Origin: Anianabacter salinae
GTDB lineage: Bacteria; Pseudomonadota; Alphaproteobacteria; Rhodobacterales; Rhodobacteraceae
Direction of reading: 5' to 3'
DNA length: 64,000 nt
Assembly: GCF_019061145.1 (NCBI RefSeq)
Contig: NZ_JAHQZS010000001.1
Coordinates: 868,001 to 932,000 of the forward strand
Shown here: positions 1 through 64,000 of the stretch, piece by piece
How the letters are laid out: each line of letters opens with the position of its first letter
How positions within the stretch are numbered: position 1 is the stretch's first letter
Made by a program: the position numbers and the translations under genes
Notes under the pieces: generated by a model
Databases searched by the model: none
What the model saw: only the letters and a program-made list of their open reading frames with translations
Told to the model about the DNA's origin: nothing

Positions 1-1
1 G

Positions 2-223
2 AACGCCCAGGACTTCCCGCGCCAGACCCTTGCGGACGAGGGGCTGCAGCGGATGGACCCCGACCAGTTCCTGCGCGCGCTGCACACCGCCCACCCGGAG
101 GCCGTAGCCGAGGCGGTCGAGGCCGTCCGCCGCACCGCCGAACGCCTGTCCGGCCAGCCGTGGGAGACACGGGCGCTGCTGAAGAAGGCAAGGTTGCCGA
201 GGCTGGGGAAGATGTTGGGGTAG
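2..223 (+). CDS. PIN-domain protein, C-terminal fragment
   Basis: This is an open frame entering from the left edge and ending in TAG at 221-223, giving the last 73 residues of a protein. The piece NAQDFPRQTL followed by MDPDQFLRAL and an alanine/glutamate-rich helix resembles the C-terminal end of larger PIN-domain ribonuclease proteins, where a DFP motif follows the last catalytic acidic region. The closing stretch RALLKKARLPRLGKML is also typical of that group. The catalytic N-terminal part lies outside the window, so activity and any antitoxin partner cannot be judged. Base composition is GC-rich, unlike the next 1 kb. Confidence 0.6.
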   Translation, partial: NAQDFPRQTLADEGLQRMDPDQFLRALHTAHPEAVAEAVEAVRRTAERLSGQPWETRALLKKARLPRLGKMLG

Positions 224-328
224 GGGGCGGGCAATGCGGTCAGAGTTGGCTTTCGTCCACGTTCTGCTTTTGATTGAAACGCGAGCCAAAGTGGTGTTCT
301 AGTCAATCTGAACAATGAAGGTTTCCCA

Positions 329-814
329 ATGGTTATTCTCAAAGCGTCATTTCGCATACTTGTTGGGATGGTGTTTGGTATAGGATCAGCGCTCGCCCTG
401 ACACCTGCGTTCGCTGCGTTCACCTCGGATCAAGACTCCATTGCACCATTTACTATGATGTCTCTTGTTATCCTCTGCGCAGTTCTTTGTGTTTTTGCGC
501 CAACGATTCGGAGAGCTTTTGGTCGTGGTTTTCTTCTGTTAGGCGCCTCTGTATTTGCGCTCCCAATCTCTGCCTTTCTACTTTCTGGCCGGGTAGCTTC
601 CGACGTCGTTGGCGCTGCTGAAGAAGGGTCAGAGGCACTAGCCGCAGTGGGTGCAGGGCTTGCAGGTATTGCTGTCACGGGAGTCGCAACATTCATAGGT
701 GTAATTATTGGTGCAATTCTGCTACTTATCGGGCTTGTACTGAGTCTCGGAGGGCGTCGAGAAGTAGTAATTATAGAGGGGGCCAGCCGTCGTGATCCAA
801 CGATTCGAAAGTAA
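329..814 (+). CDS. Unrecognised integral membrane protein
   Basis: I do not recognise this 161-residue protein. It starts with a hydrophobic segment (about residues 8-30) that could be a signal anchor, followed by further hydrophobic stretches around 40-58, 66-86 and 104-140, so three or four membrane helices are likely. The tail GGRREVVIIEGASRRD is charged and probably cytoplasmic. Codon use is notably AT-richer than the flanking genes, suggesting recent acquisition. Its 3' end overlaps the next gene by 23 nt, so the two are probably co-transcribed. Confidence 0.65.
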   Translation: MVILKASFRILVGMVFGIGSALALTPAFAAFTSDQDSIAPFTMMSLVILCAVLCVFAPTIRRAFGRGFLLLGASVFALPISAFLLSGRVASDVVGAAEEGSEALAAVGAGLAGIAVTGVATFIGVIIGAILLLIGLVLSLGGRREVVIIEGASRRDPTIRK

Positions 815-1199
815 CACGCTGAAGCACTTTTTCGGGCCAACGCTCCTAACAATGCTCTTTCTAACGTGCATTTCCCACGGTTCTCCAGTGATTGCCGAGC
901 CAATGCCAATAATCGAGTATCTCAAATCGATGGATCGAACTGAAGTGCGTTTCTCTGGACGAATTAAATACGACAGCAGCGACGATAGTTTCACATTCTA
1001 TAATGAAAGCCGAGATTATTTCGGCGTCACCATGGATGCTGGAAGGGATGCTCGGGAACAGATTGAGGCGGATTGTACCAATAATAGCTTCATGTTTTCC
1101 TACTCTGATCTCTGCACAATTTCTGGGTCTGGTACTGTTGAAATAAGAGGCTCAAGAATTTACATCAGTATCGAGTCGGTCGACCAACTCAGCAAATAG
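792..1199 (+). CDS. Unrecognised small exported protein
   Basis: This is a 135-residue protein of unknown function. The open frame begins at a GTG (792) overlapping the previous gene; an ATG at 852 would give a shorter form starting directly on the hydrophobic segment MLFLTCISHGSPVIA, which looks like a signal peptide. The mature part (from about residue 36) is rich in polar beta-strand-like sequence, carries two cysteines (in DCTN and DLCT) that could form a disulfide, and contains the piece VRFSGRIKYDSSDDSFTF, reminiscent of small OB-like exported proteins. Its composition is AT-rich like its upstream neighbour, implying a shared origin. Confidence 0.6.
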   Translation: MIQRFESNTLKHFFGPTLLTMLFLTCISHGSPVIAEPMPIIEYLKSMDRTEVRFSGRIKYDSSDDSFTFYNESRDYFGVTMDAGRDAREQIEADCTNNSFMFSYSDLCTISGSGTVEIRGSRIYISIESVDQLSK

Positions 1200-1211
1200 C
1201 TGAAAGGGTTT

Positions 1212-1260
1212 ACCCAGCTTTTGGAAAGATCTCAGGCTTCAGTTATGAGATATGCTGGGT
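1212..1260. other. Nested inverted repeat after the AT-rich genes
   Basis: ACCCAGC (1212-1218) can pair with GCTGGGT (1254-1260), and inside it ATCTCA (1229-1234) with TGAGAT (1246-1251). It lies between convergent genes and could act as a weak terminator for the rightward pair, but no T-tract follows directly. Confidence 0.35.
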
Positions 1261-1318
1261 CGGATGTCTGCTTCACTCTGACTAAATTGTACTTTTTTCT
1301 CTAATCGGCTCTTCCCCC

Positions 1319-2245
1319 TCACCCCTTCTTCAAATGCAGATACGTCTCGTTGAACCGCTTGGTCAGGTGATCGCCCGCGAGGATCGTCTCGCCTGATCCG
1401 AAGGGGGCGACGTTGGTGTCCCAGTTGGGGTTGAAGAACAGCGGCACGGAGATGCGCTCGGCGTCGGTGCCGCGGACCCGGTGCGGGGTGGCGACGACCC
1501 GGCCCCTGGTCCAGAACTCCAGCATTTCGCCAAAGTTGATGATGAACTCGCCGGGCGGGGCCGAGAGCGGCTGCCAGCCGCCGCCGCGCCGCCGCACCTC
1601 CAGCCCCGGCGAGCCGTCCGTCGCCAGCAGCGTCAGGCAGCCGTAGTCGGTGTGCGCGGCGATGCCGAAGTCCTTGTCCCCGGCCCAGGCGGGACGCTCG
1701 GGGTAGAGGTTGGCGCGCAGAAGCGCCATCGGCTTCGAGAACTTGTCGTCGAAATATCCCGCATCCTCGCCAATGGCGCTCGCCAGCCCTCGAAGCAGAT
1801 CCAGCGCCACGGCCCGCGCCTTGGCATAGTAACCCTCGACCACATCGCGGAACCCCTCGGGCGCGTCCGGCCACAGGTTCGGCGCGTAGACCGGCAGCGC
1901 CGATTGCGGATCATCGGGGGGCAATTCCAGCCCCATGTCGAAGACCTGCTTGTAGTCGGGGTTGGCGCGCGGGTCGACCTGTTCGGACCCCGGCGCGCCC
2001 CAGCCCCGGTTCGACCCGGTGCGCGCCATGTCGATGCGCGCCTTCTCGGCCGCGGGCAGGTGAAAGAAGGCGCGGTAGGCGGCGATCACCGCCTCGACCT
2101 CGGCGGCGGGCAGGGCGGTGTTGAAGACCGTCATGAAGCCCACATCCTGTGCCGCGCGGGCGACGTCGCGGCGCGCCTCGGCATGGCCGGGATGCGCGGG
2201 ATCGGCAAGGGCGGCGGCATCGACACGGGGGATCGGAACGGACAT
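1319..2245 (-). CDS. Isopenicillin N synthase-like 2OG-Fe(II) oxygenase
   Basis: This is a 308-residue member of the 2-oxoglutarate/Fe(II)-dependent oxygenase superfamily. The N-terminal DIOX_N region (about residues 4-110) contains NRGWGAPGSEQ, and the C-terminal catalytic domain carries the iron triad H198 and D200 (in AAHTDYG) and H255 (in ATPHRV), with the co-substrate-binding R264 and serine in RISVPLFF. The likely start is the ATG at 2245 behind an AAGGCGAGG-like ribosome site; an upstream in-frame ATG at 2308 would add 21 unlikely residues. The substrate is unknown; family members oxidise amino acid-derived or xenobiotic compounds. It is divergent from tpiA with 110 nt between them. 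Confidence 0.85.
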   Translation of the reverse strand: MSVPIPRVDAAALADPAHPGHAEARRDVARAAQDVGFMTVFNTALPAAEVEAVIAAYRAFFHLPAAEKARIDMARTGSNRGWGAPGSEQVDPRANPDYKQVFDMGLELPPDDPQSALPVYAPNLWPDAPEGFRDVVEGYYAKARAVALDLLRGLASAIGEDAGYFDDKFSKPMALLRANLYPERPAWAGDKDFGIAAHTDYGCLTLLATDGSPGLEVRRRGGGWQPLSAPPGEFIINFGEMLEFWTRGRVVATPHRVRGTDAERISVPLFFNPNWDTNVAPFGSGETILAGDHLTKRFNETYLHLKKG

Positions 2246-2355
2246 CGCGGGGCCTCGCCTTGGGTGCCAGAAGGACGCGGGCGCGGAGTGATGGGTTTCG
2301 CCGCCCATGTAAAGCGGCTAATTTCGGACTTCACAGCGCAAGCCGGGAGGCGACA

Positions 2356-3108
2356 ATGACAGACCGACGCAAACTAGCCGCGGGCAACTGGAAGATGAAC
2401 GGCGCCGAGCCGGACCTTGCCGAGATCGACGCGCTGGCCACAGCGCACCCCGCGCCCGGCGTCGACGTGCTGGTCTGCCCGCCCGCGCCTTTGATTCACC
2501 GCATGGCGCAGCGCCTGTCCGAAAGCACCATCGACGTCGGCGGGCAGGATTGCCACGCGGCGGCGTCGGGCGCGCACACCGGTGACATCTCGGCGGCGAT
2601 GCTGCTGGATGCGGGCGCCTACTATGTCATCCTGGGCCATTCCGAGCGCCGCGCCGATCACGGCGAGACCAGCGCGGACGTCGCCGCCAAGGTGCGCGCC
2701 GCCGCCGATGCGCGCCTCGTCTCCATCGTCTGCGTGGGCGAGACGCTGGCCGAGCGTGAGGACGGCAAGGCGCTGTCGGTCGTCGGCGCGCAGCTTGCCG
2801 GGTCGCTGCCCGATGACGTGACGCCCGAGATGTTGGTGATCGCCTATGAGCCCGTCTGGGCGATCGGCACCGGCAAGGTCGCCAGCATAAGCGACATCGC
2901 CGAGATGCACGGCGCGATCCGCACGGCGCTGGTGGACCGCTTCGGCGCGGGCGGGCAGGGCATCCGCATCCTCTATGGCGGATCGGTCAAGCCGGGCAAC
3001 GCGGCAGAAATCTTCGCGGTGCCGGACGTGGACGGGGCCCTGGTGGGGGGCGCGTCGCTGACGGCAGAGGATTTCGGCGCGATCATCACGGCGCTCGAGG
3101 CGGCCTGA
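2356..3108 (+). CDS. tpiA: Triosephosphate isomerase
   Basis: This cytoplasmic TIM-barrel enzyme interconverts dihydroxyacetone phosphate and glyceraldehyde 3-phosphate in glycolysis, gluconeogenesis and the Calvin cycle. The 250-residue length is normal. Catalytic residues are visible: N11 and K13 in GNWKMNG, H95 in GHSERR and E165 in AYEPVWAIGTGK, which also holds the flexible loop 6. Phosphate-binding YGGSVKPGNA and GALVGGASL follow near the C terminus. The start at 2356 directly precedes this conserved N terminus and has GGGAGG upstream. The next gene is convergent with only 3 nt between stops. Confidence 0.97.
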   Translation: MTDRRKLAAGNWKMNGAEPDLAEIDALATAHPAPGVDVLVCPPAPLIHRMAQRLSESTIDVGGQDCHAAASGAHTGDISAAMLLDAGAYYVILGHSERRADHGETSADVAAKVRAAADARLVSIVCVGETLAEREDGKALSVVGAQLAGSLPDDVTPEMLVIAYEPVWAIGTGKVASISDIAEMHGAIRTALVDRFGAGGQGIRILYGGSVKPGNAAEIFAVPDVDGALVGGASLTAEDFGAIITALEAA

Positions 3109-3111
3109 GCG

Positions 3112-4284
3112 CTATTCGTCTGCCGTGACGTCGAGGCCATAAAGCCACTCGAACCGGCGCAGCGCGGCGGTGGGCGCGATCCTGCCGCCCAGCCGCAAGG
3201 CGGTGTGCGCGGCGCGCCGGACAAACGGGCTTTGCAGGTGGTAGTTGCGGGCGTTGCCGTTCGCCGCCTCGATGGCGCGGATCACGCGGGGGCGGCGGCG
3301 CGCCTGATAGAGCGCCAGAGCGTCCGGCGTGTCGGTGCGTGCCAGAAGGTCGGCCAGAACCCAGGCGTCCTCGAGCGCAAGGTTCGCGCCCTGTGCCAGA
3401 AACGGCAGCGTCGGGTGGGCGGCATCGCCAAGGATCGCCGACGCGCCGTCGTGCCACACGGGCGCGACCGGATGGCGGAACAACCCCCACAGGTGCACCG
3501 CCTCCGCCTCGTCCAGACGGGCGCGCAGCCAAGGGTGGAACCCGGCGAAGGCGCGGCGCATCTCGTCCGGGTTGCCGGGGATGTGCCAGCCTTCCTCGGC
3601 CCAGCCGTCCCGTTCCTCGACCGCCACGATATTCAAAAGCGTTCCGCCGCGCAGGGGGTAGGTCACGGCATGCCGCCCGGGGCCCATGTGCACCTGCGCC
3701 TCGGGCGGGGTGCCGGGCGGCGCGGGCACCAGCGCGCGCCATGCCACCTGTCCTGTAAAGCGCGGGGCGGCCGAGCCATTGAGCCGCGCGCGCAGGCCCG
3801 AATGCAGACCGTCCGCGCCGATCAGAAGGCTGGACGACACGGTCTCGCCCGCGGTGGTTGTCAGAACGGATCGCCCCCGGTCCTGCCGGATCTCGGCGAC
3901 TTCGGTGCCGGTGCGGACCGTCACGCCTGCCGCCTGCGCCGCCCTGAACAGACAACCGATCAGGTCGGCGCGGTGGATCAGCAGGAACGTCCGGTCCGGC
4001 GCATGGCGGGCAAGATCGAGATGCAGAACATCGCGCCCGCTTGGCCCGTCGATCAGCCGCACGCCGGTCGAGCGCGCCGCAGCCCCGCGCACTTCGGCGC
4101 CAAGGCCCAGAGCTTCCAGCACGGCAAATCCGTTCGGGCTGATCTGAAGCCCGGCGCCGACCTCGGTGATGGCGGGCGCGCGTTCCAGCACGGTCACAGC
4201 GGCGCCGCGATGCGCCAGCGCCGTTGCAACGGCCAGCCCGGCAACGCCCGCGCCGATCACGGTGATGTCCTGCCCGATCAACAT
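3112..4284 (-). CDS. FAD-dependent aromatic-ring monooxygenase
   Basis: This 390-residue flavoprotein belongs to the UbiH/salicylate hydroxylase-like class A monooxygenases, which use NAD(P)H and O2 to hydroxylate aromatic substrates. The N-terminal dinucleotide fold VIGAGVAGLAVA (about residues 10-21) ends in the acidic ribose-binding LERAP; the DG motif is in LIGADGLHSGLRARL; the second FAD motif GDAAHPTLPFLAQG lies near residue 285 and is followed by ALEDAWVLADLL. The exact substrate cannot be told; no aromatic degradation genes adjoin it. It lies upstream of dksA on the same strand, but the dksA terminator and ORF order show these are separate units (dksA is transcribed away on the minus strand toward this gene). 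Confidence 0.85.
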   Translation of the reverse strand: MLIGQDITVIGAGVAGLAVATALAHRGAAVTVLERAPAITEVGAGLQISPNGFAVLEALGLGAEVRGAAARSTGVRLIDGPSGRDVLHLDLARHAPDRTFLLIHRADLIGCLFRAAQAAGVTVRTGTEVAEIRQDRGRSVLTTTAGETVSSSLLIGADGLHSGLRARLNGSAAPRFTGQVAWRALVPAPPGTPPEAQVHMGPGRHAVTYPLRGGTLLNIVAVEERDGWAEEGWHIPGNPDEMRRAFAGFHPWLRARLDEAEAVHLWGLFRHPVAPVWHDGASAILGDAAHPTLPFLAQGANLALEDAWVLADLLARTDTPDALALYQARRRPRVIRAIEAANGNARNYHLQSPFVRRAAHTALRLGGRIAPTAALRRFEWLYGLDVTADE

Positions 4285-4311
4285 GCCTGCGCCATCCCTG
4301 TGCCGAACATG

Positions 4312-4342
4312 AAAACGCCGGAACGGTGGACCGCTCCGGCGT
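4312..4342 (-). terminator. Rho-independent terminator of dksA
   Basis: Arms 4315-4327 and 4330-4342 pair over 13 bp with a single mismatch, and on the minus strand the hairpin is followed by TTTTC. It lies 26 nt past the dksA stop, just upstream of the FAD monooxygenase start. Confidence 0.85.
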
Positions 4343-4368
4343 GATATTTCCAGACGGACGCCACGCGA

Positions 4369-4791
4369 TCAGTCGTCGCGGTGAACCTTTTCCCGGCGCT
4401 CGTGCTTTTCCTGCGCTTCCAGCGTCATCGTCGCGATCGGGCGCGCATCGAGACGCTTCAGCGAGATCGGCTCGCCCGAGACTTCGCAGTACCCGTATTC
4501 GCCGTTCTCGATCCGGCGCAGCGCCGACTCGATCTTGGACACCAGCTTGCGCTGGCGGTCACGGGTGCGCAGTTCCAGCGCGCGGTCGGTTTCCTCGCTG
4601 GCGCGGTCGGCGATGTCGGGCACCGCGCGGGCGCTGCCTTGCAGACCTTCGATGGTGTTGCGGCTTTCCGACACCAGCTCTTCCTTCCAGGCGTGCAGCT
4701 TGCGGCGGAAGTATTCAAGTTGACGATCGTTCATGAACGGTTCGTCTTCTGCAGGACGGTAGTCCTCGGGCAGAAAGATTTCGGCCTTCAT
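4369..4791 (-). CDS. dksA: RNA polymerase-binding transcription factor DksA
   Basis: DksA binds the RNA polymerase secondary channel and, with ppGpp, resets rRNA and stress-gene transcription. The 140-residue form starting MKAEIFLPEDYRPAEDEPF is chosen because AAGGA lies upstream of the ATG at 4791; a longer open frame to 4935 looks non-coding. The coiled-coil tip signature DIADRA (residues 59-64, DxxDxA) is intact. The zinc-finger region keeps only C102: S105, T123 and A126 stand where E. coli DksA has cysteines, so this is a Cys-poor DksA that probably folds without Zn. It is followed by its own terminator. Confidence 0.93.
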   Translation of the reverse strand: MKAEIFLPEDYRPAEDEPFMNDRQLEYFRRKLHAWKEELVSESRNTIEGLQGSARAVPDIADRASEETDRALELRTRDRQRKLVSKIESALRRIENGEYGYCEVSGEPISLKRLDARPIATMTLEAQEKHERREKVHRDD

Positions 4792-5122
4792 CCCGTTATC
4801 CTTTTGCTCGCCGGTCATTGTCATGGACTGAGTCTCAGGCATCCCGGCCCTCCACGCCGACCCTCTAACCGAACGCATTTGGGATGTCACTACGCGAATG
4901 CCGTTGATGACGTCTGAGAAACCTATCGTTTCCAATGCATTTTGCCGTGTTGCGAAGGCGGGTGACGATTCCCTATAGGACGATCACGGGGCCGTGATAG
5001 GATGACGGCGCAGCGCGGTGACGACGCAGGGGGCGTGGGGCCGGACAGCTTGCGCGGGGCCGGGGTTTGCCGGACCGCGAGGACGGCCCGGCCATGCCGG
5101 GCACAAGGGGACACCCACCACC
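4792..5122. promoter_or_regulatory. 331-nt divergent intergenic region with a 16-bp palindrome
   Basis: This non-coding stretch separates dksA (leftward) from the VHL-like gene (rightward). Its clearest element is ATCACGG-GG-CCGTGAT at 4983-4998, a perfect 7-bp inverted repeat flanked by CTATAGG (about 4973) and ATAGGATG. That could be an operator overlapping a promoter for either gene. The remainder holds in-frame but implausible extensions of both genes; I see no small ORF with convincing coding character and no RNA gene. Confidence 0.45.
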
Positions 5123-5953
5123 ATGAAGCCTACCGCTATTCTTTCCGCCTGCCTGACCCTTGCCGCGCTGGCGGGCAGCGCCGGTGCCCAAACCATTGAG
5201 GCCAAACCTTATTTCAACAACGTGCGCGGCTGGAACGTCGTTGCCTTCATCGACAACGGCCGCCACGCCGGCTGCGGGATGGAACGCCCCTCCGGCGCGT
5301 TCGACTTCGGCCTCGGGCGCGAGAACGGGGCGTGGTTCCTGTTGTTCCCGTCCAATGCACAGGACGGCGCGACCTCTTCGGCCATCATCGACCTCGACCG
5401 GTATTCGGAAGACTTCCAGCTTGTCAGCCGGATGGGCCTGTGGGGCGCTCCGCTGCCCGAAACATGGGTGCGCCAGATCGCGGGAGGCTCGTCGATGGTC
5501 GTGACCATGAACAACCGCCAGTTTCCGATGTCGCTGTCCGGGACCTCCGCTGCGATCCTCAAGGTCGAGGAATGCGACGCGCGGCAGGGTGGCGGGATGG
5601 CCGTCGCCGTTCCCGCTGTTCCGCAGCCGATGCCCCGTCCGCTTGTGCAGCCGCCCGTCGAGAGCGATGCCGCGCGCATGGGCGCCGGGTGCCCGGTCTA
5701 TGGCAGCTTTCGCTCGCCCGACCTGCAGGACTATGCCCGCGTGACCTTCTACAACACCCGGCCCCATGCGGTGACCGTCTACTGGCTCGATCATGCGGGC
5801 CACACGGTCGAGATCGCGCCGCTTCTGGGCGGGGAATCCTCGACCATCGACACCACGGCGGGGGCCTATTTCCTCGCCAAGAACTTCGAGGGCACCTGTT
5901 TTGGCGGCGTGATCGAAGCGGCGTTCGGCGAGTCGGACTATTTCATCCAGTGA
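5123..5953 (+). CDS. Exported protein with a C-terminal VHL-beta-like domain
   Basis: This is a 276-residue protein with a clear Sec signal peptide (residues 1-23, ending GSAGAQ). Residues about 25-160 form an unrecognised domain with a Cys in HAGCGMERPSG. After a proline-rich linker, residues about 190-276 contain VTFYNTRPHAVTVYWLDHAG and a following TIDTTAGAYFLAKN. The YWLD turn between two strands matches the beta domain of the von Hippel-Lindau tumour suppressor, a fold that also occurs in bacterial secreted proteins. Two cysteines (in GAGCPVYG and EGTCFGG) could pair in the periplasm. The start at 5123 is the only ATG in front of the signal peptide. Function is unknown; the VHL-like assignment is by motif only. 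Confidence 0.75.
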   Translation: MKPTAILSACLTLAALAGSAGAQTIEAKPYFNNVRGWNVVAFIDNGRHAGCGMERPSGAFDFGLGRENGAWFLLFPSNAQDGATSSAIIDLDRYSEDFQLVSRMGLWGAPLPETWVRQIAGGSSMVVTMNNRQFPMSLSGTSAAILKVEECDARQGGGMAVAVPAVPQPMPRPLVQPPVESDAARMGAGCPVYGSFRSPDLQDYARVTFYNTRPHAVTVYWLDHAGHTVEIAPLLGGESSTIDTTAGAYFLAKNFEGTCFGGVIEAAFGESDYFIQ

Positions 5954-5963
5954 CGGCGCGGCG

Positions 5964-6002
5964 CCGGTGCAAGGCGGCTTCGGTCCCGGTGCCTTGCATC
6001 GG
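5964..6002. terminator. Hairpin between the VHL-like and MoxR genes
   Basis: CCGGTGCAAGGC (5964-5975) pairs with GCCTTGCATCGG (5991-6002), with one G-U pair. There is no T-tract, so it may be a weak terminator or an mRNA processing and stability element. Confidence 0.4.
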
Positions 6003-6053
6003 GGCCGGGCCTCGCCTACCCCTTCGGGCAACCACCGCCCCAAGGATGCCCCC

Positions 6054-6893
6054 ATGCAGTTCACCGGAACCAAGGATTACGTCGCCACGGGCGATCTGAC
6101 CGTCGCCGTCAATGCCGCGATCACGCTGGAACGCCCGCTTCTGGTCAAGGGAGAGCCCGGCACCGGCAAGACCGAACTGGCGCGGCAGGTCGCGGGCGCG
6201 CTGGGCCTGCCGATCCTTGAATGGCACATCAAGTCCACCACCCGCGCGCAGCAGGGGCTTTACGAATACGACGCGGTCAGCAGGTTGCGCGACAGCCAGC
6301 TGGGCGACGAACGCGTCAACGACGTGCGCAACTATATCCGGCAGGGCAAGCTGTGGCAGGCGTTTCAGGCTGACGGCCGCGTGGTGCTGCTGATCGACGA
6401 GATCGACAAGGCCGACATCGAGTTTCCGAACGACCTTCTGCAGGAGCTCGACCGGATGGAGTTCCACGTCTACGAGACCGGCGAGACGGTGGCGGCGCGG
6501 CAGCGGCCCATCGTCATCATCACTTCGAACAACGAAAAGGAACTGCCCGACGCCTTCCTGCGCCGCTGTTTCTTCCACTACATCCGCTTTCCCGAGGCCG
6601 ATACGCTGCGCCGCATCGTCGAGGTGCACCATCCCGGCATCAAGGACGCGCTGCTGACCGAGGCGCTGACCCGCTTCTACGAGATCCGCGAAACGCCGGG
6701 GCTGAAGAAAAAGCCGTCTACATCCGAGGTGCTGGACTGGCTCAAGCTGCTGCTGGCCGAAGACCTGTCGCCCGAGGACTTGCGTAAGGATGGCGCCAAC
6801 GCCCTGCCCAAGCTGCACGGCGCGCTTCTGAAGAACGAGCAGGACGTTCACCTGTTCGAGCGGCTGGCCTTCATGGCCCGGCGGGAGCGGTAG
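6054..6893 (+). CDS. MoxR-family AAA+ ATPase
   Basis: This 279-residue AAA+ ATPase is of the MoxR/APE2220 type that works with VWA-domain proteins as a metal- or cofactor-inserting or remodelling chaperone. The Walker A motif GEPGTGKTE (about residues 32-40), Walker B VVLLIDEIDKAD (about 107-118), sensor 1 IIITSNNEKELPDAF and the arginine finger region LRRCFFHYIRF are present. The ATG at 6054 gives the conserved N terminus MQFTGTKDYVATGD; longer frames upstream look non-coding. The CoxE-like VWA partner is at 9033-10220, three genes downstream on the same strand. Confidence 0.9.
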   Translation: MQFTGTKDYVATGDLTVAVNAAITLERPLLVKGEPGTGKTELARQVAGALGLPILEWHIKSTTRAQQGLYEYDAVSRLRDSQLGDERVNDVRNYIRQGKLWQAFQADGRVVLLIDEIDKADIEFPNDLLQELDRMEFHVYETGETVAARQRPIVIITSNNEKELPDAFLRRCFFHYIRFPEADTLRRIVEVHHPGIKDALLTEALTRFYEIRETPGLKKKPSTSEVLDWLKLLLAEDLSPEDLRKDGANALPKLHGALLKNEQDVHLFERLAFMARRER

Positions 6894-6894
6894 G

Positions 6895-7344
6895 GTGGCC
6901 GTCACGATCCGCCCCGTCAACGCCGGGGACGAGGCCGAGTGGCGCAGGCTGTGGACGGCCTATCTGGCGTTCTACGAGACGACCGTGCCCGAAGAGGTCT
7001 ATGCCGCCTCTTTCGCGCGGCTTCTGTCGGACGACGCGCACGACTTTCACGGCCTGATCGCCGAGGTGGATGGCCGCCCCGCGGGCCTCGTGCACTACCT
7101 GTTTCACCGTCATATGTGGCGCACCGAAAAGGTCTGCTACCTGCAGGATCTTTACGCCGATCCCGATGTCCGGGGGCAGGGGATCGGGCGCAAACTGATC
7201 GAAGCGGTCTATGACGCGGCGGACACAATGGAGTGTCCGCGTGTCTACTGGCTGACTCAGGACTTCAATGCGACGGCAAGACGGCTCTATGATCGGATCG
7301 GGCAGGTAACGCCGTTCATTAAATACGACAGGCCGAAACCATGA
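6895..7344 (+). CDS. GNAT-family N-acetyltransferase
   Basis: This 149-residue acetyltransferase starts at GTG 6895, one base after the MoxR stop, so it is translationally linked to it. The acetyl-CoA pyrophosphate-binding loop is visible as DVRGQGIGRKLIEAV (about residues 92-106), preceded by the strand CYLQDLYADP and followed by the C-terminal piece NATARRLYDRIGQVTPF. The acceptor substrate is unknown. Its 3' end overlaps the next start by ATGA (7341-7344). Confidence 0.88.
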   Translation: MAVTIRPVNAGDEAEWRRLWTAYLAFYETTVPEEVYAASFARLLSDDAHDFHGLIAEVDGRPAGLVHYLFHRHMWRTEKVCYLQDLYADPDVRGQGIGRKLIEAVYDAADTMECPRVYWLTQDFNATARRLYDRIGQVTPFIKYDRPKP

Positions 7345-8720
7345 TGAAATTCCTCGCCGGAGCCGCGCTTGCGCTGCTGACCGCCTGCGCGGCGCCGTCG
7401 CCCGGGGACAACGGCGCGGGTGCCGCCCGCCTTGACGGCATGCCGCTGGCGCTGCCGCCGATGAAGACCTTTCCGACTGCGACCAGCCACCGCGCGACGC
7501 GGTCCAACGCGGATATCGCGCGCGATTTCATCGATCTGTCGTTCCAGCTTGAAAGCGGCCGCGCGATCCCGGTGATGAGCCGCTTTGAAGGCCCGATCAG
7601 CGTGCGCGTGACGGGCGACGTGCCGCCCAGCATGGGCCCCGATCTGGCGCGGCTGCTTAGCCGCCTGCGCCGCGAAGCCGGGATCTCGATCAGCCAGGTG
7701 CCCGCCTCCGCCGCCGCCTCGATCACCATCGAGGTGGTGTCGCGCCGCGATCTGCAGCGGTCCGTGCCGCAGGCGGCGTGCTTTGTCGTGCCGCGCGTGG
7801 CAAGCTGGGACGAATACCGCGGCGACCGGCGGGGCACGCTGGTCGACTGGACGACGCTGACCACCCGCGAACGGCTGGCGATCTTCATCCCCGGTGACAC
7901 CAGCCCGCAAGAGATCCGCGATTGCCTGCACGAGGAACTGGCGCAGGCGCTCGGCCCGCTCAACGATCTCTACCGGCTGCCGGATTCGGTGTTCAACGAC
8001 GACAATTTCCACACCGTGCTGACCGGCTTCGACATGCTGGTCCTGCGCAGCTACTACGACCCCGCGCTGTCGTCGGGCATGACCCGCGAGCAGGTTGCGC
8101 AGCGTTTGCCGATGATCCTGGCGCGGCTGAACCCCGCGGGGCAGGGCGTGCCGCCTCGCCCCGCAGGCGCCAGCCCGCGCGCCTGGATCGACGCCGTGGA
8201 AGAGGCGCTTGGCCCGCGTGCCACGCCGCAGCGCCGCCAGGCCGCCGCCCGCCGCGCGGTGCAGATCGCGCAAGGCCAGGGCTGGACCGACAACCGCATG
8301 GCATTCTCGCTGTTCGCGCTGGGGCGGCTGTCGCTCTCCGGCGAAAGCGACGTGGCGCTGGCGTCCTTCCTGCAGGCCCGCAAGATCTACGACTCGCGCC
8401 CCGAGACGCAGCTACATGCCGCGCATGTGGCGATGCAGCTTGCGGCCTTCGCGCTGTCGTCGAACCAACCGCGCGCCGCGATCGAACTGGTCGACGGCAG
8501 CATCGCGCCCGTGGCCGAGGCAGAGAACGCGGCGCTTTATGCTACGCTCCTGATGATAAAGGCCGAGGCGCTGGATCTTCTGGGCGAGGCGGCGCAGGCG
8601 CGCGCGGTCCGGCTCGACAGCCTTGGCTGGGCGCGATACGGCTTCGGCGCGGACGCGGCGGTGCGCGAACGGGCATCCGAGATCGCCCAGCTGTCGCCGC
8701 GCAACAGGACCGGGGGCTAG
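7341..8720 (+). CDS. DUF2927-type lipoprotein
   Basis: This is a 459-residue envelope protein. The N terminus MKFLAGAALALLTAC has a lipobox (LTAC), so it should be lipidated. Residues about 50-260 contain FIDLSFQLESGRAIPVMSRF and IREDCLHEEL-like features (read as IRDCLHEELAQALGP), matching the DUF2927 family common in Rhodobacteraceae; the C-terminal third is helical with alanine-rich TPR-like segments. A Cys and a conserved HEE suggest a metal or protease-like site, but no activity is established. Two adjacent ATGs (7341 and 7344) are possible starts. It is coupled to the GNAT gene by a 4-nt overlap. Confidence 0.82.
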   Translation: MMKFLAGAALALLTACAAPSPGDNGAGAARLDGMPLALPPMKTFPTATSHRATRSNADIARDFIDLSFQLESGRAIPVMSRFEGPISVRVTGDVPPSMGPDLARLLSRLRREAGISISQVPASAAASITIEVVSRRDLQRSVPQAACFVVPRVASWDEYRGDRRGTLVDWTTLTTRERLAIFIPGDTSPQEIRDCLHEELAQALGPLNDLYRLPDSVFNDDNFHTVLTGFDMLVLRSYYDPALSSGMTREQVAQRLPMILARLNPAGQGVPPRPAGASPRAWIDAVEEALGPRATPQRRQAAARRAVQIAQGQGWTDNRMAFSLFALGRLSLSGESDVALASFLQARKIYDSRPETQLHAAHVAMQLAAFALSSNQPRAAIELVDGSIAPVAEAENAALYATLLMIKAEALDLLGEAAQARAVRLDSLGWARYGFGADAAVRERASEIAQLSPRNRTGG

Positions 8721-8723
8721 GGC

Positions 8724-8891
8724 ATGATCGCATTGGGATGCGCGCTGATCGGCGCGCTTTGGGGCGGCTGGCTTGCGCGCAAACGCAAGGGCAACGCCTA
8801 TGACATGGCGCAATACGCCGCCGGTTTCGGCATCTTCTTCGGGCTGGTGGGCCTGTTCGGCGGGATGATCGTGACCGCGCTGTTCGGCTGA
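8724..8891 (+). CDS. Small 55-residue two-helix membrane protein
   Basis: This short gene starts 3 nt after the DUF2927 stop and encodes 55 residues with two hydrophobic helices: residues 2-18 (IALGCALIGALWGGWLA) and about 31-54 (YAAGFGIFFGLVGLFGGMI), joined by the basic loop ARKRKGNAY. It belongs to a widespread but uncharacterised group of alphaproteobacterial mini membrane proteins. The reading frame, tight spacing and sensible topology support it as real. It may modulate the neighbouring envelope proteins; that is a guess. Confidence 0.75.
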   Translation: MIALGCALIGALWGGWLARKRKGNAYDMAQYAAGFGIFFGLVGLFGGMIVTALFG

Positions 8892-8892
8892 C

Positions 8893-9001
8893 CCGGCGGC
8901 GCGCCGGTTGTGAGACCGGATATTTTTTGCGTATTTTGGCAAGGATGAATGAAGGGTGCTTGAGAGTCGGCTTTCCGTTTCTTCTTTGAACCAAATACGC
9001 A
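8893..9001. repeat. Hairpin plus inverted pair of TGCGTATTT repeats
   Basis: CCGGCG (8893-8898) and CGCCGG (8902-8907) form a small hairpin after the 55-residue gene. Then GGATATTTTTTGCGTATTTTGG runs to 8939, and CCAAATACGCA (8991-9001) is its inverted partner. Both arms are followed outward-in by purine-rich CAAAGA/CAAGGA-type tails, the same tail seen at 19013-19034 and 24739-24764. The element fills the gap before the VWA gene. Confidence 0.55.
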
Positions 9002-9032
9002 TTCCCCGTAGGCCACGGGGCAAGGGGCCACG

Positions 9033-10220
9033 ATGTTTCTGCCGTTTTTCGAGACCTTGCGCGCCGCGAAGCTGCCGGTGTCGCTGCGCGAATACCTGAC
9101 CTTTCTTGAAGCGATGCGCGCGGGTCTTGTGACCTATGACATAGATGGCTTCTACTATCTTGCCCGCGCTGCGATGGTGAAGGACGAGCGGCATATCGAC
9201 CGCTTCGACCGGGCCTTCGCCGCCGCGTTCCAGGGGTTGTCCGGGATGTCCGCGCAGGATGTGCTGAACGCTGTCGACATCCCCGAGGAATGGCTGCGCA
9301 AGATGGCCGAGAAGCACCTGTCCGAGGAAGAACGGCGCGAGATCGAGGCGCTGGGCGGCTTCGACAAGCTGATCGAGACCCTAAAGGATCGGCTCAAGGA
9401 ACAGGAAGGCCGCCACCAGGGCGGCAGCAAATGGATCGGCACCGCCGGCACCTCGCCCTTCGGCGCCTATGGCTACAACCCCGAAGGCGTGCGCGTCGGC
9501 CAGCACGAAAGCCGTCATCGCCGCGCGGTCAAGGTCTGGGACAAGCGCGAGTTCCGCGACTACGACGACAGCGTCGAGATCGGCACGCGTACGATCAAGG
9601 TGGCGCTCAAGCGCCTGCGCAAATGGGCCCGCGACGGTGCGCACGAGGAACTGGACCTGAACGGCACCATCCGCGCCACCGCCGAGAACGGATACCTCGA
9701 CGTCAAGACCCGGCCCGAGCGGCGCAATGCGGTCAAGGTGCTGCTGTTCCTCGATGTGGGCGGCTCGATGGACGACCATGTCCGCGTCGTGGAAGAGCTG
9801 TTCTCGGCGGCGCGCACCGAGTTCAAGCATCTCGAACACTTCTATTTCCACAACTGCCTTTATGAAGGCGTCTGGCGCGATTCGCATCGCCGCTGGACCG
9901 AGCAGGTCCCGACCTGGGACGTGCTGCGCACCTACGGGCCGGACTACAAGTGCATCTTCGTGGGCGATGCCGCGATGTCGCCCTACGAGATCGCCTTTCC
10001 GGGCGGCGCGAACGAGCACTGGAACCCCGAGGCGGGCCAGACCTGGCTGGCCCGTGCGCGCGACCAGTGGCCCGATCACATGTGGATCAACCCGGTGCCG
10101 GAACGCCACTGGGCGCATACGCAGTCGACCGCGATGATCCGCGAGATCCTTGGCCCCGAGCGCATGGTGCCGATGACGCTTGCCGGGATCGAACGCGGCA
10201 TGCGCGTTCTGGGGCGCTGA
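9033..10220 (+). CDS. CoxE-like VWA-domain protein
   Basis: This is a 395-residue protein of the CoxE/YehP-type VWA family that partners MoxR ATPases. The N-terminal helical part (1-230) contains IDGFYYLARAAMVKDERHID and an acidic, charged middle. The VWA domain begins near residue 230 with LLFLDVGGSMDDHV, whose DxGxS is the metal-ion-dependent adhesion motif, and continues through HFYFHNCLYEGVW. It probably receives ATP-driven remodelling from the MoxR protein at 6054-6893. No CO dehydrogenase or methanol dehydrogenase genes are nearby, so the client is unknown. Confidence 0.88.
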   Translation: MFLPFFETLRAAKLPVSLREYLTFLEAMRAGLVTYDIDGFYYLARAAMVKDERHIDRFDRAFAAAFQGLSGMSAQDVLNAVDIPEEWLRKMAEKHLSEEERREIEALGGFDKLIETLKDRLKEQEGRHQGGSKWIGTAGTSPFGAYGYNPEGVRVGQHESRHRRAVKVWDKREFRDYDDSVEIGTRTIKVALKRLRKWARDGAHEELDLNGTIRATAENGYLDVKTRPERRNAVKVLLFLDVGGSMDDHVRVVEELFSAARTEFKHLEHFYFHNCLYEGVWRDSHRRWTEQVPTWDVLRTYGPDYKCIFVGDAAMSPYEIAFPGGANEHWNPEAGQTWLARARDQWPDHMWINPVPERHWAHTQSTAMIREILGPERMVPMTLAGIERGMRVLGR

Positions 10221-10224
10221 GAAG

Positions 10225-10593
10225 ATGCCGCGCCTGTCCTTTGCTGGCCGCTTGCGGGCTGCCTTTCGCGCCCAGCCCTGGCTGACGGCGGCCTTTGCCG
10301 TGGCACTTGCGCTGGCCGTCGTCTTCACCGGCCGCGCGGTGCTGTTCGCCGTCTACTGGACCGATCCCGATCACCGCGTCCAGGCCATCGAGGGCTGGAT
10401 GACGCCGCGCTATGTCGCCCGCAGCTGGCACATGACGCGCGCCGACATCGAGGCGGCGCTGGGCGAGATGATGCCGCCGCCCGGGGAACGCCTGACGCTG
10501 GACGAGATCGCCGAGAAGGAAGGGGTTCCGCTGGAGGAGCTGATCGCGCGGATCGAGGCGGTCGCGGCGGATCGCGGGCATCCCGGCCCATGA
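10225..10593 (+). CDS. Hypothetical membrane-anchored protein
   Basis: This 122-residue protein has one membrane helix (about residues 18-42, LTAAFAVALALAVVFTGRAV) after a basic N terminus, so it is likely anchored with the C-terminal part outside. The end, LTLDEIAEKEGVPLEELIARI, looks like a small helix-turn-helix or SHOCT-like segment. The start at 10225 follows GAGAAG and lies 4 nt past the VWA stop; its 3' end overlaps the DedA gene by ATGA. I do not recognise a function; co-transcription with the VWA and DedA genes is likely. Confidence 0.7.
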   Translation: MPRLSFAGRLRAAFRAQPWLTAAFAVALALAVVFTGRAVLFAVYWTDPDHRVQAIEGWMTPRYVARSWHMTRADIEAALGEMMPPPGERLTLDEIAEKEGVPLEELIARIEAVAADRGHPGP

Positions 10594-11198
10594 TCGAGAC
10601 ACTGTTCCTTCTGGTCGCCGACTACGGTGTCCTTGCCATCGGTCTGGCTGCATTCCTGTCCTGCCTGTTCCTGCCGATCCCGACGTCGCTGCTGATGCTG
10701 ACGGGCGGCGCCTTTGGCGCTTCGGGCGACTTGGAGGTCGCCGAGGTGGCGGGCGCGGCCTTTGTCGGCGCGGTTCTGGGCGACCAGGTGGGGTTTCGCA
10801 TCGGGCGCTGGGGCGGCGAGGCGATCCTGGACCGGATCGCGCGCAACGAGGCGCGGGCAAGGGTGCTGGCGCGGGCGCGACGCGTCGTGGAACGCCGCGG
10901 CGGCGTCGGCGTGTTCTTTTCGACCTGGGCCGTCGCGCCCCTTGGCCCTTGGGTCAATCTGGTGGCGGGGGCGCTGGGCATGAACCCGTTGCGGTTCACC
11001 CTGTGGGACATCGCGGGCGAGGCGATCTGGGTCACGCTTTATGTCGGGCTTGGCTACCTGTTCGCAGACAACATCGAGACGGTGGCGGGGCTGATGAGCA
11101 ACCTGTCGGGCGCCCTCGCAACGGGGGTGGTCGCGTTGCTGCTGGGTCTGTGGCTGCGCGCCGCGCTGCGGGCCGAGCGCAAGCGCGACAAGGCCTGA
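10590..11198 (+). CDS. DedA-family membrane protein
   Basis: This 202-residue integral membrane protein belongs to the DedA/Tvp38 (SNARE-associated Golgi) family, several of which are lipid scramblases or undecaprenyl-phosphate flippases. Typical features are the re-entrant loop FLSCLFLPIPTSLLMLTGGA near the N terminus, GDQVGFRIGRWGG, and the later arginine-bearing loop followed by GPWVNLVAGALGMNPLRF. About five hydrophobic segments are visible. It is translationally coupled to the preceding gene (ATGA overlap). Confidence 0.85.
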   Translation: MIETLFLLVADYGVLAIGLAAFLSCLFLPIPTSLLMLTGGAFGASGDLEVAEVAGAAFVGAVLGDQVGFRIGRWGGEAILDRIARNEARARVLARARRVVERRGGVGVFFSTWAVAPLGPWVNLVAGALGMNPLRFTLWDIAGEAIWVTLYVGLGYLFADNIETVAGLMSNLSGALATGVVALLLGLWLRAALRAERKRDKA

Positions 11199-11272
11199 GC
11201 GCCGCGCATGAGGCTTGAGCCGAACGCATGCCTCGGTCACTGTGTCCCCGGCCATGGGGAGGGCGCGAGCGG

Positions 11273-12433
11273 ATGTCGACAGCACCGGTCTACGAGATCG
11301 ACGTGGCGGCGTTTCATGCCGATCCCTATCCCGACCTCAAGCGGATGCGCGCCGACGCTCCGGTGGCTTTCGTGCCGCAGCTTGGCGCCACGCTGTTCAC
11401 CCGGCGCGAGGCCATCGCGCGTGAGGAAAAGCGCACGGATGTGTTCTCCAGCGATCAGCCGCAGGGGCTGATGACGCTGCTCATGGGCCAGAACATGATG
11501 CGCAAGGACGGCGAGGCCCATGCCGCCGAGCGCCGCGCGACGTTTCCCGCCTTTTCGCCTCGCACCGTGCGCGACGTCTGGACCGCGCAGTTCCGCAGCG
11601 CGGCGCATGCGATCCTGGACCGGATTGCCCCCTCGGGCGGCTGCGATCTGGTGCGCGACTATGCCATGCCGGTGTCTGCCGAGGCACTGAAGGCGATCAC
11701 CGGGCTGACCAACATGGACTGGCGCGAGATGGACCGCGTCAGCCAGGGCATGATCGACGGCATCGCCAACTACACCGGCGATCCCGCAGTCGAGGCGCGA
11801 TGCCGTGACTGCACCGCGTCGATCGACGCGCATATCGACGCGCGCGTGGACGCGCTCAGGGCGGCGCCTGATCTGTCGCTGGTCTCGGTGCAGCTTGAGG
11901 CGGGGCTGCCGATGGACAGTCTTCGGGCCAATGTGAAACTGGCGATCTCGGGCGGGCAGAACGAGCCGCGCGATGCCATTGCAGGGGCGGCATGGGCGCT
12001 TCTGACCCATCCCGATCAGCTTGCCTTGATCCGGGCGGGCGGTGCTGACTGGCGCGCAGCATTCGAGGAATATGCGCGCTGGATCTCGCCCATCGGCATG
12101 TCACCGCGCCGGGTGGCGCGGGCGGACACCGCCGAGGGCGTGACATTCGCGCCGGAAGACCGGGTGTTCTTCATGTTCGGCTCGGGCAACCGGGACGAGG
12201 CGGCGTGGATGGACCCGGACGTCTTCGACATGACCCGCGACACGCGCGGCTCCCTCGCCTTTGGAGCCGGGCCGCATTTCTGCGCCGGGGCTGCCGCGTC
12301 GCGCGCGATGATTGCGGATGTCGCGCTGCCGCTCCTGTTCGAGCGTTTGCCAGGGCTGCGCCTTGCGGGCGATGTACATATCGCCGGATGGGCGTTCCGG
12401 GGGCCGACGCGGATGCCGGCCGCATGGGACTGA
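11273..12433 (+). CDS. Cytochrome P450
   Basis: This 386-residue soluble bacterial P450 carries the heme-binding loop FGAGPHFCAGAA with C337 as the thiolate ligand, the K-helix EEYARW (ExxR) and the upstream C-helix region RATFPAFSPRTV. The I-helix reads SGGQNEPRDAIAG: the acid-alcohol pair of the usual GGxDT is replaced by N-E-P, so oxygen activation may be atypical. The ATG at 11273 follows a GGAGGGCGCGAGCGG-like leader; the in-frame codons further upstream look non-coding. No ferredoxin or reductase gene adjoins it, so redox partners must be encoded elsewhere. Substrate unknown. Confidence 0.9.
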   Translation: MSTAPVYEIDVAAFHADPYPDLKRMRADAPVAFVPQLGATLFTRREAIAREEKRTDVFSSDQPQGLMTLLMGQNMMRKDGEAHAAERRATFPAFSPRTVRDVWTAQFRSAAHAILDRIAPSGGCDLVRDYAMPVSAEALKAITGLTNMDWREMDRVSQGMIDGIANYTGDPAVEARCRDCTASIDAHIDARVDALRAAPDLSLVSVQLEAGLPMDSLRANVKLAISGGQNEPRDAIAGAAWALLTHPDQLALIRAGGADWRAAFEEYARWISPIGMSPRRVARADTAEGVTFAPEDRVFFMFGSGNRDEAAWMDPDVFDMTRDTRGSLAFGAGPHFCAGAAASRAMIADVALPLLFERLPGLRLAGDVHIAGWAFRGPTRMPAAWD

Positions 12434-12509
12434 TCCTTGCGGCGCGGTGCAGCGGGCACACACGCGCCCGTGTCTGGACAGCGGGCTGCGCGGCCCCCAC
12501 ATCTCACCC

Positions 12510-13211
12510 ATGTTGAAATTCACACCGCTCCTTCTGGCGCTTCTGTACGGGATTGCGATGTATCGCTTCTCGTCGTGGCGCACCGCGCGGGAACTGGACG
12601 CCAGATCGGCGGAACTGGCCGATCCCGGATTGCACAAGGTGCTCGCGCCCATGGCCAAGGCGCTGGAGGTCGAGCGGGTCAAGCTGCACATTTACGAGAT
12701 CGACCCGGTGAACGGGCTGGCCGCCCCCGACGGGCGTATCTTCATCACGCGCGGCTTCTACAACAAATACCGCAGCGGCATGGTCAGCGCGGAAGAGATG
12801 GCAAGCGTCGTGGCGCATGAACTGGGCCATGTGGCGCTGGGGCATTCGCGGCGGCGGATGATCGACTTTTCCGGCTCGAACGCGCTGCGGATGGGGCTGG
12901 CGATGGTGCTGTCGCGGTTCCTGCCGGGGATCGGCGTGCTGATCGCCAATGCGCTGTCCTCGCTGCTCAGCGCCAAGTTGTCGCGCAGCGATGAATACGA
13001 GGCGGACGCCTATGCTGCCGCTCTGCTGACCAAGGCGGGGATCGGCACCGAGCCGCAGAAGTCGCTGTTTCGAAAGCTGGAAAAGCTGACATCCTCGGGC
13101 GCGGCGCCGATGCCCGCCTGGATGATGAGCCATCCCAAGACGTCCGAGCGCATCGCCGCCATCGAGGCGCTGGAATCGCGCTGGAACACCGCGCGCCTGC
13201 CGGGCGACTAG
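12510..13211 (+). CDS. M48-family membrane-anchored metalloprotease
   Basis: This 233-residue Zn peptidase has an N-terminal hydrophobic segment (residues 1-19), then the catalytic domain with the HExxH motif H103-E104-x-x-H107 in VVAHELGHVALGH and the third Zn ligand E164 in DEYEADAYA. This arrangement is that of M48 (HtpX/Oma1/LoiP-like) proteases that cleave membrane or misfolded envelope proteins. The ATG at 12510 matches the start of the hydrophobic helix. It is followed by a pair of hairpins separating it from the convergent cobS. Confidence 0.88.
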   Translation: MLKFTPLLLALLYGIAMYRFSSWRTARELDARSAELADPGLHKVLAPMAKALEVERVKLHIYEIDPVNGLAAPDGRIFITRGFYNKYRSGMVSAEEMASVVAHELGHVALGHSRRRMIDFSGSNALRMGLAMVLSRFLPGIGVLIANALSSLLSAKLSRSDEYEADAYAAALLTKAGIGTEPQKSLFRKLEKLTSSGAAPMPAWMMSHPKTSERIAAIEALESRWNTARLPGD

Positions 13212-13213
13212 GC

Positions 13214-13262
13214 GCAAATCCTCATTCAAGGATTTGCCCGCAGAGTTTCCGTGAAACTCTGC
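13214..13262. terminator. Two tandem perfect hairpins between convergent genes
   Basis: GCAAATCC (13214-13221) pairs with GGATTTGC (13230-13237), and GCAGAGTTTC (13240-13249) pairs perfectly with GAAACTCTGC (13253-13262) around a CGT loop. They fill the 61-nt gap between the M48 gene and cobS, so they probably serve as a bidirectional terminator, although neither has a clean T-tract. The structure may be a dispersed palindromic element. Confidence 0.6.
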
Positions 13263-13272
13263 CCCGCGCGGC

Positions 13273-14034
13273 CTAGGCCGAGGCGAGGACCATAAGCGCG
13301 GCGATCTCGGCCAGTTGTTGCGCGGCGCCCAGCACGTCCCCGGTCTGTCCACCGATCTTGGACCGGGCGACCAGCGCGGCAGCGGCGCAGACGACCGCGA
13401 CGGCCAGCGCGACGGCGAAGATGCCAAAGCCGACAGCCACCAGCCCGATCCCCGCGGCGACGAGCACGCCAAGCCAGATCGTGCCCGCTTCGGGCCGTCC
13501 GGTCGCGTGCGACAGGCCGCCTTCGCGCGCATGGGGCAGGGCGCCCATCACCGATGCCATACCCGCGCGCGACGCCGCCCCCGCTGCGACGAATGCCCAA
13601 AGCGCGCCGCCCGCGTCCAGCAGCATGGTCAGCGCCGCCCATCGCAGGATCAGCGACAGCCCCAGCGCGATCACGCCGTAGCTGCCGATCCGGCTGTCCT
13701 TCATGATCTCCAGCCGCCGCGCGGTGTCCCAGCCGCCCCAGAACCCGTCGGCCACGTCGGCCAGCCCGTCCTCGTGCAGCGCGCCGGTGACCATCACGGC
13801 GGCGAGCAGCGCCAGCCCGGCGGCGAAGGGCGGCGCCAGCCCCATCCACAGGGCAAACGCCCCTGCCGCCCAGGCGATCGCCGCGACACAGGCCCCGGCC
13901 ACCGGATAGGCCCAGGCTGCCCGTGCGCCGCGTGTCCGGTCCGTGTTCGCCAGCCCCGGCAGGCGGGTCAGCAGGGCCAGCGCCACCAGGATGTCAGAGC
14001 CCCGGGCAAGGGCGGTGTCGCTTGCGGTCGTCAT
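13273..14034 (-). CDS. cobS: Adenosylcobinamide-GDP ribazoletransferase (cobalamin synthase)
   Basis: This membrane enzyme joins alpha-ribazole to adenosylcobinamide-GDP in the last steps of B12 assembly. The 253-residue protein has the family signature [16 protein letters not shown] (about residues 85-100), with acidic residues that bind Mg2+, followed by [14 protein letters not shown], and several hydrophobic helices. The ATG at 14034 gives the usual N terminus; the much longer open frame beyond it is a GC-rich artefact. It is divergent from cobT across 75 nt, so the two lower-loop genes probably share a control region. It is distinct from the cobaltochelatase cobS at 31657-32646. Confidence 0.93.
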
Positions 14035-14109
14035 CTGCCGTTTGTCCCTTGTCGCTTGCCTGCGGCAACCGATAAGCCGGGAATGCACCGCAATCAACGA
14101 GTGACTGAC

Positions 14110-15126
14110 ATGACCAAAGCCCCCGCCGATCTTGCCGCCTTCCGTGCCTGTCTGACCACGCTGCCGGGCAGCGATTCCGGCGCAGAGGATGCAGCGCGCG
14201 GCCGCAACGGATCGCTGACCAAGCCGCCGGGATCGCTCGGGCGACTGGAAGATCTGGCGATCTGGTATGCGGGCTGGCGCGGCGACGCCCGCCCGCGGCT
14301 GGAGCGTCCGCAGGTGATCGTCTTCGCCGGGAACCACGGCGTGACGGCGCGCGGCGTGTCGGCGTTTCCCCCGGAAGTGACTGTGCAGATGGTGGCGAAT
14401 TTCGAGGGTGGCGGCGCCGCGATCAACCAGCTTGCCCGCGCCTTCGGGGCACAGATGACCGTCGTGCCGCTGGATCTGGACCGGCCCACCGCCGATTTCA
14501 CCGCAGCGCCCGCGATGACCGAAGGCGAATGCGCCGCGGCGATGGCGGCAGGCTGGGATGCGGTCGATCCGGGCGCTGATCTTCTGGTGACGGGCGAGAT
14601 GGGCATCGGCAACACCACCGCCGCCGCCGCGCTGGCTGCTGCGCTCTTTGGCGGCGGGGCCGAGATGTGGGTCGGGCGGGGCACCGGCGTCGACGATGCG
14701 GGGCTGTCGCGCAAGGCGCAGGTCGTGACCGAGGCGCTGGCGCTGCACGGCGCTGCGCTGGACGATCCGCTGGACGCGCTCGCCCGTGTCGGGGGGCGCG
14801 AGCTTGCCGCGATGGCCGGCGCGATCCTGCGCGCGCGGATGCTGCGGATCCCGGTGATCCTCGATGGTTTCATCTGCACCGCCGCCGCCGCCGTGCTGGA
14901 ACGGGCGCAGGCGGGCGCATTGGATCACTCCGTCGCGGGGCACCTGTCGGCCGAGGGCGCCCATGGCCGCCTGCTTGAACATCTGGGCAAGGCGCCGCTG
15001 CTGTCGCTGGGCCTGAGGCTGGGCGAGGGATCGGGCGCGGCGCTGGCGATCGGCATTCTGAAGGGCGCGGTTGCCTGCCATTCCGGCATGGCCAGCTTTG
15101 CCGAGGCGGGGGTCAGCGAAGGCTAG
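14110..15126 (+). CDS. cobT: Nicotinate-nucleotide--dimethylbenzimidazole phosphoribosyltransferase
   Basis: This enzyme makes alpha-ribazole 5'-phosphate from nicotinate mononucleotide and 5,6-dimethylbenzimidazole, supplying the lower ligand of cobalamin. The 338-residue protein shows the family blocks [48 protein letters not shown] and [11 protein letters not shown], with the general-base glutamate expected near the C terminus. The ATG at 14110 is preferred; an in-frame GTG at 14101 is possible. It lies divergent to cobS. Under Pseudomonas naming this gene is cobU, which avoids confusion with the cobaltochelatase cobT at 28857-30731. Confidence 0.95.
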
Positions 15127-15131
15127 CTGGC

Positions 15132-17033
15132 CTAGGTGCCCGTCTTGCGCGCGCCGTCGTCATCGGTGAACTGATCCAGAAGCGCGGTTTCGAGATCCTT
15201 GTTCAACTCGCGCGCGCGCTCGACATAGGCGGTGTTCTGCTCGACCGGCACGCCGGGTTTCCACAGCGAGGCCAGCTCGCGCACCGCCTCGCGGTCCATG
15301 TGATAGAATGTGGTTTCCAGCTCGTTCGCCTCGAACTCGGTCAGGCCCATGTTCTCAAGCACATAGCGGCCCGCCCGCAAGGAGCTGTCGAACAATTCGC
15401 GCACGATGTCGTTCGCGCCCGCGCGGTACAGTTCATAGACATGGCTGCGGTCGCGGGCACGGGCGACGATGTGCATGTCGGGCCGTTCGCGCCGGGCATA
15501 GGCCACAAGGCGCGTCGCCGCGTTCTTGTCGTCGAGCGCCACGACTAGCACCTTCGCCTCGGCCAGCCCGGCGGCGTGCAGGATGTCGGGGCGCGTGGGG
15601 TCGCCGAAATAGCCCTTGAAGCCGAACTTGCGCATCAACTGGATGGTCTTGAGGTCATGGTCCAGAACCGTGGTCTTGAACCCCGACATCTGCACCATGC
15701 GGTTGACGACCTGCCCGAACCGGCCGACGCCCGCGATGATGATCTGGCCCTGTTCGTCGATCTCGTCACCCTCAAGGTCATCGACCGCGTCGACGATGCG
15801 CTTGGAGATCTGGTCGTAGGCGATGAAGAACAGCGGCGTCAGCATCATCGACAGCGCCACGATCAGCAAAAGACGCTCTCCGATGGCGGGGCCAAGGACG
15901 TTCTGTTGCAGCGCGAACGAGATCAGCACGAAGCCGAACTCACCCGCCTGCGCAAGGCCGAGCGTGAACAGCCACTGGTCGCGGCCCCGCAGCTTGAACA
16001 GTTGGGCCAGGCCATACAACACCAGTCCCTTCACCAGCATCAGACCCAGCGTCAGGCCGATGATGGTGAACGGCTGCGCACTGAGGACGGCGAAGTTCAC
16101 GCTGGCGCCGACGGTGATGAAGAACAGGCCCAGAAGCAGGCCCTTGAACGGCTCGATGTCCGATTCCAGCTCGTGCCGGAATTCGCTGTTGGCCAGCACG
16201 ACGCCCGCCAGGAAGGTGCCAAGCGCGGGCGACAGCCCCACCAGCGTCATCAGGAACGCGATGCCGACGACGATCAGCAGCGCAAAGGCGGTGTACATCT
16301 CGCGCAGGCGCGCGGCGTGGATGAAGCGGAACAGCGGGCGCGTCGCGTAGATGCCCAGAAGGATCACCACCGCCACCGCGCCCAGCGTCACCAGCGTGAC
16401 GCCCCAGCCCGGCAAGCCTTCCACCAGCGACAGGCCGCCGTGCGCCCCGTCCGCCGCGTGATCCCCGGCCCCCTGGCGGACCACCGATCCGTCCGGGCCG
16501 AACAGCGGCCCCTGCGCGACCGCCAGAAGCGGCATCAGCGCCAGCATCGGGATCACCGCGATGTCCTGCGTCAGCAGCACCGAAAACGTCGACCTGCCGC
16601 CGCCGGTCTGCATCAGGTTCTTCTCGGACAGGGTTTGCAGCACGATGGCGGTCGAGGACAGCGCAAGGATCATGCCGATGGCAAGCGCGGTCTGCAGCGG
16701 TTGTCCCAGCGCCATGGCGGCAGCGGTCACAAGGCCCATGGTCAAGAGGATCTGCAGACCCCCCAGACCCAGTAGCCTGTGGCGCATGTTCCAAAGCGCG
16801 CGCGGCTCAAGCTCCAGCCCGATGAGGAACAGCATCATCACGACGCCGAACTCGGCGAAATGCTGCAGATCCTCTGCCTCGCTGCCCGAACCGATGAAGC
16901 CGAAGACAGGGCCGATCAGGATCCCGGCGACGAGATAGCCCAGCACCGATCCCAGCCCCAGACGCGCCGCAAGCGGCACCGCGATCACCGCCGTGGCCAG
17001 ATAGATCGTCGCCTGAAGAAGAAATCCGTCCAT
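15132..17033 (-). CDS. Kef-type K+/H+ antiporter with RCK domain
   Basis: This 633-residue protein is a monovalent cation:proton antiporter-2 (CPA2) of the KefB/KefC type. Residues about 5-390 form 12 or 13 hydrophobic helices, with VLGYLVAGILIGP near the start and LAQAGEFGFVLISFAL further on. The C-terminal RCK_N domain begins QIIIAGVGRFGQVVNRMV, a Rossmann GxGxxG nucleotide site, and is followed by FGDPTRPDILHAAG. In characterised relatives glutathione adducts gate K+ efflux during electrophile stress; no ancillary KefF/KefG gene is adjacent here. The likely start is ATG 17033, at the first helix; an in-frame ATG at 17090 is less likely. Confidence 0.9.
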   Translation of the reverse strand: MDGFLLQATIYLATAVIAVPLAARLGLGSVLGYLVAGILIGPVFGFIGSGSEAEDLQHFAEFGVVMMLFLIGLELEPRALWNMRHRLLGLGGLQILLTMGLVTAAAMALGQPLQTALAIGMILALSSTAIVLQTLSEKNLMQTGGGRSTFSVLLTQDIAVIPMLALMPLLAVAQGPLFGPDGSVVRQGAGDHAADGAHGGLSLVEGLPGWGVTLVTLGAVAVVILLGIYATRPLFRFIHAARLREMYTAFALLIVVGIAFLMTLVGLSPALGTFLAGVVLANSEFRHELESDIEPFKGLLLGLFFITVGASVNFAVLSAQPFTIIGLTLGLMLVKGLVLYGLAQLFKLRGRDQWLFTLGLAQAGEFGFVLISFALQQNVLGPAIGERLLLIVALSMMLTPLFFIAYDQISKRIVDAVDDLEGDEIDEQGQIIIAGVGRFGQVVNRMVQMSGFKTTVLDHDLKTIQLMRKFGFKGYFGDPTRPDILHAAGLAEAKVLVVALDDKNAATRLVAYARRERPDMHIVARARDRSHVYELYRAGANDIVRELFDSSLRAGRYVLENMGLTEFEANELETTFYHMDREAVRELASLWKPGVPVEQNTAYVERARELNKDLETALLDQFTDDDGARKTGT

Positions 17034-17180
17034 GCCTGCCCGATGCCCTTTCGTCCCGTGCCCAGTTTCCCCGGACTCCGTTCTTTCCACAAGGCAGTAA
17101 CATAGCGCGATTGCGCTCCTTTCGCAGGGTGCCTGTGCGATTGGCGCAAGGCCCGGGACGCGCCCGGAGGCGCGGCAGCT

Positions 17181-17666
17181 TCAGGTCGGCAGCGGGGCGT
17201 CCGGCTTGAACTGGTCCATGACGATCTGGCTCTGGACGCGGGCGACGGCGGGGTGCGGCAGCAGCACGCCGTGGACCAGCGTGTTCAGCCCCGCCAGATC
17301 CTCGCAATAGACCCGCAAGAGGTAATCGGCATCGCCGGTCAGCGTCCAGGCCGAGACAATGTCGGGGCGCGCATTCACGATGCGTGCAAAGGTGCGCACC
17401 TTGTCGGGGTCATGCGTCGCCATCTGCACCTGCACGAAGGCCTGCACCCCAAGGCCAAGCCGCACCGGATCAAGGCGCGCGGCATAGCCAGTGATGTAGC
17501 CCGCCTGCTCCAGCCGCTGCCTGCGTCGTCCCGCCTGGCTGGGCGACAGGTTCAGGACCGCGCCCAATGCCTCGGCGGTCAGGTGGGCGTCCCCCTGAAG
17601 CGCGGCAAGAAGGCGCTTGTCGGTGTCGTCGAGCGCGGTGCGGGAATCCTGCATGAGAATGCACAT
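17181..17666 (-). CDS. Lrp/AsnC-family transcriptional regulator
   Basis: This 161-residue regulator has an N-terminal winged helix-turn-helix (DDTDKRLLAALQGDAHLTAEALGAVLNLSPSQAGRRRQRLE region, about residues 12-60) and a C-terminal ligand-binding RAM/AsnC domain with WTLTGDADYLLRVYCEDLAG. Starts at 17666 or at the in-frame ATG 17654 are both possible. It is divergent from hpd over 110 nt, and Lrp-type regulators commonly control adjacent amino acid catabolic genes, so it probably regulates tyrosine breakdown here. That role is inferred from position. Confidence 0.88.
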   Translation of the reverse strand: MCILMQDSRTALDDTDKRLLAALQGDAHLTAEALGAVLNLSPSQAGRRRQRLEQAGYITGYAARLDPVRLGLGVQAFVQVQMATHDPDKVRTFARIVNARPDIVSAWTLTGDADYLLRVYCEDLAGLNTLVHGVLLPHPAVARVQSQIVMDQFKPDAPLPT

Positions 17667-17776
17667 ACATGACGGAATGTGGCCATGCCAGAGCGCATGC
17701 GGGTCAAGAATGCGCGGATTTCCCGCGCCGCCGGGCGTATCTTGAGGGGAGCAATCAGACCCGGAGGATCGACATC

Positions 17777-18880
17777 ATGGGACCCTTCCCACACGACGCC
17801 CCGAAAGCGACGATCACGGCCGACAACCCGGCTGGCACCGACGGCTTCGAGTTCGTCGAATTCGCGCACCCCGATCCGCAGGCGCTGCGCGACACCTTCG
17901 CGCGCATGGGCTACACCCATGTCGCCACCCACAAATCCAAGGCGATCGAGCTTTGGCAGCAGGGCGACATCACCTATGTGCTGAACGCCGAGCCCGGCAG
18001 CTTTGCCGCGCGCTTCGTGGAAGAGCATGGCCCCTGCGCGCCGTCGATGGCGTGGCGCGTGGTCGACGCCGACCACGCGCTGAAGCACGCGGTGTCAAAG
18101 GGGGCCGAGGCCTATACCGGCGATGACAAGACGATGGATGTGCCCGCGATCAAGGGCATCGGCGGATCGCTGATCTATTTCATCGAGGATTATTACGACA
18201 CCTCGCCCTACAACGCCGAATTCGACTGGATCGACACGGCGCATCCGCAGGGCGTGGGGTTCTACTATCTCGATCACCTGACCCACAACGTGTTCACCGG
18301 CAACATGGACAAATGGTTCAGGTTCTACGGCGATCTGTTCAACTTCCGCGAAATCCGTTTCTTCGATATCGAGGGCAAGTATACCGGCCTGCGCAGCCGC
18401 GCGCTGACCTCGCCGTGCGGGCGCATCCGCATCCCGATCAACGAGGATCGGGGCGAGACCGGGCAGATCGTCAATTACCTCAAGAAATACAATGGCGAAG
18501 GCATCCAGCACATCGCGGTTGGCGCACGGAACATCTATGACGCCACCGACGCCATCGCCGCGAAGGGCGTGCAGTTCATGCCCGGCCCGCCCGATGCCTA
18601 TTACGATCTCAGCTTCAAGCGGGTCGAGGGCCATGACGAGCCGGTCGCGCGGATGAAAAAACACGGCATCCTGATCGACGGTGAAGGCGTCGTGGACGGC
18701 GGCGAGACGAGGATCCTGCTGCAGATCTTTTCCAAGACCGTGATCGGGCCGATCTTCTTCGAGTTCATCGAGCGCAAGGGCGACGACGGATTCGGCGAGG
18801 GCAATTTCAAGGCGCTGTTCGAATCGATCGAGGCCGAGGAAATGGCGAAAGGCGAATACGGCGACGTCGCTGCCGAATAG
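17777..18880 (+). CDS. hpd: 4-Hydroxyphenylpyruvate dioxygenase
   Basis: This non-heme Fe(II) enzyme converts 4-hydroxyphenylpyruvate to homogentisate in tyrosine catabolism, with CO2 release and ring rearrangement. The 367-residue length is typical. The two VOC repeats carry the iron ligands H167 (in YYLDHLTHNV), H245 (in GIQHIAVG) and E329 (in GPIFFEFIERKG). The start at 17777 has GGAGGATC upstream. The Lrp-type gene is divergent, and homogentisate dioxygenase is not in the window. A strong terminator follows. Confidence 0.96.
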   Translation: MGPFPHDAPKATITADNPAGTDGFEFVEFAHPDPQALRDTFARMGYTHVATHKSKAIELWQQGDITYVLNAEPGSFAARFVEEHGPCAPSMAWRVVDADHALKHAVSKGAEAYTGDDKTMDVPAIKGIGGSLIYFIEDYYDTSPYNAEFDWIDTAHPQGVGFYYLDHLTHNVFTGNMDKWFRFYGDLFNFREIRFFDIEGKYTGLRSRALTSPCGRIRIPINEDRGETGQIVNYLKKYNGEGIQHIAVGARNIYDATDAIAAKGVQFMPGPPDAYYDLSFKRVEGHDEPVARMKKHGILIDGEGVVDGGETRILLQIFSKTVIGPIFFEFIERKGDDGFGEGNFKALFESIEAEEMAKGEYGDVAAE

Positions 18881-18920
18881 GCGCGGCGCAAAAGGCCGAG
18901 GTCCGCCAGGGAGGACCGGA

Positions 18921-18957
18921 CGGGGCGCGCGGGGGAGACCTTGCGCGCCCCGTTTTC
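18921..18957 (+). terminator. Rho-independent terminator after hpd
   Basis: CGGGGCGCGC (18921-18930) pairs perfectly with GCGCGCCCCG (18943-18952), followed by TTTTCATT. It lies 40 nt past the hpd stop. Confidence 0.88.
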
Positions 18958-18982
18958 ATTGCGCTGCGCCGGGCGGAGGGGG

Positions 18983-19034
18983 CCGGAGGGGCGCTGCCCC
19001 TCCGGACCTCCCCGGAGTATTTCCAGACCAAAGA
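18983..19034 (+). repeat. Composite hairpin-tail intergenic repeat, copy 1
   Basis: CCGGAGGGG (18983-18991) and CCCCTCCGG (18997-19005) form a hairpin with a CGCTG loop, followed by ACCTCCCCGGAGTATTTCC and AGACCAAAGATG. The copy at 24739-24793 on the minus strand has the same order: GC hairpin with a CGCTG-type core, CCCCC, GGAGGTATTT, GACCAAAGATG. Confidence 0.65.
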
Positions 19035-19069
19035 TGGGTTCAGCAGGCTTGGCCTTGCAGCCGCGACGG

Positions 19070-21769
19070 TCAGCCGCGCGGCAGGGTCAGCGTCACGTTG
19101 CGGCCGTTCTTGATCAGACGCAATTCGTCCGAACCGATGGCCGCAACCTGTCCGCCATCGACCTTGTCGCCGATCTTGACCTTGACGTAGCGCCCCGAGG
19201 ACAGGCGCAAGAGCGCGCGGCGGTCCGAGGCGGCGCCGTAGACGCCGATCAGGTTGAGCTGTCCAAGGCTGATCGCGTTGGACACGGTCGCGGTGCGCGC
19301 GACGTCGGCGCGCACGGGCGCAGCGGGGATCTGCGCTGCCGCGATATTGGCAGCAGGCGGGTCGGGCTCGTCCAGCTCGGTGGTGTCCAGAGACGCGGTC
19401 TGCACCGTCTCTGCCGCCCGCGCCGCAGACACGACGTCGGAGAAATTCGCCGGACGCTGGCGCGGCAGGACCGAGGCCGCGATGGCGTTCTCGGTCACCG
19501 GCAGACTGTCCTCGGGGCGCGGCGCCTCGGCGGTGTCTTCGGAGAGGGGGGCGGTGGCCAGCCCCTCGGGACGCAAGGTCGGGCGGAAGGCGGCAAGCTC
19601 GGTCAGGGTGCGGCCGCCGAGGCGTGCGCGCTCGTTGCCCTCGACCAGGTCTTCGGGCCTTGCGGGCGGACGCAGGCGGGGCAGCGTGTCCGGCGCGTCC
19701 AGCAGCGTTTCCCCGTCGCCGGTCGGCTCGGCGCCCTGTTGCGCGCCCGTGGCGGGGGCCAGACCCTCGGGCCGGGGCCCGGGCACCACCGAGGGCGCAC
19801 CCGAGAACACCTCTATCCCTTCGGGCGACAGCGCGCCGTCCGGCGTGGCGACCACGAGGCCGCGATCGTCGAATTCGAAGGCGGTGCCGAAGGGCGCAGG
19901 CGCCAGTTGCGAGGCCGGGGCGGTGTCCCCGGCGCGGCCGGGCGCCTCGGGCAGGGCGAAGGCATCTTCCGAGGTCACGACAGGGTCGATCGAAGCGACG
20001 TAGAGATCGTCGAGCGATTGCGACACCGGCGGCGCGATGGGATCGGGCGCAAGTTGCCAGATGCCGGTCGCGGCATAGCGGGCCTCTGCCATCTCGGGCG
20101 TCAGCGCCTGTTCTGGCGGGCGCACGACGGGCGCCGGGGTGGCGATTTCGGCCTTGGGTGCGAGTTCCGGCTCCGGTTCGGCGGGAACGTCCGGCAGGGG
20201 AATGTCGAGACCCTCGGCAGGGTCGATGGCGGCGATGGCGTCGCCGTCCAGCGCCTCGGGCGCAAGCACCAGATCCTCGGGGCGGTCAGGCGTCAGCGCG
20301 GCGGTGTCGGGGCGGCCTGCCGCGTCTTCGATCGGCAGCGCGGGCGCGGGCGCTGAAGCCAACGGCGTCTCGGGGTCCGTGCCGGTACCGGTCAGGAACA
20401 ACGAGCCAAGCGCCACCAGCACCATGACCGCCGCAAGAACGAGCGTCAGCATCATGCCGGTGCGTGCAGAGGCCTTGCGGGGCTCCTTGCCGCGCTGGCT
20501 GAAGATGGTCAGCGCCTCGGCCTCGCGCTTGGCGGGCGTGGGGTCCTTCGGGCGTCGCTCGACCGCCTTGCGGGCCATCTTTCGGGTGCGTTCGAGCATC
20601 GGGGCGACACCCGCAGCAAGCGCGCCAGTCTTCATCCGGGGCAGATCGAATGCGAACTTCGATTTCAGCGCATCGAGGCGGCCCTGCTGTGCGGGGTCCG
20701 CGTCGGTCTGGGGCGCGGATTTGCCGTTGCTGTAATAGCCGTTCTGCCGCGAGGCCGGGGCCTCGGGCGGTGCAACCGGATCGGGTGGCGCCAGCGCGGC
20801 GATGCCGATCCGAGGCGCGGCACGTTCGAGCGCCGGGGCGGCTGACAGGCTGCCGCCCGCGGGATCGGCGGTGCGGCGTGTCGAGAACGCCGGTGTGACC
20901 GACGGGACGCGCGCCTTGCCCTGGGCGGGAGCGGTCTCTGCCTCGGCCTCGGGCTTGACCACCGGCTTGGCCGCAGGGCGGTCGAAAAGCGAGTGTCCGG
21001 CAGGTGCGCGTGCGGGGGCCTTGGGCTTGGCGGGCGCCTTTTTGGCGGCGGGTGCCTCTGGCGGCTTTGCAGCAGACGGCTCGGCCACGGCTTGCGCCAT
21101 CGGCGCAGGGTCATCGCGCGTTGCGGCGATCGCGGGTTCGCGCAGCGGTGAGGTGATGACCGGCTCGGATTCCGAGGTCTCGACCACCGGCCGGGCCTCT
21201 TGTTCGGGCGAAGCATGGCGAATCTCGCCCGACGTGCGCACGGGCGCCGTATCGCGCTCGACCGCTTCGCGCCGCCCCAGGAAGGTGGACGCATGAGCGG
21301 TCTGGCCGAAGAACGGCTCACCCTCGAACCAGGTGCCGTCCGGCACGGCGACGTAGGACACCGGATTGAACCGGTGGTCGATGGCAAAGCTTTCCGCCTC
21401 GGCCAGGGTTTCCTTGGCGACGACCGCGACACGGGCGTGATCGCCTGCCGCCCGGTAATCCCAGGCCAGATCCTCGACCGCGTACGGGGTCATCCCCTCA
21501 AGCGACTGACGCACCTGCAATTCGCGCGAGTGCTGGCCGGGGCCGGGCGCCGCAACCTCGCGGTAGAGGATCTCGGAATTGGGGATGATCAGCTTGGTCG
21601 AGACGCCGCGCGGTTCCAGTTCGGACGCGGTGCGCCGCAGCACGCGCATGCGCTCTGCAAGATCGGGGTCCTCGAGCGAGGCGGTGCCGACGGTCAGCCA
21701 TCCCGAGGATGTCCGGTGATAGAGGGCAACGCCATCGAAACTGAGGCTGAGCGCGAAATTCGGCTTCAT
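19070..21769 (-). CDS. Large membrane protein with GspL/PilM-like N end and PilP/GspC-like C end
   Basis: This 899-residue protein is not assignable to a named family. Residues 1-150 (LSFDGVALYHRTSSGWLTVG, LIIPNSEILYREV, QVRQSLEGMTPYAVEDLAWDY split across strands) resemble the actin-like cytoplasmic domain of GspL/PilM secretion and pilus proteins. Residues about 180-430 are a Pro/Ala/Lys-rich linker; a single membrane helix lies at about 438-460 (LTLVLAAVMVLVALGSLFLTG). Residues 461-830 are an acidic, proline-rich extended region. The last 68 residues (ISLGQLNLIGVYG, GRYVKVKIGDKVDGGQV) resemble the PilP/GspC homology region. It therefore spans the inner membrane. It is divergent from a SIMPL gene; no other pilus or secretion genes are present. 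Confidence 0.75.
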   Translation of the reverse strand: MKPNFALSLSFDGVALYHRTSSGWLTVGTASLEDPDLAERMRVLRRTASELEPRGVSTKLIIPNSEILYREVAAPGPGQHSRELQVRQSLEGMTPYAVEDLAWDYRAAGDHARVAVVAKETLAEAESFAIDHRFNPVSYVAVPDGTWFEGEPFFGQTAHASTFLGRREAVERDTAPVRTSGEIRHASPEQEARPVVETSESEPVITSPLREPAIAATRDDPAPMAQAVAEPSAAKPPEAPAAKKAPAKPKAPARAPAGHSLFDRPAAKPVVKPEAEAETAPAQGKARVPSVTPAFSTRRTADPAGGSLSAAPALERAAPRIGIAALAPPDPVAPPEAPASRQNGYYSNGKSAPQTDADPAQQGRLDALKSKFAFDLPRMKTGALAAGVAPMLERTRKMARKAVERRPKDPTPAKREAEALTIFSQRGKEPRKASARTGMMLTLVLAAVMVLVALGSLFLTGTGTDPETPLASAPAPALPIEDAAGRPDTAALTPDRPEDLVLAPEALDGDAIAAIDPAEGLDIPLPDVPAEPEPELAPKAEIATPAPVVRPPEQALTPEMAEARYAATGIWQLAPDPIAPPVSQSLDDLYVASIDPVVTSEDAFALPEAPGRAGDTAPASQLAPAPFGTAFEFDDRGLVVATPDGALSPEGIEVFSGAPSVVPGPRPEGLAPATGAQQGAEPTGDGETLLDAPDTLPRLRPPARPEDLVEGNERARLGGRTLTELAAFRPTLRPEGLATAPLSEDTAEAPRPEDSLPVTENAIAASVLPRQRPANFSDVVSAARAAETVQTASLDTTELDEPDPPAANIAAAQIPAAPVRADVARTATVSNAISLGQLNLIGVYGAASDRRALLRLSSGRYVKVKIGDKVDGGQVAAIGSDELRLIKNGRNVTLTLPRG

Positions 21770-21929
21770 CGGTCGGTAATCAGGCCATGCAGCATGCGGG
21801 GAACACTCCCCGTGGGTGCCCGAACCCTAATGCAAGAGTCCGCCGAGTAAAAGGAAAAGGCGGATCGTCGCCCTTGGCACCGGCGGCTTGCCGCGCGATG
21901 TTGCACAGGACTTTCAACAGGAGGACTCC

Positions 21930-22637
21930 ATGCGCTGGATCGTGCTTTTTCTGGGCCTTGCCCTGACCACCCCGGCTGCCGCGCAGTCGGTATCGAGCGG
22001 TCAAATCACCGTGACGGGAGAGGGGCGCGTGCAATCGGTGCCCGACATGGCCCAGATCAGTCTGGGTGTCGTCACCGAGGCCGAAGGCGCGTCGGAGGCG
22101 ATGGCGCAGACCTCGGAGCGTGCCGATGCGATCATCGCCGCGCTGACGGAGACAGGCATCGCAGAGCGGGACATGCAGACCAGCGATCTGTCGCTGAACC
22201 CGATCTGGGCCGAGGACCGCACCCGCCCCGAGATGTTCGCGCGTGAGATCGTCGGCTTTTCGGCCTCGACCAACCTGCGGGTCCGGGTCCGCAATCTGGA
22301 CACGCTTGGCACCGTGATGGACGCGGTGCTTCAGGTCGGCGCGAACAATTTCCAGGGGCTTTCGTTCGGACTGGCCGATCCCGAACCGGTGCTGGACGAG
22401 GCGCGCAAGGCGGCCGTCGCGGATGCGCGGCGCAAGGCAGAGCTGCTGGCAGAGGCGGCGGGCGTGTCGCTTGGCGCGATCACCTCGATCCGTGAGGGCA
22501 GCCAGGGCGACAACCGGCCGATGATGATGGAAGCAGCGATGATGCGCGACAGCGGCCCGGTCGCGCGGGGCGAGGTCGAGACCTCGGCGCAGGTCACGCT
22601 GGTCTGGGCCATCGCGCCCGGCGCGGCAGGCGAATAG
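21930..22637 (+). CDS. SIMPL-domain (DUF541) periplasmic protein
   Basis: This 235-residue secreted protein has a signal peptide (residues 1-18, ending PAAAQS) followed by the SIMPL/DUF541 domain with ITVTGEGRVQSVPDMAQIS at its start and QVTLVWAIAP at its end. Relatives such as E. coli YggE reduce oxidative stress phenotypes and some form oligomeric rings; the biochemical role is unsettled. The ATG at 21930 is preceded by AGGAGGA, a strong ribosome site that fixes the start. It is divergent from the 899-residue gene and convergent with the following lipoprotein gene. Confidence 0.9.
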   Translation: MRWIVLFLGLALTTPAAAQSVSSGQITVTGEGRVQSVPDMAQISLGVVTEAEGASEAMAQTSERADAIIAALTETGIAERDMQTSDLSLNPIWAEDRTRPEMFAREIVGFSASTNLRVRVRNLDTLGTVMDAVLQVGANNFQGLSFGLADPEPVLDEARKAAVADARRKAELLAEAAGVSLGAITSIREGSQGDNRPMMMEAAMMRDSGPVARGEVETSAQVTLVWAIAPGAAGE

Positions 22638-22641
22638 CCGT

Positions 22642-23274
22642 TCAGTTCACCGCCACCGGGCGCGTCCGTGCGCCCGGTGGGGCCGGGCCGTAGCGCACCA
22701 GTCCCTTTGATTCGAGAACATCCAGCTGCGGCACCCAACCGTAATCAGTGTCGATGCGCACCGGCACCCAGGTCAGCACGCCGCCCTTGCGCCAAGGGTC
22801 CAGGACGATGCCGTCATACATCCCTGCGCCGCGCGCGCTGATGATCGCGGTCGAATGCTCCAGCCGGAAGGCGTTGTCGGCATTGGCGATGGCGCGGTGC
22901 ACGCTGAGCGTCTGGAACCCTTCGGCCAGAAGATAATTCTCCATGTCCTCGGCCCAGTGCCAGCACAGCCCGCGCGGCTTGATCCCCATGTTCACCTTGG
23001 TGTTGTGGATGATCGGCCCGTCGGTGATCTGGTAGGCGACGGCCAGCTCGTCCGTGGCCCGGTAGGCCAGCCGCGCGGCGCGCGCCGCCTCGGCGGGGTC
23101 GACCTCGGGGGACAGCGAAAGGAAGGCCTGCGTCAACGCCTCGATCTCGGTCGGCGGAACCGGGGGGCGGCCAGAGGTCGTCATCGCCGGGCCGCCGCAG
23201 GCAGCGGTCAGCACCAGCGCCAGCACGGCAAGAAGGCGGGTCAGGGCAGGGGCAAGGCGCACGGGGTCCGTCAT
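22642..23274 (-). CDS. Lipoprotein with a possible papain-like Cys-His-Asp triad
   Basis: This is a 210-residue protein. The start at 23274 places a signal sequence with lipobox LTAAC at C26. The mature domain contains C104 in RGLCWHWAED, H140 in RLEHSTAIIS and D159 in GIVLDPWRKGG, in the order and surroundings of a papain or transglutaminase-like catalytic triad. I do not recognise a named family, and the triad is my reading of spacing and motif context. The piece ITDGPIIHNTKVNMGIKPRG precedes the putative nucleophile. It is convergent with the SIMPL gene (4 nt apart). Confidence 0.72.
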   Translation of the reverse strand: MTDPVRLAPALTRLLAVLALVLTAACGGPAMTTSGRPPVPPTEIEALTQAFLSLSPEVDPAEAARAARLAYRATDELAVAYQITDGPIIHNTKVNMGIKPRGLCWHWAEDMENYLLAEGFQTLSVHRAIANADNAFRLEHSTAIISARGAGMYDGIVLDPWRKGGVLTWVPVRIDTDYGWVPQLDVLESKGLVRYGPAPPGARTRPVAVN

Positions 23275-23376
23275 CCTTCGGCAAGGCAGTGCAGAGCAGA
23301 TTGCCCGATGTGCTAGCGCCTTGCACAAGATTTGTCGAGAATCGTGCGCCCCGCCCTGCCTTGCCGTTTCTGACCG

Positions 23377-24660
23377 TCAGCCGCTCGCCTTGGCCAGCGC
23401 CTGGTCCAGATCGCGGATCAGGTCGTCCGCATCCTCGATCCCGATCGAGAACCGCACCACGTTCGGCGCGGCCCCCGCTGCCTTCTGCTGCTCTTCGGAC
23501 AATTGCCGGTGGGTGGTCGAGGCGGAATGGATCACGAGGCTGCGGGTATCGCCAAGGTTGGCGACATGGCTGAACAACTCGAGCGAATCGACCAGCTTGA
23601 TGCAGGCGTCATAGCCGCCCTTCAGCGTCACGGTGAACAGCGATCCCGCGCCCTTGGGGCAGATCGCCGGAACCCGGCTGTTCCAGGGCGAGGATGGCAG
23701 ACCGGCATATGTCACCGCCTCGACGGCGCCGTGGCCTTCAAGCCAGGTGGCCACCTTCACCGCGTTGGCAACGTGCTTTTCCATCCGCAGCGACAGCGTC
23801 TCGATACCCATCAGCGTGTAATGTGCCGCCTGCGGGTTCAGGGTCATGCCCAGATCGCGCAGCCCGATGGCGATGCCGTGGAAGGTGAAGGCAAGCGGCC
23901 CGAACGTCTCGTGGAACTTCAGCCCGTGATAGGCGGGCTCGGGCGCGGACAGCGACGGGAACTTGTCCGAGGCGGACCAGTCGAAATTGCCCGAATCGAT
24001 CACCACGCCGCCGGTGACGGTGCCGTTGCCGGTCAGGAACTTGGTCAGCGAATGCACCACCAGCGTGGCGCCATGCTCGATCGGGCGGCACAGGTACGGC
24101 GTGGCCGAGGTGTTGTCGACGATCAGGGGAATCCCCGCCTCGTTGGCGATCGCCGCGATGGCATCGAGATCGGTGATGTAGCCGCCCGGGTTGGCGATCG
24201 ATTCGCAAAAGATCGCGCGGGTGTCCTCGTCGATCGCCGCCGTCACCGCATCGGTATCGTCGAAGTCGACGAAGGTGGCGGACCAGCCAAAGCGGCGGAT
24301 GGTCTGGCTGAACTGGGTGACGGTACCGCCATAGAGCCGCGTCGAGGCGACGATGTTGCGCCCCGGGCCCATCAGCGGAAACAGCGCCATGATCTGCGCC
24401 GCATGGCCCGAGGAACAGCAAACCGCGCCCGCGCCGCCCTCCAGCGTCGCCAGACGCTCCTGCAGCGCGGCGACGGTGGGGTTGGTCAGGCGCGAATAGA
24501 TATAGCCGACCTCCTGCAGGTTGAAGAGCGCCGCCGCATGGTCCGCGTCGCGGAACACATAGGCCGTGGTCTGGTAGATCGGCACCTGCCGCGCGCCGGT
24601 GGCCGGATCGGGCCGCGCGCCCGCGTGAACCTGCAGCGTGTCGAAACCGTAATCGCTCAT
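23377..24660 (-). CDS. metY: O-acetylhomoserine aminocarboxypropyltransferase
   Basis: This PLP enzyme (427 residues, Cys/Met metabolism family) uses sulfide and O-acetylhomoserine to form homocysteine in direct sulfhydrylation. The N-terminal block DTLQVHAGARPD, substrate loop YIYSRLTNPTVAALQERLA, CCSSGHAAQIM and the PLP lysine in VHSLTKFLTGNG are visible. An O-succinylhomoserine or methanethiol-using activity cannot be excluded from sequence alone. Starts at 24660 behind AGGAGGA-like sequence (GAGGACG in this strand). Intergenic repeat copy 2 lies upstream. Confidence 0.9.
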   Translation of the reverse strand: MSDYGFDTLQVHAGARPDPATGARQVPIYQTTAYVFRDADHAAALFNLQEVGYIYSRLTNPTVAALQERLATLEGGAGAVCCSSGHAAQIMALFPLMGPGRNIVASTRLYGGTVTQFSQTIRRFGWSATFVDFDDTDAVTAAIDEDTRAIFCESIANPGGYITDLDAIAAIANEAGIPLIVDNTSATPYLCRPIEHGATLVVHSLTKFLTGNGTVTGGVVIDSGNFDWSASDKFPSLSAPEPAYHGLKFHETFGPLAFTFHGIAIGLRDLGMTLNPQAAHYTLMGIETLSLRMEKHVANAVKVATWLEGHGAVEAVTYAGLPSSPWNSRVPAICPKGAGSLFTVTLKGGYDACIKLVDSLELFSHVANLGDTRSLVIHSASTTHRQLSEEQQKAAGAAPNVVRFSIGIEDADDLIRDLDQALAKASG

Positions 24661-24738
24661 GGGATCGTCCTCCTGTTCCTGTCGCCCGGCAGGCTAGTGC
24701 GCGCGTGCGAGTCGCACAATCAGACGACACGCCCTGCT

Positions 24739-24793
24739 CATCTTTGGTCCATAAATACCTCCAGGGGGGTCTGGGGGGACAGCGTCCCCCCAG
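24739..24793 (-). repeat. Composite hairpin-tail intergenic repeat, copy 2
   Basis: On the minus strand CTGGGGGGAC (24793-24784) pairs with GTCCCCCCAG (24780-24771) around GCT, then ACCCCCCTGGAGGTATTTA and TGGACCAAAGATG follow. It shares the hairpin core CGCTG, the GGAGGTATTT block and the GACCAAAGATG tail with the copy at 18983-19034. It sits between metY and the SgcJ-like gene. Confidence 0.65.
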
Positions 24794-24813
24794 CCGTGGC
24801 CGCGCGCGCACGC

Positions 24814-25260
24814 CTATCCGCGATAATCCGTCGCCGCCAGCCCCTCCGCCCCCGCCACCTGGGTCTCCGCCCCCGGCACGATGTCGGTGTTCTGCGCCGA
24901 GACGCAGAGCCAGCCGTCGCCGCGCCGTTCCATCACGAAGGACAGGATCGTCACCCGCCGGCCCGCCGCGGTTCCGTCCGGCGCGCGCTGGCCGGTGAGG
25001 ATCATGCGCGCATGGACAACGGCAGCGTCCCCGCCGATCCGCCGTGTCTTGACGCGGCCCAGCACAAGGCGCGTGTCCGCGAAGAAGCTCTGCAGCGCGT
25101 AGCCATGCGCCCGCCCGATGGCGGCGCGGTCCTGCCACCAGATGCCGACGACGTTGACGAAATCGGCGTCCTGCACGAACAGCGCCGCAATGGCGTCGCC
25201 GTCGCGGGCCATCCAGGCATCGCGGAATGCGGGCGCGACATCCTCGGGCGCGGCCAGCAT
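24814..25260 (-). CDS. SgcJ/EcaC-family SnoaL-like protein
   Basis: This 148-residue protein has the NTF2/SnoaL-like fold: an N-terminal helix VAPAFRDAWMARDGDAIAAL, the strand DADFVNVVGIWWQDRAAI, and C-terminal strands ILSFVMERRGDGWLCVSAQN. The family (DUF4440/SgcJ) includes small polyketide- and calicheamicin-related enzymes and many of unknown role. Its ATG overlaps the stop of the upstream FAD dehydrogenase by one base (TGATG), so translation is coupled. The substrate is unknown. Confidence 0.8.
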   Translation of the reverse strand: MLAAPEDVAPAFRDAWMARDGDAIAALFVQDADFVNVVGIWWQDRAAIGRAHGYALQSFFADTRLVLGRVKTRRIGGDAAVVHARMILTGQRAPDGTAAGRRVTILSFVMERRGDGWLCVSAQNTDIVPGAETQVAGAEGLAATDYRG

Positions 25261-26633
25261 CAGCCCTGCCGCACCAGCTTGCCGGGGTTGAGGATGCCCG
25301 AAGGATCAAGCGCGCGCTTGATGTCGCCCATCACAGACCACGCCTCGCCGTGTTCGGCGCTCATGTAGCCCAGCTTGCCCATGCCGATCCCGTGCTCGCC
25401 CGTCACCGTCCCGCCCATCCGCAGCGCGCGCTCGGCCATCCGCGAGGAAAGCGCCTTGGCGGTCTCGATCTCGGTCGCATCGGACTTGTCGACCAGCAGG
25501 ATCGCGTGAAAATTGCCGTCGCCCACATGGCCAAGGATCGGCCCCATCAGCTCGCTGGCGGCGATGTCGGCGGCGGTTTCCTCGACCGCTTCGGCCAGCT
25601 TCGAGATCGGGACGCAGATGTCCGTCACCACGCCGCCCGCGCCGGGGCGCAGCGCAAGGCAGGCGTAATAGGCGTTGTGGCGCATCTTCCACAGGGCATT
25701 GCGTTCCTCGGGTTTGACGGACCAGCGGAAACCCGTCGCGCCGTGGCCTTGGGCGATCTCGCCAAAGGCCGCCGCGTCGTCCTCGACGCCGCGGGCCGAG
25801 CCGTGGAATTCGATCATCAGATGGGGCGCGGCGGGGAAATCGACGCCCGCAAAGCTGTTGAACGCCTTCGCCGTCGCCGCGTCGACAAACTCGATCCGCG
25901 CCATCGGGATGCCGGTCTGGATCGTCTCGATCACCGCATCGACTGCGGGGCCCATCGCGGGGAAGGCACAGACCGCGGACGAGATCGCCTCGGGCTGGCC
26001 ATGCAGCTTGAGCATCAGTTCGGTAATCAGGCCCAGTGTGCCCTCGGCGCCGACAAAGAGGCCCGTCAGGTCATACCCGGCCGAGGATTTGCGCGCCCGC
26101 GTGCCGGTGCGGATCACCCGGCCATCGGCCAGCACGACCTCCAGCCCAAGCACGTTGTCGCGCATCGTGCCGTAGCGCACCGCCGTGGTGCCGCTGGCCC
26201 GCGTCGAGGCCATGCCGCCCAGCGACGCGTTTGCGCCGGGATCGACCGGAAAGAACAACCCGGTATCGCGCAGGGCGATATTCAGCGCCTCGCGCGTGAT
26301 GCCGGGCTGGACGGCGCAGTCCATGTCCTCGGGGTTGACCTGCACCACGCTCGCCATGTCGCGGAAATCGACGCAGAGGCCGCCGTTGATCGCCGAGGTG
26401 TGACCTTCCAGCGAGGTGCCCGCTCCGAATCCGATCACCGGGCAGCCGTGGCGGTGACAGATCGCCATGATCCGCGACACGTCGTCGGTGCTGGCGGGAT
26501 AGGCCACGGCATCGGGCGGGGCGGGGGCGAACCAGCTTTCACTCGCCCCATGCGTGTCGAGATCGGACTTGGAACGGGAAAGCCCTTTTCCTAAAAGGGT
26601 TTCGAGCTCTGCCAATGCGGCCGCTATGGTCAT
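25260..26633 (-). CDS. FAD-linked oxidase, D-lactate dehydrogenase/GlcD type
   Basis: This 457-residue flavoprotein has an N-terminal FAD-binding PCMH domain with CPVIGFGAGTSLEGHTSA and PGANASLGGMASTRASGT (split motif), and a C-terminal FAD-oxidase domain with GHVGDGNFHAILLVD and VTGEHGIGMGKLGYM. These fit cytochrome-linked D-lactate dehydrogenase or glycolate oxidase GlcD; D-lactate or another 2-hydroxyacid is the likely substrate, with electrons passed to the respiratory chain. The start at 26633 (MTIAAALAELETLL) is preferred over a frame running to 26855, and it is divergent from the ClC gene. Confidence 0.87.
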   Translation of the reverse strand: MTIAAALAELETLLGKGLSRSKSDLDTHGASESWFAPAPPDAVAYPASTDDVSRIMAICHRHGCPVIGFGAGTSLEGHTSAINGGLCVDFRDMASVVQVNPEDMDCAVQPGITREALNIALRDTGLFFPVDPGANASLGGMASTRASGTTAVRYGTMRDNVLGLEVVLADGRVIRTGTRARKSSAGYDLTGLFVGAEGTLGLITELMLKLHGQPEAISSAVCAFPAMGPAVDAVIETIQTGIPMARIEFVDAATAKAFNSFAGVDFPAAPHLMIEFHGSARGVEDDAAAFGEIAQGHGATGFRWSVKPEERNALWKMRHNAYYACLALRPGAGGVVTDICVPISKLAEAVEETAADIAASELMGPILGHVGDGNFHAILLVDKSDATEIETAKALSSRMAERALRMGGTVTGEHGIGMGKLGYMSAEHGEAWSVMGDIKRALDPSGILNPGKLVRQG

Positions 26634-26721
26634 GGCGGGTTCCTCTTCTCCGGACGGATGGACCCTATGCCAGCCGGGTGGTCCGGAAAAGGGCGTCGCA
26701 GGGTCCGCAAGCGGAGAGATG

Positions 26722-28407
26722 ATGGCACAGCCGGACGGGTTCCTTGCGCGCACGCTGACCGAGACGCGCAGCGGGCTGGCCGAGACCTGGCGCATCCTGC
26801 GCATCAAGGGGCCGGGACAGATCCAGTTCTGGTTCATCGCGCTGTTCATCGGCATCGCGGCAGGGTTTGCCGCGCTTGGCTTCCGCCTTGCGGTCGAGAG
26901 GTTGCAGGCGTGGGTCTACGGCACCGAGGATGTGTCGCTTCTGCATTCCTTCGCGACCACGTTGCCGTGGTGGATGGTGCTGGCGATCCCTGTTGCGGGC
27001 GGGCTGGTGGTGGGGATCATCCTCAACAGTGCCACCGATGACGGGCGCGTGCGGTCGGTCGCGGACGTGATCGAGGGCGCCGCCCTGCGCGACGGCCGCG
27101 TCGAGAAGAAGGCGGGCATCGCTTCGGCGCTGTCGTCGATGATTACGCTGTCGACGGGCGGGTCCACGGGGCGCGAGGGGCCAGTGGTCCATATCGCGGG
27201 GCTGATCGCAAGCTGGGTGTCGAACCGGATCAACGCCGACGCCATCACCGGACGCGATCTTCTGGGCTGCGCGGTGGCGGCGGCGGTGTCCGCTTCGTTC
27301 AACGCGCCCATCGCCGGGGCGCTGTTCGCGCTTGAGGTGGTGTTGCGGCATTTCGCGGTGCATGCCTTTGCGCCCATCGTCATCGCCAGCGTCGCAGGCA
27401 CGGTCATCAACCGGCTGGAATACGGCGGTGTCACGGAATTCACCCCGATCACCGAGGGCACGCTGGAGTTCTACGTCGAGTTGCCCGCTTTCCTGATCCT
27501 GGGCCTGATCTCGGGGCTGGTCGCTGTGGTGTTGATGCGCGCGATCTTTGCCGCCGACGACCTGGCCAGCGCCTTTCAGGCGCGCACCAGGCTGCCGCGT
27601 GTCCTGCGCCCGGCCCTTGCTGGCCTGCTTCTGGGGATGATCGCGATCTGGTTCCCGCACATCATCGGCGTCGGCTATGAGACCACATCGCGCGCACTGG
27701 TGGGCGATCTGGTGTTCCACGAAGCCTTCGTGTTCGTCGCGATCAAGATCGTCGCCGTGGCGATCACCATGGCGGGGCGCATGGGCGGGGGGGTGTTCTC
27801 GCCCTCGTTGATGATCGGGGCGCTGACGGGGCTGGCCTTTGGCATCGTCGCCACCAGCCTGTTCCCCGACGTGTCGGGGTCCGAGACGCTGTATGCCCTT
27901 GCGGGGATGGGCGCGGTCGCGGCGGCGGTGCTGGGGGCGCCAATCTCGACGACGCTGATCGTGTTCGAACTGACCGGAGACTGGCAAACCGGGATCGCGG
28001 TGATGGTGTCGGTGTCGATCTCGACCGCGCTCGCCTCGCGGCTGGTGCACCGGTCGTTCTTCCTGACACAGCTGGAACGGCGCAACGTGCACCTTGCCGC
28101 CGGTCCGCAGGCCTATCTTCTGGCGCTGGTGAAGGTGTCGATGATCATGCGCGAAAAGGGCAATCCCGGCATGGCGTCAGAAGACAGGTGCCGCGAATTG
28201 ATCGAACAGGGGATCTACCTTGGGTCGGCCGCCACGCTGGAACGGGCGATGCCGATGTTCGAGGAGGCGGGCGTCGCCTTTATCCCCGTTGTCAGCCCCG
28301 GAGAAGCGGATACCGGCCCGGTGCTGCGCGGGGCGTTGTTCCAGATCGACGCGCTCAAGGCCTACAACCGCGCGCTGGCCGCAACGGCGGCGGAGGAGCA
28401 CTCCTGA
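26722..28407 (+). CDS. ClC-family chloride channel/antiporter with CBS-like tail
   Basis: This 561-residue membrane protein shows the ClC hallmarks: the GREGP motif in STGGSTGREGPVVHIAG with its gating glutamate, NAPIAGALFALE in the next helix, and GGGVFSPSLMIGALTG (GxFxP). The last ~110 residues contain CBS-like segments ending GVAFIPVVSPGEADTG and VLRGALFQIDALKAYN. The first selectivity motif GSGIP is not obvious, as in several bacterial subgroups. The ATG at 26722 has GGAG 5 nt upstream; the adjacent ATG at 26719 is an alternative. Channel versus Cl-/H+ exchange cannot be decided here. Confidence 0.9.
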   Translation: MAQPDGFLARTLTETRSGLAETWRILRIKGPGQIQFWFIALFIGIAAGFAALGFRLAVERLQAWVYGTEDVSLLHSFATTLPWWMVLAIPVAGGLVVGIILNSATDDGRVRSVADVIEGAALRDGRVEKKAGIASALSSMITLSTGGSTGREGPVVHIAGLIASWVSNRINADAITGRDLLGCAVAAAVSASFNAPIAGALFALEVVLRHFAVHAFAPIVIASVAGTVINRLEYGGVTEFTPITEGTLEFYVELPAFLILGLISGLVAVVLMRAIFAADDLASAFQARTRLPRVLRPALAGLLLGMIAIWFPHIIGVGYETTSRALVGDLVFHEAFVFVAIKIVAVAITMAGRMGGGVFSPSLMIGALTGLAFGIVATSLFPDVSGSETLYALAGMGAVAAAVLGAPISTTLIVFELTGDWQTGIAVMVSVSISTALASRLVHRSFFLTQLERRNVHLAAGPQAYLLALVKVSMIMREKGNPGMASEDRCRELIEQGIYLGSAATLERAMPMFEEAGVAFIPVVSPGEADTGPVLRGALFQIDALKAYNRALAATAAEEHS

Positions 28408-28423
28408 GCCGCCGCGCGCGTGC

Positions 28424-28768
28424 CTACAGCTGTTCGACAGCCACCCGGTCGCTGGAATAGAAGGCAAGATGGCCCGCGATGGCCGCAACGCCGTCTTTCG
28501 GGTTCTCATAGCTCCAGGCCGCATCTGGGATCGTGACGCTTTTCGTGACGATCGAGAAATATTTCGCCTCGCCCTTCCAGGGGCAGGTCGTGCGGCTGTC
28601 GCTTTCATCCAGAAACACCATGCCCACGTCATCGCGCGGGAAATAGATGACGAAGGGATGATCCCCCTCGGTAAGCTCGATCGCGTTGCGGCTTTCGGCG
28701 ATAACGGCACCGCCCGCGCGCACGACCCAGGTTCCTCCGGCATTGCGAGTCTTGATGTGGTCGGCCAT
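28424..28768 (-). CDS. DUF427 domain protein
   Basis: This 114-residue protein matches the DUF427 family: VRAGGAVIAESRNAIELTEG, YFPRDDVGMVFLDESDSRTT (split) and TTCPWKGEAKYFSI, ending in the usual AWSYENPKDGVAAIAGHLAFY. The family is a compact beta-fold of unknown biochemical role. The gene is convergent with the ClC gene 16 nt away. The start at 28768 is the ATG immediately before MADHIKTRNAGG. Confidence 0.88.
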   Translation of the reverse strand: MADHIKTRNAGGTWVVRAGGAVIAESRNAIELTEGDHPFVIYFPRDDVGMVFLDESDSRTTCPWKGEAKYFSIVTKSVTIPDAAWSYENPKDGVAAIAGHLAFYSSDRVAVEQL

Positions 28769-28856
28769 GGGGTTCCTCCGGTGACGTTCTGCACAGCTTA
28801 CGCCGATTTGTATCAGTTTCCTGACGAAACTGCATTCAGTCGGGCCGCGAACCGCA

Positions 28857-30731
28857 TCAACTGGCCCGGCGCATCCCGAACATCTTGGCTTTGGCGCGGG
28901 GGTCCTTGTCGAACAATGTCGCCAGTTGCTCGGTCATCGCACCGGCCAGTTGCTCGACATCGGTGATCGTCACCGCGTGATTGTAGTAGCGCGTAACGTC
29001 GTGGCCAATGCCGATTGCGATCAGTTCCACCATCTTGCGGCGCTCGACCATGGCGATCACGTCGCGCAGGTGTTTTTCAAGGTAATTCGCGGGGTTGACC
29101 GACAGCGTGGAATCGTCGACCGGCGCGCCGTCCGAGATCACCATGAGGATCTTGCGCGCCTCGGGACGGCCCAGCATCCGGCGGTGCGCCCATTCCAGCG
29201 CCTCGCCGTCGATGTTCTCTTTCAGCAGGCCCTCTTTCATCATCAGGCCCAGATTTTCGCGCGCACGGCGCCACGGCGCGTCGGCGGTCTTGTAGATGAT
29301 ATGTCGCAGGTCATTCAGCCGTCCCGGCATCTGCGGCCGCCCGGCGTGAAGCCATTGTTCGCGCGCCTGGCCGCCCTTCCAGGCGCGGGTGGTGAATCCC
29401 AGGATCTCGACCTTGACGCTGCACCGTTCCAGCGTGCGGGCCAGAACGTCTGCGCAGATCGCGGCGATGGAAATGGGCCGCCCGCGCATCGAGCCGGAGT
29501 TGTCCAGAAGAAGCGTCACCACGGTGTCGCGGAACTCGGTGTCCTTCTCGACCTTGAACGACAGCGGCGTCGTGGGGTTCGCCACCACGCGCGCGAGCCG
29601 TCCGGCATCGAGGATGCCTTCCTCACGGTCGAATTCCCAGCTGCGGTTCTGCTGCGCCTGCAGGCGGCGCTGAAGCTTGTTGGCCAGCCGCGACACCGCG
29701 CCCTTCAGCGGGTCGAGCTGCTGGTCGAGATAGGCGCGCAGGCGTTCCAGTTCCTGCGGCTCGGCCAGATCCTCGGCGCGGATTTCCTCGTCGAATTCCT
29801 GGCTGTAAACCTCGTAGTTGGGATCGGCGTCGGAAATCGGCTGCGGCGGCGGAGGCTCCATCGGGCTGTCGCCCTCGGGCATCTCGGCATCCTCGGCCGA
29901 TTCCATGTCGGCCAGATCGTCCATCGACACCTGCGCCTGGCTTTCGTCCTGCTGCTGCTCCTGGCTTTGCTCGGGGCTGGCCTCGGTGTCGTCTTCCTCG
30001 TCCTGGTCGTCGCCGCCGGTCTGGTCGGGGCTGTCGTCTTCCTCGTCGCTGGCGCTGTCGTCGGTCTCGTCGTCCTCGGCGTCGGGGTCGTCGCCAAGCT
30101 GGTCGCCGTAGCCCAGATCGTCGATCACCTGCCGCGTGAAACGGGCAAAGGCGGCCTGGTCGTCCAGCGTGTCCTGCAAGCCGTCCAGCGTGCCGGAGGC
30201 CTGGCCTTCGATGAATTCGCGCCACAGTTTCAGGACGTTGTCGGCGCCCTCTGGCAGATCGCGCCCGGTGGCGAGGTTGCGCACAAGGTATCCGGCGGCA
30301 ACCGAAAGCGGCGCCTCGGACGCCTCGGTGATCTGGGCATAGCCTTTGCGCATCGCCTCGTTGCCGATCTTGGCGTCGATGTTCTTGGCGGTGCCGGGCA
30401 TGTCGCGCGCGCCCATCGCCTCGCAGCGGGCGGTCTCCATCGCGTCATAAAGATCGCGCGCCATCTGGCCCTGCGGCGAGTAGCGGTTGAACGTGCCTTC
30501 GTCGTGATACTTGCGCCGCATGGCGAAGGCGTCGGCGGTGCCGCGCGCCAGAAGCACCTCGTCCGCCGTCATCCGGCGCGACACCTGCGGCAGGCGCAGC
30601 GCGTCGTTGCTCATCCCCGGCGGATCGACCGAATAGGTCACGTTCAGCTCGGCATCGTCGGCAAGCACGCGCGTCGCCTCGGCGAGCGCCTTCTTGAACG
30701 GTTCGGCTGGGTTGTCGTCGCGGTTCGCCAT
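28857..30731 (-). CDS. cobT: Aerobic cobaltochelatase subunit CobT
   Basis: This 624-residue protein is the VWA-containing subunit that, with CobS, drives Co2+ insertion into hydrogenobyrinate a,c-diamide by CobN. Features in order: a helical N-terminal region (1-215), a strongly acidic Asp/Glu/Ser/Gln stretch (about 215-290), a proline-rich loop, and a C-terminal VWA domain whose MIDAS reads [14 protein letters not shown], followed by [16 protein letters not shown]. Length and layout match the family. cobN is not in the window. It and cobS (31657-32646) share a strand but are split by an FMN reductase gene on the other strand, so they cannot be a simple operon. Confidence 0.95.
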
Positions 30732-31017
30732 GGCCTTCAGGATATTTCACCACATCGCAGGGGCGGCAAGGGGGGAGCGGTCATTTAGATCTCGGTGCGG
30801 GGGGGCAGGGGTGGGGTTCGGCGCGGGACGGGGCAAGCCCGACCGTCCATCCGCACCGACGCGCCGCCCGCCCGCGCCGGGCAAGGTGGCGAGAGTTGAC
30901 GTCCTGTGTGTGCGGAGAAGCACATGGTCGACGCTAACATCGGGCGTGTTGTGCGACCATATGGCAGATACCGGTGCGGGGCCCGCTCCTGTCCGGCCCC
31001 TTGCAGGAGAACGACAC

Positions 31018-31608
31018 ATGACCGCCACTCCCCGTATCGCCATCATCATCGGTTCGACCCGCGAGACGCGCTTCGCCGACACGCCGGCTCAATGGATGCT
31101 GGAAACCGCCCAGGCACGCGACGACATGGACTTCGAACTTGTCGATCTGCGCGACTACGACCTTCCTCTGTTCAACGAGGCGGCGTCGAACCTGTGGGCA
31201 CCGTCCGCTGATCCGCGCGCGGTGAAATGGCAGGAAAAGCTGGCCGAATTCGACGGCTACATCTTCATCGTCGCGGAATACAACCGGTCGATCACCGGCG
31301 CGCTGAAGAACGCGCTGGATCAGGCCTACAAGGAATGGAACCGCAAGCCGATGGCCGCCTTCGGCTATGGCGGGCTGGGTGGTGCGCGTGCGGTCGAGCA
31401 TTTGCGGACGATTGCGGTCGAGCTGCAGATGGTGCCATTGCGCAACGCCGTTCATCTTGGCGGCGGCGAGCTGATGAAGGTGCATCCGATGGGTGGCGGC
31501 GCCGGGACCATGGCGGATGTTGCGCCTGTACTGATCCCCAGCGCGACCGCCATGCTGGACGAGCTTGCCTGGTGGGCCTACGCGACCAAGGTTGCACGCG
31601 CCGCGTAA
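31018..31608 (+). CDS. NADPH-dependent FMN reductase
   Basis: This 196-residue flavodoxin-like protein has the FMN phosphate loop IIIGSTRETRFADTPAQW (about residues 9-26), the central VAEYNRSITGALKNALDQ motif around the flavin ring, and FGYGGLGGARAVEHLR. Such proteins reduce flavins or quinones with NAD(P)H and are used in redox protection and, in some organisms, cobalt reduction. Its location inside the cobaltochelatase locus, on the opposite strand, invites the idea that it reduces cobalt or corrins; this is inference. The ATG at 31018 follows GCAGGAGAACGAC. Confidence 0.88.
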   Translation: MTATPRIAIIIGSTRETRFADTPAQWMLETAQARDDMDFELVDLRDYDLPLFNEAASNLWAPSADPRAVKWQEKLAEFDGYIFIVAEYNRSITGALKNALDQAYKEWNRKPMAAFGYGGLGGARAVEHLRTIAVELQMVPLRNAVHLGGGELMKVHPMGGGAGTMADVAPVLIPSATAMLDELAWWAYATKVARAA

Positions 31609-31617
31609 AGCGCGCGC

Positions 31618-31647
31618 ACCGCCGCCCCCGCTCCGCGGGGCGGCGGT
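31618..31647. terminator. Bidirectional hairpin between FMN reductase and cobaltochelatase cobS
   Basis: ACCGCCGCCCC (31618-31628) pairs over 11 bp with GGGGCGGCGGT (31637-31647). It sits in the 48-nt gap between convergent stops; the T-tract is minimal. Confidence 0.6.
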
Positions 31648-31656
31648 TCCGACGAT

Positions 31657-32646
31657 CTAGCGCCGCCCGGCCATGCTGACCGCGCTTTCCGGCAGTTCCT
31701 CGTCGAAACAGCGCTGGTAGAACTCGGCGACCGTCTGCCGCTCCAGCTCGTCGCACTTGTTGAGGAACGTCACGCGGAAGGCATAGCCGACGTCCTTGAA
31801 GATGTCGGCGTTCTGCGCCCAGGCGATCACGGTCCGGGGGCTCATCACCGTGGACAGATCGCCGTTCATGAACGCAGTGCGGGTCAGGTCGGCGACCGTG
31901 ACCATCTGGCTGACCTCGCGGCGCCCCGCCTCGGTGTTGAGGCCCGGGTTCTTCGACAGCACGATGCCGACCTCGGCGTCGTGCTCGAGGTAGTTCAGCG
32001 TCGCCACAAGCGACCAGCGGTCCATCTGGCCCTGGTTGATCTGCTGGGTGCCGTGATACAGGCCCGTCGTGTCGCCAAGGCCGACGGTGTTCGCGGTCGC
32101 GAAGATGCGGAAATAGGGGTGCGGCTCGATCACCTTGTTCTGGTCCAGAAGCGTCAGCTTGCCGTCCACTTCCAGCACGCGCTGGATCACGAACATCACG
32201 TCGGCGCGGCCCGCGTCGTATTCGTCGAACACGATGGCTGTCGGGTTGCGCAGGGCCCAGGGCAGGATGCCTTCCTGGAACTCGGTGACCTGCACGCCGT
32301 CCTTGAGCTTGATCGCGTCCTTGCCGATCAGGTCGATCCGGCTGATGTGACTGTCGAGGTTCACCCGGACCGCGGGCCAGTTCAGCCGCGCGGCGATCTG
32401 TTCGATATGCGTCGATTTGCCGGTGCCGTGGTAGCCCTGCACCATGACGCGGCGATTGAATTCGAAGCCCGCTAGAATCGCCAGCGTCGTGTCGGGGTCG
32501 AACCTGTAGGTCGGATCGAAGGTCGGAACCCGTTCGCTCGGTTCGGCGAAGCCATGCACCACCATGTCGGTGTCGACGCCAAAGACGTCCCGGACAGACA
32601 CTTCCTCGGTCGGTTTCGCCTCAATATCAATCATGCCGTCCGTCAT
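31657..32646 (-). CDS. cobS: Aerobic cobaltochelatase subunit CobS
   Basis: This 329-residue AAA+ ATPase of the MoxR-like chelatase type powers cobalt insertion together with CobT and CobN. Walker A is [12 protein letters not shown], Walker B is [13 protein letters not shown], and the sensor region [20 protein letters not shown] (shown split) contains the family loop. The start at 32646 gives the family's [21 protein letters not shown]-type N terminus. The likely full subunit complex is CobN-CobS-CobT. It is unrelated to the membrane cobalamin synthase cobS at 13273-14034. Confidence 0.95.
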
Positions 32647-32815
32647 GTCGTCCTCTTTCGGGGAAAGATCGCCTGTCGGCAGGGGACCTGCCGGTTCCGC
32701 AGCGTTGTGAAAGATATCTTGCAGGAGGTCAACGTCACGGGCCGATTTCCCCACCCGGGCGCTGGACCGCACCCCGTCGCCTGCTACACTGACGCGCAGG
32801 CAATCGAGGCAGGGC

Positions 32816-33358
32816 ATGTCGGACACGGCGCATATCGAGGTTCTCATCTCCCGGGTGGCGCTGCGCGACCGCAAGGCGTTCAGAGAGCTTTACGACCGCA
32901 CCAGCGCGAAACTTTTTGGCGTCTGCCTGCGTGTCTTGAGCAACCGGGCAGAAGCCGAAGAAGCGCTCCAGGAGGTCTACATACGCATCTGGCACAAGGC
33001 CGACCGCTATACGGCGGGCGGATACAGTCCGATGACGTGGTTGATTACCCTGGCACGCAATCTGGCGATCGACCGCGTTCGGGCGCGCAAGGCGCAGACC
33101 GAGGATATCGACGAGGTTCACGATCTGGCCTCGAGCGATCCGACGCCCGAAGCGGCGTCCATCGCGAGATCCGAGGCCGACCGCATTTCTGGCTGTCTGG
33201 GCGAGCTTGAGACGGATCGCGCCGCCGCCGTGCGGGGCGCGTATCTGGACGGGCTGAGCTACAAGGAGCTGGCCGATCGGCACGACGTCCCGCTCAACAC
33301 CATGAGGACCTGGCTGCGGCGCAGTCTGCAACGATTGAAAGAGTGTATGAGTAGATGA
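32816..33358 (+). CDS. ECF sigma factor (SigK-like)
   Basis: This is a 180-residue extracytoplasmic-function sigma factor. Region 2 (about residues 20-90) includes [20 protein letters not shown] and the RNA-polymerase contact [13 protein letters not shown] followed by [19 protein letters not shown]; region 4 (about 125-178) has the -35-binding helix-turn-helix [20 protein letters not shown]. Its stop overlaps the anti-sigma start (ATGA 33355-33358), the standard sign of a sigma/anti-sigma pair. It probably controls its own operon and perhaps the fasciclin gene downstream; the recognised promoter is not evident. Confidence 0.93.
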
Positions 33359-34035
33359 CCGACGCCCAAGACAAACGCGACGACGAGGTTCTCGCCGCCG
33401 AATACGCGCTTCACCTGCTGGAGCCGGAGGAACGCCGCGCTTTCGAGGACCGCCTTGCCGGGTCGCCGGACCTGTTCGCGCTGGTGCGGGCCTGGGACGA
33501 GGATTTCGTCGGAATGGCCACCGGCTTTGCCGAGACCGCGCCGTCCGCACGGGTGAAGCGCGCGATCGAGAAGCGGCTGTTCGCGGATGGCACCCGGCGC
33601 GGCTTTTCGCTGATGGGTCTGCTGGGCGGCGCGCTGGCGGCTGCGGCGGTTGCCTTCGCGCTGTTCATCGCGCTGCCGCTCACCACCCCTGAACCCGACG
33701 CCGACTACGCCGCGACCATCGCGGCCGAGGACGGCAGTTTCGCGGTGCAGGCCTCCTATGACAGCGCTACGGGCGCCTTGACGCTGGAGCGCCGCGCTGG
33801 CGAAGCGCCGCCCGGCCGCGTGCTGGAGTTGTGGCTGATCGCCGAAGGCGCGCCCGCGCCGGTGTCGTTGGGCCTGTTGCCAGAGGCGCAGACCGCATCG
33901 GTGGTCCTGCCCGGCGAGATCCGGCAAGCGGTGCTGAGCGGAACGCTGGCGATCTCCGAAGAGCCGCCGGGCGGTTCTCCCACCGGCGCGCCCACCGGGC
34001 AGGTGCTGGGCGCAGGAGCGGTCACGTCGCTGTGA
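33355..34035 (+). CDS. RskA-like anti-sigma factor
   Basis: This 226-residue membrane protein has a short cytoplasmic anti-sigma zinc-finger-like helical region at residues 1-75 (EYALHLLEPEERRAFEDRLA), one membrane helix at about 83-105 (LLGGALAAAAVAFALFIALP) and an extracytoplasmic RskA domain (about 115-220) with ALTLERRAGEAPPGRVLELW and GTLAISEEPPGGSPTGAPTG. It should bind the sigma factor until an envelope signal triggers release, typically by regulated proteolysis. It is co-transcribed with the sigma gene. Confidence 0.92.
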   Translation: MTDAQDKRDDEVLAAEYALHLLEPEERRAFEDRLAGSPDLFALVRAWDEDFVGMATGFAETAPSARVKRAIEKRLFADGTRRGFSLMGLLGGALAAAAVAFALFIALPLTTPEPDADYAATIAAEDGSFAVQASYDSATGALTLERRAGEAPPGRVLELWLIAEGAPAPVSLGLLPEAQTASVVLPGEIRQAVLSGTLAISEEPPGGSPTGAPTGQVLGAGAVTSL

Positions 34036-34058
34036 TGACACTGTGATCGAGGCGTGAT
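34032..34058. promoter_or_regulatory. Three phased GTGAT repeats
   Basis: GTGAT occurs at 34032-34036, 34043-34047 and 34054-34058, exactly 11 bp apart, so all face the same side of the helix. The first copy overlaps the anti-sigma stop codon and all precede the fasciclin gene. This spacing suggests a regulator-binding array, possibly for the fasciclin promoter. Confidence 0.45.
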
Positions 34059-34060
34059 GC

Positions 34061-34089
34061 GAAGGCGGAAACTCTGCGTTTCCGCCTTC
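34061..34089. terminator. Strong hairpin between anti-sigma and fasciclin genes
   Basis: GAAGGCGGAAAC (34061-34072) pairs perfectly over 12 bp with GTTTCCGCCTTC (34078-34089) around TCTGC. It probably ends or attenuates the sigma operon before the fasciclin gene. No T-tract follows. Confidence 0.55.
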
Positions 34090-34145
34090 CGTGTCTTCGG
34101 ATGTCCATCGGGCAGATTGGCCCGAGAACCAGAGGAGGACACCCA

Positions 34146-34706
34146 ATGCTTCGCACTCTCGCGACAACCGCACTCGCCCTGACCCTTTCCACCGGCATCG
34201 CTTCGGCTGCTGCACATGGCAACCCGACCGTTGGCGGCGCCGAGATGTCGGCCGAGATGAACATCATCGAGAACGCGGTGAATTCGCCCATCCACACCAC
34301 GCTGGTTGCCGCCGTCCAGGCCGCCGGCCTCGTCGAGACGCTGCAGGGCGAAGGCCCGTTCACCGTTTTCGCACCCACCGATGACGCGTTCGCCAAGCTG
34401 CCCGAAGGCACCGTCGAGACGCTGGTGATGCCCGAGAACAAGGACACGCTGACCACCATCCTGACCTGCCACGTTGTCGGCGCGGAAGCGATGTCCGATG
34501 CCATCGCAGGCATGATCGCCGACGACAGCGGCGCGCACATGGTCGAGACCCTGGGTGGCTGCATGCTGACCGCCGAAATGGACGGCGAGAACATCACGCT
34601 GACCGACGAGCAGGGCAATGTCGCAACCGTGACCATTGCCGACGTCAAGCAGTCGAACGGCGTGATCCACGTGATCGATACCGTGATGCTGCCGGCCGCG
34701 ATGTAA
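34146..34706 (+). CDS. Fasciclin (FAS1) domain exported protein
   Basis: This 186-residue secreted protein has a Sec signal peptide (residues 1-22, ending GIASAAAHG) and one FAS1 domain. The H1 and H2 FAS1 blocks are clear: FTVFAPTDDAFAKLPEGTVE and NGVIHVIDTVMLP. Two cysteines (in LTCHVV and GGCMLT) may form a disulfide. FAS1 proteins mediate adhesion or matrix interactions, though their exact role in bacteria is uncertain. Immediately downstream of an ECF sigma/anti-sigma operon, it is a likely regulon member. Confidence 0.92.
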   Translation: MLRTLATTALALTLSTGIASAAAHGNPTVGGAEMSAEMNIIENAVNSPIHTTLVAAVQAAGLVETLQGEGPFTVFAPTDDAFAKLPEGTVETLVMPENKDTLTTILTCHVVGAEAMSDAIAGMIADDSGAHMVETLGGCMLTAEMDGENITLTDEQGNVATVTIADVKQSNGVIHVIDTVMLPAAM

Positions 34707-34758
34707 TCGCACCGGCTCCGAGAGCGGCCGCAGCAATCCCCGCCAACGCTGCGGCCCT

Positions 34759-34798
34759 GGCGCGCCGTCCGGTGACTTTGAAAACCGGGCGGCGCGTC
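34759..34798 (+). terminator. Hairpin terminator after the fasciclin gene
   Basis: Arms 34759-34773 and 34784-34798 pair over about 15 bp, including two G-U or mismatched positions, around a GACTTTGAAA loop. It lies 52 nt past the fasciclin stop. Confidence 0.5.
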
Positions 34799-34842
34799 GC
34801 CATTTAGGCTATGATTGGCGCCACCGACCACAGGAGACCGAT

Positions 34843-35331
34843 ATGAACCGCAGAGGATTTCTTGGCACCGCCGCCGCAGGCCTTGCAGGTCTTGCGGGCT
34901 CCCGCGCTGCATATGCCGCGACCGATGCCGATTATGTCACCGTCCGCCGGACCGAAGCAGAATGGCGCGCGATGCTGACAGATGACGAATACGCCGTCCT
35001 GCGCAACGAGGACACCGAGCGCGCCTATACCTCGCCGCTCAACGACGAAAAGCGCGAAGGCACCTTCCACTGCAAGGGCTGCGACCTTCCGCTGTATCCG
35101 TCCAACACGAAATACGACTCCGGCACCGGCTGGCCGTCGTTCTGGGCGCCGCTGGACGGCGATCCGGTGCGCACCAAGCGCGATTTCGTCCTGCTGATCC
35201 CGCGCACCGAGGTGCATTGCCGCCGTTGCGGCGGGCATCTGGGCCACATCTTCAACGATGGTCCCCAGCCCACGGGCGAGCGCCATTGCCTCAACGGTCT
35301 CGCGCTGACCTTCGAGCCCGCCAGCGCCTGA
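34843..35331 (+). CDS. msrB: Tat-exported peptide-methionine (R)-S-oxide reductase
   Basis: MsrB repairs methionine-R-sulfoxide in proteins. The 162-residue protein begins MNRRGFLGTAAAGLAGLAGS, a twin-arginine type signal, so it should act in the periplasm. The MsrB domain (about residues 33-155) has Zn-binding CKGC and CRRC pairs, the DSGTGWPSFW substrate block and the catalytic cysteine in RHCLNG. A separate cytoplasmic MsrA gene is at 62549-63205. Reductant for a periplasmic MsrB must come from another system. The ATG at 34843 follows GGAGACC. Confidence 0.95.
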   Translation: MNRRGFLGTAAAGLAGLAGSRAAYAATDADYVTVRRTEAEWRAMLTDDEYAVLRNEDTERAYTSPLNDEKREGTFHCKGCDLPLYPSNTKYDSGTGWPSFWAPLDGDPVRTKRDFVLLIPRTEVHCRRCGGHLGHIFNDGPQPTGERHCLNGLALTFEPASA

Positions 35332-35367
35332 CCGGATCGCGCCCGATACAGCGCGCAATGACAAGGT

Positions 35368-35408
35368 GACGCGGGCCGCTGAAATGAGCGGTCCGCGTCA
35401 TATCTTTA
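35368..35408 (+). terminator. Hairpin terminator after msrB
   Basis: GACGCGGGCCGCT (35368-35380) pairs with AGCGGTCCGCGTC (35387-35399) over 13 bp with one G-U, and is followed by ATATCTTT. It sits between msrB and cydA. Confidence 0.7.
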
Positions 35409-35447
35409 CCCTCGGGAACAGCAGATGCATTCTTGGGGTTATGAGCC

Positions 35448-36863
35448 ATGGAGACTTTTCTAGGATTTGAAGCGGTGATGCTCGCCCGGATCCAGTTCGG
35501 GTTTACGGTCGCCTTCCACTTCATCTTCCCGGCCTTCACGATCGGCCTTGCCAGCTATCTGGCCGTTCTCAACGCGATGTATCTGCGCACTCGCGACGAG
35601 ACCTATCTCAAGCTGTTCAACTACTGGGTCAAGATCTTTGCCGTGTCCTTCGCCATGGGCGTCGTGTCGGGCATCGTGATGTCCTACCAGTTCGGCACCA
35701 ACTGGTCCGTCTTTTCGGATCGCGCGGGGCCGGTGATCGGGCCGCTGATGGCCTACGAGGTGCTGACCGCCTTCTTCCTCGAGGCCGGTTTCCTTGGCAT
35801 CATGCTGTTCGGGCGCAGCCGCGTCGGCCCCGGCCTGCATATGCTGGCCACGCTGATGGTTGCGGTCGGCACCGCAATCTCGGCCACCTGGATTCTCAGC
35901 GTGAACAGCTGGATGCACACTCCCGCCGGGTTCACTGTGGGCGAGAACGGCCAGTATCTCCCTGAGAACTGGCTGGAAATCATCTTCAACCCGTCCTTCC
36001 CCTACCGGCTCGCGCATACACTGACGGCGGCCTACCTGACGACGGCGTTCATTGTCGGCGGGGTCGGGGCGTGGCACCTGCTCAAGGGCCGCTATGGCAA
36101 CATGGGCGTGCGGCGGATGTTCTCGATGGCGATGTGGATGATCGCCGTCACCGCGCCCCTGCAGATCGTTCTGGGGCACGAGCATGGCCTGAACACCTAC
36201 GAATACCAGCCGACTAAGGTGCTGGCGATGGAAGGGCATTTCCAGAGCTACGAGGACGGCGAGGGCATTCCCCTGATCCTGTTCGGTATCCCCGACCAGG
36301 AAGCGGGCGAGATGCGCTATGCGGTGGAGATCCCCAAGATCGGCGGGCCGATCCTGAACAAGGGCTGGAACGACGGCATGGCCGGGCTCGACACCGTGCC
36401 GGACGAGCTGGAACCGCCGGTTGCGATGGTGTTCTGGTCGTTCCGCATCATGGTCGGCATCGGGTTCCTGATGCTCGGCGCAGGGCTGTGGGGGCTGTGG
36501 GCGCGCTGGCGCGGACAGCTTTATGAACAGACCTGGCTGCACCGCGCGATGCTGGCGATGGGGCCCTCGGGGCTGGTCGCCGTGATCGCAGGCTGGATCA
36601 CCACCGAGGTCGGGCGGCAACCTTACGTCATCTACGGCGAGATGCTGACGGCGGATGCCGCCTCGCCCATCGCGGCAAGCGCCGTCGGGGCGTCTCTGAT
36701 CGCGTTCATCGTGATCTATTTCGCGGTGTTCGGCGCCGGTGTCGTCTATCTTTTGCGCCTGATGGGCAAGCCGCCCAAGCGCAGCGAGGACGATGCGCGC
36801 GACATCGACGGCCCGATCAGAACCGCCGGCATCATGCCCGGCGCCCAATCCCCGGCGGAGTGA
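35448..36863 (+). CDS. cydA: Cytochrome bd-type quinol oxidase subunit I
   Basis: This 471-residue membrane subunit carries the three hemes and quinol site of a cytochrome bd oxidase, which reduces O2 to water without pumping protons. The N terminus MLARIQFGFTVAFHFIFPAF includes a heme-ligand histidine, GHEHGLNTYEYQPTK leads the Q-loop region, and GWITTEVGRQPYVIYG is the conserved motif of helix 8 and its loop. It is shorter than E. coli CydA, with a short Q-loop typical of cyanide-insensitive CioA-type oxidases, so it is best called CydA/CioA. It heads cydABX. Confidence 0.95.
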   Translation: METFLGFEAVMLARIQFGFTVAFHFIFPAFTIGLASYLAVLNAMYLRTRDETYLKLFNYWVKIFAVSFAMGVVSGIVMSYQFGTNWSVFSDRAGPVIGPLMAYEVLTAFFLEAGFLGIMLFGRSRVGPGLHMLATLMVAVGTAISATWILSVNSWMHTPAGFTVGENGQYLPENWLEIIFNPSFPYRLAHTLTAAYLTTAFIVGGVGAWHLLKGRYGNMGVRRMFSMAMWMIAVTAPLQIVLGHEHGLNTYEYQPTKVLAMEGHFQSYEDGEGIPLILFGIPDQEAGEMRYAVEIPKIGGPILNKGWNDGMAGLDTVPDELEPPVAMVFWSFRIMVGIGFLMLGAGLWGLWARWRGQLYEQTWLHRAMLAMGPSGLVAVIAGWITTEVGRQPYVIYGEMLTADAASPIAASAVGASLIAFIVIYFAVFGAGVVYLLRLMGKPPKRSEDDARDIDGPIRTAGIMPGAQSPAE

Positions 36864-36867
36864 CACC

Positions 36868-37896
36868 ATGCAGGACCTTGCCGTCAGCTTTGATCTCACC
36901 ATCGCCTGGGCGCTGCTTCTGGCGTTCTCGGTCTATGTCTATGTCGTCCTTGACGGGTTCGACCTTGGCATCGGCATCCTCTATCCGCTGTTTCGCAAGA
37001 AATCCGACCGCGACCTGATGATGAATTCAGTCGCGCCGGTGTGGGACGGCAACGAGACCTGGCTGGTGCTGGGCGGGGGCGGGCTGTTCGCGGCCTTCCC
37101 GATGGCCTACGCGATCCTGATGCCTGCGCTCTACCCGCCGATCATCGCCATGCTGCTCGCGCTGGTGTTCCGGGGGGTGGCCTTCGAGTTCCGCTGGCGC
37201 GCGGCCTCGCGCCGCTCGGAAATCTTCTGGGACGGCGCGTTCATCGGCGGCTCGACCGTCGCGGCGCTGTCGCAAGGCATCGTGCTGGGCGCGATCCTGC
37301 AGGGGGTCGAGGTGGACGGGCGCGCCTATGGCGGCGGCTGGTGGGACTGGCTGACGCCGTTCACGATGCTGACCGGCGTGGCCGTGGTCGCGGGCTATGC
37401 GTTCCTTGGCGCCTGCTGGCTGAACTGGAAGCTGGAGGGCGCGATCCAGCACCGTGTCCGCTCCCTGGCGCGCGTGTTCGGGATCGTCACGCTGGGCTTC
37501 ATCGGCGCGGTGTCGCTGGCCACGCCGTTCCTTGAAGCGGCGTATTTCGACCGCTGGTTCGGCTGGCCCGAGATCCTGTGGGTGTCGCCCGTGCCGATCG
37601 CGGTGGCCGTGATTACCCTGATCCTTGCGCGGTCGTTGACCACGCACGGGCGCGATTGGGTGCCCTTCGTGCTGGCGCTGGCGCTGTTCCTTCTGTGCTT
37701 CATCGGGCTTGGCGTGTCGATGTGGCCCTACATTATCCCCACCGAGGTCACGATCTGGGACGCGGCGAGCCCCTATAAGTCGCAGCTGTTCATGTTCGTG
37801 GGCGCGGCGGTGCTGGTGCCGGTGATCCTGGCCTACACCGCCTATGCCTACTGGGTGTTCCGCGGAAAGATGGACCCGGACGAGGGGTATCACTGA
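36868..37896 (+). CDS. cydB: Cytochrome bd-type quinol oxidase subunit II
   Basis: This 342-residue integral membrane partner of CydA has eight or more hydrophobic helices and the family motifs YVVLDGFDLGIGILYPLF (near residue 20) and VWDGNETWLVLGGGGLFAAFP. It lies 4 nt after cydA. The ATG at 36868 (MQDLAVSFDLT) is the family-consistent start; a longer frame to 36793 overlaps cydA out of frame. Its stop overlaps the cydX start (TGATG). Confidence 0.95.
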   Translation: MQDLAVSFDLTIAWALLLAFSVYVYVVLDGFDLGIGILYPLFRKKSDRDLMMNSVAPVWDGNETWLVLGGGGLFAAFPMAYAILMPALYPPIIAMLLALVFRGVAFEFRWRAASRRSEIFWDGAFIGGSTVAALSQGIVLGAILQGVEVDGRAYGGGWWDWLTPFTMLTGVAVVAGYAFLGACWLNWKLEGAIQHRVRSLARVFGIVTLGFIGAVSLATPFLEAAYFDRWFGWPEILWVSPVPIAVAVITLILARSLTTHGRDWVPFVLALALFLLCFIGLGVSMWPYIIPTEVTIWDAASPYKSQLFMFVGAAVLVPVILAYTAYAYWVFRGKMDPDEGYH

Positions 37897-37991
37897 TGCT
37901 GAAAAAGCTGGGGTGGTTCGTGCTGTTGTGGATGGGCGGTGTCGCAACGGTCGGCATCGTGGCCTACGCGATCCGGGCGATGATCCTCTAG
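37896..37991 (+). CDS. cydX: CydX-like small subunit (DUF2474 family)
   Basis: This 31-residue peptide begins in the cydB stop region (TGATG, ATG at 37896) and consists of one membrane helix, KKLGWFVLLWMGGVATVGIV. Small single-helix proteins of this kind (CydX or DUF2474/CioX) stabilise cytochrome bd oxidases. It is below common gene-calling thresholds but its operon position and sequence make it convincing. Its stop shares the CTAG with the stop of the convergent oxidoreductase gene. Confidence 0.85.
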   Translation: MLKKLGWFVLLWMGGVATVGIVAYAIRAMIL

Positions 37992-39220
37992 CGGAACCGC
38001 GCGGGCGTAAGCGGGGCGAGCAGCGGGTCAGCCTCGCCCTCCATCGCGGCGGCAAGCAGCGTTGCCGTTGTCGGGCCAAGGGTCAGGCCGTGGTGGCCAT
38101 GGCCAAAGTTGAACCACAGACCCGGATGGTGCGGCGCGGCGCCCGTGATCGGCAGCAGGTCGGCGATGAAGGGGCGGGTGCCGTGCCACTGCGGCTCGTC
38201 CACGCGCGCGCCGATGTCGTAAAGCTCCGCCGCTGCCTGCGCGCCGCGCGTCAATTGCACCGGATCGGCGGGGGCGTCCTGCGGTACCAGCGCGGCGCCG
38301 GTGGTGATCCGCAAGCCGCGCGTCATCGGCGCGAGGACGATGCCGTTCGCGGCGTCGAACACCGGACGGCGCGGCGCGACGGGCGCGGCGTAGTGGCCAT
38401 GATACCCGCGCTTGTGGATCATCGGAAAGCGGTAGCCGAAACGCCGCAGGATCGCCGGGGACCAAGGGCCGAGCGCGATGATGGCCTGCGCGGCGCTGAT
38501 CTCGCCGTCCTTGGCGTTCGCCGCCCAGCCCGCGCCTGCCTGCCGCAGCGACCTCGCGTCGCCGGTCACGATACGCCCGCCCCGCCGCTGGAGCAGCGCT
38601 GCATAAGCCTTGGTCAGCGCGGAGGGATCGGCGCAGGACCAGGCGCCGCGCCAGTGCAAGGCGCCCGCAGGCGTCAGGCGCAGCGCGGGGTCTTCGGCGC
38701 GGTAGTCTTCGCCTGAAATCACCCGTGCCTCATGCCCGTAGGTCCGCGCCATCCGCTCGGCGTCCTTCACGGCGGCATCGAAGGCGCGCGCATCGCGGAA
38801 CAGGAACGCCCAGCCGTCGCGGGCAATCAGGTTCTGCGCGCCCGACGCCTCGACCAGCGGTGCATGATCGGCGGTAGAGCGGGCGACGAGCGGCGCATAG
38901 TGGCGCGAGATCGCGGCGTGGCGGCCTGCGCCCGAGTTCATGAAATAGCGCAGGAGCGCCGGAAATTGCCGCAGCGCCGCGCCCGGCGACCAGACGACAT
39001 CGTTGGACCGGCCAAGCGCATAGGAGAACAGGGTCGCAAGGTCATGGGGCAGGGGGTGCGGCTCCGCCCCCTCGGTCTCGATCACGCCTGCATTGCCGAA
39101 ACTGGTTTCCTCGCCAGGTGCGCGGCGGTCGATCAGGGTCACGGCATGGCCGCACGCCTGCACCGCCAGCGCGGTCGCCACGCCAACGATCCCGGCGCCA
39201 AGAACGATCACCTCGGCCAT
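37988..39220 (-). CDS. DadA-like FAD-dependent oxidoreductase
   Basis: This 410-residue flavoprotein has the N-terminal FAD motif VIVLGAGIVGVATALAVQ and the DAO-type C-terminal block NFGHGHHGLTLGPTTATLLA. It resembles D-amino acid dehydrogenase DadA and related amine oxidases; D-amino acids or amines are plausible substrates, with electrons passed to the respiratory chain. The start at 39220 is the ATG before MAEVIVLGAG. Its TAG lies in the shared CTAG with cydX, so the two genes converge with a 4-nt overlap of stop codons. Confidence 0.85.
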   Translation of the reverse strand: MAEVIVLGAGIVGVATALAVQACGHAVTLIDRRAPGEETSFGNAGVIETEGAEPHPLPHDLATLFSYALGRSNDVVWSPGAALRQFPALLRYFMNSGAGRHAAISRHYAPLVARSTADHAPLVEASGAQNLIARDGWAFLFRDARAFDAAVKDAERMARTYGHEARVISGEDYRAEDPALRLTPAGALHWRGAWSCADPSALTKAYAALLQRRGGRIVTGDARSLRQAGAGWAANAKDGEISAAQAIIALGPWSPAILRRFGYRFPMIHKRGYHGHYAAPVAPRRPVFDAANGIVLAPMTRGLRITTGAALVPQDAPADPVQLTRGAQAAAELYDIGARVDEPQWHGTRPFIADLLPITGAAPHHPGLWFNFGHGHHGLTLGPTTATLLAAAMEGEADPLLAPLTPARFR

Positions 39221-39233
39221 GACGGCAGGGCCC

Positions 39234-39860
39234 CTACTGGAAGTTGCGGCTGTCCTTGACCTGGTCCCAGGCCCAGACGACTTCCTGCAGCATCTCTTCC
39301 TGGCTGCGGTCGCCGCCGTTCATGTCGGGGTGCAGCACCTTGATAAGCGCCTTGTAGGCCTTGCGCAGATCCGCCTTGCTCGAGGTGTCGCGCGCTTCGA
39401 GGATTTCCAGCGCGCGGCGTTCCGTGGGGGGCAGCTTGCGCGATCCGGTGACTGCCTTGCCGGGGTTGCGCGTCGCGTTCTCGCCCAGAACCTGGTGCGG
39501 ATCGTCGATGCCAAGGCGCGACCATGCCTGCTGTTCCGCGGATTTGCGGAACGGTTTGGTCTCGCGGCCCCAGACGCGGTCCTTGTCGATCTGTTCCTCG
39601 AATTCTTCTTCGGTCGCGCCGTTGAAGAAGTTCCATTTCAGATTGTACTCGCGGACGTGGTCCTTGCAGAACCAGAAGTAGTCGTCAAGGTGATCGGGCG
39701 ATTTCGGCGCGCGGTATTTTCCCGCCTCCTCGCAGCCGGGATGTTCGCACACCTTGGTCGAGGTTTCGAACGCCCCCGACATGCCGCGGCGGCCGCGCGT
39801 GCGCTTTTTCTTGTCCGCAGACACTCGGAGGTCGAAACCGAACGGATCGTTCTTGCTCAT
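39234..39860 (-). CDS. J-domain protein with an N-terminal CxxxxC-CxxH motif
   Basis: This 208-residue co-chaperone-type protein has a C-terminal J domain (about residues 150-205) with the Hsp70-activating HPD at 177-179 in IKVLHPDMNGGDR. The N-terminal half carries C38, C43, C65 and H68 in CEHPGC and FCKDH, a probable Zn site, after the strongly basic ADKKKRTRGRR. Such proteins are widespread in Rhodobacterales but their client is unknown. The start at 39860 (MSKNDPFGFDLRVS) is preferred over a frame to 40004, which is GC-rich noise. Confidence 0.85.
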   Translation of the reverse strand: MSKNDPFGFDLRVSADKKKRTRGRRGMSGAFETSTKVCEHPGCEEAGKYRAPKSPDHLDDYFWFCKDHVREYNLKWNFFNGATEEEFEEQIDKDRVWGRETKPFRKSAEQQAWSRLGIDDPHQVLGENATRNPGKAVTGSRKLPPTERRALEILEARDTSSKADLRKAYKALIKVLHPDMNGGDRSQEEMLQEVVWAWDQVKDSRNFQ

Positions 39861-40036
39861 GACACCTGCCTTTTCGACTCGGGCAGTGCAGTTTAGGCCA
39901 TTGGCCGCGACGCGAAAGAGGGCATGACACATTTTCCTGTGTGCCGTGTCCCTGCGCGCATCTGTCAGGGGCCTGCGCCGCCCTGTCGATGCGCGCCTGC
40001 GCACGGCGCACCGCTCCTGTGCGGCAAGCGTGCGGA

Positions 40037-40474
40037 TCAGTGATCGGCGGTAGTGTCCACGCGCGGCGCATGGCCGGACGGATCAGGGTGATGCGCCGCG
40101 TCCAGCCGGGGCGTGTCGCCCTCGGGTGCCTCGGCGGACAGCGGCGCGATCCGCGCGGTCGAGCGGAAGGTCGGGATCGCCAGCACCGGCTCGGACCGCT
40201 CGATCCGGGCGAGCGCGGCGTCCGCCTGCACTTCGGTTTCCGGCTCCAGCGAGCGGCGGAACACCAGCATGTTCTGGAAGGTCGTCGTGCGCCCGGTCAG
40301 GCCCTGGCGTTCTTCGCAGGGCAGGGTGTCGGTGCGCTGGTATTCCCAGCCCTGGCTGCCCATCTCGTTCATCAATTCGGACAGGGCCACGGCGAACTTG
40401 GCCTCGGTGCCCTTGACGCCGCGGGTCTTGGCCGCCTTACGCGGGGCAGGGACAACCTTGTACTCGTAACGCAT
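40037..40474 (-). CDS. DUF4177 domain protein
   Basis: This 145-residue protein begins MRYEYKVVPAPRKAAKTRG, typical of DUF4177, with ELMNEMGSQGWEYQRTDTLP as the conserved middle. The C-terminal third is proline- and charge-rich and probably unstructured. No function is assigned to the family. It sits 177 nt beyond the J-domain gene, and the start at 40474 has a purine-rich leader (AGGACC). Confidence 0.82.
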   Translation of the reverse strand: MRYEYKVVPAPRKAAKTRGVKGTEAKFAVALSELMNEMGSQGWEYQRTDTLPCEERQGLTGRTTTFQNMLVFRRSLEPETEVQADAALARIERSEPVLAIPTFRSTARIAPLSAEAPEGDTPRLDAAHHPDPSGHAPRVDTTADH

Positions 40475-40630
40475 GGGCGGGGTCCTTTCGGGCGTTCGGG
40501 GCAGGCGGGACGCTAGCCTGAGTCGGGGGGCGTGCCCAAGCCGCGGGTCTATTGTGGCGGGATTGCGGCAGGCAAGTGTTGCGGATCGGTCATCCCGGGC
40601 GGCGAATGGACGCTTGCAGGCGTTCTAGCC

Positions 40631-40674
40631 CGAAAACGCCAAATGCCCCGCCGATTTCGTCGCAAACGCCATAT
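40631..40674 (+). promoter_or_regulatory. Direct repeat upstream of mttB-family gene
   Basis: CGAAAACGCCAAAT (40631-40644) and CGCAAACGCCATAT (40661-40674) match at 12 of 14 positions and start 30 bp apart, three helical turns. They lie 50-93 nt before the mttB-family start and may bind a regulator. No regulator gene adjoins. Confidence 0.4.
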
Positions 40675-40723
40675 CGGCACCGCTCGCCTGCTGGTCTTCT
40701 GGGATAAACCAAAGGGGGCCGGG

Positions 40724-42280
40724 ATGGTCGACACGCTTACCAGAAAGCGCCGCTCGGGCGGACGGGCGGGCCACGCCAGCCGCAGCGGCAGCGCCGCGAT
40801 CGAGCAGATGCCCTGGCGGGTGCCGGTCAACACCGATCGCCCGACCGAACCGCTGACGGCCGAAGGCGTCGCGGCGCTCCATGACGGGGCCATGCGTATT
40901 CTCGAAGACATCGGCATCGAGTTCCTGAACGAGGAAAGCCTGGGATTGTTCCGGCAGGCGGGGTGCACCGTGTCGGGCACCAACGTCCGCATGGGCCGCG
41001 ATTTCGTGATGGAGATGGTCGCCCGCGCGCCCGCGCAGTTCGACATCACCCCGCGGAACCCGGACCGGCGGATCACGATGGGCGCCGGGCACATGCTCTT
41101 CGGCAACGTCTCGTCGCCGCCGAACTACTGGGACCTGACCACCGGCAAGATCACCGGAACCCGTGAAACCTGCGCGAACCTGCTCAAGCTGACGCAGTAT
41201 TTCAATTGCATCCACTTCGCGGGCGGCTACCCGGTCGAGCCGTTGGACATCCACCCGAGGGAACGCCACCTCGACGTGCTGTTCGACAAGCTGTCGCTGA
41301 CGGACAAGGTCGCGCACGCCTATTCGCTGGGCCCCGAGCGGGTCGAGGACGTGATGGAGATGGTGCGCATCGCGGGCGGGCTGTCGCATGAGGACTTCGA
41401 CGCCGCCCCGCGGATGTACACCAACATCAACTCTACCTCGCCTCTCAAGCACGACATCCCGATGATCGACGGCTGCCTGCGGCTGATCCGGCGTGGCCAG
41501 CCCGTGATCGTGACGCCTTTCACGCTGGCGGGGGCGATGGCGCCGGTGACGATGGCGGGCGCCGTAGCGCTGTCGCTGGCCGAGGCGCTGTCGGCGATTG
41601 CTCTGTTCCAGTATGTCGCCCCGGGCGTTGGCTGTGTGCTGGGCACGTTCACGTCGAACGTCGACATGAAATCGGGGGCGCCCGCGTTCGGCACGCCGGA
41701 ATACATGCGCGCCACGCAGATGACCGGCCAGATGGCGCGGTTCTACGGTCTGCCCCTGCGCTCGTCCGGCGTCTGCGCCGCGAACGTGCCGGACGGTCAG
41801 GCGATGTGGGAGACCAGCAATTCGCTTTGGGCCGCCGTGCAGTCGGGCACCAACATGGTCTATCACGCCGCCGGCTGGCTGGAGGGCGGGCTGATCGCCA
41901 GCCCCGAGAAGTTCGTGATGGACTGCGAGGTGATCCAGATGATCCAGCGCTATTTCGATCCCGCGCTCACCGCCACCACGCCCGACGACATCGCGCTGGA
42001 CGCCATCCGCGAGGTCGGGGCGAACGGCCACTATTTCGGCTGTCAGCACACACAGGAACGCTACACCACCGCCTTCTACCAGCCCTTCGTGTCCGACTGG
42101 CGCAACTACGAGGCCTGGGCGCTGGGCGGATCGGTCTGGACGGCCGAGCGGGCCCACCGCACCTACCAGGACATCCTTGCCAGCTATGAGCCGCCGCCGA
42201 TGGACATCGCCATCCGCGAGGAACTGGCCGATTTCGTGGCCCGGCGAAAGGCCGAAGGCGGCGCGCCGACAGATTTCTGA
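40724..42280 (+). CDS. Trimethylamine methyltransferase (MttB) family protein
   Basis: This 518-residue protein belongs to the MttB superfamily (COG5598). Conserved pieces include LHDGAMRILEDIGIEFLNEE, LFGNVSSPPNYWDLTTGKIT (split), PAFGTPEYMRATQMTGQMAR and AVQSGTNMVYHAAGWLEGGL. There is no in-frame amber codon, so this is a non-pyrrolysine member; such members demethylate quaternary amines such as glycine betaine or carnitine with a corrinoid protein. No corrinoid-binding or activase gene is adjacent, but the window's two B12 gene sets show the cell can make cobalamin. Start 40724 (MVDTLTRKRRSGGRAGHA). Confidence 0.87.
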   Translation: MVDTLTRKRRSGGRAGHASRSGSAAIEQMPWRVPVNTDRPTEPLTAEGVAALHDGAMRILEDIGIEFLNEESLGLFRQAGCTVSGTNVRMGRDFVMEMVARAPAQFDITPRNPDRRITMGAGHMLFGNVSSPPNYWDLTTGKITGTRETCANLLKLTQYFNCIHFAGGYPVEPLDIHPRERHLDVLFDKLSLTDKVAHAYSLGPERVEDVMEMVRIAGGLSHEDFDAAPRMYTNINSTSPLKHDIPMIDGCLRLIRRGQPVIVTPFTLAGAMAPVTMAGAVALSLAEALSAIALFQYVAPGVGCVLGTFTSNVDMKSGAPAFGTPEYMRATQMTGQMARFYGLPLRSSGVCAANVPDGQAMWETSNSLWAAVQSGTNMVYHAAGWLEGGLIASPEKFVMDCEVIQMIQRYFDPALTATTPDDIALDAIREVGANGHYFGCQHTQERYTTAFYQPFVSDWRNYEAWALGGSVWTAERAHRTYQDILASYEPPPMDIAIREELADFVARRKAEGGAPTDF

Positions 42281-42342
42281 CCCCGTTTGCGGTTTGTTAA
42301 ACCCGCCCGCGCTAGCGTTCCCAAGTCTTGCGGAGCGCGCCC

Positions 42343-42924
42343 ATGCACGGCCTTGTCAACCGGTCCATCCAGTCCTTCCTGACCCGCACGCGCGGGCGGT
42401 CCGTCTGGGCCGCCATCGCCGAGACCGCCGGTCTGGACGAGGACGGTTTCGACATCCTCGAAGTCTACGACGACGCGGTGACATGGGTCATGCTCGACGC
42501 CGCCGCCGCACGTCTGGGGCTGCCGCGCGACATGCTGATCGAGGATGTGGGCACCTTCATCGTCGCCCATCCCGAGCTTGGCGCACTACGCCGTCTCTTG
42601 CGCTATGGCGGGCCGACCTATCCCGATTTCCTGCATGCGCTTGCAGGCTTGCCGGACCGCGCGCGGCTGGCGGTGGCGACATTGGAGCTGCCGGTGATCG
42701 ACGTGGCCGAAGAAGCGCCTTCGCGCTTTCGGCTGACGCTGACTGGCGGCCCGGACGGGGCGGGGCCCTTTTTCCTGGGCATCCTGCGGGCGATGGCCGA
42801 TGAATACGGGGTGCTTGCGATCGTGTCTCTGGATCAACGCGGCGACCGCGCCACGCTGACCGTCGATATCGCCGATCTGGACTTTGCCGACGCGCGCGCC
42901 TTTGCGATGGGGGCTGCGCAATGA
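42343..42924 (+). CDS. H-NOX-like protein lacking the usual heme ligand
   Basis: This 193-residue protein matches the H-NOX/HNOB fold: MHGLVNRSIQSFLTRTRG at the N terminus, IEDVGTFIVAHPELGALRRL, and FLHALAGLPDRARLA. Hand alignment puts P104 where sGC and Tt H-NOX have the proximal heme histidine (in DEVH or DALH), and the YxSxR propionate motif is missing (the region reads RLTLTGGPDGAG). H98, six residues earlier, is a possible alternative. It overlaps the diguanylate cyclase by ATGA (42921-42924), so it is likely a sensor for that enzyme. Whether it binds heme is unresolved. Confidence 0.8.
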   Translation: MHGLVNRSIQSFLTRTRGRSVWAAIAETAGLDEDGFDILEVYDDAVTWVMLDAAAARLGLPRDMLIEDVGTFIVAHPELGALRRLLRYGGPTYPDFLHALAGLPDRARLAVATLELPVIDVAEEAPSRFRLTLTGGPDGAGPFFLGILRAMADEYGVLAIVSLDQRGDRATLTVDIADLDFADARAFAMGAAQ

Positions 42925-43886
42925 CCGTGGCGCTGGGCCACGCCCCGGCGGTGCTTACCCAAGACGCGCTGGATGCGCTGATGCCGATGCACCTGCGCCT
43001 GTCGCGCGACGGTCGGGTGCGCGCGATGGGGCCGACGCTGGCCCGGCTCTGCGGCGGCTTGACTGGGCAGACCTTGTCCGCTGCCGCCGATGTCCGCCGC
43101 CCGTTCGCGCGCGATATCCTTGCCGCGACCGCGCCGGTCCCGGTGTCGCTGGTGCTGCGGGCCTTGCCGGACTGTGCCCTGACCGGGATCGCGGTGCCGC
43201 TGGGCGACGGGATCCTGATCGACCTGTCGGCAGGGATCGGCACGCTTGATCTGATCCGGCGGCACGGGATGACTGCCGCCGACCTTGCGCCGACGAACCT
43301 TGGCCTCGATCTGGCCTATCTGCGCGAGGCGAACGATGCGGTGCAGGCCGAACTGATGCGCGTGACCCGCAAGACCCGCGCCGCCCGCGAAACCGCCGAG
43401 GAACAGGCCGTCACCGACACCCTGACCGGGCTGCGCAACCGCCGTGCGCTGGACGCGGTGCTGAAGCGGCTGGTTCGGGGCAACACGCCATTCGCGCTCG
43501 CCCACCTTGATCTCGACTGGTTCAAGGCCGTCAACGACACCCACGGCCACGCGGCGGGCGACCATGTGCTGCGCTCGGTCGCGCGCATTCTTCTGGATGA
43601 GACGCGGGCGGGCGATACCGTCGCCCGGATCGGCGGCGACGAATTCGTTCTGGTGTTCCCCGGCCTTGTCGATCCCGAACCCCTGCGCGGGATCGGAGGC
43701 CGCATCCTTGCCCGGATCGAGGCGCCGATCGCGTTCGAGGGGGCCGCGTGCCGGGTATCGGCCAGCATCGGCATCGCCGTCAGCGGCGGCGCCGATCCCG
43801 ACCGCGCCGGTGATCTTCTGGCCGAGGCGGACCGCGCGCTCTATGCCTCCAAGGAGGCAGGGCGCGGGCGGATCAGCTTTGCCTGA
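42921..43886 (+). CDS. Diguanylate cyclase with HNOBA-like N terminus
   Basis: This 321-residue protein makes c-di-GMP from two GTP. The C-terminal GGDEF domain (about 165-320) has the intact active site GGDEF at 238-242 and an I-site RAGD at 229-232 for product inhibition. The N-terminal ~150 residues (LRLSRDGRVRAMGPTLARL) resemble the H-NOX-associated PAS-like domain, and a helix at 130-160 links the two. It is co-translated with the H-NOX-like gene, so the pair probably turns a gas or redox cue into c-di-GMP signalling. Confidence 0.92.
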   Translation: MTVALGHAPAVLTQDALDALMPMHLRLSRDGRVRAMGPTLARLCGGLTGQTLSAAADVRRPFARDILAATAPVPVSLVLRALPDCALTGIAVPLGDGILIDLSAGIGTLDLIRRHGMTAADLAPTNLGLDLAYLREANDAVQAELMRVTRKTRAARETAEEQAVTDTLTGLRNRRALDAVLKRLVRGNTPFALAHLDLDWFKAVNDTHGHAAGDHVLRSVARILLDETRAGDTVARIGGDEFVLVFPGLVDPEPLRGIGGRILARIEAPIAFEGAACRVSASIGIAVSGGADPDRAGDLLAEADRALYASKEAGRGRISFA

Positions 43887-43892
43887 GAGTGC

Positions 43893-44342
43893 CTAGATCA
43901 GCAGCCCCGCCGCGTGCTCGTGCCGCAGCAGCGCCACCTTGGTCTCGATCCCGCCCGCGCCGGAATAGCCGCCAAGGCCAGAGGCCGACAAGACGCGGTG
44001 GCACGGGATCAGGACCGGGATCGGGTTGGCGCCGCAAGCCTGCCCGATGGCCTGCGCCGAAACGCCAAGCGCGCGGGCCAGATCGCCATAGCGGCGCGTC
44101 TCGCCGAAGGGGATCGCCAGAAGCATATCGAGAAAACGGTGCTGAAATTCCGTGCCGCCCGGGTCGAGCGGCACGGTGAAGGCGGTGAGCGATCCGGCGA
44201 AATACGCCCGCACCTCGTCGGCTGCGCGGGCAAGGCACGGCGACGGGTCACCCGGCAGCGCGCCCCAGCGCACCGCCTGCACCGACGCCCCGCCAAGGAT
44301 CGACAGAGTGCCGACCGGCGTGTCGACGGTGACGCAGTTCAC
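43893..44342 (-). CDS. ogt: Methylated-DNA--protein-cysteine methyltransferase
   Basis: This 149-residue suicide enzyme removes O6-alkyl groups from guanine. The active-site PCHR is in PIPVLIPCHRVLSASGLGGY, with the preceding PFGETRRYGDLARALGVSAQ helix-turn-helix. The start is the GTG at 44342, which overlaps the stop of the DUF3253 gene (GTGA 44339-44342); this fits the operon with DUF3253 and yghU. A longer frame upstream to 44792 is not coding. Confidence 0.92.
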   Translation of the reverse strand: MNCVTVDTPVGTLSILGGASVQAVRWGALPGDPSPCLARAADEVRAYFAGSLTAFTVPLDPGGTEFQHRFLDMLLAIPFGETRRYGDLARALGVSAQAIGQACGANPIPVLIPCHRVLSASGLGGYSGAGGIETKVALLRHEHAAGLLI

Positions 44343-44572
44343 CGCAGGCCCAGCCTGATCGGTCCGCGCGCCGCCACCGAATCCACGGGCGCGCCGCCTT
44401 GGGTGGCCGACAGCGGCAGGGCTGACGCGACCCGCCGCACGTCCGGCATCAACGGACGCCACTCCGCCGCAAGGGCCCGCGCGGCTTCGGACGGGCAGAA
44501 CGTCTTGCCCGCCCCCCGCGCATGGGCAAGGTCCATCAAGGCGGCAGCGATGGCCTCGTCCGTCACCGTCAT
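44339..44572 (-). CDS. DUF3253 protein
   Basis: This 77-residue protein matches DUF3253: MTVTDEAIAAALMDLAHARG, TFCPSEAARALAAEWRPLMP and a C-terminal GAPVDSVAARGPIRLGLR, a winged-helix-like mini domain. Its start overlaps the yghU stop (ATGA 44569-44572) and its stop overlaps the ogt start. Its function is unknown; its placement between a glutathione-S-transferase-like gene and ogt suggests electrophile or alkylation stress. Confidence 0.85.
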   Translation of the reverse strand: MTVTDEAIAAALMDLAHARGAGKTFCPSEAARALAAEWRPLMPDVRRVASALPLSATQGGAPVDSVAARGPIRLGLR

Positions 44573-45426
44573 TCGGCGGCGCGCTTGTCCTCGGTGTTCG
44601 TCTCGAAATCGGACGCCGAGTGACGCTCGTGCAGTTGCAGTTCCGGCTCGCCGAAGGCGCGGTTGACCATGCGTCCCCGCTTGACCGCAGGGCGCGCGTC
44701 GATCGCCTCGGCCCAGCGCACGACGTTGGCGTAGCTGGCCACGTCGAGGAACTCGGCCGCGTCATACAGCCGCCCCAGCACAAGCTGGCCATACCACGAC
44801 CAGATCGCCATGTCGGCGATTGTGTAGCTGTCCCCGGCCATCCAGTCGCGGCCCTCGAGGTGCCGGTTCAGGACGTCGAGCTGGCGCTTGGCCTCCATCG
44901 CGTAGCGGTTGATCGGGTATTCCAGTTTTTCGGGTGCGTAGGCATAGAAATGGCCGAAGCCGCCGCCAAGGAACGGGGCGGAGCCCATCTGCCAGAACAG
45001 CCAGGACAGCATTTCCGGCCGATCCTCGGGCTTGCCCAAGAACGCGCCGTAGCGTTCGGCGAGGGTCAGCATGATTGCCGCGCTCTCGAAGATGCGCACG
45101 GGCGCGTCGCCGGACCGGTCGACCAGCGCCGGGATCTTGGAATTGGGGTTCGCCTCGACAAAGCCCGACCCGAACTGGTCGCCCTCGCCGATGTTGATAA
45201 GCCAGGCGTCGTAGTCGAAATCATGGCCCGCCTCGATCAGCTCTTCGAACAGCACCGTGACCTTCACACCGTTGGGCGTGGCGAGTGAATAGAGCTGGTA
45301 GGGATGCTCGCCCACCGGCAGCGTCTTGTCGTGGGTGGGTCCGGCGATGGGGCGGTTGGTGCTGGCGAACTTGCCGCCGTTTTCGGTGTCCCATGTCCAG
45401 ACGGCGGGCGGGGTGTAATCGGTCAT
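44569..45426 (-). CDS. yghU: Glutathione-dependent disulfide-bond oxidoreductase, YghU type
   Basis: This 285-residue GST-fold protein has the YghU-specific N terminus TRP-like (ASTNRPIAGPTHDKTLPVG) ahead of the thioredoxin-like domain with GVKVTVLFEELIEAG and the glutathione-contact ESAAIMLTLAERYG, then the all-helical C-terminal domain with WMAGDSYTIADMAIWSWYG. YghU reduces disulfides and hydroperoxides with glutathione. First gene of the yghU-DUF3253-ogt unit, joined by 4-nt overlaps. Confidence 0.92.
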   Translation of the reverse strand: MTDYTPPAVWTWDTENGGKFASTNRPIAGPTHDKTLPVGEHPYQLYSLATPNGVKVTVLFEELIEAGHDFDYDAWLINIGEGDQFGSGFVEANPNSKIPALVDRSGDAPVRIFESAAIMLTLAERYGAFLGKPEDRPEMLSWLFWQMGSAPFLGGGFGHFYAYAPEKLEYPINRYAMEAKRQLDVLNRHLEGRDWMAGDSYTIADMAIWSWYGQLVLGRLYDAAEFLDVASYANVVRWAEAIDARPAVKRGRMVNRAFGEPELQLHERHSASDFETNTEDKRAAE

Positions 45427-45550
45427 CGCGGAGGCTCCGGGGTTTCATGTGCGTTGCAGTGGAAGGTAGGCGCCGCGGCGCGGGATGTAACCCCGCGGGA
45501 TGTGCGCGCGCGGCGGGTCACTTGCGCGCTTCGGCATGGCCGGGCGGAGA

Positions 45551-45919
45551 TCAGAGTTGCCGCGCAACGAACCAGCTTGTCCCGCAGGCGCTGCGAAACC
45601 CGCCGCGCCGGTCGCCGTCGCCTTTTTCCATCATCGGCTGAAGCTCGGTCGCACCCGCCGCGATGGCCCGCGCAAAGACAGCGTCGGGGTCGGGCAGATA
45701 GAGGTGAAGCATGGCAGGCGGGCCGTCCGCCTCGCCCATCATCAGGACGGTGTCGCCGATCCGGCATTCGGCATGCATGATCCCGCCGCCGTCCTCGCGC
45801 GGGATGACGCGCAGACGGTCCGCGCCGAACACGGTTTCGCAGAAGGTCAGCACCGCCTCGGCGTCGGGCACCATCAGGTAGGGCGCAAGGTCTGTATAGT
45901 CGGCCGGTTTGTAGGACAT
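45551..45919 (-). CDS. VOC/PhnB-like protein
   Basis: This 122-residue protein of the glyoxalase/PhnB-like VOC superfamily has APYLMVPDAEAVLTFCETVF, the metal-site-like MHAECRIGDTVLMMGEADG, and the second half-domain LYLPDPDAVFARAIAAGATE. PhnB-type proteins often lack enzymatic activity or bind divalent metals; no activity can be assigned. The start at 45919 is preferred over a long frame extending to 46696 through ileS. The piece ESDP-like loop GDRRGGFRSACGTSW ends the domain. Confidence 0.87.
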   Translation of the reverse strand: MSYKPADYTDLAPYLMVPDAEAVLTFCETVFGADRLRVIPREDGGGIMHAECRIGDTVLMMGEADGPPAMLHLYLPDPDAVFARAIAAGATELQPMMEKGDGDRRGGFRSACGTSWFVARQL

Positions 45920-45964
45920 GGCGGCAACATAGCGCGTCCTCGCGCATCCGCGCAAAGCCGAAGT

Positions 45965-45986
45965 GGCGGGCGCCGCAGCGCCCGCC
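45965..45986. terminator. Hairpin after ileS
   Basis: GGCGGGCGC (45965-45973) pairs perfectly with GCGCCCGCC (45978-45986). It follows the ileS stop on the minus strand by 11 nt. No T-tract on that strand, so termination may be Rho-dependent. Confidence 0.4.
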
Positions 45987-45996
45987 AAATTGCCGC

Positions 45997-48951
45997 CTAT
46001 CCCAGCGCGGCGTCGCAGCGCGCGCAGACGTCGGGGTGCGCGTGCGTGCCGACATCGGGCAAGATTTTCCAGCACCGCTCGCACTTGGCGCCTTCCGCCT
46101 CGGCGAAGACCACGGCGACCACGGGCACATCGTCCAGACGGAACGCGCCTTCGGGGGCGGGATCGGTCGTCAGGGTGACGGCCGACGTGATGCACAGGTC
46201 CGCGAAGGTTTCGGGGTTCGTCACCACCTCGGCAGTCTTGCCCGACAGATGCACCACGGGCGCAGCCTCCAGCGAGGCACCGATGACCTTGTCGCGGCGT
46301 TTCTCTTCCAGCGCGCCGTTGACCACCCGGCGGGCGGCGCGCACGATCCTTGAGCGCTCGGCCAGCGCATCGTCGCGCCATGCGGGATCGGCCACGGGCA
46401 TGTCCGTCAGGTGCACCGACGACGCATCGCCGGGGAAGCGTTCCAGCCAGATTTCCTCGGACGTGAACACCAGGATGGGGGCCAGCCAGTGGACCATGTG
46501 GTCGAACAGCACCCCCAGCACCGCCTCGCAGGCGATCCGGCGCGGGCTGTCGGCCGCATCGCAATACAGCGCGTCCTTGCGCACGTCGAAGTAGAAGGCC
46601 GACAGGTCCAGCGTGGCGAAATCGAACACCGTGCGCCACGCCTTCTGGAAGTCGTAAGCCGTGTAGGCCGCGCGAACGGCTGCATCGACCTCCCACACGC
46701 GGTGGAGGATCAGGCGTTCGAGTTCCGGCACCTCAGACGGCAGCGCGGGCACGTCATCGGGAAGCGAGCCGAGGATGTAGCGCATGGTGTTGCGCAGGCG
46801 GCGATAGCTGTCGGCGACGCCCTTGAGGATCTCGTCGCCGATGCGCAGGTCCGCCGTGTAGTCCGACTGGGCCACCCAAAGCCGCAGGATATCGGCACCG
46901 TACTGCTTGATGACTTCCTCGGGGGCGACGGTGTTGCCGAGCGATTTCGACATCTTGTTGCCCTTGGCGTCCAGCGTGAAGCCGTGGGTCAGCACGCCGC
47001 GATAGGGCGCGCGGCCCTTGGTGCCGCAGGCTTGCAGCATCGAGGAATGGAACCACCCCCGGTGCTGGTCGGTGCCTTCGAGGTAGAGATCGGCGATGCC
47101 GTCCTTTGACCCGTCGGCACGGTCGCGCAGGACAAATGCATGGGTCGAGCCGCTGTCGAACCACACGTCGAGGATGTCGAATACCTGCTCGTAGGCGTCA
47201 GCGTCGTGATCCTCGCCAAGGAAGCGTTCCTTGGCGCCCGGCTGATACCATGCATCGGCGCCCTCGGTCTCGAAGGCTTCCGCGATGCGGGCGTTCACCT
47301 TGGGGTCGCGCAGCAGGAAATCGGGATCGTCCGGCTTGGCCCCGATCTTGACGAAGCAGGTCAGCGGCACACCCCAGGCGCGCTGGCGCGACAGCACCCA
47401 GTCGGGCCGGTTCTCGATCATCGAATACAGCCGGTTTCGCCCTGTCTTGGGCGTCCAGGTCACCAGCTCGTCGATGGACCGCAGCGCGCGTTCGCGGATG
47501 GTGGTGCCATAGGTGTCCTGCCCGTCACCGACCGCGCGGTCGATGGCGGCGAACCACTGCGGGCGGTTCAGGCGGATCACCGGCGCCTTCGAGCGCCAGG
47601 AATGCGCGTCCGAGATGGTGATACGGCGGCGACCCAGCAGGCCGCCGGTTTCCACCAGTTTGTCGATGACGGCCTTGTTGGCCTTGCCGGGCTTGCCGTT
47701 CTCTTCGATGATCCGCAGCCCCGCGAAGAACGGCAGGTCTGTGCGATAGGACGAGTCGTCGAGGATGTTGTAGGTCATCGGCAGACCGTGCTTGCGCCCG
47801 ATCTCGTAGTCGTCGTCGCCGTGGCTGGGAGCGGTATGAACGAACCCAGTGCCCGCGTCATCGGTGACGTGATCGCCCGGCAGCAGGCGCACGTCGTAGT
47901 CCCATTCGCCCGACGCGCCATCCGCGCCGCGCAGCGGATGGGCGCAGGTGATCGTCGACAACTCGTCCGCCGAGACGGTGCGCAGGCGGCGATACATCGA
48001 CGGCTCCAGCCGCATCGCGCCCAGCGCGTCGTCCGCCAGCGCGTCGGCCAGAAGATAGCGGTCGCCGATCCGCGCCCAGCATTCTTCGGGGCGGCCGGTG
48101 ATCTCGTAAAGGCCATAGTCGATGCCGGGGCCAAAGCAGATCGCGCGGTTCTGCGGGATGGTCCAGGGCGTCGTCGTCCAGATCACGACACGGGCGCCCC
48201 GGAAATCGGCGGCGACCAGCGCCTGGTTCGCACCGTCGAAATCGGAGACCTCGTCCAGCGGCATCGGCGCGTCGCCGCCCGCCACGACGGGGAACTGCAC
48301 CCAGATCGCATCTGTCTGACGCTCGTGATACTCGACCTCGGCCTCTGCCAGCGCGGTCTTTTCCACCGGCGACCACATCACCGGCTTGGACCCCTGGTAA
48401 AGCAGGCCGTTCATCAGGAACGACATGAATTCCTCGGCGATGACCCGCTCGGCGTGGAAATCCATCGTCAGGTAGGGGCGATCCCAGGCGCCGGTGACGC
48501 CAAGCCGCTTGAATTCGCTGCGCTGGATGTCGATCCAGCCTGCGGCGAAGTCGCGGCATTCGCGGCGGAACTCGACGACGTCGACCTTGTCCTTGTCGAG
48601 GCCCTTTTCGCGGTATTTCTGCTCGATCTTCCACTCGATCGGCAGGCCGTGGCAGTCCCAGCCGGGGATGTAGCGCGCATCCCGCCCCATCATCTGCTGG
48701 CTACGCACGACCATGTCCTTGAGCGTCTTGTTCAGCGCATGGCCGATGTGAAGGTTGCCGTTGGCATAGGGAGGGCCGTCGTGCAGCGTGAAGGGCGTGC
48801 GGCCCTCTTTCTCGCGCAGGCGGTCGTAGACCCCGATCCGTTCCCAGCGGTCGAGCCATTCAGGCTCGCGCTTGGGCAGGCCCGCGCGCATGGGAAACTC
48901 GGTTTCGGGCAGGTTCAGGGTGGCTTTGTAGTCAGGCGTGTCGGCGCACAT
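45997..48951 (-). CDS. ileS: Isoleucyl-tRNA synthetase
   Basis: This 984-residue class I synthetase charges tRNA-Ile. The HIGH motif is PYANGNLHIGHALNK near residue 75; the KMSKS motif is LDAKGNKMSKSLGN near residue 640; the connective-peptide editing domain lies between (VIWTTTPWTIPQNRAICF region). The C-terminal Zn finger reads CERCWKILPDVG and CARCDAALG. It is an eubacterial type without a T-box leader. Start at 48951 (MCADTPDYKATLNLPETEFP) is the family N terminus. It is divergent from a truncated haemoglobin gene. Confidence 0.97.
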   Translation of the reverse strand: MCADTPDYKATLNLPETEFPMRAGLPKREPEWLDRWERIGVYDRLREKEGRTPFTLHDGPPYANGNLHIGHALNKTLKDMVVRSQQMMGRDARYIPGWDCHGLPIEWKIEQKYREKGLDKDKVDVVEFRRECRDFAAGWIDIQRSEFKRLGVTGAWDRPYLTMDFHAERVIAEEFMSFLMNGLLYQGSKPVMWSPVEKTALAEAEVEYHERQTDAIWVQFPVVAGGDAPMPLDEVSDFDGANQALVAADFRGARVVIWTTTPWTIPQNRAICFGPGIDYGLYEITGRPEECWARIGDRYLLADALADDALGAMRLEPSMYRRLRTVSADELSTITCAHPLRGADGASGEWDYDVRLLPGDHVTDDAGTGFVHTAPSHGDDDYEIGRKHGLPMTYNILDDSSYRTDLPFFAGLRIIEENGKPGKANKAVIDKLVETGGLLGRRRITISDAHSWRSKAPVIRLNRPQWFAAIDRAVGDGQDTYGTTIRERALRSIDELVTWTPKTGRNRLYSMIENRPDWVLSRQRAWGVPLTCFVKIGAKPDDPDFLLRDPKVNARIAEAFETEGADAWYQPGAKERFLGEDHDADAYEQVFDILDVWFDSGSTHAFVLRDRADGSKDGIADLYLEGTDQHRGWFHSSMLQACGTKGRAPYRGVLTHGFTLDAKGNKMSKSLGNTVAPEEVIKQYGADILRLWVAQSDYTADLRIGDEILKGVADSYRRLRNTMRYILGSLPDDVPALPSEVPELERLILHRVWEVDAAVRAAYTAYDFQKAWRTVFDFATLDLSAFYFDVRKDALYCDAADSPRRIACEAVLGVLFDHMVHWLAPILVFTSEEIWLERFPGDASSVHLTDMPVADPAWRDDALAERSRIVRAARRVVNGALEEKRRDKVIGASLEAAPVVHLSGKTAEVVTNPETFADLCITSAVTLTTDPAPEGAFRLDDVPVVAVVFAEAEGAKCERCWKILPDVGTHAHPDVCARCDAALG

Positions 48952-49164
48952 GAGGGGAGTCCTCAGGCTGGATTTGTCAGGATGGGGTGAGGGCGGCGCG
49001 AAGTCTCAGACGCCTTGTCCCGGCGGCTCTGGGTCAGAGCGCCGGGCATGTAATTCGCTGGATGATCGCCAAGCGGGACATCATGGGGCGCTTATAGGCA
49101 AGGCGCCGGGACAGGACAAGGCGGCGCATTGCAACGGCAGGCCGAGCGGCGTTACCACTGCACC

Positions 49165-49575
49165 ATGACATCCGCCCTGCCGCCCAAGTTCGACATCCCG
49201 CCCGAGGACATCGCCCGCGTGGTCGCTGCGTTCTATGCGGCGGTGCGGGCGCATCCGATGCTGGGGCAGGTGTTCGCCGTGCATGTCACGGACTGGCCCG
49301 CGCACGAGGCCAAGGTGACGCGGTTCTGGGAAAACGCTATCCTGAACGCGCGCGGCTATGACGGCAACGTCATGGAGGTGCACAGGGGCGCGGGCAACGT
49401 CCGCCCCGGCATGTTCGACGCCTGGCTCGGGCTGTTCGACCGGACGCTGCACGAGGAATTGCCGCCCGAAACCGCCGCCGCCTGGTCGGCGCTGGCGCAC
49501 CGCATCGGGCGGTCGCTGCGCGCGGGCGTCGTGGACAGGGACCGCGGACCGGGGGGCGTGCCGACCCTTAGGTAG
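49165..49575 (+). CDS. Group III truncated haemoglobin
   Basis: This 136-residue globin has the group III layout: FDIPPEDIARVVAAFYAAVR, HPMLGQVFAVHVTDWPAHEA and VTRFWENAILNARGYDGNVM. The proximal heme histidine is the H in VMEVHRGAG, which corresponds to H72 of Campylobacter Ctb; a Tyr at position B10 is likely in AAFYAAV. Group III globins bind O2 or NO and protect respiration. The ATG at 49165 is chosen over 49129 because it starts the conserved MTSALPPKFDIPPE-like N end. It is divergent from ileS. Confidence 0.88.
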   Translation: MTSALPPKFDIPPEDIARVVAAFYAAVRAHPMLGQVFAVHVTDWPAHEAKVTRFWENAILNARGYDGNVMEVHRGAGNVRPGMFDAWLGLFDRTLHEELPPETAAAWSALAHRIGRSLRAGVVDRDRGPGGVPTLR

Positions 49576-49639
49576 TCCCGATCGAAGGGCCGGTTTGCGC
49601 CCTGTCGCTGTAGGGCGGATTTCTTCCCGCCGCCCCGCA

Positions 49640-50662
49640 TCACGCCTTGCGCGACCCCGAAGACATGCCGTCGAACAGCCCCGAAAGCGCCCGGCTGACC
49701 AGTCCACTGACCGAGGGGCGTTTCGCTACGCGGAACGGCAGGGGGCGGCAAACCTCGATCGCCGCCACGCCAACGCGGGCCGTCAGCGCGCCGTTCACGA
49801 TCCCCTCGCCAAAGCGGCGCGACACCTTGGACAGAATGCTTCCGCCCGCCACCGATCCGATCAGGTCGTCGCCCACCGCCACAGCCCCCGTGGCGACCAG
49901 ATGCGTCAGAACCGACCGGGTCAGCCGCCAGCTTCCCAGCGTGCCCGCGCGGCCGCCGTAGATTTCCGCGATGCGCCGGATCATCCGAAGGTTCGACGTC
50001 AGCGCCGCTGCCACGTCTGCGAAAGCCAGCGGCACGATGGCGGTGACGGTGGCGACCTGCCGCGCCGCGGCCTCGACCTCGGCGCGCGCGGCGGTATCGA
50101 GCGGGGCCAGAAGCTCGGTCTCGGCCAGTCCGATGGCGCCGTCGGCGTCGAAGACATCGCCCAGCCGGTCCTTCAGCCGATCGCGTCCCCAGTCGAGTTC
50201 GGGTCGCCCCGCATAGAGCGCGGACAGTCGCTCGGCCACCTTGCGCGCGGCGGCAAGATCGCTGTCGGCGACGGCGCTGTCAGCCGCCTGCCGCAGATGG
50301 TCGAGCGTGCCGAGCCGCGCGAAGGCCGCCCATTCCTTGACCGCGATAGCCAGCAGGACCAGCACGAAGGCGGCGACCAGCGCGGTGGCGATGCCGCCCA
50401 GCACCGGGTTCGCCGCCAGAAGCCCGGTGACGAAATTCCACGCCGCGACAGAGACCGCAAGAGCCAGGATCGCCCCGAGCAGCGACCAGAACCACTGCGC
50501 CAGCCGCAAGGGCCGCCGCGTCGCGAGCGTGGCAAGGGTGCGCATCGCGCGCGGATCGGGCGCCTCGGCGGTGTCGGGCACGGGCGGCGCGGTGGCGGGG
50601 GTCACCATTTCTGCCGCGTCGCCGTCCAGTTCGATCAGCACAGGTCCGCGTCGTTCGGTCAT
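49640..50662 (-). CDS. YcjF-like membrane protein (TIGR01620/DUF697)
   Basis: This 340-residue protein has two membrane helices near residues 60-105 (FWSLLGAILALAVSVAAWNF, VLGGIATALVAAFVLVLLAI) and a C-terminal DUF697 domain with AFADVAAALTSNLRMIRRIA and GSWRLTRSVLTHLVATGAVA. It is the partner of the YcjX GTP-binding-like protein; the two usually travel together in stress regulons. The start at 50662 overlaps the GNAT stop (ATGA 50659-50662), so it is the last gene of ycjX-GNAT-ycjF. Confidence 0.88.
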   Translation of the reverse strand: MTERRGPVLIELDGDAAEMVTPATAPPVPDTAEAPDPRAMRTLATLATRRPLRLAQWFWSLLGAILALAVSVAAWNFVTGLLAANPVLGGIATALVAAFVLVLLAIAVKEWAAFARLGTLDHLRQAADSAVADSDLAAARKVAERLSALYAGRPELDWGRDRLKDRLGDVFDADGAIGLAETELLAPLDTAARAEVEAAARQVATVTAIVPLAFADVAAALTSNLRMIRRIAEIYGGRAGTLGSWRLTRSVLTHLVATGAVAVGDDLIGSVAGGSILSKVSRRFGEGIVNGALTARVGVAAIEVCRPLPFRVAKRPSVSGLVSRALSGLFDGMSSGSRKA

Positions 50663-51084
50663 GCGGCGTCCCTCACCCATGTCATGCGCACGTCGGGGGC
50701 GCCTTCATCGTTCGCGCTGCCCGCCGAGAAGCCGCTGACGTAGAAGCCGTGCCGCGCATAGAAGCGGCGCGCGCCCTCGTTGCCCTGCGCGGTCCAAAGA
50801 TCAAGCCGGTCGCGTCCGTCCTTGGCGTGTTCGATCAGCCGCTCGCCGATGCCGCGCCCGCGTGCTGACGGCGAGACGTAGAGCGCGTGGATGGTGTCGC
50901 CTGAGCGCGCCAAAAATCCCACCGGCGCGACCCAGCCGCGCGCGGTGATGACCGCGCCCTGCCGGATCAGGTCGCGCAGTGCCCGGCGGTCTGCGTGGCC
51001 CGTGCGCAGGCCGCGTCCGTCCGACAGGATTCGTGCGAGCCAGCCGGTGTCACTGGCGCGCGCAGGGGCGAGGCGCGGCGTCAC
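50659..51084 (-). CDS. GNAT-family N-acetyltransferase
   Basis: This 141-residue acetyltransferase has the acetyl-CoA-binding motif LYVSPSARGRGIGERLIEHA and the late motif NEGARRFYARHGFYVSGFS. It sits between ycjX and ycjF, which are usually adjacent, with ATGA overlaps at both ends (51081-51084 and 50659-50662). Substrate unknown. Confidence 0.87.
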   Translation of the reverse strand: MTPRLAPARASDTGWLARILSDGRGLRTGHADRRALRDLIRQGAVITARGWVAPVGFLARSGDTIHALYVSPSARGRGIGERLIEHAKDGRDRLDLWTAQGNEGARRFYARHGFYVSGFSAGSANDEGAPDVRMTWVRDAA

Positions 51085-52496
51085 AGCCGGTCCCCGATCA
51101 GGAATTGCGCCGCACGGTCAAGCCGGATGTGCGGCGGGCCTTCGCCCGGTTTCAACGTCAGTGCGGCGGGCGCGAAGGACATGATGCCATAGTCGCCGTC
51201 AAGCCAGGTTTCGGCGCCTTCGCGGGCGGGTGCGAGCAGGCGCTGCGGATCGCCCGGCAACTCGCCGGGGTAGAAGGCCGCGCGCTTGCCGCCGTCCAGA
51301 AGCGTGCCGCGCACGCAGTCCAGCTCGCGCCCGTCATGGGTCAGCGTTTCCTCGACCGTGGCGCGCAGGCTGGCAATGGACATCGCCGCCGTTTGCGCGC
51401 CCGAGAAATCGGCGCGAGCGCGGGCGTCCTTGGTGAGCGCCTCCATGATCGCGGTCAGGCGGGCGTGCTGGGTGTGGTGCAGGTGATCGGCCTTGGTCGC
51501 GGCAAACAGGATCTTTCCGACGCGCTTGCCCAGCAAAAGCTGGGACAGAAACGCATTCCGGCCGGGGCGGAAGGCGGACAGGATCTCGGTCATCGCGCGG
51601 CGCAGGTCCTCCAGCGCCTCGGGGCCGGCGTGGATCGCGCCCAGCGCATCGACCAGCACGACCTGCCGGTCGATCCGGGCAAAGTGGTCGCGGAAGAACG
51701 GCTTGACCACGCGCGACTTGTAGGCTTCGAAGCGTCGGTCCATCTCGCGCCAGAGGCTGCCGCGCCCTGGGCTGTCGGGCCGGGGCAGCGGCGCAAAGGT
51801 CAGCGCAGGCGATCCGGCCATCTCTCCGGGCAGCAGGAACCGCCCGGGCGTGCAGTCGGAATATCCCGCCGCGCGGGCGCCGGTCAGGTAAGCGGTGTAG
51901 CTGTCGGCCAGCCGCCGTGCTGCAGGTTCCTCGAAACGCGCGGCGCCGTCGGTTTCGCGGATGAGGGACAGGTAATCCGCCGCCAGCGGGCGCCTTGCGA
52001 TCCTCTCCAGCGTCGCCTTGGCCCAGTCGGCATAGCTGCGGTCCAGAAGCGCAAGGTCCAGAAGCCATTCGCCGGGGTAATCCACGATGTCGATGTGCAC
52101 GGTGCGCGGCCCAGACAACCCGCCAATCAGTCCCGTGGGCGACACCCGCAGCGACAGGCGCAACTCGCTGATCGCACGGGTCGAATCGGGCCAATGCGGC
52201 GTCGTAGACAGGATCGCGCCTAGGTGCGACTCGTAGTCGAAGCGCGGAACGTGGTCGTCGGGCTGGGGCTGCAGGAACGCGGTGCGGATGCGGCCCTCGG
52301 AGGCGGCGACCAGCCCCGGCATCCGGCCCCGATCGATCAGGTTGGCGACGAGCGACGTGATGAACACCGTCTTGCCTGCGCGCGACAGGCCGGTGACGCC
52401 AAGTCGGATCACCGGCTCGAAGAATGTCTCGGACACGGCATTGCCCATGCTCTCGACGCCGCGCGTCAGCCCGTCCGCGATATCGCCAAGGATCAC
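51081..52496 (-). CDS. YcjX-like P-loop protein (DUF463)
   Basis: This 471-residue protein is a YcjX-type P-loop NTPase with Walker [21 protein letters not shown], a DxxG-like [15 protein letters not shown] and the basic motif [14 protein letters not shown]. YcjX/YcjF are stress-induced (sigma-32 or phage-shock) partners of unknown activity in E. coli. The start is GTG at 52496 with GGGGGCAGGCA upstream; a longer frame to 52610 is less likely. It leads the ycjX-GNAT-ycjF unit. Confidence 0.88.
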
Positions 52497-52608
52497 TGCC
52501 TGCCCCCGTTTGCCTTGCGCAGAAGATAGGCACCGCAGCGCCTCGGCGAAAGCCCTGCCATGTGCCAGTGTTTGCCAAGCCCGCGCGGCGGCGCTAATCC
52601 CTCGGCCC

Positions 52609-53376
52609 ATGCCACGCTATGCGCTACTTCTTGAATACGACGGCGGCCCGTTTGCGGGCTGGCAAACGCAGATCGACCTGCCGTCGGTGCAGGACGCCGT
52701 CGAGGCTGCACTGGCGCGGCTGGAGCCGGACGTGCCGCGCATCGCGGCGGCGGGACGCACGGATGCGGGGGTTCATGCGACAGGGCAGGTGGCGCATTGC
52801 GATATGGTGCGCGACTGGTCGCCGTTCCGGCTGTCCGAGGCGCTGAACTATCATCTGAAACCTGCGCCGGTGGCCGTGGTGGGGGCCGCGCGGGTGGCTG
52901 ATGACTGGCATGCGCGGTTCTCGGCTACAGAGCGGCGCTATGTCTTTCGCATCGTCGCGCGCCGCGCTCCGCTGGTGCTGGAGGCGGGGCGCGTGTGGCA
53001 GGTCAAGACGCAACTGGACGCGGCGTCGATGCAGGCGGGCGCCGATCATCTGCTTGGAAAGCACGATTTCACCACCTTCCGCGCGGCGCTGTGCCAGGCG
53101 CGAAGCCCGGTGAAGACGCTCGACGAATTGCGCGTCGAGGAGGTGCAGCGCGGCGATGGCGGACAGGAAATCCGGCTGCACGTCCGTGCCCGCAGTTTCC
53201 TGCACAACCAGGTGCGCAGCTTTGCCGGAACGCTGGAAAGGGTCGGCTCGGGGGCGTGGTCGCCGCAGGACGTGAAATCCGCGCTGGAGGCGCGGGACCG
53301 TGCGCGCTGCGGTCCGGTCGCGCCGCCGCAGGGGTTGTATCTGGCGGGTGTGGGGTATCCGGCGCCGGTGTTCTAG
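52609..53376 (+). CDS. truA: tRNA pseudouridine(38-40) synthase
   Basis: TruA isomerises uridines 38, 39 and 40 in the anticodon arm of tRNA. The 255-residue protein has the catalytic aspartate D52 in [16 protein letters not shown], the [14 protein letters not shown] strand and [20 protein letters not shown] at the C-terminal active-site face. The ATG at 52609 matches the family N terminus [20 protein letters not shown]. It is divergent from ycjX and convergent with pcs. Confidence 0.95.
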
Positions 53377-53383
53377 CCGTCTC

Positions 53384-54079
53384 TCAGGCGCGGCGGGCCG
53401 GGAACAGTTCCTGCACGGCGCCCGCGAACAACAGATACAGGCTTACCGCCGCCAGAGCGATCGTGACCTCGGGCCCTTCGTTGAACCCGGTCCAGGCCGC
53501 GTGAGCGCCAAGCGCCACCCACACCAGCGCCAGCGGCAGCGTCACGGCGCGCCAGCGTTTCGTGCGCACCGGGTGCACGAACTTGATCGGCAGGAACATC
53601 GCCACCGCCAGCGCGACGACCATGCCAAGGGTCACGGTCCAGTGCGGCTCGACCGCGAAGATCACCAGAACGACCATGTTCCAGCAGCCCGGAAAGCCCT
53701 GGAACGAGGAATCCGCGGTCTTCATCCGGGTGTCGGCGAAATAAACGACGCTGGCAAAGCTGATCGTCAGGATCGCCGCCCAGCCGGTCCAGCCCGGCAA
53801 CAGGCCCGATGCGAACAGCGCATAGGCGGGAATGAAGACGTAGGTCAGGTAGTCGATGATGAGGTCCATCAGCACACCGTCAAAGCGCGCGGCGTTGGTC
53901 TTGACGTCGTAGCGGCGCGCCAGCGGGCCGTCGATGCCGTCCACCACGAAGGCGACGACCAGCCACAGGTACATCACGCCCCAATTGCCCTCGACCGCCG
54001 CGAGCAGGGCCAGCATGGCAAAGATCGCACCGGTGGCGGTAAGCAGATGGACGAGAAGCGCGCGGGTGTTGAGTGTCAT
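53384..54079 (-). CDS. pcs: Phosphatidylcholine synthase
   Basis: This 231-residue CDP-alcohol phosphotransferase makes phosphatidylcholine from CDP-diacylglycerol and choline, a pathway typical of alphaproteobacteria. The motif DGx2ARx8Gx3Dx3D reads FVVDGIDGPLARRYD (to the last aspartate in LMDLIID). Eight hydrophobic helices are likely. The start at 54079 (MTLNTRALLVHLLTATGAIF) is preferred; an ATG at 54097 is in frame. It lies upstream of the tandem repeat near xerC, which belongs to neither gene. Confidence 0.9.
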   Translation of the reverse strand: MTLNTRALLVHLLTATGAIFAMLALLAAVEGNWGVMYLWLVVAFVVDGIDGPLARRYDVKTNAARFDGVLMDLIIDYLTYVFIPAYALFASGLLPGWTGWAAILTISFASVVYFADTRMKTADSSFQGFPGCWNMVVLVIFAVEPHWTVTLGMVVALAVAMFLPIKFVHPVRTKRWRAVTLPLALVWVALGAHAAWTGFNEGPEVTIALAAVSLYLLFAGAVQELFPARRA

Positions 54080-54128
54080 AATTGCGTCATGAACCAAGCG
54101 CCGCCCGGATGCAAACGATGCGCGTGCC

Positions 54129-54219
54129 CTATGGCGCCCTGCGGCGCGGAGCTATGGCGCCCTGCGAGCGTTGGCCCTATGGCGCCCTGCGGGCGTTGGC
54201 CCTATGGCGCCCTGCGGGC
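54129..54219. repeat. Imperfect 25-bp tandem repeat between pcs and xerC
   Basis: Four copies of CTATGGCGCCCTGCG lie at 54129-54143, 54152-54166, 54177-54191 and 54202-54216, with spacing 23, 25 and 25 bp. The last two units are near-identical over about 25 bp (GGCCCTATGGCGCCCTGCGGGCG). Copy 4 encodes the end and stop of xerC (RARRAP stop on the minus strand), so the array looks like a triplication past that gene's 3' end. Strand slippage or a repeated terminal fragment are likely origins. Confidence 0.8.
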
Positions 54220-55149
54220 GCGTGGGTGCGCGGTCTCGTAGACCTCCATCAGGCGGGCGGTGTCGACGGCGGTGTAGGCCTGCGTCGTGGACAGCGAGGA
54301 ATGGCCCAGAAGTTCCTGGATCGACCGCAGATCGCCGCCCGCGTTCAGCAGGTGTGTGGCAAAGCTGTGCCGCATCGCGTGGGGTGTCGCCGTGGCGGGC
54401 AATCCAAGCTGAAGCCGTGCCGATTCCATCGCCTTCTGGATGCCGCGCGGGCCAAGCGCCCCGCCGCGCGCGGCGCGGAACAGCGGCTCTGGCGGCGTCA
54501 GGTCGAACGGGCAGAGGCGGACGTATTCGGCAACCGCACCCTGGGCGGCGGGCAGCACCGGCACCAGCCGTTCCTTGCCGCCCTTGCCGGTGATCCGCAG
54601 CGTGTCGCCAAGCGGATGCGCGGCGCCGGAGAGCGACAGGGCTTCGGAAATACGCAGCCCGCAGCCCCACAGCAGAGTCACCACCGCCAGATCGCGGGCG
54701 GCGGCCCATGGGGTGCGCGCTTGCGTCTCGACCACCGACAGCATCTCGCGGGCGGCATCCTCGGCCAGGGGGCGGGGCAGCTTGCGCTGGAACTTTGGGC
54801 TGCGCGCCGACAGGATCGCCGTGGCATCGAAGCCATCGCGCTCGGCCGCCCAGCGGGCAAAGGACTTCACCGCCGACAGCGCCCGTGCGAGCGAGCGGGC
54901 CGACAGCCCCCGCCCGCGCTCGTGCGCCATCCAGGACCGCATGTCGGACACCGACAGGTCCGCAAGAACGGCAGCGCCGCGCGCCTCGCCGTGGTGCTGC
55001 GTGAGGAAGGCCAGAAAGCCCAGCACATCTGCGCGGTAGGCGGTCAGGGTGTGATCCGCCGCACCGTCCAGCGCGCGCTTGTGGTCAAGCCAGAGGCCAA
55101 GCGCATCGCGCAGGCCGGGGGACAGGAAGACAGGCGGCGGCGCGGTCAC
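54202..55149 (-). CDS. xerC: Tyrosine recombinase XerC
   Basis: XerC pairs with XerD at dif to resolve chromosome dimers. The 315-residue protein starting at GTG 55149 has the catalytic R166 in CGLRISEALSLSG, K189 in ITGKGGKERLVPV, H257 and R260 in PHAMRHSFATHLLNAGGD, H283 in LGHSSLST and the nucleophile Y292 in TQAYTAVDT. The start overlaps the DUF484 stop (GTGA 55146-55149). Its 3' end lies inside the tandem repeat. Confidence 0.95.
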   Translation of the reverse strand: MTAPPPVFLSPGLRDALGLWLDHKRALDGAADHTLTAYRADVLGFLAFLTQHHGEARGAAVLADLSVSDMRSWMAHERGRGLSARSLARALSAVKSFARWAAERDGFDATAILSARSPKFQRKLPRPLAEDAAREMLSVVETQARTPWAAARDLAVVTLLWGCGLRISEALSLSGAAHPLGDTLRITGKGGKERLVPVLPAAQGAVAEYVRLCPFDLTPPEPLFRAARGGALGPRGIQKAMESARLQLGLPATATPHAMRHSFATHLLNAGGDLRSIQELLGHSSLSTTQAYTAVDTARLMEVYETAHPRARRAP

Positions 55150-55856
55150 GCCAGCCAGCGGCGCATCGTGCGCTCGAACACTCCGGCGAAGAATTCCAGC
55201 AGATCGGTGCCTTGCGTCGGCTTGAACTGGTGCGGATCCTCGGCGCCAAGAGCGATCATGCCGGGCAGGCGCCCATCGCCAAGATCGAGCTTGAGGCACG
55301 CCTCGGAGCGCACGTCATGCGCCGCATCGCCGTAGATCACCTCGCTGTCGGGCTGACTTTGACGCAGGGTCACGCGGCGGATCGGCACGTCGCGGCCTTG
55401 CGTGATGTAGCCGTCGACAAAGCCAGGATCGGCCACAGCCAGCACCTTGCCAAGCAGGCGAACGACGGGATCGTCTGGGGCCACCCGCGTCTCCAGCACC
55501 AGCCGGATCGTGTGGACCTTGAGGATCTCGGGAACCTCGGCCTCGAGCGCGGTCAGGAAATCCTCGAACGAGTCTGCATCGAGCAGCCGCATCACCGCCC
55601 GGTGCACCTGGTTGGTGCCGGACAGGTTGTCGTAGGCGGCGGCGATGACGCTACGGTGCGTGTCCTCCAGCCGTTCTAGGCGGGCTTCGAGCCGTTCCAT
55701 CGCCAGACCGCGCAGGTCGACGACGTTGGTGCCCATCACCCGCTCGTTCGCGGCCAGAAGCGCCTTCATCAGATCGTTGTCGCCGAGGATGGCCTCGGGA
55801 TCGGAAATGATCCTTGCGCGCAGATCCTCCTGGATCGTCGCTGCCGAACTGCTCAT
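55146..55856 (-). CDS. DUF484 family protein
   Basis: This 236-residue cytoplasmic protein has an N-terminal coiled helix, AMERLEARLERLEDTHRSVI, preceded by the family's NDLMKALLAANERVMGTNVV block, and a GAF-like C-terminal domain with VHTIRLVLETRVAPDDPVVR, HDVRSEACLKLDLGDGRLPG. DUF484 genes commonly precede xerC. The start is ATG 55856 (MSSSAATIQEDLRARIISDP). The overlap with xerC is GTGA, so the two are coupled. Function unknown. Confidence 0.9.
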   Translation of the reverse strand: MSSSAATIQEDLRARIISDPEAILGDNDLMKALLAANERVMGTNVVDLRGLAMERLEARLERLEDTHRSVIAAAYDNLSGTNQVHRAVMRLLDADSFEDFLTALEAEVPEILKVHTIRLVLETRVAPDDPVVRLLGKVLAVADPGFVDGYITQGRDVPIRRVTLRQSQPDSEVIYGDAAHDVRSEACLKLDLGDGRLPGMIALGAEDPHQFKPTQGTDLLEFFAGVFERTMRRWLA

Positions 55857-55897
55857 GCCATCCTCGTTCACTGACGTCGCCGGTTCACATGCCGGTC

Positions 55898-56551
55898 TTA
55901 CAGGATCTTCTGACCCGTTTTTGCCCAATCGGACATGAAGGCGTCCAGACCTTTGTCGGTCAGCACATGGTTTGCCATGGATTTGATCACCGCGGGTGGC
56001 GCTGTGGCCACATCGGCACCGATCAGGGCGGCGTCCTTCATATGGTTCAGGCTGCGGATCGACGCCGCAAGGATCTGCGTCTCGAAGCCGTAGTTGTCGT
56101 AGATCGTGCGAATGTCGCCGATCAGGTCCATCCCGTCGAGCGACAGATCGTCGATCCGGCCGATGAACGGAGAGATGAAGGTCGCCCCCGCCTTGGCCGC
56201 CAGAAGCGCCTGGTTGGCCGAGAAGCACAGCGTGACGTTGACCATGCGGCCCTCGCTCGACAGCACCTTGCAGGCCTTGAGCCCGTCCCAGGTCAGCGGC
56301 ACCTTGATCGCGATGTTATCGGCGATCTTCGCCAGCTCGCGCCCTTCGGCGATCATGCCGTCGGCGTCGAGCGCGACGGTCTCGGCGCTGACCGGGCCAT
56401 CGACCATCTCGCAGATTTCCTTGGTGACTTCTTTGATGTCGCGGCCGGACTTCATGATGAGCGACGGGTTGGTGGTCACGCCGTCGACCATGCCCAGATC
56501 GTTCAGCTCGCGGATCGCGTCCACTTCGGCGGTGTCGACGAAGAATTTCAT
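55898..56551 (-). CDS. fsa: Fructose-6-phosphate aldolase / transaldolase-like
   Basis: This 217-residue class I aldolase of the TalC/FSA type carries the Schiff-base lysine K83 in [17 protein letters not shown] and the N-terminal [20 protein letters not shown] plus [23 protein letters not shown] or short transaldolases act on fructose 6-phosphate or sedoheptulose 7-phosphate; activity must be tested. The ATG at 56551 with upstream GAAAGAGGCACCCC (read on the minus strand) is the start. It lies convergently away from the toxin-antitoxin genes. Confidence 0.9.
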
Positions 56552-56632
56552 GGGGTGCCTCTTTCGCTGGAGGATGTGTTCGGCGCACATGTAGTCGAAA
56601 GCAGCGCGCGGATGAACCCGTATTAGCGTGGC

Positions 56633-56688
56633 TTGAATTGGTCCAAAAGTCTGGATATATTGGACCAAGTTAGTTGAGGATTGGACCA
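56633..56688 (+). promoter_or_regulatory. Toxin-antitoxin promoter with three TTGGnCCAA sites
   Basis: A near-consensus promoter is visible: -35 TTGAAT (56633-56638), 17-bp spacer, -10 TATATT (56656-56661). TTGGTCCAA (56638-56646) follows the -35, TTGGACCAA (56660-56668) overlaps the -10 end and likely start, and TTGGACCA (56681-56688) ends in the ATG's A. The three 9-bp palindromes start 22 and 21 bp apart, close to two helical turns each. GAGGA (56676-56680) is the ribosome site. This looks like autoregulation by the antitoxin. Confidence 0.85.
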
Positions 56689-56954
56689 TGCAGGTGCCGG
56701 TAAGCGAAGCGAAGGCGCGGTTAACCGATCTGGTCCGCCGGGCGGAGGCGGGGGAAGAGATCGTTCTGACGCGGCATGGCAAGCCCGTCGTGCGGTTGGC
56801 TTCGGCGCGCGATGAGGCAGAGGCGATCGACTGGGACGCAAGACTGCGCGAGGTCGAGGACATCTCGAAAGAGGCCGCGGCCAAGGCGCTTCCCGGGCCG
56901 TCTGCCGCGCGCGCCGCCGATTTTCTGTATGACGAGTTTGGCCTTCCCAAGTGA
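56688..56954 (+). CDS. Phd/YefM-family antitoxin
   Basis: This 88-residue antitoxin has the N-terminal Phd/YefM DNA-binding domain [34 protein letters not shown], and a C-terminal toxin-binding region [19 protein letters not shown]. It should repress its own operon by binding the TTGGnCCAA array and inhibit the toxin. Its stop overlaps the toxin GTG start (GTGA 56951-56954). Confidence 0.92.
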
Positions 56955-57334
56955 TCGTTGTCGATACGTCTGCCTTGATCGCAATCCTTCTGGACGAACC
57001 CGAGGCGTCCGCCTGTCTCGACATGATGCGGCAGGCGTCGCGCCGGTGCATCTCGGCGGGAACGCTGCAAGAGTTCCTGATCGTCGCGGACCTGCGCGGC
57101 GTCGGAGACGCGGCTTTGCGGCTGGTGGACAGGTTGGTGCTGGATGTCCTGCCGGTGGACGAGGCCCGCGCCCATCTTGCGGCAAAGGCCTACCGGAGTT
57201 TCGGGAAGGGCCTGCACCCTGCACGCCTGAACCTTGCCGATTGCTTTTCCTATGCCCTCGCGCGTGATCTGCGCTGTCCGCTTCTGTTCATCGGTGACGA
57301 TTTCCCCAGAACCGACATCGGCTGCGCGATATGA
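56951..57334 (+). CDS. vapC: VapC-type PIN-domain toxin
   Basis: This 127-residue PIN ribonuclease toxin has the four conserved acidic residues D5 ([17 protein letters not shown]), E41 ([13 protein letters not shown]), D97 ([11 protein letters not shown]) and D116/D117 ([10 protein letters not shown]). It begins at GTG 56951 in the antitoxin's stop and ends in the priA ATG (ATGA 57331-57334), so both translation steps are coupled. PIN toxins cleave tRNA or rRNA; the target is unknown here. Confidence 0.92.
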
Positions 57335-59520
57335 CATCCTTCTTCCACGAAGGCGATCTGGTCGGTGTGCTGACCACGCAGCCCTTGGGCCGTATCCTGG
57401 ATTACAAGGCGCCCGAGGGCGGATGTCACCTTGGCGCGTTCGTCGAGGTGCCGCTGGGGCCGCGCAAGGTGCTGGGCTGCGTCTGGGGGCCGGGGAAAGG
57501 CGATTTCGACCGCGCGAAGATCCGCAGCGTGATCCGTGTGCTCGATGCTGCGCCAATGCTGGACGAGATGCGCGCCTTTCTTGAGCGGGCGGGCGCCTAC
57601 ACGCTGACCCCGATGCCCGCGATGCTGCGGCTTGCGACCCGCTCGCCCGGCCTTGGCGATCCGCCCGCGATGCGCAAGGTCTACCGGCGCGGCACCGGCT
57701 TGCCCAAGCGCGCGACAGATGCGCGGGCGCGGGTGATCGCGGCACTGGAGGAATACGGCGGGCTGGCTTTTACCTTGGGCGAATTGGCCGAGATGGCGGG
57801 CGTGACGTCCTCGGTGGTCAAGGGGCTGGTGAAAGAGGGGGTGGTGCTGGAAGAGGACAGCCCCCGCGATCTGCCCTATCCCGCGCTGGACCCGGACCGC
57901 CCCGGCAAGCCCCTGACCGAAGATCAGGCGACCGCCGCCGCGCGTCTGGGCGAGGCGATCCGCGCCGAAACCTACGGCACCACGCTGCTGAAGGGCGTCA
58001 CCGGATCGGGCAAGACCGAGGTGTATCTGGAAGCGGTGGCCGAGACGCTGCGGAGGGGGCGTCAGGCGCTGGTGCTGCTGCCGGAAATCGCGCTGACGGC
58101 CGAGTTCCTGACCCGCGTCGAGGCACGGTTCGGCGCGAAACCGGCGGAATGGCATTCCGGCGTGACGATGACCGAACGCCGCCGCTGCTGGCGCATGGTG
58201 GGCGAGGGGGGCGCACAGTTCGTCGTCGGCGCACGGTCCGCGCTTTTCCTGCCGTTCCGCGACCTTGGCCTGATCGTCGTCGATGAGGAACACGACACCT
58301 CGTACAAGCAGGAGGACGGGGTGCTGTACAACGCGCGGGACATGGCGGTTCTGCGCGCGTCGATGACCGGGGCGCAGGTGGTGCTGGCCTCGGCCACGCC
58401 GTCGCTGGAAACATGGGCCAACGCGGACGCAGGGAAATACGCGCGGCTTGACCTGACATCGCGCTTCGGTGCTGCGGTGATGCCTCAGATGCGCGCGCTC
58501 GACATGCGGTCCGAGGATCTGCCGGGCACGCGCTGGATCTCGCCCACACTGGCGCAGGCGGTGCGCGGGCGTATCGAGGCGGGCGAGCAGTCGCTCTTGT
58601 TCCTGAACCGGCGCGGTTATGCGCCGGTGACGATATGCCGGGCCTGCGGCCATCAGATCGGCTGCGATCACTGCGATGCGCGGATGGTCGAGCACCGCTT
58701 TCTCAAGCGCCTTGTGTGCCACCAGTGCGGTGAGACGAAACCGATGCCCGAGGTCTGCCCGTCCTGCAAGGTCGAGGGCAAGCTGGCCCCCGTCGGCCCC
58801 GGCGTGGAGCGGCTGGGCGAGGAGACGGCGGCGCTGTTCCCGGACGCACGGGTGCGGGTGCTGTCGTCCGACCTGTTCGGATCGGCGCGCGCGCTCAAGG
58901 CGGCCATCGTCGAGATCGCCGAGGGCGCGGCCGACATCATCATCGGCACGCAGCTTGTCGCCAAGGGGCACAATTTCCCGAAACTGACGCTGGTGGGCGT
59001 GATCGACGCCGACCTTGGCTTGCAGGGGTCGGACCTGCGCGCGGCGGAACGCACGTTCCAGCTTATGCGGCAGGTGGCGGGGCGCGCGGGCCGTGTCGAG
59101 GCGCCGGGGCTGGCCTTGCTGCAAACCTTTCAGCCCGAACACCCGGTGATCCGCGCGATCCTGTCCGGCGAGGAGGAATCGTTCTGGGCCGCAGAGGCCG
59201 CTGAACGTGAACGCGCAGGCGTTCCGCCCTATGGCCGGATGGCGGGCATCGTGCTGTCCTCGCCCGACGTGCAACTTGTGTTCGACCTTGGCAACCGGCT
59301 GGCGCGCGCGGACGGCCCGCTCCGCCGGATCGGGGCGCAGGTTTACGGCCCCGCGCCCGCGCCCATCGCGCGGATCAGGGGGCGGCACCGGGTGCGGCTT
59401 CTGGTCAAGGCGGACAAGGGGGCGCCGCTGCAGGCGGCCTTGGCGGAATGGGTCGCGTCGGTGCCAATCAAGGGCGATCTGCGGCTGAGCGTCGACATCG
59501 ACCCGCAGAGCTTTTTCTGA
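57331..59520 (+). CDS. priA: Primosomal protein N' (replication restart helicase PriA)
   Basis: PriA reloads the replisome at broken forks. The 729-residue protein has the 3'-DNA-binding N terminus, Walker [15 protein letters not shown] (near residue 225), Walker B/DEx[18 protein letters not shown], and four cysteine pairs in [17 protein letters not shown] and [17 protein letters not shown] for the Zn helicase insert. Helicase motifs [19 protein letters not shown] (TQxxxKGxxF) follow. Its ATG overlaps the VapC stop, so it is translated from the toxin-antitoxin transcript unless a promoter lies in vapC. Confidence 0.97.
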
Positions 59521-59524
59521 CCGC

Positions 59525-60583
59525 TCAGGCCGCGACGGGACTGCCGCGCTGGTCGATCAGCATGTCGGTCAGGATCGCCCCGGCCCACATCGCGCTCAGC
59601 GCCGCCCAGGCGGTGCCGACGAAAATCGACCCGCCCGTCACGCCCGTGCCGATGGCGCAGCCGCCCGCCAGCATCCCGCCGAAGCCCATCAGCGCCGCGC
59701 CCAGCATCGCGCGGCGCATCGTGGCGGCGCCGTCGAACCCCTCCAGCTTCAACTCGCCTGTCGCCGCAGCGGCCAGCAAGGCCCCCAGGAACACGCCCGG
59801 CACGAGGCCGATGTCGAATTCCAGCACTGCCGTGCGGTCGAGGAAGAACATCAGCGTGTTGGCAGAGGGGCCGGTGAACGTCGCGCTTTCGATCTGCAAG
59901 GGATCAAAGCTGACCTGTGCCAGCGTGAAGGTGCTGACATAGCCGACCGCCACCGCGAAACCGACGCCCGAGGCAAAGACCAGTGTTGCCGCGCCGATGC
60001 GGTTCCGCCGTGACAGGCCAAGCGCCACCAGCGCAATGGCAAGGCCAAGGGTCAGGCCGGTCCCCTCTGGCATCCCGGCCAGAAGATTCACGTTGTGGCC
60101 GCCTTGGGTGACCCAAAGCCCTGCAAGCGCATCGCGCAGCGGCGCGAGCCATCCCGAAAGGCTCATCTGCGCCACCACGGCAAAGATCAGGCCCGAGATG
60201 ACCGAGCGCAGGTTGCCGGTCGCCGCCAGCACCAGCAACCGCCCCGAGCAGCCGCGCGCCAGCACCATGCCGATGCCGAACAGAAGGCCGCCGAGGATCG
60301 CGCCCGACCATGATCCCGTGACCGCCATCATCCTCGCGTCGCTGCCGCGCATCAGGCCCAGCATCTGTGCGCCCTGAACCCAGACGACGGCGGTCGAGAA
60401 GGTCAGCAGCCAGACCGAGACCTTGGGGCCAAGGCTGCCGCGCGCGAATTCCACCGTTGCTGCCCGCAGACAGAACCGCGAGCGCTGGGCGGCGATGCCG
60501 AAGATCACGCCGGTCAGCACTCCGGCAAGCGCGGCGGCGGGCGCCTCTCCGATCCGGTCGAGGATGGCGATGAGCAGGTCCAT
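59525..60583 (-). CDS. YeeE/YedE-family transporter
   Basis: This 352-residue integral membrane protein (about ten helices) has the two family motifs: GIGMVLARGCSGRLLVLAAT and GGMLAGGCAIGTGVTGGS. YeeE in relatives takes up thiosulfate, and YedE types serve selenium-related or sulfur compounds; the conserved cysteines fit. No YeeD/TusA-like gene adjoins, so substrate is uncertain. The start at 60583 (MDLLIAILDRIGEAPAAAL) is the only good ATG. It is convergent with priA, 4 nt apart. Confidence 0.85.
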   Translation of the reverse strand: MDLLIAILDRIGEAPAAALAGVLTGVIFGIAAQRSRFCLRAATVEFARGSLGPKVSVWLLTFSTAVVWVQGAQMLGLMRGSDARMMAVTGSWSGAILGGLLFGIGMVLARGCSGRLLVLAATGNLRSVISGLIFAVVAQMSLSGWLAPLRDALAGLWVTQGGHNVNLLAGMPEGTGLTLGLAIALVALGLSRRNRIGAATLVFASGVGFAVAVGYVSTFTLAQVSFDPLQIESATFTGPSANTLMFFLDRTAVLEFDIGLVPGVFLGALLAAAATGELKLEGFDGAATMRRAMLGAALMGFGGMLAGGCAIGTGVTGGSIFVGTAWAALSAMWAGAILTDMLIDQRGSPVAA

Positions 60584-60749
60584 GGGCGGTCTCCGTGAAA
60601 AAGCCTGCCGAACCCTGCCCCGGCGGGGCGTTCGCGTCCTTGATTCAGATCATCCGGCGCGAAAACGACGCGCCGCTGTCGCCGCCGGATCAGATTGCCG
60701 CTCGGGAAGGGACGACGTTTTGCGGCAAGAGACGATGGAGAGCGCCGCT

Positions 60750-61190
60750 ATGGCCGACGTGCAGATCGACGCAAGTCTTCCGATGACCGAGGTCGCGGCG
60801 ATCCTCGCCGCGCTGCCGGTGGTGGCGAATGCCGACCACGCCCCGCTGGAAGGCGGCGAGGACCCGGCCTTTGGCACCGTGCGCTGGCGGACGCTGTTCT
60901 CGGCCGACCGCACCGCGACTTCGGGCATGGTCATGGGCATCGCAGAGTTCGGCGCGCAGGGGACTCTGCTGCCGCACAGGCACGAACCCGCCGAGATGTA
61001 TTTCGCGCTGGCGGGGGCGGGCGTGGTGACGATAGACGGCGTTCCGCACGAGTTCAGCGCAGGCAATGCGCTGTTCATCCCCGCCGATGCCGAACACAGC
61101 GTGCTGGCCGGGCCCGAGGGGCTGCGGTTCCTATATGTCTTTCCGCGCGATGCGTTTTCCGACGTGGTCTACCGCTTCTCCCCTGCGTAG
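60750..61190 (+). CDS. Cupin-domain protein, DMSP-lyase-like motif order
   Basis: This 146-residue cupin carries metal ligands in the order H76-x-H78-x3-E82-x-Y84 ([19 protein letters not shown]) and H116 ([12 protein letters not shown]). This spacing is the one in cupin DMSP lyases DddW/DddQ but is also used by many other cupins. The ATG at 60750 has GGAG 9-13 nt upstream; 60735 is an alternative. An MFS transporter follows 66 nt downstream. DMSP cleavage is only a possibility. Confidence 0.8.
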
Positions 61191-61256
61191 GCGCACAGAC
61201 GGGATCTGCGCCAAGGCCCTCGCCAAGACCGGCGCCGAGGCGTATTGGCTTTGCAC

Positions 61257-62495
61257 ATGGCGACGATGACCCTCGATCAGGCCAAGGCCCTGCCGCGCTG
61301 GCGCAGGCCCGAGGCGCTCTTGTTTCTCATGGCCTTCGCCATGCCCATCGCCTTTGCGACGTGGTCGGCGCTTCTGAACAACTTCGTCATCGAGGCGGCG
61401 AACTTCACCGGGGTAGAGATCGGCTGGCTCCACACGGTGCGCGAGATCCCCGGCTTTCTGGCCATCGGCGTGATCGCGATCATTATTTTCATGCGCGAAC
61501 AGACGCTTGCGCTGGCTTCGCTGCTGCTGTTGGGGGCCGCCTCTGCGATCACCGCGTGGTTCCCGACGCTGGGCGGGATGCTGATCGTGACGTTTTTCGC
61601 CTCGGTCGGGTTTCACTACTACGAGACGGTGAACCAGTCGCTGCAACTGCAATGGATCGACAAGGCCCGCGCGCCGCAGACACTGGGATGGATCGTGGCC
61701 GTGGGGTCGGCGGCGTCGCTGGTGTCCTACGGCCTGCTGGTGGTGACATGGCGGGCGTTCGATCTGAGCTACAACTTCGTCTACCTCACGTCGGGGGGGA
61801 TCACGGCGGCGATCGCGGTGTTCTGCGCCTTTGCCTATCCGCAGTTCGAGTCCCCCAATCCGCAGCTCAAGAAGATGGTGCTGCGCCGCCGCTACTGGCT
61901 GTATTATGCGCTGCAGTTCATGTCGGGCGCGCGGCGGCAGATCTTCGTCGTCTTCGCGGCCTTCATGATGGTCGAGCGCTTCGGCTTCGAGGTGCACGAG
62001 GTCACGGCGCTGTTCCTGATAAACTTCGTCGCCAACATGCTGTTCGCCCCGTTCATGGGCCATGCCGTGGCGCGGTTCGGAGAACGGCGGGCGCTGGCGT
62101 TCGAATACATCGGGCTGATGGCCATCTTCCTGGCCTATGGCGGGATCTACTGGTTCGGCTGGGGCGTGGTGCTTGCGGCGGTGCTGTATGTGCTGGACCA
62201 TCTGTTCTTTGCGCTCGCCTTCGCGCTCAAGACCTATTTCCAGAAGATCGCCGATCCGGGCGACATCGCTCCGACCGCCGCCGTCGCCTTCACGATCAAC
62301 CATATCGCAGCGGTGTTTCTGCCGGCGTTCCTGGGCTACCTGTGGATCACCTCGCCAAGCGGGGTGTTCGTGCTGGCGGCCGCGATGGCCTTCACGTCGC
62401 TGATGCTGGCGCTGTGCATCCCGCGCCATCCCGAACCCGGTCACGAGACGGTGTTCGCCCGCCTGAAAGCTGCAACACCGTCCCCGGCAGAGTAG
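61257..62495 (+). CDS. Major facilitator superfamily transporter
   Basis: This 412-residue protein has 12 likely membrane helices, beginning [19 protein letters not shown] and including [20 protein letters not shown], then [19 protein letters not shown] near the end; the cytoplasmic middle loop is around [19 protein letters not shown]. The A-loop-type motif [19 protein letters not shown] is MFS-like. Substrate unknown; the adjacent cupin suggests a shared pathway. The start is ATG 61257; a TTG at 61245 is less likely. Confidence 0.87.
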
Positions 62496-62548
62496 AAGCC
62501 GGACGGCCGCGCGCCTATATCCCGTGCAAGCCGAAAAGGAGGACCGAG

Positions 62549-63205
62549 ATGTTCCTGTTCCAGAAGAAGAAGATGGAAATGGTGCCGAAGGCCGACGCGC
62601 TGCCGGGCCGCGATGCGCCGATCGAGACCGCCGAGTATCACTTCGTCAACGACCGCCCGCTGAAATCGCCGGTGCCCGAAGGCATGGCCGAGGCGATCTT
62701 TGGCATGGGCTGTTTCTGGGGGGTCGAGCGGATGTTCTGGAAGCTGGACGGTGTCTGGCTGACCATGGTGGGCTATGCCGCAGGGCACACCCCGAACCCG
62801 ACCTATGACGAGGTCTGCACCGGCAAGACCGGCCATAACGAGGTGGTGCGGGTGATCTATGACCCGTCGGTGATTTCTTACGAAGACCTGCTGCGCGTGT
62901 TCTGGGAAGGGCATGACCCGACCCAAGGGATGCGGCAGGGCAACGATGCGGGCACGCAGTATCGCTCGGGCATCTACTATTACTCCGAGGCGCAGAAGGA
63001 TGCGGCAGAGCGCATGAAACGCGACTTCGCGCCGAAGCTGAAGGAGGCGGGCTTTGGCGAGATCACGACCGAGATCAAACCTGCACCGGTGTTCTACTAC
63101 GCCGAGCCCTACCACCAGCAATACCTTGCCAAGAACCCGGCGGGCTATTGCGGCATCGGCGGCACGGGCGTGAGTTGCCCGATCGGAACCGGCGCGGCAG
63201 TCTGA
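62549..63205 (+). CDS. msrA: Peptide-methionine (S)-S-oxide reductase
   Basis: MsrA repairs methionine-S-sulfoxide. The 218-residue protein has the catalytic cysteine C55 in [18 protein letters not shown] and the resolving-region [18 protein letters not shown] at the C terminus. No signal peptide is obvious, so it is probably cytoplasmic, in contrast to the Tat-exported MsrB at 34843-35331. AAGGAGG precedes the ATG at 62549. A strong terminator follows. Confidence 0.95.
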
Positions 63206-63225
63206 CAGCGCCGATCAGAGGATAG

Positions 63226-63260
63226 AAAAGACCCCGGTGCGCGCCGGGGTCTTTTGTTTT
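63226..63260. terminator. Bidirectional Rho-independent terminator
   Basis: AAAAGACCCCGG (63226-63237) pairs perfectly with CCGGGGTCTTTT (63244-63255) around TGCGCG, followed by GTTTTT. The A-run on the left serves the convergent cupin gene. Confidence 0.95.
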
Positions 63261-63270
63261 TCAGGTCGCT

Positions 63271-63690
63271 TCACTCGGGAAAGATGGCATCCCGTTCGCC
63301 GTCGAAGTCCAGAAGCCCGATGCACGGCACGTCGCCGTCGCACCGGTCGGCATGAAACACGCCGCCCTCGACAAGGGCATAGTCGCCGACCGTGGTTGCG
63401 GTTTCCGATCCGTCCTCGTGGATGTGCACCCATGTCCCCTGAACGGTCATGCCCCAGTAGTCGTTGGTGTGCGCGTGGCTGGGCAAGGCCGCCCCCGGCT
63501 CCATACGGATCAGCCAGATGTCGTCGCCCGCCTCTAGGTCGCCCCAGCCGAGGGCAAGCTGGATGCCGGGAACGACGTCCTGCCACGCGATGTCGTCTGC
63601 CATGACGATATGCTCGTCGGCGTGGGTGTCAGCGAAAGCCGAGGTCGCGATGACGGCGGTGGTGGCTGCGGCGAACAATGTCTTCAACAT
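63271..63690 (-). CDS. Secreted cupin protein
   Basis: This 139-residue protein starts at 63690 with a signal peptide (MLKTLFAAATTAVIATSAFA). The cupin core shows HxH in LPSHAHTNDYWGMTVQGTW and further residues in VEGGVFHADRCDGDVPC, so a metal may be bound in the periplasm. Its promoter region is shared with the divergent TetR gene. Function unknown. Confidence 0.85.
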   Translation of the reverse strand: MLKTLFAAATTAVIATSAFADTHADEHIVMADDIAWQDVVPGIQLALGWGDLEAGDDIWLIRMEPGAALPSHAHTNDYWGMTVQGTWVHIHEDGSETATTVGDYALVEGGVFHADRCDGDVPCIGLLDFDGERDAIFPE

Positions 63691-63716
63691 GGTGTTTCTC
63701 CGGTTTGCATTTTTTG

Positions 63717-63774
63717 ATACCGATTGGTACGAATAAACGAAACCGACTGTCAATAATAAAATACCATGTGGTAT
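63717..63774. promoter_or_regulatory. Two TetR-type operators and the cupin promoter
   Basis: ATACC-GATT-GGTAC (63717-63730, one mismatch) and ATACCA-TG-TGGTAT (63761-63774, perfect) share the ATACC/GGTAT half-site. On the minus strand TTGACA (63753-63748) and TACCAA (63729-63724), 18 bp apart, form a candidate promoter for the secreted cupin; operator 1 overlaps its -10. TATAAT (63772-63777) lies directly before the TetR ATG and could serve a leaderless transcript. Confidence 0.75.
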
Positions 63775-63778
63775 AATA

Positions 63779-64000
63779 ATGGCTGACGATCCCTCCCGGC
63801 CCGGTCGCGGGCGCCCCCGGACGATGAAACGCGCCGACGTTCTCGACGTGGCGATGCACGCCTACTGGGAAGAGGGGCCTGACGCCGTGTCGCTCAATGC
63901 GATCTGCCAGAAGGCGGAAGTGTCCAAGCCGTCGGTCTACCGCGAGTTCGGCAACGAGGACGGTCTGACCTGCGCCGTGCTGGAAACCTATACCGAGGTC
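63779..64000 (+). CDS. TetR-family regulator, N-terminal part
   Basis: The window ends after 74 residues. The helix-turn-helix domain reads RADVLDVAMHAYWEEGPDAV, then LNAICQKAEVSKPSVYREFG and EDGLTCAVLETYTEV; the GRGRPRTM tail before it is typical of TetR proteins. The ligand domain lies outside the window. It probably represses itself and the divergent secreted cupin through the two ATACC/GGTAT sites. The ATG at 63779 is preferred; 63824 is in frame. Confidence 0.85.
   Translation, partial: MADDPSRPGRGRPRTMKRADVLDVAMHAYWEEGPDAVSLNAICQKAEVSKPSVYREFGNEDGLTCAVLETYTEV

Follow-up and report, generated by a model that had tools for sequence, protein, structure and literature searches.

An overlapping gene pair of Anianabacter salinae, a member of the Rhodobacteraceae, raises the question of what an H-NOX protein does for a diguanylate cyclase once the residues that hold its heme are gone. 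The pair lies in a window of 64,000 nucleotides, the whole stretch of DNA that was analysed, and its features are collected in Table 1. An earlier note on this DNA had described the H-NOX-like gene as sharing ATGA with the gene of a catalytically intact GGDEF enzyme; this description stands, both the GGDEF and the RxxD motifs being intact. The genome, which is 95% complete, contains one HNOB gene and three GGDEF matches.

Table 1. Features of the hnox-cyclase locus, with positions counted from the first nucleotide of the window
Feature	Position	Strand	Basis or remark
TTTG-N7-TTAA element, CtrA-box-like	42286..42300	+	upstream of hnox; family-wide enrichment
hnox, H-NOX-like protein without proximal His, 193 aa	42343..42924	+	ATG start; HNOB 7.1e-19
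H98, suggested substitute ligand	42634..42636	+	unsupported: His also in 10/14 relatives with proximal His
P104 (CCG) in column of heme-ligating His	42652..42654	+	phmmer and MAFFT alignments
Residues 133-137 (L,T,G,G,P), YxSxR relict	42739..42753	+	alignment with Nostoc and family H-NOX
Diguanylate cyclase gene, 321 aa	42921..43886	+	GGDEF 1.9e-36; start overlaps hnox stop as ATGA
HNOBA/PAS-like N-terminal region of cyclase, about residues 13-115	42957..43265	+	family-level HNOBA match; strand-helix pattern of model
Long signalling helix of cyclase, residues 127-163	43299..43409	+	AlphaFold model
I-site RxxD (R229-D232)	43605..43616	+	R and D each in 221/223 cyclases
GGDEF catalytic motif	43632..43646	+	kept in 222/223 cyclases

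The first protein was found to be related to H-NOX along its whole length, as the earlier note had also claimed. The HNOB profile of Pfam covers residues 2-155 (7.1e-19, 68.7 bits against a cut-off of 25.5) and is matched by all 63 rows of our H-NOX alignment, the window protein among them, while the closest PDB sequence, Nostoc Alr2278, aligns with residues 1-157 (phmmer, about 1e-16). An AlphaFold model built on the 63-row alignment has a pLDDT of 91.3, and structure comparison gave Z values of up to 21.1 against human sGC beta1 and of 19.6-20.5 against Nostoc H-NOX (for entry 2o09, Z 20.5 and rmsd 2.3 over 176 residues). Because of this profile match, the confidence of the model and its Z values to sGC beta1 and Nostoc, both sequence and model identify the protein as a full-length H-NOX and not a chance resemblance. 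Its start falls at the canonical Met, with the first helix of the model spanning residues 3-17, and an alternative TTG start would add five residues only. The Z values against NO-activated sGC beta1 (21.1, 20.8 and 20.3) exceed those against its inactive or unliganded state (19.6 and 19.1) by a small gap with no control model beside it, which is only a hint that the modelled protein may be nearer to the activated form.

The canonical features of a heme sensor, the proximal His and the YxSxR motif, are both absent from the alignment row of the window protein. In the Nostoc numbering we take His105 to be the proximal heme ligand and YxSxR to occupy 134, 136 and 138. The proximal His of Alr2278 pairs with P104 when phmmer is run against the PDB sequences, and the same column was obtained from a MAFFT alignment with 31 canonical H-NOX of the family and Nostoc, in which Y134, S136 and R138 correspond to L133, G135 and P137. 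The alignment against characterised H-NOX proteins and Rhodobacteraceae homologues that the earlier note had proposed therefore upholds what it had said of the ligand position, where it had placed P104, and of the propionate motif, which reads LTLTGGPDG. PMC8196705 gives both His105 and YxSxR for sGC beta.

Proteins of this type are widespread in the family. The HNOB profile finds a match in 295 of the 394 Rhodobacteraceae genomes and a profile made for the window type in 286, at least two of which are canonical (L003 in G004 and L002 in G293). A draw at the level of the order gave matches in 239 of 292 genomes, every genome listed belonging to the same family. Two kinds of H-NOX were present among the sequences read: the window type, and the canonical kind that has both His and YxSxR. 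Our set of relatives comprises 265 loci scoring above 100 bits to the window-type profile, of which 234 are distinct, and removal of the canonical L002 leaves 233; these are unevenly sampled, as 80 loci were drawn from the highest-ranking hits of a single scan in which 551 were confirmed, and low scorers are under-represented. At 256 of 259 loci (plasmid loci excluded), hnox has a GGDEF gene no more than 2.5 kb away on its own strand, and the three loci that have none nearby (L201, L285 and L066) are all at contig ends. The two genes overlap by four bases in 153 of 223 pairs, a count inflated by choosing the start nearest that place. No C-terminal H-NOX-GGDEF fusion was found, no extracted relative being longer than 240 aa, although N-terminal fusions would be cut off by the choice of start. 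Window-type hnox genes also occur on plasmids in Paracoccus, Pseudorhodobacter and Phaeobacter (six records, of which five, L291-L295, were read), and at L293 and L295 a GGDEF gene is annotated beside hnox.

Among the 233 distinct relatives the ligand column holds Pro in 177, Ser in 17, His in 14, Arg in nine, Gln in five, Ala in four, Asn in three, and Asp, Gly, Lys and Thr in one each, and none of them has an intact Y-S-R triad. The canonical H-NOX of the family used for comparison, mostly top scorers of the HNOB profile search, have His in 31 of 31, with Ser and Arg each kept in all but one. The column most strongly linked with the presence of His is the former Ser of YxSxR. Trp or His stands there in 12 of the 14 relatives whose proximal His is retained (L034, L045, L054, L069, L194, L199, L221, L234, L239, L272, L280 and L286) compared with 19 of the 219 that lack it (Fisher 3e-10). 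This association fits a working heme site in the His-bearing relatives, where the Trp or His is perhaps an alternative way of holding the heme.

Could the window protein then hold heme by other means? Its only histidines are H2, H76 and H98, and it contains neither Cys nor Lys. The earlier note had offered H98 as an alternative ligand, and His is indeed found at this position in 163 of the 219 relatives without the proximal His. It is also found in 10 of the 14 that have retained it, however, and the P. denitrificans relative has Glu there. Residues 98 and 104 share one helix of the model (93-110) and are about 120 degrees apart on a helical wheel; being six residues off, H98 should point elsewhere. 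H98 was rejected as the replacement on this similar frequency and helix geometry, and we regard it as a most improbable ligand.

A wider alternative is that heme is still held, whether by H2 or H76 or with no ligand from the protein, and that NO is still sensed. H2 is present in 213 and H76 in 166 of the 219 His-less relatives, but both are about as frequent where the proximal His is kept (13 and 10 of the 14 respectively) and therefore do not compensate for its loss; comparison of His-bearing with His-less sequences revealed no compensating His column among the 233 relatives. The proline equivalent to P117 packs on the heme in canonical H-NOX, and P117 is invariant among the relatives, which would count against a heme-free protein. 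Against retention stand the loss of the propionate motif in all 233 relatives and the absence from the window protein of the Trp or His that accompanies the ligand, and we consider retention unlikely. Cys at position 133, the Tyr site of YxSxR, was observed in a fraction of 0.71 of the His-less relatives and 0.36 of the His-bearing ones; as a compensating residue it was set aside, because the window protein has L133.

The vacated pocket might alternatively bind another small molecule, in which case the protein would be a chemical sensor, free of heme, that acts on the synthesis of c-di-GMP. This is compatible with an H-NOX fold predicted at high confidence on a strongly conserved frame, with the diversification of the letters at the old YxSxR and with the precedent of drug-bound H-NOX domains (entry titles 4iae and 7d9t). 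At the level of sequence, no conserved signature of a single ligand was found and the YxSxR positions vary widely among relatives, so that we hold this reading to be quite unlikely.

We then placed the ligand column on a tree for 223 paired genes, which was computed with the ligand and Trp/His columns left out and includes 13 of the 14 His-bearing rows. The presence or absence of His changed at least 12 times on this tree, and with four outgroup rows added, a model in which the two sites depend on each other was preferred over an independent one (LR 20.9, p 3e-4). The stricter independent-pairs test of the link was not significant (five supported pairs, 2.9 in the same direction and 0.5 in the opposite one, median p 0.63). 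Once the tree was rooted, its outermost branches were those that lack His, and a history of losses only was disfavoured as it fits 3.8 log units worse than one of loss and re-gain; with several deep branches weakly supported, re-gain is no more than a possible direction. The Arg, Gln, Asn and Asp codons of the ligand column include one-step neighbours of His codons, and the 35 members of the clade of the window protein have only Pro, Arg and Gln there. Seven residues (E67, D68, R83, R84, R87, D153 and G156) are absent in Nostoc H-NOX and are kept in relatives with or without His; our guess is that they may form the docking surface for the cyclase.

The partner is predicted to be an active diguanylate cyclase from its intact catalytic motif and I-site. 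Its model is ordered as a PAS-like sheet, the long helix and GGDEF. HNOBA matches the window cyclase itself under the curated cut-off (E 0.021, 14.7 bits against 23.4), and at E values up to 0.1 it is matched by 54 of 60 aligned cyclases, the window protein included, with 6.7e-13 as the best value. GGDEF chains dominate the fold comparison, in which the PAS part was barely probed, and entries of the PAS-GGDEF-EAL type, 5xgb for instance, can be aligned with residues 13-321 but at an rmsd near 24; the domain placement therefore differs. The absence of sGC from the resulting list carries no weight. Soluble guanylate cyclase follows the order H-NOX, HNOBA, helix and cyclase. Since this order is shared and HNOBA is matched by 54 of the 60 aligned cyclases, the pair resembles an sGC-like machine split in two, with GGDEF as its output.

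The region ahead of hnox is also conserved. Of 231 relatives, 157 have TTAAC or GTTAA in the 150 bp ahead of the gene, as against a shuffle mean of 31.5 (maximum 42), and TTAA is found 36-80 bp ahead of the start in 206 of 231, with the two letters of a TT 11 bp before it at frequencies of 0.94 and 0.89. This TT-N9-TTAA pattern is sharply positioned, mostly 41-60 bp ahead of the hnox starts, and has the spacing of the CtrA box consensus used for comparison, so that the CtrA-box-like element of the window is a putative CtrA box. CtrA control is reported for D. shibae HNOX and for R. capsulatus rcc02629. A conserved upstream element, a coupled intact cyclase, an intact reading frame and 16 invariant columns in the 63-row alignment all oppose the view that hnox is decaying and functionless, for which the loss of all four compared heme-holding residues might be taken, and which we find hardly credible. 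Directly upstream of the locus lies a gene of the trimethylamine methyltransferase (MttB) family (40532-42280). A relative of it is near at least 116 of the 223 related hnox genes that have 1.4 kb or more upstream (many of these stretches being short) and is also present on a Phaeobacter plasmid. No match to a copper nitrite reductase was found in the Anianabacter salinae genome.

The window pair is the orthologue of hnoX-dgcA of P. denitrificans and of hnox-dgc1 of D. shibae. Like the window, P. denitrificans (Pden_3719-Pden_3720) has overlapping H-NOX and GGDEF genes with the axial His missing, and the copy of strain HAMBI_2443 (L291, taken as the Pden gene), which is 36% identical to the window protein, likewise has Pro at the ligand position. 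Kumar and Spiro 2017 (PMC5588039) already state that the axial His is absent from the H-NOX neighbouring DgcA, as it is from the R. sphaeroides protein, and credit Iyer 2003 and Plate and Marletta 2013 for it; the novelty that the earlier note had expected is to this extent not borne out. According to that paper, hnoX has a biofilm phenotype: attached growth is partly impaired in the mutant and BapA is absent from it. The suggestion made there is that HnoX acts as an inhibitor of DgcA, the stimulus being NO. Their interpretation of the data, namely that NO acts through the His-less HnoX, counts against an NO-blind protein, and the NO effects together with the hnoX phenotype speak for continued NO sensing (PMC5588039). 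The N-terminal region of DgcA is described there as of unknown function, whereas here it is matched to HNOBA at the level of the family.

The D. shibae pair (Dshi_2815 and its neighbour) is of the same type, and its H-NOX, L272 of the DFL 12 genome, is inferred from map position to be Dshi_2815 and is 40% identical to the window protein. The primary paper on HNOX-Dgc1 is reportedly Bedrunka 2018. Unlike the window protein, D. shibae HNOX keeps the proximal His and has Trp at the old Ser. It is presented as a heme NO sensor which inhibits Dgc1 when NO is bound (PMC7232146, PMC8846402). The simplest joint reading of the D. shibae and P. denitrificans data would be that the His-less form restrains the cyclase without heme-NO.

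Two other systems offer partial likenesses. The pseudo-H-NOX of sGC alpha is an H-NOX domain too, and according to PMC8196705 it binds no heme, the human alpha lacking the His and the moth alpha lacking YxSxR. In sGC alpha an N-terminal extension fills the pocket, whereas the window protein begins at the canonical Met and is a separate protein whose output is GGDEF. The H-NOX of V. cholerae is reported to work heme-free as a redox sensor (PMC7108781), but this needs a zinc site with cysteines, of which the window protein has none. As for a survey of His loss across the family, the link of His with Trp or His and the assignment of the partner to HNOBA, no such description was found in titles and abstract openings covering few subscription papers, which is weak evidence that these three are new.

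On balance we think it probable that the pair is a split sGC-like machine, in which a heme-free and NO-blind pseudo-H-NOX docks on the cyclase at its input region, HNOBA(PAS) and helix, and restrains it. The heme-free sensor already envisaged in the earlier note is supported as the most likely reading by the loss of the proximal His and of YxSxR. The window H-NOX would no longer bind heme in the canonical manner and would therefore be blind to NO by that route. As a free-standing protein it would tune the c-di-GMP output through its docking, resting in a form like that released by NO, in which the His is untethered from the iron, and in this resting form it would hold the cyclase back as NO-bound HNOX is reported to do in D. 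shibae. Its input may be a different ligand that occupies the empty pocket, or no more than the amount of the protein.

H-NOX proteins are routinely annotated as heme sensors of NO, yet the proximal His is missing from 219 of the 233 relatives of the window type and YxSxR from all of them, so that in this family the name is no safe guide to a wiring from NO to c-di-GMP. Orthologues with and without the His that act on the same kind of cyclase provide a natural experiment between heme sensing and protein-protein control, and the family also bears on animal guanylate cyclase, whose pseudo-H-NOX is unexplained. More tentatively, what was a sensor of NO may have become, in this family, a regulator of c-di-GMP that mostly does without heme, its ligand being switched on and off repeatedly and possibly re-gained in a Trp/His background while the output surface stayed fixed. 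If this is true, most of its members would sense something other than NO.
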